A stretch of DNA of 17,641 nucleotides from Prevotella sp. CAG:1320 (GTDB lineage: Bacteria; Bacteroidota; Bacteroidia; Bacteroidales; Bacteroidaceae), in the NCBI GenBank assembly GCA_000435635.1, contig FR882149.1:132420-150060 (forward strand), read 5' to 3'. This document shows positions 1 to 17,641 of the stretch, one piece after another. The notes below the pieces were generated by a model. That model had not been told where the DNA came from, searched no databases, and saw only the letters and a program-made list of their open reading frames with translations. Every line of letters starts with the position of its first letter. Positions within the stretch are counted from its first letter, which is position 1. The translations under genes and the position numbers were made by a program.

Positions 1-203
1 GCAGGAATGCCGTTGGCCCCTTGGTCGGGGCTGTCCATGACACACTTCAACTTGCCCGAGTCATCCTTGGAGAAGTGAAACACCAGGGAAAGCTTGGCAG
101 TTCGCAAATCCAGCTTGCCCGACCAGGCACCCAAGAAATCTTGGGCCTGGACCGCGAAGGTCATCGCCAAACCCACTAACAACAAAAACGTCTTTTTCAG
201 CAT
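1..203 (-). CDS. Secreted alpha/beta hydrolase, N-terminal fragment (runs off left edge)
   Basis: Only the first 67 codons are present; the rest lies left of position 1. The start ATG is at 203-201, with a purine-rich AGAGGA upstream on the minus strand. The protein opens with a signal peptide (MLKKTFLLLVGLAMTFAVQA) ending in an A-Q-A-like cleavage site. It continues with D-F-L-G-A-W-S-G-K-L, then L-S-L-V-F-H-F and a segment reading M-D-S-P-D-Q-G-A-N-G-I-P. This N-terminal beta domain is typical of a Bacteroidales family of exported alpha/beta hydrolases (serine aminopeptidase or acyl esterase-like), in which it precedes the hydrolase fold. The catalytic Ser-Asp-His residues are outside the window, so activity and substrate cannot be judged. 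The gene is downstream of glmM on the same strand but separated by 319 bp holding a large palindrome, so it probably has its own promoter. I found no clear -7 box for it. Confidence 0.75.
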   Translation of the reverse strand, partial: MLKKTFLLLVGLAMTFAVQAQDFLGAWSGKLDLRTAKLSLVFHFSKDDSGKLKCVMDSPDQGANGIP

Positions 204-235
204 AAGCAAATTCCTCTATAAGAAAAACGTGAGCC

Positions 236-439
236 TGCCACTTCAGACTCACGTTATATATTATAATCGTGAGTTCAACGAAAACTTGTAGAGACGCATT
301 CTTGCGTCTCAGCAAGCAAGATTGCCGAATAAAATTGGCAATTGCGAAGGCCTGGCGATTTGCTGAGACGCAAGAATGCGTCTCTACAAGTTTTCGTTGA
401 ACTCACGATTATAATATATAACGTGAGTCTGAAGTGGCA
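236..439. repeat. 204-bp palindromic element with perfect 80-bp inverted arms
   Basis: Positions 236-315 and 360-439 are exact reverse complements over 80 bp, separated by a 44-bp centre (316-359). Each arm contains a smaller palindrome, GAGACGCA-N4-TGCGTCTC (about 291-310 and 366-385), and an AT-rich stretch TTATATATTATAA. The centre has its own short dyad, ATTGCC (321-326) with GGCAAT (337-342). Just outside the left arm, ACGTGAG (227-233) forms a further dyad with CTCACGT (248-254). No open frame of transposase length and no flanking target duplication are visible. It resembles a non-autonomous miniature element or REP-type element. As RNA, from either strand, it would fold into a very stable hairpin between glmM and the hydrolase gene. 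Confidence 0.9.
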
Positions 440-478
440 TAACAGGGCTGCGCACATAAAGTGGAATTCGTCGACGTT

Positions 479-513
479 ATTATATATAATGTATCATGCG
501 CGCGAGGAAAGGA
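479..513 (+). repeat. Composite AT-palindrome/GCGCGC motif, copy 1
   Basis: A 12-bp AT palindrome (ATTATATATAAT, 479-490) is followed by GTATCAT, then GCGCGC and GAGGAAAGG. The same order of blocks recurs at 14463-14497 in the same orientation, with small insertions. It lies directly beyond the end of glmM. Its function is unknown; a dispersed repeat or a structured untranslated element is possible. Confidence 0.45.
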
Positions 514-530
514 CGTGAGGCCTCATCCTT
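509..530 (-). terminator. Weak hairpin overlapping the glmM stop codon
   Basis: AAGGA (509-513) pairs with TCCTT (526-530), and inside them TGAGG (516-520) pairs with CCTCA (521-525), with a two-base bulge. The hairpin overlaps the last two codons and the stop of glmM. No T-run follows on the minus strand, so it is a poor intrinsic terminator and may only be a structured 3' end. Confidence 0.25.
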
Positions 531-1908
531 GCATGTCGTAGACCACCTGCATGAGTTTCTTGCCCAAGGCATCAGCCTCCTCCATCGTGGCGGCTTCGCT
601 ATAGATGCGGATGATAGGCTCTGTGTTGCTCTTGCGCAAGTGCACCCACTTGTCGGGGAAATCTATCTTCACGCCATCGATATCGGTCACTTGCTCGTCG
701 CTATACATTTCCTTCACCTTGCGTAGAATAGCGTCCACGTCGGTGGAAGGAGTCAAGTCTATGCGATTCTTGGCGATATAATAGTTGGGGAAAGTAGCTC
801 GCAACTCGCTCGCCTTGCACCCCTTTTGAGCCAAGGAAGACAGGAAAAGGGCAATGCCAACCAAGGCATCCCGCCCGTAATGGCTCTCGGGATAAATGAC
901 ACCGCCATTACCCTCGCCGCCAATAATAGCGCCAACGGCCTTCATCTTAGTGGTAACGTTCACCTCGCCCACTGCCGCGGCAAAATATTCACCGCCATGC
1001 CGTTGAGTAACGTCACGCAGGGCACGGGTGCTACTCAAGTTGCTTACCGTATTGCCAGGCGTGTGGCTCAACACGTAATCAGCCACGGAGACCAACGTGT
1101 ATTCCTCGCCGAACATCTTTCCATCCTCCTGGATGAAGGCCAAGCGGTCGACATCGGGGTCTACGACAATACCCAAGTCGTAACCTCCCTTGCTCATCTC
1201 GGTCATGATACCTGAGAGATTCTTTTCCAAAGGCTCTGGATTGTGGGCAAAATCACCATTCGGCTCGCCATTGAGCAACGTGTACTCCACGCCCAAGGCC
1301 CGAAGAAGTCCCGGAAGGATGAGCGCTCCCACGGAGTTGATGGCATCTACCACCACCTGGAAACGCGCTTTCTTCACGGCCTCTACATCCACTAGCGACA
1401 AGGCCAGCACGGAGTCTATATGACGTTGATTATAGCTGTCGTCAAGCGTATAGGAACCCAGATGATCGACATCGGCGTAGCTGAAGTCTTCCCGCTCGGC
1501 AATTTCCAGCACGGCTTGTCCATCGGCAGCGGTAAGGAACTCTCCCTCGTGGTTAAGCAGCTTCAAGGCGTTCCAATGGCGGGGATTATGACTGGCCGTG
1601 ATGATAATGCCCCCTTCGGCTCCCGACATGCGCACCGCCAACTCCGTGGTGGGTGTGGTGGCCAAGCCAATGTCTATCACGTCATAACCCATACCCATCA
1701 ACGTTCCGCAGACCACTTGGCGCACCATGGAGCCAGAGATGCGGGCATCTCGCCCCACCACTATCTTATTGCTCTCGCATTGGCCGCTACGACGGATGAA
1801 GGTAGCGTACGCCGAGGTGAACTTCACGATGTCTAGCGGATTCAAGGTGTCACCTGCCTGTCCGCCTATAGTGCCGCGGATACCGGAAATGGACTTTATC
1901 AGTGTCAT
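523..1908 (-). CDS. glmM: Phosphoglucosamine mutase (phosphohexomutase family)
   Basis: A 461-aa alpha-D-phosphohexomutase. GlmM converts glucosamine-6-phosphate to glucosamine-1-phosphate, feeding UDP-GlcNAc for peptidoglycan and lipid A. All four family signatures are visible: the phosphoserine loop T-A-S-H-N-P with Ser106, the Mg-binding loop D-P-D-V-D-R (250-255), the sugar-binding loop G-E-G-N-G-G (331-336) and the phosphate-binding loop R-K-S-N-T-E-P (425-431). The N-terminus I-S-G-I-R-G-T matches the family opening. Length is normal (about 445-465 aa). The T-A-S-H-N-P-R-H-W-N-A-L-K wording is that of the Bacteroidales subgroup annotated as GlmM; a phosphomannomutase/phosphoglucomutase role cannot be excluded from sequence. 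It starts 32 bp after the DUF4827 lipoprotein stop, so the two are probably cotranscribed. Confidence 0.9.
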   Translation of the reverse strand: MTLIKSISGIRGTIGGQAGDTLNPLDIVKFTSAYATFIRRSGQCESNKIVVGRDARISGSMVRQVVCGTLMGMGYDVIDIGLATTPTTELAVRMSGAEGGIIITASHNPRHWNALKLLNHEGEFLTAADGQAVLEIAEREDFSYADVDHLGSYTLDDSYNQRHIDSVLALSLVDVEAVKKARFQVVVDAINSVGALILPGLLRALGVEYTLLNGEPNGDFAHNPEPLEKNLSGIMTEMSKGGYDLGIVVDPDVDRLAFIQEDGKMFGEEYTLVSVADYVLSHTPGNTVSNLSSTRALRDVTQRHGGEYFAAAVGEVNVTTKMKAVGAIIGGEGNGGVIYPESHYGRDALVGIALFLSSLAQKGCKASELRATFPNYYIAKNRIDLTPSTDVDAILRKVKEMYSDEQVTDIDGVKIDFPDKWVHLRKSNTEPIIRIYSEAATMEEADALGKKLMQVVYDMQG

Positions 1909-1940
1909 GGTAAAAATATGGTTATAGTTAAACGGGAAGA

Positions 1941-2633
1941 CTATCGTCCTCGTTGATATGTGATATCATACAAACAGGGATACACGCTAGACGAGGCCGC
2001 TTGCGTTCCCTCTGAATGGGGAACTATCAGCTTGAGATGAGCTATGCGGTCGGTAGCGGTCTGTGGACGACCTATCTTAATGTAAGTAAGAGGCTCCAGC
2101 CAACCATTGGGCACGGAGGTGGTGCCATAGACCATGTACATCAAGCTCTGATTACTGTCAAAAGACGCCGTAAAGGTACCATAGCTATTGGTTACCGTCA
2201 TTTTTTCCACCAGATAGGAGTAATCCAATATGTTGTTGGACAACTGCAAAGAGTCTCCCCTGGCACTAACCAAGAGATTGTATTCATCAAACCGGCAAAG
2301 CACGTCGGTAGTCTCTCCCTCCTTGATAGGCTCTCCACAGCCAATATCAATAATCTGCATATAGACGCCCGTGTTCTCAAAGAGCACGTATTCGTTCTTT
2401 TCCGTATCAGTAAGCACCACGGAGGGATCTGATTGGTAAGCTTCATATCGCTGCTTGAATTGCGCCTCTGATATCACTTGCACGTTATGATACCTCAAAT
2501 AGAGGTTAATAGAGTCACGCTCGCGGTTGCGCTGGTCGGCATATGTCTCAGTATCATCACAGGAGGCCACGAAAACGGCAGCCATGATGACAAGGATGCC
2601 CATAAGAAGTTTTCTCATTTTCTCTCTATTCAT
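1941..2633 (-). CDS. DUF4827-family lipoprotein
   Basis: A 230-aa predicted lipoprotein. A hydrophobic signal of about 18 residues ends in a lipobox, V-A-S-C, with Cys25 as the lipidated residue and D-D following, which is common for Bacteroidales lipoproteins. The segment after it (D-D-T-E-T-Y-A-D-Q) and the body match what I recall of DUF4827, a Bacteroidales-restricted family of unproven function; an FKBP-like fold is sometimes suggested, which I cannot verify here. Two starts are possible: the ATG at 2633, or codon 6 at 2618 (M-R-K-L-L). The -7 box at 2648-2655 would leave only about ten transcribed bases before the first ATG, which favours the second. It sits directly upstream of glmM, suggesting an envelope role, but that is inference. 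Confidence 0.8.
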   Translation of the reverse strand: MNREKMRKLLMGILVIMAAVFVASCDDTETYADQRNRERDSINLYLRYHNVQVISEAQFKQRYEAYQSDPSVVLTDTEKNEYVLFENTGVYMQIIDIGCGEPIKEGETTDVLCRFDEYNLLVSARGDSLQLSNNILDYSYLVEKMTVTNSYGTFTASFDSNQSLMYMVYGTTSVPNGWLEPLTYIKIGRPQTATDRIAHLKLIVPHSEGTQAASSSVYPCLYDITYQRGR

Positions 2634-2647
2634 TGCTTAATCGGCCA

Positions 2648-2655
2648 CAAAGGTA
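2648..2655 (-). promoter_or_regulatory. Bacteroidota -7 promoter box for DUF4827-glmM
   Basis: The minus strand reads TACCTTTG, an exact match to TAnnTTTG, 15 bp upstream of the first ATG and 30 bp upstream of the internal ATG at 2618. No convincing TTG/TTTG -33 element is seen at the expected spacing. Confidence 0.55.
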
Positions 2656-2737
2656 ATAAAAAGATAAGACTCTAGAGGCAGAGCGACTTCGTTTTTATTA
2701 TTATTTATCATTTACAGGCATCTGGACAGAACGGCTC

Positions 2738-3775
2738 TCACGCTCGCAATCTTTCGGAATAAGCGTTCACCGCACGTTCCACCACGGCCTTAGCCTCCTC
2801 CAAAGAGCATGCCAGCTTTCCACCTGACGCATTAAGGTGACCACCGCCATGAAAGAAGTTGGCGGCCATCTCGTTACATGGAAAGTCGTCTACAGAGCGC
2901 AAACTGACATATATCAGATTGTCCTGCTCTGTATCCTCACGCAAATAGATAGAGAGTTTGAGGTCCTTGATGCGCAAAGGCTGATTGACCAATCCCTCCA
3001 CGTCACCTTTGATAAAGTGGTAACGCTGCATTTCCTCTCGGGTAAGCGTGAAACAAGCGGCATGCAAATCTTCCCACACCTGCAGTTTCTGGTCCATCAA
3101 GTATCCCCTAAGACGAATGGCATAAGAACTGTAATTGTTGAAAACCCTTCGATAAATGAGATCCTTGTCTATATGCTTGGTGAGAAGCTGGCTGATGATA
3201 AAGAAAATGACGGGACTATTGGAGTTGTAGGTGAAAGCGCCCGTGTCGGTCATCATGCCGCAATATATGCAAGTAGCCCATTTGCGGTTCATCCGCTCAA
3301 AGTCTCCCAATTGCCAAACAATGCGGAACACCAGCTCGCATGTGCTGCAAAGGGAGGGACGGGAAATAACCAAATCCATCTCGTCGCTAGGGTTAAGATG
3401 ATGGTCTATCATCACTTTGCGGGCAGGAGACAACATGAGCACTTGTTGCATGGCCTCTACCCTGGAAGACTCTCCGAAATCAAGACAGAACACCAAGTCC
3501 GCTTGCTGGAAAAGCGCGGTCACCACCTCGGGCTTACGGTCATAACGCAACACTCGCTCAGAGCCAGGTAGCCACTGCAAGAAGTCGGGATAGGCATCGG
3601 GGACAACCACAAAAGGAGCCTTGCCCAACTGGCGCAAATATTCATTCCATGCCAAAGCGGCCCCCATGGCATCTCCATCGGGAGACTTATGGGCACAAAT
3701 AACAATACGCTCAGAAGCCGCTATCCAGTGCCTCAGGATAGCAGCTTCTTTTTCATCCAGTGTATTGATTTCCAT
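2738..3775 (-). CDS. DHH/DHHA1 phosphoesterase, NrnA-like (nanoRNase/pAp phosphatase)
   Basis: A 345-aa cytoplasmic DHH-family phosphoesterase. Members of this subfamily degrade 2-5 nt RNA, dephosphorylate 3'-phosphoadenosine 5'-phosphate, or hydrolyse pApA from c-di-AMP turnover, using two Mn ions. The four DHH motifs are visible: A-H-K-S-P-D-G-D-A (His29, Asp33, Asp35), C-L-D-F (Asp99), I-D-H-H (Asp124, His125, His126) and M-M-T-D-T-G (Asp177). The C-terminal DHHA1 substrate-binding motif G-G-G-H-L-N-A-S-G-G is at 310-319. Length is normal. Its ATG follows the stop codon of the upstream nucleotidyltransferase with no spacer (TAG-ATG on the minus strand), so translation is probably coupled. 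Which of the known substrates it prefers cannot be told from sequence. Confidence 0.9.
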   Translation of the reverse strand: MEINTLDEKEAAILRHWIAASERIVICAHKSPDGDAMGAALAWNEYLRQLGKAPFVVVPDAYPDFLQWLPGSERVLRYDRKPEVVTALFQQADLVFCLDFGESSRVEAMQQVLMLSPARKVMIDHHLNPSDEMDLVISRPSLCSTCELVFRIVWQLGDFERMNRKWATCIYCGMMTDTGAFTYNSNSPVIFFIISQLLTKHIDKDLIYRRVFNNYSSYAIRLRGYLMDQKLQVWEDLHAACFTLTREEMQRYHFIKGDVEGLVNQPLRIKDLKLSIYLREDTEQDNLIYVSLRSVDDFPCNEMAANFFHGGGHLNASGGKLACSLEEAKAVVERAVNAYSERLRA

Positions 3776-4687
3776 CTAGAACAGTTTCTCAGGATAAACG
3801 CCTTCGTCAACCAATCCCTTAATCCTGTCTACCACCGCTTGGCGATCCGCGGAATAGGTCACGCCAAACCACTTGCTGGTAGTGTCAAGCACCTGCACAG
3901 TGGCAATGCCGTCATTGATCAACTTGTTTACCACCAACGGAATAAAGAACTCGGCCTTGAGATTCTCCATATTCTTGGGATTGTTGAGAAAATCCTTGAA
4001 GTAAGCCTCGCTATAGTCAAAATAATCTGGCGTGAAACCCCAAACATTCATGGACACGGGAGTATTGTCTTCTATGGCAACCCACTCTCCGTGCTCATCT
4101 TTATAGCTTACTTTTCCTTCTATACGCATAATCTCCGTGCGCTCCACACAGGTAGTCAAGTTGTCGGCCTCATCCTTTGAGCAGATACCGCGAGCCACGG
4201 TTCCATTCTCCGACAAAGTGTTACCTACACGGAATCCAACCATGGCGTATTTGTTTTTGCTTCCTTCCGGTAACTCGGAAAGGAATTTCCCTATCACGCG
4301 GAAGCTGTCGCGGTTATAGAAATCATCGCAGTTGATTACGCAAAAAGGTTCATGGATAATATCCTTGGCCATGAGCACCGCATGATTGGTTCCCCATGGC
4401 TTAACGCGTCCTTCGGGAACGCTGAACCCTTCAGGCAAAGCATCCAAAGACTGGAAGCAAAGCTCCGCGGGAATATGCCCCTCATACTTGGCTAACACCT
4501 GCTCACGGAACTGCTGTTCGAAATCCTTGCGAATAACGAACACGATTTTCCCGAAGCCTGCCTGAATAGCGTCATAAATGGAATAATCCATAATGGTCTC
4601 CCCATTGGGACCCAGCCCGTCAAGTTGTTTGAGACCTCCGTAGCGGCTGCCCATGCCAGCAGCCAACAACAACAGTGTCGGTTTCAT
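3776..4687 (-). CDS. Nucleoside-triphosphate sugar-1-phosphate transferase family protein
   Basis: A 303-aa GT-A-like nucleotidyltransferase. The N-terminal signature L-A-A-G-M-G-S-R-Y-G-G-L-K-Q-L-D (8-23) is the nucleotide-binding loop of the NTP-transferase family. K-P-W-G-T-N-H-A (96-103) and the metal-site region I-N-C-D-D-F-Y (118-124, Asp121/Asp122) also fit. The family makes NDP-sugars or related activated alcohols from a phosphate ester and NTP. The nearest annotated relatives I know in Bacteroidales are simply called nucleotidyltransferase, so I assign no substrate. There are no membrane segments or signal peptide. The gene has its own -7 box at 4722-4729 and abuts the DHH gene downstream, forming a two-gene unit. 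The functional link between the two is not obvious. Confidence 0.8.
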   Translation of the reverse strand: MKPTLLLLAAGMGSRYGGLKQLDGLGPNGETIMDYSIYDAIQAGFGKIVFVIRKDFEQQFREQVLAKYEGHIPAELCFQSLDALPEGFSVPEGRVKPWGTNHAVLMAKDIIHEPFCVINCDDFYNRDSFRVIGKFLSELPEGSKNKYAMVGFRVGNTLSENGTVARGICSKDEADNLTTCVERTEIMRIEGKVSYKDEHGEWVAIEDNTPVSMNVWGFTPDYFDYSEAYFKDFLNNPKNMENLKAEFFIPLVVNKLINDGIATVQVLDTTSKWFGVTYSADRQAVVDRIKGLVDEGVYPEKLF

Positions 4688-4721
4688 AAGTATATTTTTA
4701 GTAGGTATTATAAATCCCTAG

Positions 4722-4729
4722 CAAAGGTA
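4722..4729 (-). promoter_or_regulatory. Bacteroidota -7 promoter box for the nucleotidyltransferase-DHH pair
   Basis: The minus strand reads TACCTTTG, an exact TAnnTTTG match, 34 bp upstream of the ATG at 4687 and within the 86-bp gap after tamL. No clear -33 TTG is present. Confidence 0.55.
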
Positions 4730-4773
4730 ACTATTTTTCTTGATATAGCATAGAACTAAATGAAAAAATCTCG

Positions 4774-7188
4774 TTAGAAGGGATATCCCACGGCCAGATG
4801 GATGGCATGGCCATCACTGAACTTGGGAATATTGTAAAAACCGCTCTTTCCCGTTTCATAAGGCACATGGAGTCCTATACCCCAATCCAGACGTATCACA
4901 AACATTCCCAAATCGTACCTAAGACCTACACCCGTTCCCAAGGCCAGCTGCTTATAAAAACTTCCTATCTCGAACTTGCAGCCTTCCAGCTCTTCGTGGT
5001 CACGTAATGTCCAAACATTGCCAGCGTCAAGGAACAACGCCCCGTGCAACGATCCCCATAGGCGCATACGATATTCCAAATTGAGCTGGAGCTTCACGTC
5101 TCCTGTCTGGTCGATATAGGAAGAACGGCCTTTCTTGCGAAGATAAGTGCCCGGTCCGATGCTACGCACATTGAAAGCACGGATACTATTGGCTCCTCCC
5201 ACATAAAACTGTTCATAATAAGGGGCGCTGTTGGTGTTTCCATAACTGTAAACCACTCCCGCGTTGACATGTCCCACTAAAGATGAATACTCGGAGAAAT
5301 TCCATTGCTTGACAAACTTGGTCTCCACTTTCACGAACTGGGCAAAAGGATTCTTGAACATTGTCTTGTCTTTCTTGTTCCATCCTTCCCCAAAAACGGC
5401 ATAACCTGCCGCCAAGAGGTTGGAAGCCTCACTTACCGTGGTTCGCCAGGTGATAGGATTACGAAAACGCGAAGGGCTACGGTATGTGTAAGTGTAACTC
5501 ATCTTGGGGACGAATTGGTCACGCATAGACACTTGTAAGTATGCGTTTTTCGCCAAGAGAGAGTCGAAAGCAGCCGTGCGCTCATTCATATATTCATAGG
5601 AGAGCAACAGAGGACTGAACGAGTGATGAGAACTAGGACTAGTAGACCAATCGTACGTCAGTTCCGCCGAAACCACATTGCGCATGAAGTAGCCTGAGCG
5701 GTTAAGAGTATTCGTGGAGAGTTCAACAACTGTAGTGGGATTAGAGAAGAAGCGTCTTCTAGCCCTGCGCCTGCGTTTTCTTCTGTCCTCCGTGTTGTTT
5801 TCACTCGTCAAGCGCTCGTATTGCTTAACCGGACTGGTAAACAATGTCCAAGGGGTAATGATGCGAGGAAAAGTCAGGGATGCGTCCAAGCCATATTCAT
5901 AGGAATTAACGCCTGTGCTACTACCTTCAGAAGCATGTCCTGTTTGCCACTCATAGGATCCATGGAGGTTGATATCCAACTTCTCGCCACCACGGAAGGC
6001 GTTTCGTTTCACGAAACCCACCACCAACTCGGGACCATAACGTCCCGAGGTCTTTCCCTTGGCATTGGCCTCTATATAAAAATCATAGGGTTTGTCGAGC
6101 ACCAAGTCTATTCTGGCATCCAGCGTGTCGCATGTGGCGGAAGTATCCCTGGGCGTAAAACGAATGCCTGAGTAGCTGAAAAGTCCCGTAGACTGCAAAT
6201 GCTTGGTAAATCGTTCTACATTCTCAAGCCTATAAGGTCTACCATGGCGCAAGCGAAGTCCCGTCATGAAGACACCTGGGCGGATAGGAGGTTTCTTTCC
6301 TCTGTAGTTAAAGCGCAAATGGCGAAACTTGAAATAATTGTCCAAAGAATCCGTCATCTCCTTGCGCATATTGACATCAATATTGCCGATATACCACCGA
6401 CGATGGGCACGCGGGTCTATACTGTCCGCTAAAGCTAAACGCAACTGCACTCGATGGGGAACAGCAGCGGTGTCCGCCAAGTAAGAAGCGTAACCCGATT
6501 GATAAAAATAGTATCCATGATCTTGGAACAAACTTGCCAAGCGTTGCCGTTCAGATTCCAAGTCCGATACGGAGAAAGGACTACCTTTATGCAAATATGT
6601 ATCTGAAGCGGAAGACTTAATCAAACTATCCGCCACGGCAGGAAATGACATATAGGCAATGGAGTCCAACCGCCAAAGAGGTCCCATGTTGACGGTATAG
6701 GATATCTTGGCTTTCTTGGGGTTCTTGAGCGTAATCTCCTCGTAGGAGACCTTGCTGTTGAAATATCCCCGTTTCATAAGCTCCCCTTCGGCTACCTGAG
6801 CCCGCAAATCAGGATTTACCTCGCTCAGCAACTTTGGTTCCGTGCCAAAGGTACGGGTCATCCAACGGGCAAAAGCGTTATCTGATTTTGAGAAGGCATT
6901 CCAAATCCACAAACGCACAGGGAAAGGAGACATGTGATAGCTACTGCCAAACAAAGCCTCTGTAGGCGCGGAAGCCAACACATACTCCATCTCGGCTATC
7001 GTGGAGTCAGCGTGGCCGCCCTCCTCATAGTTCACATAAGAGATTTTCTTCAGTCCCGCGAAAAGTTGCTCATCATCGGGAATGGCACGCGTAGTAGAAC
7101 AGGACGTAAGTGAAAAACTTATCACTATTGCCGCCAACGCTATATATATAATATGTATAATATGGTATATGCTACTTCTCTTGCTCAT
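4774..7188 (-). CDS. tamL: TamL-type outer-membrane assembly lipoprotein (BamA/TamA superfamily)
   Basis: An 804-aa Omp85-superfamily protein, the lipidated TamA counterpart known from Bacteroidota that works with TamB in outer-membrane assembly. The N-terminus has a signal peptide ending in the lipobox L-T-S-C (Cys30), followed by S-T-T-R-A-I-P-D-D-E. POTRA-like modules can be recognised at roughly 140-180 and 265-370. A beta-barrel (about 370-804) follows, with alternating strands and a C-terminal aromatic end, A-V-G-Y-P-F. The start ATG lies inside the end of tamB, so the two frames overlap by 17 bp and are translationally linked. One oddity is a very basic stretch, RRKRRRRARRR, at 469-479, between two predicted barrel strands. 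Absence of tetrapeptide-specific BamA features and the tamB neighbour favour TamL over BamA. Confidence 0.88.
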   Translation of the reverse strand: MSKRSSIYHIIHIIYIALAAIVISFSLTSCSTTRAIPDDEQLFAGLKKISYVNYEEGGHADSTIAEMEYVLASAPTEALFGSSYHMSPFPVRLWIWNAFSKSDNAFARWMTRTFGTEPKLLSEVNPDLRAQVAEGELMKRGYFNSKVSYEEITLKNPKKAKISYTVNMGPLWRLDSIAYMSFPAVADSLIKSSASDTYLHKGSPFSVSDLESERQRLASLFQDHGYYFYQSGYASYLADTAAVPHRVQLRLALADSIDPRAHRRWYIGNIDVNMRKEMTDSLDNYFKFRHLRFNYRGKKPPIRPGVFMTGLRLRHGRPYRLENVERFTKHLQSTGLFSYSGIRFTPRDTSATCDTLDARIDLVLDKPYDFYIEANAKGKTSGRYGPELVVGFVKRNAFRGGEKLDINLHGSYEWQTGHASEGSSTGVNSYEYGLDASLTFPRIITPWTLFTSPVKQYERLTSENNTEDRRKRRRRARRRFFSNPTTVVELSTNTLNRSGYFMRNVVSAELTYDWSTSPSSHHSFSPLLLSYEYMNERTAAFDSLLAKNAYLQVSMRDQFVPKMSYTYTYRSPSRFRNPITWRTTVSEASNLLAAGYAVFGEGWNKKDKTMFKNPFAQFVKVETKFVKQWNFSEYSSLVGHVNAGVVYSYGNTNSAPYYEQFYVGGANSIRAFNVRSIGPGTYLRKKGRSSYIDQTGDVKLQLNLEYRMRLWGSLHGALFLDAGNVWTLRDHEELEGCKFEIGSFYKQLALGTGVGLRYDLGMFVIRLDWGIGLHVPYETGKSGFYNIPKFSDGHAIHLAVGYPF

Positions 7189-10100
7189 TGCTTGTCTTAT
7201 TGCCTTGTGGTATACTGTCCTTCTTCTCCTCCTTTGGGGCAGGTTTACGGGTGTTATTCGTATTTAAGCGGAAAATGTCACGGAAATGTTGCAATTTGCG
7301 CCGCCACACGAAGCCCGCGCCATATTCTCCTATCATGCCCTCCAGCCAATCATAGGTGGAATTATCGTAGAATGCCTTGATATACATACTAGAACGTTGA
7401 TCAAGACGGTATTCCAATTCCACATTGTCGAAGAAAGCGTCATTGCTATTGCCTGACTCCAAATCCGCGCCCGAGGAAACTTGTCCACCCACACTTACAT
7501 TGAGCCTGTTGTTCCACAACCGCTTAGAGAACTTGAAGTTATAATCTGTATGCGTGCCACCAGCGGCGGCCTTCGTGTTATCTACGCTCATACCTACATT
7601 GAGCCCTATGGAACGCATAGCCGACCCCATGATGTTGTTTATCTCAGAATTAAGGAAAGAAGTCAAAGCCTTATTCATGGAGAAGGAAGAGGTGCCGCCA
7701 GAGGCCATGTACATGCCAGATGCCAACATGGTGATGGCAATCTTTCCGCGTTCCTCATTGTCCATTGTGTTCAACTCGTCTTGCAAGGCCATGTCGTCTG
7801 GAGCGGAAATAATGAACTGTATACCAGGCTTGTTGAGGTTTTGCGTCAACTTCACGCCGCAATGAAAATCCACAGACCTGCCCACGCCGCTTCCATCATC
7901 CACGTTGGCCTTTATCAATTCCGTGGCCGTGATGTTCAAGTTGGGATTCATCGGGTCTCCCATAAACTCAATATAGCTTCCGTCCTCTATAGAGAAAGTC
8001 TTCAAAGGTATCACAGGCAAAGAATACTTCATCACGCCATTACTGAGCGTATAACGTCCTGATAGCTGCAAGCCGTTGGCAGTGCCGTAAGTCATAAGCA
8101 GGTCACCGCCACCCATTAAATCGATATAGTTGGACAAGTCCGCGTTCAGTCCACAGATAATATGCGCCGACTCATCTATATGCATGCTCAACGACATATT
8201 GAAACCTTCCAAAGGCGGTCGCTTGACCACCATCTCCGCGGTATCACGGAAATCCGTAAACTTCACCAATTCATCCAACTGATTATCGGTGACCAGCTCC
8301 GACTCTTTCAATACATAGGTCATATCCGTAGAACCCAGCACACCGAGGCTGCCAAACATATTCAGCCGGGAGACAGGCCCGCGCATCATACCCGTGAAAT
8401 TGACAAAAGCCTTGCCATAAGCCTCCGCATAACGGCTCTTCTTGGCATTGATGATTTGGAAGTTCTCCGCGCGCATACGAATATCCATGGCCATGTTGTC
8501 GAGATTGGAGAAATCCAGCTCGCCCGCGATAATCAATGGGCTGCCGTTATCGGAATACATCTCAAAGTTCTCGAATAACAAATGGCTGTTGACAATGCGC
8601 ACGGGGTCATCGGCAAAACGCATCTGCACGCCATAGGTGGGACTTGCCACATAGCCAGAGTCCAAGAACACCTCTCCATTCACTTCGGGTTGGCTCATGG
8701 AGCCTTTCACTTCCAGGCTTCCCTCGCCATAACCTCGCAATCCTAACAACTTGCGAGGCAAGAAAGCGTTGAAGAACTGAAGAGGCATGCGTTCCATACT
8801 CATTGTAACATCCATATATCCGTCTCCCTCGGAAAGGTAAGAACCTGTTACCGTGCTCACCTCCTTTCCATCTGCCATCAAGATGCCGTCAACAGTATGG
8901 GTGCCGTCCGCCAAAGGCATATAGACAAATTCACTGCCCACGTCACCTAGGCGGGCGCCCTCATAAGTCATCTCGTCTACGGTAAAGTTAGACGATAACG
9001 AGAAAGCGTCTTGCGTTTGTATCACGTGGAAATCTCCGTCCAGCGTACCCGTGATATCGGGCAGGTAGGGAATCACGCTCAATACGTCTCCCAATTCTAT
9101 CTTGCCCAAGCTCAACGTGAGGTCTTGTAGCGCCTCGGTATTATCGTTATCTGAGTAAAGCTGGATGCCCGTGCCGTCTTCCGCGGCCAACACCATATCC
9201 GCGTAGACACGTTGGTCACTGCCCAAATAAATGTAATTGCGTTCGTTAGCGGTAAAAGTCTTATAACCAATCACGGGGTTCCGGTCTATAAGACTCACCC
9301 TGGAACCGTTGGGTTCCATTACGGCAACCAATCCCAGCTTCATGCCCAGCCTGCCCTTTGCGTCATAGAGCTGGGTCAAGATATTGGAGCCTCGTTCAAA
9401 CACCTCGCCCATAGTGTAGGAGCGGAAGACGTATTGCGGATTGTGCTTGTTGTTGGCCACCAGGATTTGATATCGGGTAGTATCTCTTATCGTAAGTACT
9501 CTTGAACGAATTGTGTCTATCAAGAAACCTCCCGCCACAAGAGAGTCTATGGTGATATGTCCGCCCATTCCTATCTTTGGGGAAGAAGCGAGATCTATCT
9601 CCGCGTTCTTGATTGTATATCCATACCAGCCCAAGGTGCGCGAAAACAAATTATTTCGCCCGGCGTTGAGTTTCATCCTCATGCTGGGGAATTTCGCACG
9701 TAAAACCGCTTGGTCAATCTTGCGGTTCTTGAGTTGGGCGAAAAGTTCATCAACAAACTTATTCCCTTGGCTTAACAATTGCTCATAGCTGCCCTTGCCA
9801 TCCAGCGACAAATTGAAATCGCCCGAATTCATGGCCACATGGGTAGTATCCTTGCGGGTCAAGAGATCCAACTCAAACGCTTCTGGGTGATAGCGATTGT
9901 CCTCATAATAGATGCCCAAGTCACTCAACAATCCCCTCACCATATAATAATCCTTGTAGTTGGTGGCGACATCGATATGTCCACACAACGCCAAAGCCAT
10001 GGGCTCTTTGGTCAATTTCAGGTTATAAAGGTCTATCTTGCCGATATTGGCCTCCATGGTGGCTTGCAGTTGCTTGCGGTTGTCAGTGAACCCTTGCAAG

Positions 10101-11836
10101 GCCAACGCACCCCTCATCAGGTCATTATCCCCATCTACATGAAGAGCCATTTTGCCATTCGCCATGTCCACATCCCCTTGAACACCGCCCAGATTGTAGG
10201 TGCCCATGCCAAATTTCCGTATGCTGGCTTGAGCCTTCAAACGGGTACGGGGAGAGAAAATGTCCGTGCCAACGCCCTTGGCCGTCAATTCTCCTGTAAA
10301 AGGTTGCAATTCTTGGCCAGGGAGGAAATGGGTAATCTGGAGCGCGTTGACGGACAAGTCCACGTCGTAGGCCATGCGCTTAGTGTCCAGGCTGCCTTTC
10401 AACCGCACTTCACCACTTCCTTCTTTCATGGCAAGCTGGGCTCCGTAAGTACTTCCCTTGGCCGTCACATTGCCAGACAAATGGATGTTATCTGGCACAC
10501 GCACCGTTTTCTCCAAGCCCGGACTCAGCATGGCTGGCACAAATCCGAGTTGATAGGTTTTCATGTCCACGTCGATATCTGCTCTCAGCCTGTCCATGTC
10601 CGTCACGTCAGCCAACCAACCCTTGGCTTCCATCCTTATGGCAGTGGGGAGATTCAGTTTCAATCCCGTGAGCGTCACCCTGTTCATGTTTCCTTTTACG
10701 GAACCATCGACGGCTAAAGGATAGTTTGGCCAATGCTTGCGGAACTCATCGGGCATATCACCCGCCAGTCTCATAATATCTTGTTTGCCCAAGCTGGCAT
10801 GTAGCACAGCACGGAGTTCGCCTGGGTCTTTCTCGTCGAAAGCGTTCAAATCCATGGCAATCTTGGCGGACAGACTCGACTCTGGCGTACGCAATTGAAG
10901 CAAAGGCAATTCCAGCGTAGTGCTGTCCATCTTCAAGGCGCCTGTCAGCTTTGTCAACTCTATACCGCTCTGCTCCCGGAAGGCACACTGACGCAAGGCC
11001 AACGAGAGACAAGAAGCGTGATAGGACAAGGAATCCACCCGCAAATGGATGCCATTCAGGGCAAGATGATTAGGGTCTAATCCTTTTGCCGCCTTGACGG
11101 CATATACGTTGTCATAAGTAAGCCCGCCACCATTCCATTCCAATCTCCTCACTCTGTAGAGACCTTTGTAGAGATCTATATGTGTGTCACTAGCCCTCGC
11201 GTCTGTCATGGAGACACCTATACGCATCGTGTCTCCCGGCATTCGCACGGCTACCCGTGACGACTTCAGGAGCAGATTGTCTACCATAATCTTCCATCGC
11301 GTAGGCTCTGACGCAGCGGTGTCTGGCGGCACCGTGTCGCTCAAAGCCACCAGGAGACGAGCTCCATCCAGTAAAGCGTCGTTGACCCTGACAGTTTCCT
11401 TGGCCAAGTCTATGCCATGTGACTTGACCTTCATCTCCTCTATGTCTCCCTCTATCCGAGCTTCATGAATGAAAGTGCTGGTATTCAACTTCATCTGCCT
11501 GAAGCTAAGCTCGTCTACCATCACTTGCTTGTGGAACAACGGGCGCAACTGCACGTTGACCACCAATGTCTTGATATCCGCCACGGTGTCTTTCACCTGG
11601 GGCAAGGAGTCGTTTCGCTTGATGACCTTTATGCCTTCCACGCCTAAATCCAGCGGGAAACGCAGCCGTACTTTGTCCACGGAGATCTGCATTCCCGTTT
11701 GCTTGGAAGCATAGGCGGTGACCTGCTTCACCGCCCACTGTTGCACGGGAGGCAGATAAAGCGCAATCGCCAACAACGCTATCAGCAAGAAAGGCGAAAG
11801 CAACGCCAAGCCTATCCAACGGAGTTTCTTTTTCAT
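7172..11836 (-). CDS. tamB: Translocation and assembly module protein TamB (DUF490)
   Basis: A 1554-aa TamB/AsmA-like protein. An N-terminal anchor (M-K-K-K-L-R-W-I-G followed by about 20 hydrophobic residues) holds it in the inner membrane. A very long beta-rich periplasmic region with many amphipathic repeats follows, and the conserved DUF490 domain occupies roughly 1120-1500 (for example S-N-G-V-M-K-Y-S-L-P-V-I-P-L-K-T). The family forms a groove that bridges the envelope and is implicated in phospholipid transport and outer-membrane protein assembly with TamA/TamL. I chose the ATG at 11836, 8 bp after the rluA-type stop, rather than an in-frame ATG at 11869, because the signal anchor begins there and the longer form would overlap the upstream gene. 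It is longer than the E. coli protein (about 1260 aa), as usual in Bacteroidota. The C-terminal tail is lysine- and glutamate-rich. Confidence 0.9.
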   Translation of the reverse strand: MKKKLRWIGLALLSPFLLIALLAIALYLPPVQQWAVKQVTAYASKQTGMQISVDKVRLRFPLDLGVEGIKVIKRNDSLPQVKDTVADIKTLVVNVQLRPLFHKQVMVDELSFRQMKLNTSTFIHEARIEGDIEEMKVKSHGIDLAKETVRVNDALLDGARLLVALSDTVPPDTAASEPTRWKIMVDNLLLKSSRVAVRMPGDTMRIGVSMTDARASDTHIDLYKGLYRVRRLEWNGGGLTYDNVYAVKAAKGLDPNHLALNGIHLRVDSLSYHASCLSLALRQCAFREQSGIELTKLTGALKMDSTTLELPLLQLRTPESSLSAKIAMDLNAFDEKDPGELRAVLHASLGKQDIMRLAGDMPDEFRKHWPNYPLAVDGSVKGNMNRVTLTGLKLNLPTAIRMEAKGWLADVTDMDRLRADIDVDMKTYQLGFVPAMLSPGLEKTVRVPDNIHLSGNVTAKGSTYGAQLAMKEGSGEVRLKGSLDTKRMAYDVDLSVNALQITHFLPGQELQPFTGELTAKGVGTDIFSPRTRLKAQASIRKFGMGTYNLGGVQGDVDMANGKMALHVDGDNDLMRGALALQGFTDNRKQLQATMEANIGKIDLYNLKLTKEPMALALCGHIDVATNYKDYYMVRGLLSDLGIYYEDNRYHPEAFELDLLTRKDTTHVAMNSGDFNLSLDGKGSYEQLLSQGNKFVDELFAQLKNRKIDQAVLRAKFPSMRMKLNAGRNNLFSRTLGWYGYTIKNAEIDLASSPKIGMGGHITIDSLVAGGFLIDTIRSRVLTIRDTTRYQILVANNKHNPQYVFRSYTMGEVFERGSNILTQLYDAKGRLGMKLGLVAVMEPNGSRVSLIDRNPVIGYKTFTANERNYIYLGSDQRVYADMVLAAEDGTGIQLYSDNDNTEALQDLTLSLGKIELGDVLSVIPYLPDITGTLDGDFHVIQTQDAFSLSSNFTVDEMTYEGARLGDVGSEFVYMPLADGTHTVDGILMADGKEVSTVTGSYLSEGDGYMDVTMSMERMPLQFFNAFLPRKLLGLRGYGEGSLEVKGSMSQPEVNGEVFLDSGYVASPTYGVQMRFADDPVRIVNSHLLFENFEMYSDNGSPLIIAGELDFSNLDNMAMDIRMRAENFQIINAKKSRYAEAYGKAFVNFTGMMRGPVSRLNMFGSLGVLGSTDMTYVLKESELVTDNQLDELVKFTDFRDTAEMVVKRPPLEGFNMSLSMHIDESAHIICGLNADLSNYIDLMGGGDLLMTYGTANGLQLSGRYTLSNGVMKYSLPVIPLKTFSIEDGSYIEFMGDPMNPNLNITATELIKANVDDGSGVGRSVDFHCGVKLTQNLNKPGIQFIISAPDDMALQDELNTMDNEERGKIAITMLASGMYMASGGTSSFSMNKALTSFLNSEINNIMGSAMRSIGLNVGMSVDNTKAAAGGTHTDYNFKFSKRLWNNRLNVSVGGQVSSGADLESGNSNDAFFDNVELEYRLDQRSSMYIKAFYDNSTYDWLEGMIGEYGAGFVWRRKLQHFRDIFRLNTNNTRKPAPKEEKKDSIPQGNKTSNEQEK

Positions 11837-11844
11837 AAAGGTCT

Positions 11845-12516
11845 CTATGTAGGAGCGAGAGCCTTCCAAAGCGTGTCATCAGGCAAAGGAGCCTCTACGC
11901 GGATTTCTTCTTTTGAAACAGGATGCACGAAGCACACCCGCCTGGCCAGCAGCGAAATGCTGCCATCCGGATTGCTGCGCCGCGCGCCATACTTCAAGTC
12001 GCCCTTGATGGGACAACCTACCTTAGCCAATTGGCATCTTATTTGATGATGTCTCCCTGTCATGAGATTCACCTCCAACAGAGAGTAATTGTCGCTACGC
12101 CCTATCAATTTGTAACGCAACACGGCTTGCTTGCCATGGGGCACTTCCCTGTCGTAGGCGTAACTCTTGTTCTGTTTCTCGTTTCTCACAAGCCAGTGCG
12201 TGAGCGTGTCCTCCTCTTTGGGAGGCAACTGCCGGGTAATGGCCCAATAGGTTTTCTTCACGTCGCCCACGCGGAACATCTCGTTGAGCCTGGACAAGGC
12301 TTTCGAGGTCTTGGCGAACACCACCAGTCCCGCCACTGGCCTATCAAGGCGATGCACCACACCCAGGAACACGTTGCCTGGCTTGTGGTGCTTCTCCTTC
12401 AGGTATTCTTTCACGGTCTCCGAGAGGGGCTGGTCGCCGGTCTTGTCGCCCTGGACGATTTCCCCGCTCTCCTTGGAGACGATGATGATGTGATTGTCTT
12501 CGTAGACTACCCTCAT
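11845..12516 (-). CDS. RluA-family pseudouridine synthase, short form
   Basis: A 223-aa pseudouridine synthase of the RluA family, which isomerises uridine in rRNA or tRNA. The catalytic motif V-V-H-R-L-D-R-P (53-60) contains the essential Asp58. L-M-T-G-R-H-H-Q-I-R-C-Q-L near residue 155 is the second family motif. No N-terminal S4 RNA-binding domain is present, which fits the small single-domain members such as those acting on tRNA (TruC/RluA-like). The target base cannot be assigned. It begins 3 bp after the fabG stop and ends 8 bp before tamB, so it is part of the same transcript. There is no evident functional tie to its envelope-biogenesis neighbours. Confidence 0.9.
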   Translation of the reverse strand: MRVVYEDNHIIIVSKESGEIVQGDKTGDQPLSETVKEYLKEKHHKPGNVFLGVVHRLDRPVAGLVVFAKTSKALSRLNEMFRVGDVKKTYWAITRQLPPKEEDTLTHWLVRNEKQNKSYAYDREVPHGKQAVLRYKLIGRSDNYSLLEVNLMTGRHHQIRCQLAKVGCPIKGDLKYGARRSNPDGSISLLARRVCFVHPVSKEEIRVEAPLPDDTLWKALAPT

Positions 12517-12519
12517 GCT

Positions 12520-13266
12520 TTACATGTTCATGCCGCCATCTACCTGTATCACCTGTCCGCTTACATAGCTGGAGAGGTCAGAAGCCAGATAGAGAGCCGT
12601 ATTGGCGACATCATCCACCGTACCGCCACGGCGCAAAGGTATCTTGGTCATCCAGTCCTTGCGCACTTGCTCAGGAAGAGCGGCGGTCATGGCGGTCTCT
12701 ATAAAGCCAGGAGCGATAGCGTTGGCACGGATTCCCTTAGGACCCATTTCCTGGCCAATGCTCTTGGCCAAAGCGATAAGACCCGCCTTGGAAGCGGCAT
12801 AATTGCTCTGGCCCGCGTTTCCATGCACGCCTACCACTGAGGCCATGTTGATGATGCTGCCGCCTCTTTGGCGCATCATCACGGGCACGCAAGCGTGAAT
12901 GAAATTGAAGGCACTCTTCAAGTTGACCGCGATAACGGCATCCCACTGCTGTTCCGTCATGCGCAACATCAGTTGGTCTTTGGTAATACCGGCGTTGTTG
13001 ACCAAGATGTCTATTGAGCCGAACTCTTCCTTCACGGCCTTCACCACTTCCTCGGTCTGGGCGAAGTCTGCCGCGTTGCTGGCATAGCCCTTCACCTTCA
13101 CGCCCTTGGCGGCGATTTCACTCTCGGTAGCCTTCCCGTTCTCGTCTATTTGCAAGTCGGTGAAAGCGATGTTCGCGCCTTCCTCGGCGAACTTCAGCGC
13201 GATGGCCTTGCCAATACCGCGCGCGGCACCTGTAATCAGGGCCGTCTTACCTGTCAATAATCCCAT
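12520..13266 (-). CDS. fabG: 3-oxoacyl-[acyl-carrier-protein] reductase
   Basis: A 248-aa classical short-chain dehydrogenase/reductase. It reduces 3-oxoacyl-ACP to 3-hydroxyacyl-ACP with NADPH in type II fatty-acid synthesis. It shows the Rossmann motif T-G-A-A-R-G-I-G (12-19), N-N-A-G (90-93) and the catalytic set Asn115, Ser143, Tyr156 and Lys160. It ends in the FabG-typical Y-V-S-G-Q-V-I-Q-V-D-G-G-M. Length is exactly that expected of FabG. A TetR-type regulator lies 46 bp upstream on the same strand, and the next gene begins 3 bp after its stop. No Shine-Dalgarno is seen; the leader is A-rich. Other SDR substrates are possible in principle, but the close FabG-like wording makes that unlikely. 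Confidence 0.92.
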   Translation of the reverse strand: MGLLTGKTALITGAARGIGKAIALKFAEEGANIAFTDLQIDENGKATESEIAAKGVKVKGYASNAADFAQTEEVVKAVKEEFGSIDILVNNAGITKDQLMLRMTEQQWDAVIAVNLKSAFNFIHACVPVMMRQRGGSIINMASVVGVHGNAGQSNYAASKAGLIALAKSIGQEMGPKGIRANAIAPGFIETAMTAALPEQVRKDWMTKIPLRRGGTVDDVANTALYLASDLSSYVSGQVIQVDGGMNM

Positions 13267-13312
13267 TTTGTTAATTTGTTTGTTATGTTTTAAAAAGTCA
13301 TTTTCTTCCCTG

Positions 13313-13915
13313 TCAGCGGGTCAACTTGTTGCTGGACTTGCCTAACGCACCATATACCACCTTTGCCACGAGCGGCTTGCTGGACTCCTCGGTGAGGCCA
13401 TGGCCAAGCCTGCCATAGATGAAAGGGACTTCCAGGCCCTTGATACAATAATGGGTGATATCCGCCACCAAGTCCACGTTGTCGATATCGAACTCCCCGT
13501 CGGCCTTACCCTCGGCATACACCTTGCGGAAAAGCTCTATTTCGTCCTCGTCAAAGTTTTTCCTCACCTTCTCCACGGTCCATATATTGCGGAAGAACTC
13601 TGCCCTCAGGTTGCCGTTCCTGACCACCGTTTCCTTGATCATGCTCAAGTGGGTATAAATCAGCTCTATGATTTTCTCTTGGGGTCTTATCTTCTTGGAA
13701 GCCACCTCGTCCAGTTTGTCTGAGAGGCGCTCCAGTTCTCCCTCTATGACGGCATAGTACACTTCCTCCTTGCTACTGAAATAAGTATACACAGTACGCC
13801 TACCTTTGCCAGAAGCCAAGGCTATATCATTCATGGTGGTATTGGCCACGCCGTTCTTGGCGAACAACTGCCTCGCCACGTCTACCAACATTTGCCGGGT
13901 CTTGGATACAGACAT
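13313..13915 (-). CDS. TetR/AcrR-family transcriptional regulator
   Basis: A 200-aa one-component regulator. The N-terminal TetR DNA-binding domain is clear: a helix T-R-Q-M-L-V-D-V-A-R-Q-L-F-A-K-N-G, then T-T-M-N-D-I-A-L-A-S-G-K-G-R-R-T-V-Y-T-Y-F (26-46) as the helix-turn-helix, followed by S-S-K-E-E. The remaining alpha-helical part (50-200) is the ligand and dimer domain and carries no recognisable ligand signature. It is first in a run with fabG, the pseudouridine synthase, tamB and tamL, behind a good promoter. It may therefore be an autoregulator that also governs that unit, perhaps sensing an acyl or envelope signal; that is inference. I saw no clear inverted-repeat operator in the 13916-13990 leader. 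Confidence 0.88.
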   Translation of the reverse strand: MSVSKTRQMLVDVARQLFAKNGVANTTMNDIALASGKGRRTVYTYFSSKEEVYYAVIEGELERLSDKLDEVASKKIRPQEKIIELIYTHLSMIKETVVRNGNLRAEFFRNIWTVEKVRKNFDEDEIELFRKVYAEGKADGEFDIDNVDLVADITHYCIKGLEVPFIYGRLGHGLTEESSKPLVAKVVYGALGKSSNKLTR

Positions 13916-13959
13916 ATAGCTTTCCCTATAATTTTATTGCACAACAAAGTAACTATGGG

Positions 13960-13990
13960 CAAAAGTATGCAATATATTTCATATACACAA
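13960..13990 (-). promoter_or_regulatory. Promoter for the tetR-fabG-rluA-tamB-tamL unit
   Basis: On the minus strand a TTG (13990-13988) is followed by a 20-bp spacer and TACTTTTG (13967-13960), an exact TAnnTTTG -7 box. The ATG of the TetR gene lies 44 bp downstream. This is a complete Bacteroidota-type promoter. Confidence 0.65.
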
Positions 13991-14038
13991 GCAAAAAGTA
14001 TTAAAATCTATTAAACAGCGCATTTTGCCACGGAGATA

Positions 14039-14070
14039 TTTGGTCATGTCAGAAAATAGTTGTACCTTTG
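14039..14070 (+). promoter_or_regulatory. Promoter for the initiator tRNA gene
   Basis: TTTG (14039-14042), a 20-bp spacer and TACCTTTG (14063-14070) match the Bacteroidota -33/-7 consensus at ideal spacing. The tRNA begins 34 bp after the -7 box. It is divergent from the tetR promoter, with 48 bp between the two -33 elements. Confidence 0.75.
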
Positions 14071-14104
14071 CACTCGCAATTCGGAAACGGGTTGAATGAT
14101 ACAT

Positions 14105-14177
14105 CGCGGAGTGGAGCAGTTGGTAGCTCGCCAGGCTCATAACCTGGAGGTCGCATGTTCGAGTCCTGCCTCCGCAA
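14105..14177 (+). tRNA. Initiator tRNA-fMet (anticodon CAT)
   Basis: A 73-base cloverleaf. The acceptor arms CGCGGAG and CTCCGCA leave the C1-A72 mismatch that marks initiator tRNAs. The D stem GAGC/GCTC includes the A11-T24 pair also typical of initiators. The anticodon stem is CCAGG/CCTGG around CTCATAA, and the discriminator base is A73. The CCA end is not encoded. Two departures are visible: the first of the usual three G-C pairs at the base of the anticodon stem is A29-T41, and the T stem (GCATG/CCTGC) has a T52-C62 mismatch. Confidence 0.93.
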
Positions 14178-14183
14178 CACATG

Positions 14184-14218
14184 AAAGCGGCAAATTCCAT
14201 TACGGGATTTGCCGCTTT
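14184..14218 (+). terminator. Intrinsic terminator after the initiator tRNA
   Basis: A perfect 12-bp stem, AAAGCGGCAAAT (14184-14195) with ATTTGCCGCTTT (14207-14218), encloses an 11-base loop. The right arm ends in a short T run. It starts 6 bp after the tRNA and is symmetric enough to work in either direction. Confidence 0.85.
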
Positions 14219-14315
14219 TCGCATATCAAGACACTGCACGCCATGCGGCCAGGAAGCAAGTGGGCCGATAATATCTTTCACAATTGACGAGACAGGATTT
14301 CGGGCACGGATATCA

Positions 14316-14424
14316 AAACAAGTTATTTTGCCAAGGAAAACAACTTGTTTTGCCGAGGAAAATAACTTATTTTGCCAGGGAAAACAAGTTGAATTGAAAA
14401 GCGAAACAACTTATTTTGGAAAAC
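14316..14424. repeat. Five degenerate 22-bp tandem direct repeats
   Basis: Five head-to-tail units of 22 bp begin at 14316, 14338, 14360, 14382 and 14404 (the last is cut one base short). Each starts with AAA(C/T)AA(G/C)TT. Units 1-3 continue with a TTTTG core followed by CC and a purine-rich GGA end; unit 4 has diverged in its second half and unit 5 at its end. The unit length is not a multiple of three, so this is not a protein repeat. The array lies in the gap without genes between the tRNA terminator and the copper operon promoter. It has no unique spacers, so it is not a CRISPR array. Confidence 0.85.
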
Positions 14425-14462
14425 ACGCAGACCCACAGGCATTTTCCCCTCCTATACCTTCA

Positions 14463-14497
14463 TATATATAATAATGTACACGCGCGCACGAGGAAGG
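14463..14497 (+). repeat. Composite AT-palindrome/GCGCGC motif, copy 2
   Basis: TATATATAATAATGTACAC is followed by GCGCGC, AC and GAGGAAGG, the same block order and orientation as 479-513. A small perfect hairpin follows at 14500-14514 (TTCCCC-AAC-GGGGAA). It is about 120 bp upstream of the copper operon promoter. The role is unknown. Confidence 0.45.
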
Positions 14498-14589
14498 GCT
14501 TCCCCAACGGGGAACGCACATTTCATTCCGCCACTCCAGCCCATGACGACACACGACACGCTATGCTTAAAAAACTTAAAATCTCGCCT

Positions 14590-14606
14590 TCGCAACCCAG
14601 TTGCGA
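14590..14606. promoter_or_regulatory. Candidate operator dyad upstream of the CGGC-copA promoter
   Basis: TCGCAAC-CCA-GTTGCGA is a perfect 7+3+7 inverted repeat. It ends 11 bp before the -7 box at 14618-14625, so a protein bound here would cover the spacer and -33 region. This is the position expected for a repressor such as a metal sensor. No regulator gene is present beside it in the window. Confidence 0.5.
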
Positions 14607-14617
14607 GAAATTATTCC

Positions 14618-14625
14618 TACTTTTG
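14618..14625 (+). promoter_or_regulatory. -7 promoter box for the CGGC-copA unit
   Basis: TACTTTTG exactly matches TAnnTTTG, 48 bp upstream of the CGGC start codon. A TTG is present but only 14 bp upstream (inside the dyad), too near for the usual 19-20 bp spacing, which suggests a weak or activator-dependent promoter. Confidence 0.6.
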
Positions 14626-14673
14626 CCCATACAAAACATAAACGAGAACCTCAACTTCAACCCACATAAGAAC

Positions 14674-15057
14674 ATGAAACTAGGAATCATCAGATGCCAA
14701 CAGACAGAGGACTACTGCCCGGGAAGCGGTTGCTTCAAGGCCGTGAGAAACCGGAAAGGCGCGTTCGCCGAGGCGAACGAGGACATCGAAATCATCGGCT
14801 TTGCCAACTGCGGCGGCTGCCCGGGCAAGAAGGCCGTGCTGCGAGCCAAGCTGCTCGTGGAGCGAGGAGCTGACACCATCGCCTTCGCCTCATGCATACA
14901 GAAAGGCACACCCATAGGCTATCCCTGTCCATTCCACGCCAGGATGAAGAAACTGCTACAGACATGGCTCCCGGAGAACATCCGCTTGCTGGACTATACG
15001 CACGACGCGCCAGGGGAAAAGACTTCCACGGACAACAAACAGCAGGAAAGGGACTAG
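14674..15057 (+). CDS. CGGC-domain cysteine-rich protein
   Basis: A 127-aa cytoplasmic protein of the CGGC family (predicted metal- or redox-active, function not established). The family blocks are all present: R-C-Q-Q-T-E-D-Y-C-P-G-S-G-C-F (7-21), F-A-N-C-G-G-C-P-G-K-K (43-53) and A-S-C-I-Q-K-G-T-P-I-G-Y-P-C-P-F-H (72-88). Seven cysteines (8, 15, 20, 46, 49, 74, 85) and His88 are candidate ligands. I chose the ATG at 14674 because it begins the conserved block and lies 48 bp from the -7 box; longer in-frame starts run back through the promoter and repeats. The last 15 residues are hydrophilic and outside the domain. The stop is one base before the GTG of copA, so the two are cotranscribed and probably coupled. 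A role in copper or other metal handling is inferred from that neighbour. Confidence 0.85.
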   Translation: MKLGIIRCQQTEDYCPGSGCFKAVRNRKGAFAEANEDIEIIGFANCGGCPGKKAVLRAKLLVERGADTIAFASCIQKGTPIGYPCPFHARMKKLLQTWLPENIRLLDYTHDAPGEKTSTDNKQQERD

Positions 15058-15058
15058 C

Positions 15059-17596
15059 GTGGACAAAGAGACCAAGAGAAAGGAGACATTTCCCGTCATG
15101 GGGATGAGTTGCGCCTCGTGCGCCGCGCGGGTCAGCAAGACCCTGAACGGCCAGCACGGCGTATACGAGGCCAACGTCAGTTACGCGGCGGCGACGGCGC
15201 AAGTGGTCTACAACCCAGAAGAATGCTCGGCCGCGGACTTGCGCTTGGCCGTGCGGGAGGCGGGCTATGACCTGCTGACCGATGACGGAGCGGACGAGAA
15301 AACCGTGGAGTCTGAGCACGAAAAGGAATACCGCCTACTGAGACGGCAAACCATCGCCGCCATCGCGCTGGCCGTGCCCATCCTAGTGATGAGCGTGTTT
15401 TTCATGGACGCGGACTTCACGAAATACGCCACGTGGCTCTTGTCCACGGTGGTCGTGTTTGGCTTTGGCAGGCGGTTTTACGTCAACACGTGGCGGCAGC
15501 TGAAGCACCGCTCGGCCAACATGGACACGCTGGTGGCCACCAGCACGGGCATCGCCTACCTGTTCAGCGTGTTTAACTTGTTTTTCCCAGACTTCTGGCT
15601 GTCGAGGGGCATAGAGCCTCACGTCTACTTTGAGTCCGCCAGTGTCATCATCGCCTTCATCCTCCTGGGCAGGCTGTTGGAGGCGCGGGCGAAACAAAAG
15701 ACCTCCACCGCCATCAAGAAACTGATGGGACTGCCACCCACCTCCACCGCCATCAAGAAGCTGATGGGACTGCAACCCAAGACCGTCACCATCCTGACCG
15801 ACAAGGGGGAAATGAGCATCCCGATAGAGCAAGCGCGGGCGGGAGACACCATTATCGTGAAGCCGGGAGAGCGCATCGCCGTGGACGGGATTGTCGTCAG
15901 CGGAGAATCCTACGTGGACGAAAGCACGCTCACGGGCGAGCCCATCCCCGCGCGCAAGAAGAAAGGGGAGGCCGTGTTCGCCGGTTCCATCAACCAAAAA
16001 GGCTCTTTCCGTTTCAAGGCGTACAAGACCGGGCAAGACACGATGCTGGCCCAGATCATCCGCATGGTGCAAGAGGCGCAAGGCAGCAAAGTGCCCGTCC
16101 AGCAGATGGTGGACAAAGTGGCCGCCGTATTTGTGCCGACCATCATGACGCTCTCCGTTCTTTCGTTCCTCCTGTGGTGGATTTTCGCCCCCTCCATGGG
16201 CTTTGTCCACGGCATATTGGCCATGGTCACCGTGCTTATCATCGCCTGTCCCTGCGCTTTGGGGCTGGCCACGCCTACGGCCTTGATTGTCGGCATCGGC
16301 AAGGGAGCGGAAAACGGCATCTTGATAAAAGACGCCACGAGCCTGGAAGTAGCCCGAAAGATAGACGCCATCATCCTGGACAAGACAGGAACCATCACGG
16401 AAGGACACCCCGCCGTGACCGACGCGTATTGGCGTGAAGGTACTACCGGGAAACGGGACATACTCTACAGCCTGGAGCGGCTATCCGAGCATCCGCTGGC
16501 GGAAGCCCTAACCACCGCGCTGAAAGACGGGAAGGCCTTGCCGATAGACCATTTTGAAAACATTCCGGGCCAGGGCGTGAAGGGCGTGGCGGAAGGCATG
16601 ACCTATTACGCGGGCAGCCTGGAATTGCTCAACGCCAACCACATACAGGCGGATGACCACATGAGGGAAAAAGCCGAGAATTGGCAAAAAGAAGCAAAAA
16701 CCGTCATTTGGTTCGCCGATTCCAAGCAAGCCATCGCCGTTATCGCCATCACGGACAAGATAAAGAAGACCTCCACAGAAGCCATAAAAACCCTGCGCAA
16801 GATAGGCGTAGAGGTCTATATGTTGACCGGCGACAACGAAGCGGCGGCGAAATCCATAGCCGAAAAGACGGGCATAGAACATTACCAGGCAAAAGCACTG
16901 CCGCAAGACAAGGCCAGGTTTATCATGCGCATGCAAGCCGAAGGACATAAAGTGGCCATGGTGGGCGATGGCATCAACGACAGCGCGGCCTTGGCGCAGG
17001 CGGACCTGAGCATAGCCATGGGCAAAGGCAGCGACATAGCGATGGACACGGCCATGGTCACCATCCTCTCCTCAGACCTCACGAAAGTGGGCGAGGCCAT
17101 TCGCCTGTCGCAACTCACCATAAGGACTATCCACCAAAACCTCTTCTGGGCGTTCATCTACAACGTCATCGCCATCCCCATAGCGGCGGGAGCGTTGTAC
17201 CCCGTCAATGGTTTCCTGCTCAATCCCATGATAGGCGGGGCGGCCATGGCGTTCAGCAGCGTGAGCGTAGTGACCAACAGCCTGCGGCTGAAACGCAAAA
17301 AGCTCTCCAGGGAGGACGCTTCCCGTCCATGCCCCGACAGCACTTGCACGACAAACAATCACACAAACCCCATAAACGAGAAACCCATGAAGTATGAATT
17401 CAAGATTGAAGGCATGATGTGCGGCCACTGCCGCGCCCATGTGGAGAAAGCCCTCAACACCATCGAGGGCGTGAAAGCCACCGTAACACTGGAGCCGCCC
17501 GTGGCCAGCATAGAGTCTGACCACGAGCTGAGACTGGAAGACCTGCAGCAAACCATCACGGAAGAAGCGGGCGACTACAAGATTCTCAACATCTAG
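15059..17596 (+). CDS. copA: Cu(I)-type P1B ATPase with N- and C-terminal heavy-metal domains
   Basis: An 845-aa copper-exporting ATPase. An N-terminal HMA domain (G-M-S-C-A-S-C, Cys18/Cys21) is followed by eight membrane segments. The actuator T-G-E is at 292-294, the C-P-C metal site at 397-399, the phosphorylation motif D-K-T-G-T at 441-445, S-E-H-P-L at 476-480 and the hinge G-D-G-I-N-D at 636-641. Y-N (701-702) in segment 7 and M-x-x-S-S (730-734) in segment 8 are the Cu(I)-selective residues of the P1B-1 group. A second HMA (G-M-M-C-G-H-C, Cys788/Cys791) sits at the C-terminus. The start is GTG, one base after the CGGC stop and preceded by a clear AGGAAAGG Shine-Dalgarno; the first ATG (15098) would cut into the HMA. 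Oddities are a 13-residue tandem duplication at 215-240 and a linker at about 750-776 that resembles a gene leader. Confidence 0.93.
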   Translation: MDKETKRKETFPVMGMSCASCAARVSKTLNGQHGVYEANVSYAAATAQVVYNPEECSAADLRLAVREAGYDLLTDDGADEKTVESEHEKEYRLLRRQTIAAIALAVPILVMSVFFMDADFTKYATWLLSTVVVFGFGRRFYVNTWRQLKHRSANMDTLVATSTGIAYLFSVFNLFFPDFWLSRGIEPHVYFESASVIIAFILLGRLLEARAKQKTSTAIKKLMGLPPTSTAIKKLMGLQPKTVTILTDKGEMSIPIEQARAGDTIIVKPGERIAVDGIVVSGESYVDESTLTGEPIPARKKKGEAVFAGSINQKGSFRFKAYKTGQDTMLAQIIRMVQEAQGSKVPVQQMVDKVAAVFVPTIMTLSVLSFLLWWIFAPSMGFVHGILAMVTVLIIACPCALGLATPTALIVGIGKGAENGILIKDATSLEVARKIDAIILDKTGTITEGHPAVTDAYWREGTTGKRDILYSLERLSEHPLAEALTTALKDGKALPIDHFENIPGQGVKGVAEGMTYYAGSLELLNANHIQADDHMREKAENWQKEAKTVIWFADSKQAIAVIAITDKIKKTSTEAIKTLRKIGVEVYMLTGDNEAAAKSIAEKTGIEHYQAKALPQDKARFIMRMQAEGHKVAMVGDGINDSAALAQADLSIAMGKGSDIAMDTAMVTILSSDLTKVGEAIRLSQLTIRTIHQNLFWAFIYNVIAIPIAAGALYPVNGFLLNPMIGGAAMAFSSVSVVTNSLRLKRKKLSREDASRPCPDSTCTTNNHTNPINEKPMKYEFKIEGMMCGHCRAHVEKALNTIEGVKATVTLEPPVASIESDHELRLEDLQQTITEEAGDYKILNI
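15701..15778 (+). repeat. 39-bp in-frame tandem duplication inside copA
   Basis: Positions 15701-15739 and 15740-15778 are 39-bp copies differing at two bases (AAA/AAG and CCA/CAA). They encode TSTAIKKLMGLPP and TSTAIKKLMGLQP, residues 215-240. Related CopA proteins have this segment once, between membrane segment 4 and the actuator domain. Confidence 0.95.
17368..17389 (+). promoter_or_regulatory. Possible internal translation start for a free CopZ-like HMA domain
   Basis: The in-frame ATG at 17387 (Met777) begins a complete HMA domain of 69 residues (M-K-Y-E-F-K-I-E-G-M-M-C). The bases before it contain CATAAACGAGAA (17371-17382), identical to 14637-14648 in the leader of the CGGC gene. 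Initiation here would release a copper-chaperone-sized protein. This is a hypothesis from sequence only. Confidence 0.35.
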
Positions 17597-17614
17597 GAAG
17601 CAAAACCTGTCTCA

Positions 17615-17636
17615 AAAAGCCAGTACTACTGCTTTT
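17615..17636 (+). terminator. Hairpin downstream of copA, candidate terminator
   Basis: AAAAGC (17615-17620) pairs with GCTTTT (17631-17636), extended by AG/CT after a single bulged C, with a 5-base loop. It begins 18 bp after the copA stop and ends in four T residues. The window ends just after, so any further T run or gene is nearly out of view. Confidence 0.45.
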
Positions 17637-17641
17637 CAATA

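Follow-up and report, generated by a model that had tools for sequence, protein, structure and literature searches.

A CopZ-like domain at the C-terminus of Bacteroidales CopA as a candidate nested gene for a copper chaperone

Introduction

Copper chaperones of the CopZ/Atx1 type are usually encoded by separate genes. In Escherichia coli, a chaperone made by frameshifting comes from the N-terminal HMA domain of copA. Studies by Meydan and by Drees, both from 2017, are said to have described this copA frameshift chaperone, and, judging from its title, the latter reportedly attributed the copA-derived product partly to differential transcript formation. According to the available part of PMC9548414, the single E. 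coli gene supplies both the pump and a copper chaperone by ribosomal frameshifting. Small products nested in frame within a larger protein are known in the form of RpnS in Rpn proteins (PMC10327210) and of Cas11b (PMC11899642), as far as the available text of these two sources describes them. A metal-binding domain at the C-terminus of CopA is, in turn, reported for Archaeoglobus fulgidus in the accessible portion of PMC7558416.

Here we describe a copA gene in which a second HMA domain follows the pump in the same reading frame. The gene lies in the window, by which we mean the whole 17 641-nucleotide stretch of DNA that was analysed. The proposed arrangement resembles that of E. coli copA in that a pump and a copper chaperone would be obtained from one gene. 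It differs in the route, which in E. coli is a frameshift at the N-terminal HMA and in Bacteroidales would be an internal in-frame start at the C-terminal HMA. As with RpnS and Cas11b, part of a larger protein would also be translated alone; going by the text available for them, however, these are defence proteins, whereas here the pair would consist of a metal pump and the chaperone belonging to it, and the phylum is one without Shine–Dalgarno sequences. The C-terminal place of the metal-binding domain is shared with CopA of A. fulgidus, for which the available part of PMC7558416 makes no mention of an internal start. That one copA gene can give rise to two proteins is already known; what would be new, on the best-supported reading, is a route other than the E. 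coli frameshift as described in the accessible text of PMC9548414. Among the top-ranked titles and opening lines of abstracts in a literature search that covered subscription journals thinly, none described internal initiation in a Bacteroidetes copA.

Results and discussion

Domain architecture of CopA

The last gene of the window, copA (15059–17596, plus strand), starts with GTG and encodes 845 residues in a single open frame; the nearest named relatives of the gene belong to Bacteroidales. Pfam and NCBI profiles together with an AlphaFold model identify the product as a P1B-type Cu+ ATPase. The P1B-1 assignment is based on TIGR01511 (581.7 bits, cut-off 397) and on the presence of PF00122 and PF00702, and the DKTGT, CPC and GDGxND motifs are seen in the translation. 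An N-terminal HMA (residues 10–71) is followed by the ATPase core and the C-terminal HMA. The earlier note had described this second HMA as joined to the end of CopA in the same open frame by a hydrophilic, Asn/Thr-rich linker of about 30 residues, and both points were confirmed. Residues 777–845 alone score 43.6 bits with PF00403 (cut-off 24.8), which places them among HMA domains, and their CxxC metal site reads GMMCGHC. The Asn/Thr-rich linker (17291–17386, plus strand) starts after the last membrane helix and, counted on the sequence, comprises 32 residues (745–776); it is hypervariable in relatives and predicted to be disordered.

Of the AlphaFold model, which was built from 33 sequences and has a mean pLDDT of 70, only the C-terminal domain and the linker were used. 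Residues 738–774 have a pLDDT below 50, i.e. they are modelled as disordered, and the first strand of the C-terminal HMA begins at residue 777. From there on the beta-alpha-beta-beta-alpha-beta fold is complete, with pLDDT values of 84–91 for the ten-residue blocks after the first. Met777 (codon at 17387–17389, plus strand) is the first residue of this domain. In sequence, the C-terminal HMA matches solved CopZ, Atox1 and CopA domains in the PDB. It resembles the CopZ/Atx1-type chaperones of PDB entries 1k0v, 2qif and 1cpz, which we take to be from Bacillus subtilis and Enterococcus, in size, in the GMxCxxC motif and in sequence, but differs from them in being fused and in falling short of the NCBI CopZ cut-offs (NF047957, 47 of 85 bits; NF033794, 45.2 of 95; NF033795, 41.7 of 91), and is therefore called CopZ-like. 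Based on the profiles, the PDB matches and the model, the proposed internal gene (17387–17596, plus strand) would encode a CopZ-like HMA protein of 69 residues starting with MKYEF.

Distribution of the fusion

A search with the domain region found 584 proteins, the best 120 of which were listed. When 298 genomes of the family were searched, 59 gave a match at E < 1e-14, in every case within an open frame of at least 818 residues, and none of these 59 contained a second match at E 1e-6. The fetched loci yielded 140 distinct copA-like ORFs, reduced from 156 by counting those with the same last 150 residues once. The C-terminal HMA is fused in 93 of them, 32 have no HMA behind, and five are followed closely by an HMA-like ORF, each a weak match of 13–17 bits; the rest run off the sequence (7) or leave too little room behind (3). 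Fused genes identical over the 80 residues around the HMA motif likewise entered the count once, and the 93 include a 15-member close clade. As an open frame was the criterion for fusion, in-frame stops are missing from this set by definition. None of the 140 distinct ORFs is an unfused copA followed by a closely related copZ. By these sequence comparisons, the C-terminal HMA fusion occurs widely among the sampled Bacteroidales and is not a local event.

A sample of the phylum, limited to the best-matching loci from the 101 genomes that gave a match, gave a different picture. In 27 of its 28 new loci the domain is found close to the N-terminus of a long ORF, which was assigned to CopA on the basis of its length; these 27 ORFs contain 30 hits of the related domain, and the remaining locus has short ORFs. 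For a sample selected in this way, the C-terminal place of the HMA may be typical of Bacteroidales. Among loci L234–L261, the domain most like the C-terminal HMA occurs twice in L243, L246 and L258; in the first two of these loci a Met precedes the second of the two copies. Standalone copZ-like genes away from copA are found in L046, L055 and L056, in neighbourhoods that look similar by eye, and genomes G003 and G013 encode a CopA without the C-terminal HMA. The weak HMA-like ORFs that lie ca. 33–277 bases behind copA in L028 (4352–4564, 71 residues), L032, L213 and L223 are possibly a model of an unfused ancestor.

Conservation of the internal methionine

A Met 7–11 residues before the HMA motif (scored at positions −11 to −7 relative to the motif) is present in 118 of the best 120 of the 584 proteins and in 66 of the 93 distinct fused copA genes. 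Parabacteroides sp. An277 (L044), Bacteroides sp. ET71 (L041) and Muribaculum sp. An289 (L025) are among the isolates with the Met, and Phocaeicola intestinalis Sa1CVN1 (L031) is among those without it. As a background, 1302 linker windows of five residues lying further upstream were scored, and 75 of them contain a Met. Among the 27 Met-less genes, L017 (Met at −13, with A-rich surroundings) and L092 (Met at −6) just miss the scored range. The linker itself is hypervariable: over 105 rows, each of the columns −24 to −9 takes 50–74 parsimony steps, and its length up to the HMA motif varies between 24 and 59 residues in the Met rows. The Met column takes 24 steps compared with 11–29 for the first residues of the domain (−7 to −1), and the Met consequently behaves like a first domain residue, without being better conserved. 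Together with the boundary in the model, the above counts identify a putative start codon conserved at the domain boundary and kept beside a hypervariable linker.

The 27 Met-less genes retain the C-terminal domain and its CxxC motif, and their linkers are mostly rich in Pro, Ala and Ser. Compensation of the lost Met by a separate chaperone was considered as a general rule and rejected, as it applies to one case only: G001, where the Met is lost from the fused CopA, has a separate 73-residue frame (L067). The remaining 26 Met-less fused copAs come from genomes in which no separate HMA protein was found at thresholds of E 0.01 and 1e-6, indicating that a free chaperone is not indispensable.

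Initiation-type context in the family

Bacteroidetes are a phylum naturally without Shine–Dalgarno sequences (PMC6847099). For Flavobacterium johnsoniae, the available part of the same source reports adenines at −3, −6, −12 and −13 as positive determinants of initiation; it also names low structure and, again, the missing Shine–Dalgarno sequences. Over the 21 bases that precede the ATG, the 66 Met genes contain 54% A and 29% GC, compared with 24% A and 56% GC in the genes themselves. An A excess over the gene body is found in all 66, albeit a small one in L079 and L164. In the Met-less genes upstream A amounts to 29%, five of the 27 being A-rich upstream. Adenine occupies positions −3, −6, −12 and −13 in 41, 55, 37 and 53 of the 66 Met genes, respectively, versus 11, 4, 7 and 5 of the 27 Met-less ones. 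The mean fold energy between −30 and +20 is −1.2 in Met genes and −9.0 in Met-less genes; it reaches −12.5 at other copA Met codons (150 of 730 sampled) and −4.3 at 30 true copA starts, which were chosen by rule as the last Met before the N-terminal HMA. Compared with the other in-frame Met codons tested in its own gene, the HMA Met lies in the weakest structure in 61 of 66 genes and has the most upstream A in 49.

The bias extends to synonymous sites. In the 66 Met genes, 354 codons ending in A or T were counted over the seven codons before the Met where 187.8 are expected from the codon usage of each gene, and 216 over the five codons after it (158.8 expected); further into the domain the numbers are 1127 and 1079.3. 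The Met-less genes show 100 versus 73.5 expected before the nominal site, no excess just after it (51 versus 54.5), and 536 versus 463.5 for the domain as a whole. For codons +1 to +5, the excess corresponds to a z-score of 6.95 with Met and −0.67 without, values that are too large and overstate independence because the rows are related. In independent pairs, Met and A-richness agree 4:0 and 3:0, which is not significant (p 0.125 and 0.25). With Met-less genes and Met codons in the gene body as controls, the synonymous and folding tests thus reveal, at family level, a signal of the initiation-region type that exceeds the requirements of the protein. As judged from sequence, the context of the internal Met fits the published Bacteroidetes determinants, as far as the available part of PMC6847099 sets them out.

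The earlier note would have counted it against an internal start if all close relatives carried the domain behind unrelated linkers. The linkers do differ, yet the Met and its A-rich context persist in most relatives, which argues for internal initiation rather than against it. A stop codon is present in each of the two other frames in 54 and 55 of the 66 Met-type linkers. As no split copA–copZ was found, this may reflect selection for both products; the result is supporting and not decisive, since fusion was scored by open frame.

The proposed initiation region in the window

The proposed internal translation initiation region of the window (−21 to +15; 17366–17401, plus strand) was assessed by base composition and folding and compared with the determinants in the available part of PMC6847099. 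Adenine is found at −6, −12 and −13 before Met777, the base at −3 is C, and no Shine–Dalgarno-like motif was seen in the region. The A content upstream is 48% versus 26% in the window's copA, and the fold energy over −30 to +20 is −0.9 kcal/mol. Among the 26 in-frame Met codons of this gene that were tested, Met777 has the highest upstream A (0.48, next 0.38) and the least structure (next −5.1 kcal/mol), and both values lie within the span covered by ten further starts predicted in the window. A synonymous excess of A/T-ending codons is absent from this copy, with 2 versus 2.5 expected before Met777 and 2 versus 2.6 after it. The Met, the A-richness and the low structure therefore argue weakly to moderately for an internal start in the window's own copy, set against the C at −3 and the lack of synonymous bias. 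The site would be a plausible example, albeit a weaker one than in most relatives. The internal start suggested in the earlier note is thus supported by comparison for the family, on Met, A-richness, folding and synonymous sites, and less so for the copy in which it was proposed.

Internal initiation and its alternatives

We attribute these observations, with fair though not full confidence, to internal in-frame initiation, by which the C-terminal HMA would be a nested gene yielding a free 69-residue CopZ-like chaperone beside the fused pump. Most ribosomes on copA would produce the full pump with its tethered C-terminal copper-binding domain. Some would enter anew at the A-rich, unstructured stretch of the linker and start at Met777, and the resulting free protein, if stable, could supply the pump with Cu(I). 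Two demands would then fall on the DNA of the linker, which would have to keep the frame open for the fusion and also act as an initiation region of the Bacteroidetes type. The nested gene appears best supported for the family and weaker for the window's copy alone. If true, the supply of pump and chaperone from one copA evolved more than once and by different routes, and Bacteroidetes initiation sites can be read inside coding sequence without Shine–Dalgarno pairing. Other fused domains that follow a conserved Met and A-rich codons may likewise be hidden genes of Bacteroidetes missed by annotation.

It is unlikely, though in keeping with several observations, that the start is a relic, i.e. 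that a separate copZ behind copA was fused through the loss of a stop codon, perhaps several times, and that its start and A-rich leader were left without function. On quick trees with no inferred root, the Met label requires 13 changes (CopA core, 116 rows), at least six of them forced by well-supported branches, and 15 changes under a mixture model (115 rows), the Met rows being spread over the core tree. These changes, the existence of Met-less lineages, the missing synonymous bias in the window and the distant small HMA-like ORFs behind copA in L028, L032, L213 and L223 would all suit a relic. So would clade C1, in which ACA precedes the ATG in 15 of 15 genes: the codons of shared residues agree to a high degree farther upstream and across the CxxC motif as well, and the codon test within the clade is weak because shared descent raises identity outside the start region too. 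A functionless leader is, however, difficult to reconcile with leader-type bases that persist despite linker turnover, or with upstream A that does not depend on gene GC in Met genes (rho −0.15), even if upstream GC does (rho 0.36). Moreover, a related copZ stands behind none of the 140 copA-like ORFs, and all 59 family genomes with a match carry the long open frame. The same comparison bears on the former copZ postulated in the earlier note, for which the CopZ-like domain opening with a start-like Met speaks, while the best profile score (47 of 85 bits) and the lack of a closely related unfused counterpart among the 140 ORFs speak against it.

Still less probable is a purely tethered domain that acts only within the pump, the Met being structural and Lys/Asn/Thr-rich linkers being favoured. 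The 27 of 93 fused copAs that keep domain and CxxC without a Met agree with such a role, and so does a Met column about as conserved as the first residues of the domain. Amino-acid preference nonetheless leaves the synonymous excess and its reach into codons +1 to +5 unexplained, the Met is shifted by 1–2 residues from its usual place in eight rows checked, and the Met-less linkers are mostly of the Pro/Ala/Ser type. A short transcript from an internal promoter at the 3′ end of copA, for which the differential transcripts reportedly named in the title of the 2017 Drees study offer a precedent, is very improbable, as the Bacteroidetes −7 element TAnnTTTG, found within −60 to −10 at 26 of 30 copA starts, occurs there at 0 of 53 internal sites and is absent from positions 15056–17400 of the window (plus strand), an argument that applies to promoters of the TAnnTTTG type.

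A second transporter family

Internal initiation may extend beyond CopA. Among the fetched loci (L144, L160, L141, L143 and others), 30 distinct fusions of an HMA to SO_0444 family Cu/Zn efflux transporters were found, all 30 above the family cut-off of NF033936. These resemble copA in carrying a C-terminal HMA and in comprising a Met subset with an A-rich, unstructured context, but belong to an unrelated transporter family. An HMA Met is present in 13 of the 30, with 49% A upstream and a fold energy of −2.1 for the group. The other 17 are Met-less, many with His/Cys-rich linkers, and show 24% A and −10.3. The Met group has a lower mean GC content (45% versus 51%), and its upstream synonymous excess is modest (64 versus 49.5); one of its members, L152, lacks the A-rich context. 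Whether Bacteroidales metal exporters in general carry a nested chaperone gene with a linker dual-coded as open linker and as A-rich initiation site, so that one message yields the chaperone in fused and free form, a device which arose at least twice (CopA and SO_0444) as an alternative to the E. coli frameshift, we regard as evenly balanced.

The upstream gene and the 12-base match

A CGGC-domain gene (14674–15057) precedes copA, with one base between it and the copA start codon. Its leader contains the 12-base sequence CATAAACGAGAA (14637–14648, plus strand), of which a second exact copy lies in the linker just before Met777 (17371–17382, plus strand). In the earlier note the match was taken as a sign that the linker had once been a gene leader. 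The identity at both places is real, but it does not carry that argument: the window holds 39 exact same-strand 12-mer pairs (overlapping ones counted), and CATAAACGAGAA recurs in 1 of 233 other fetched loci (L210; some loci overlap) and is therefore not conserved by relatives. The match was rejected as a sign of descent and is judged coincidental. Both places are A-rich, initiation-type sequence, which would make a chance match likelier.

Further upstream, TACTTTTG (14618–14625, plus strand) precedes both the CGGC gene and copA and is presumably a promoter element of the Bacteroidetes −7 type, whose consensus we take it to match. The CGGC-domain protein gave no tblastn match (E 1e-5) in the 233 other fetched loci, many of which have short flanks, and the CGGC–copA neighbourhood may be private to the window. 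Within copA, a near-tandem duplication of 39 bases (15701–15778), the copies of which agree at 37 of 39 positions, lengthens the protein by 13 residues. The duplicated pattern occurs in none of the best 120 of the 584 proteins; it may be a variant of the strain or may have arisen in assembly.
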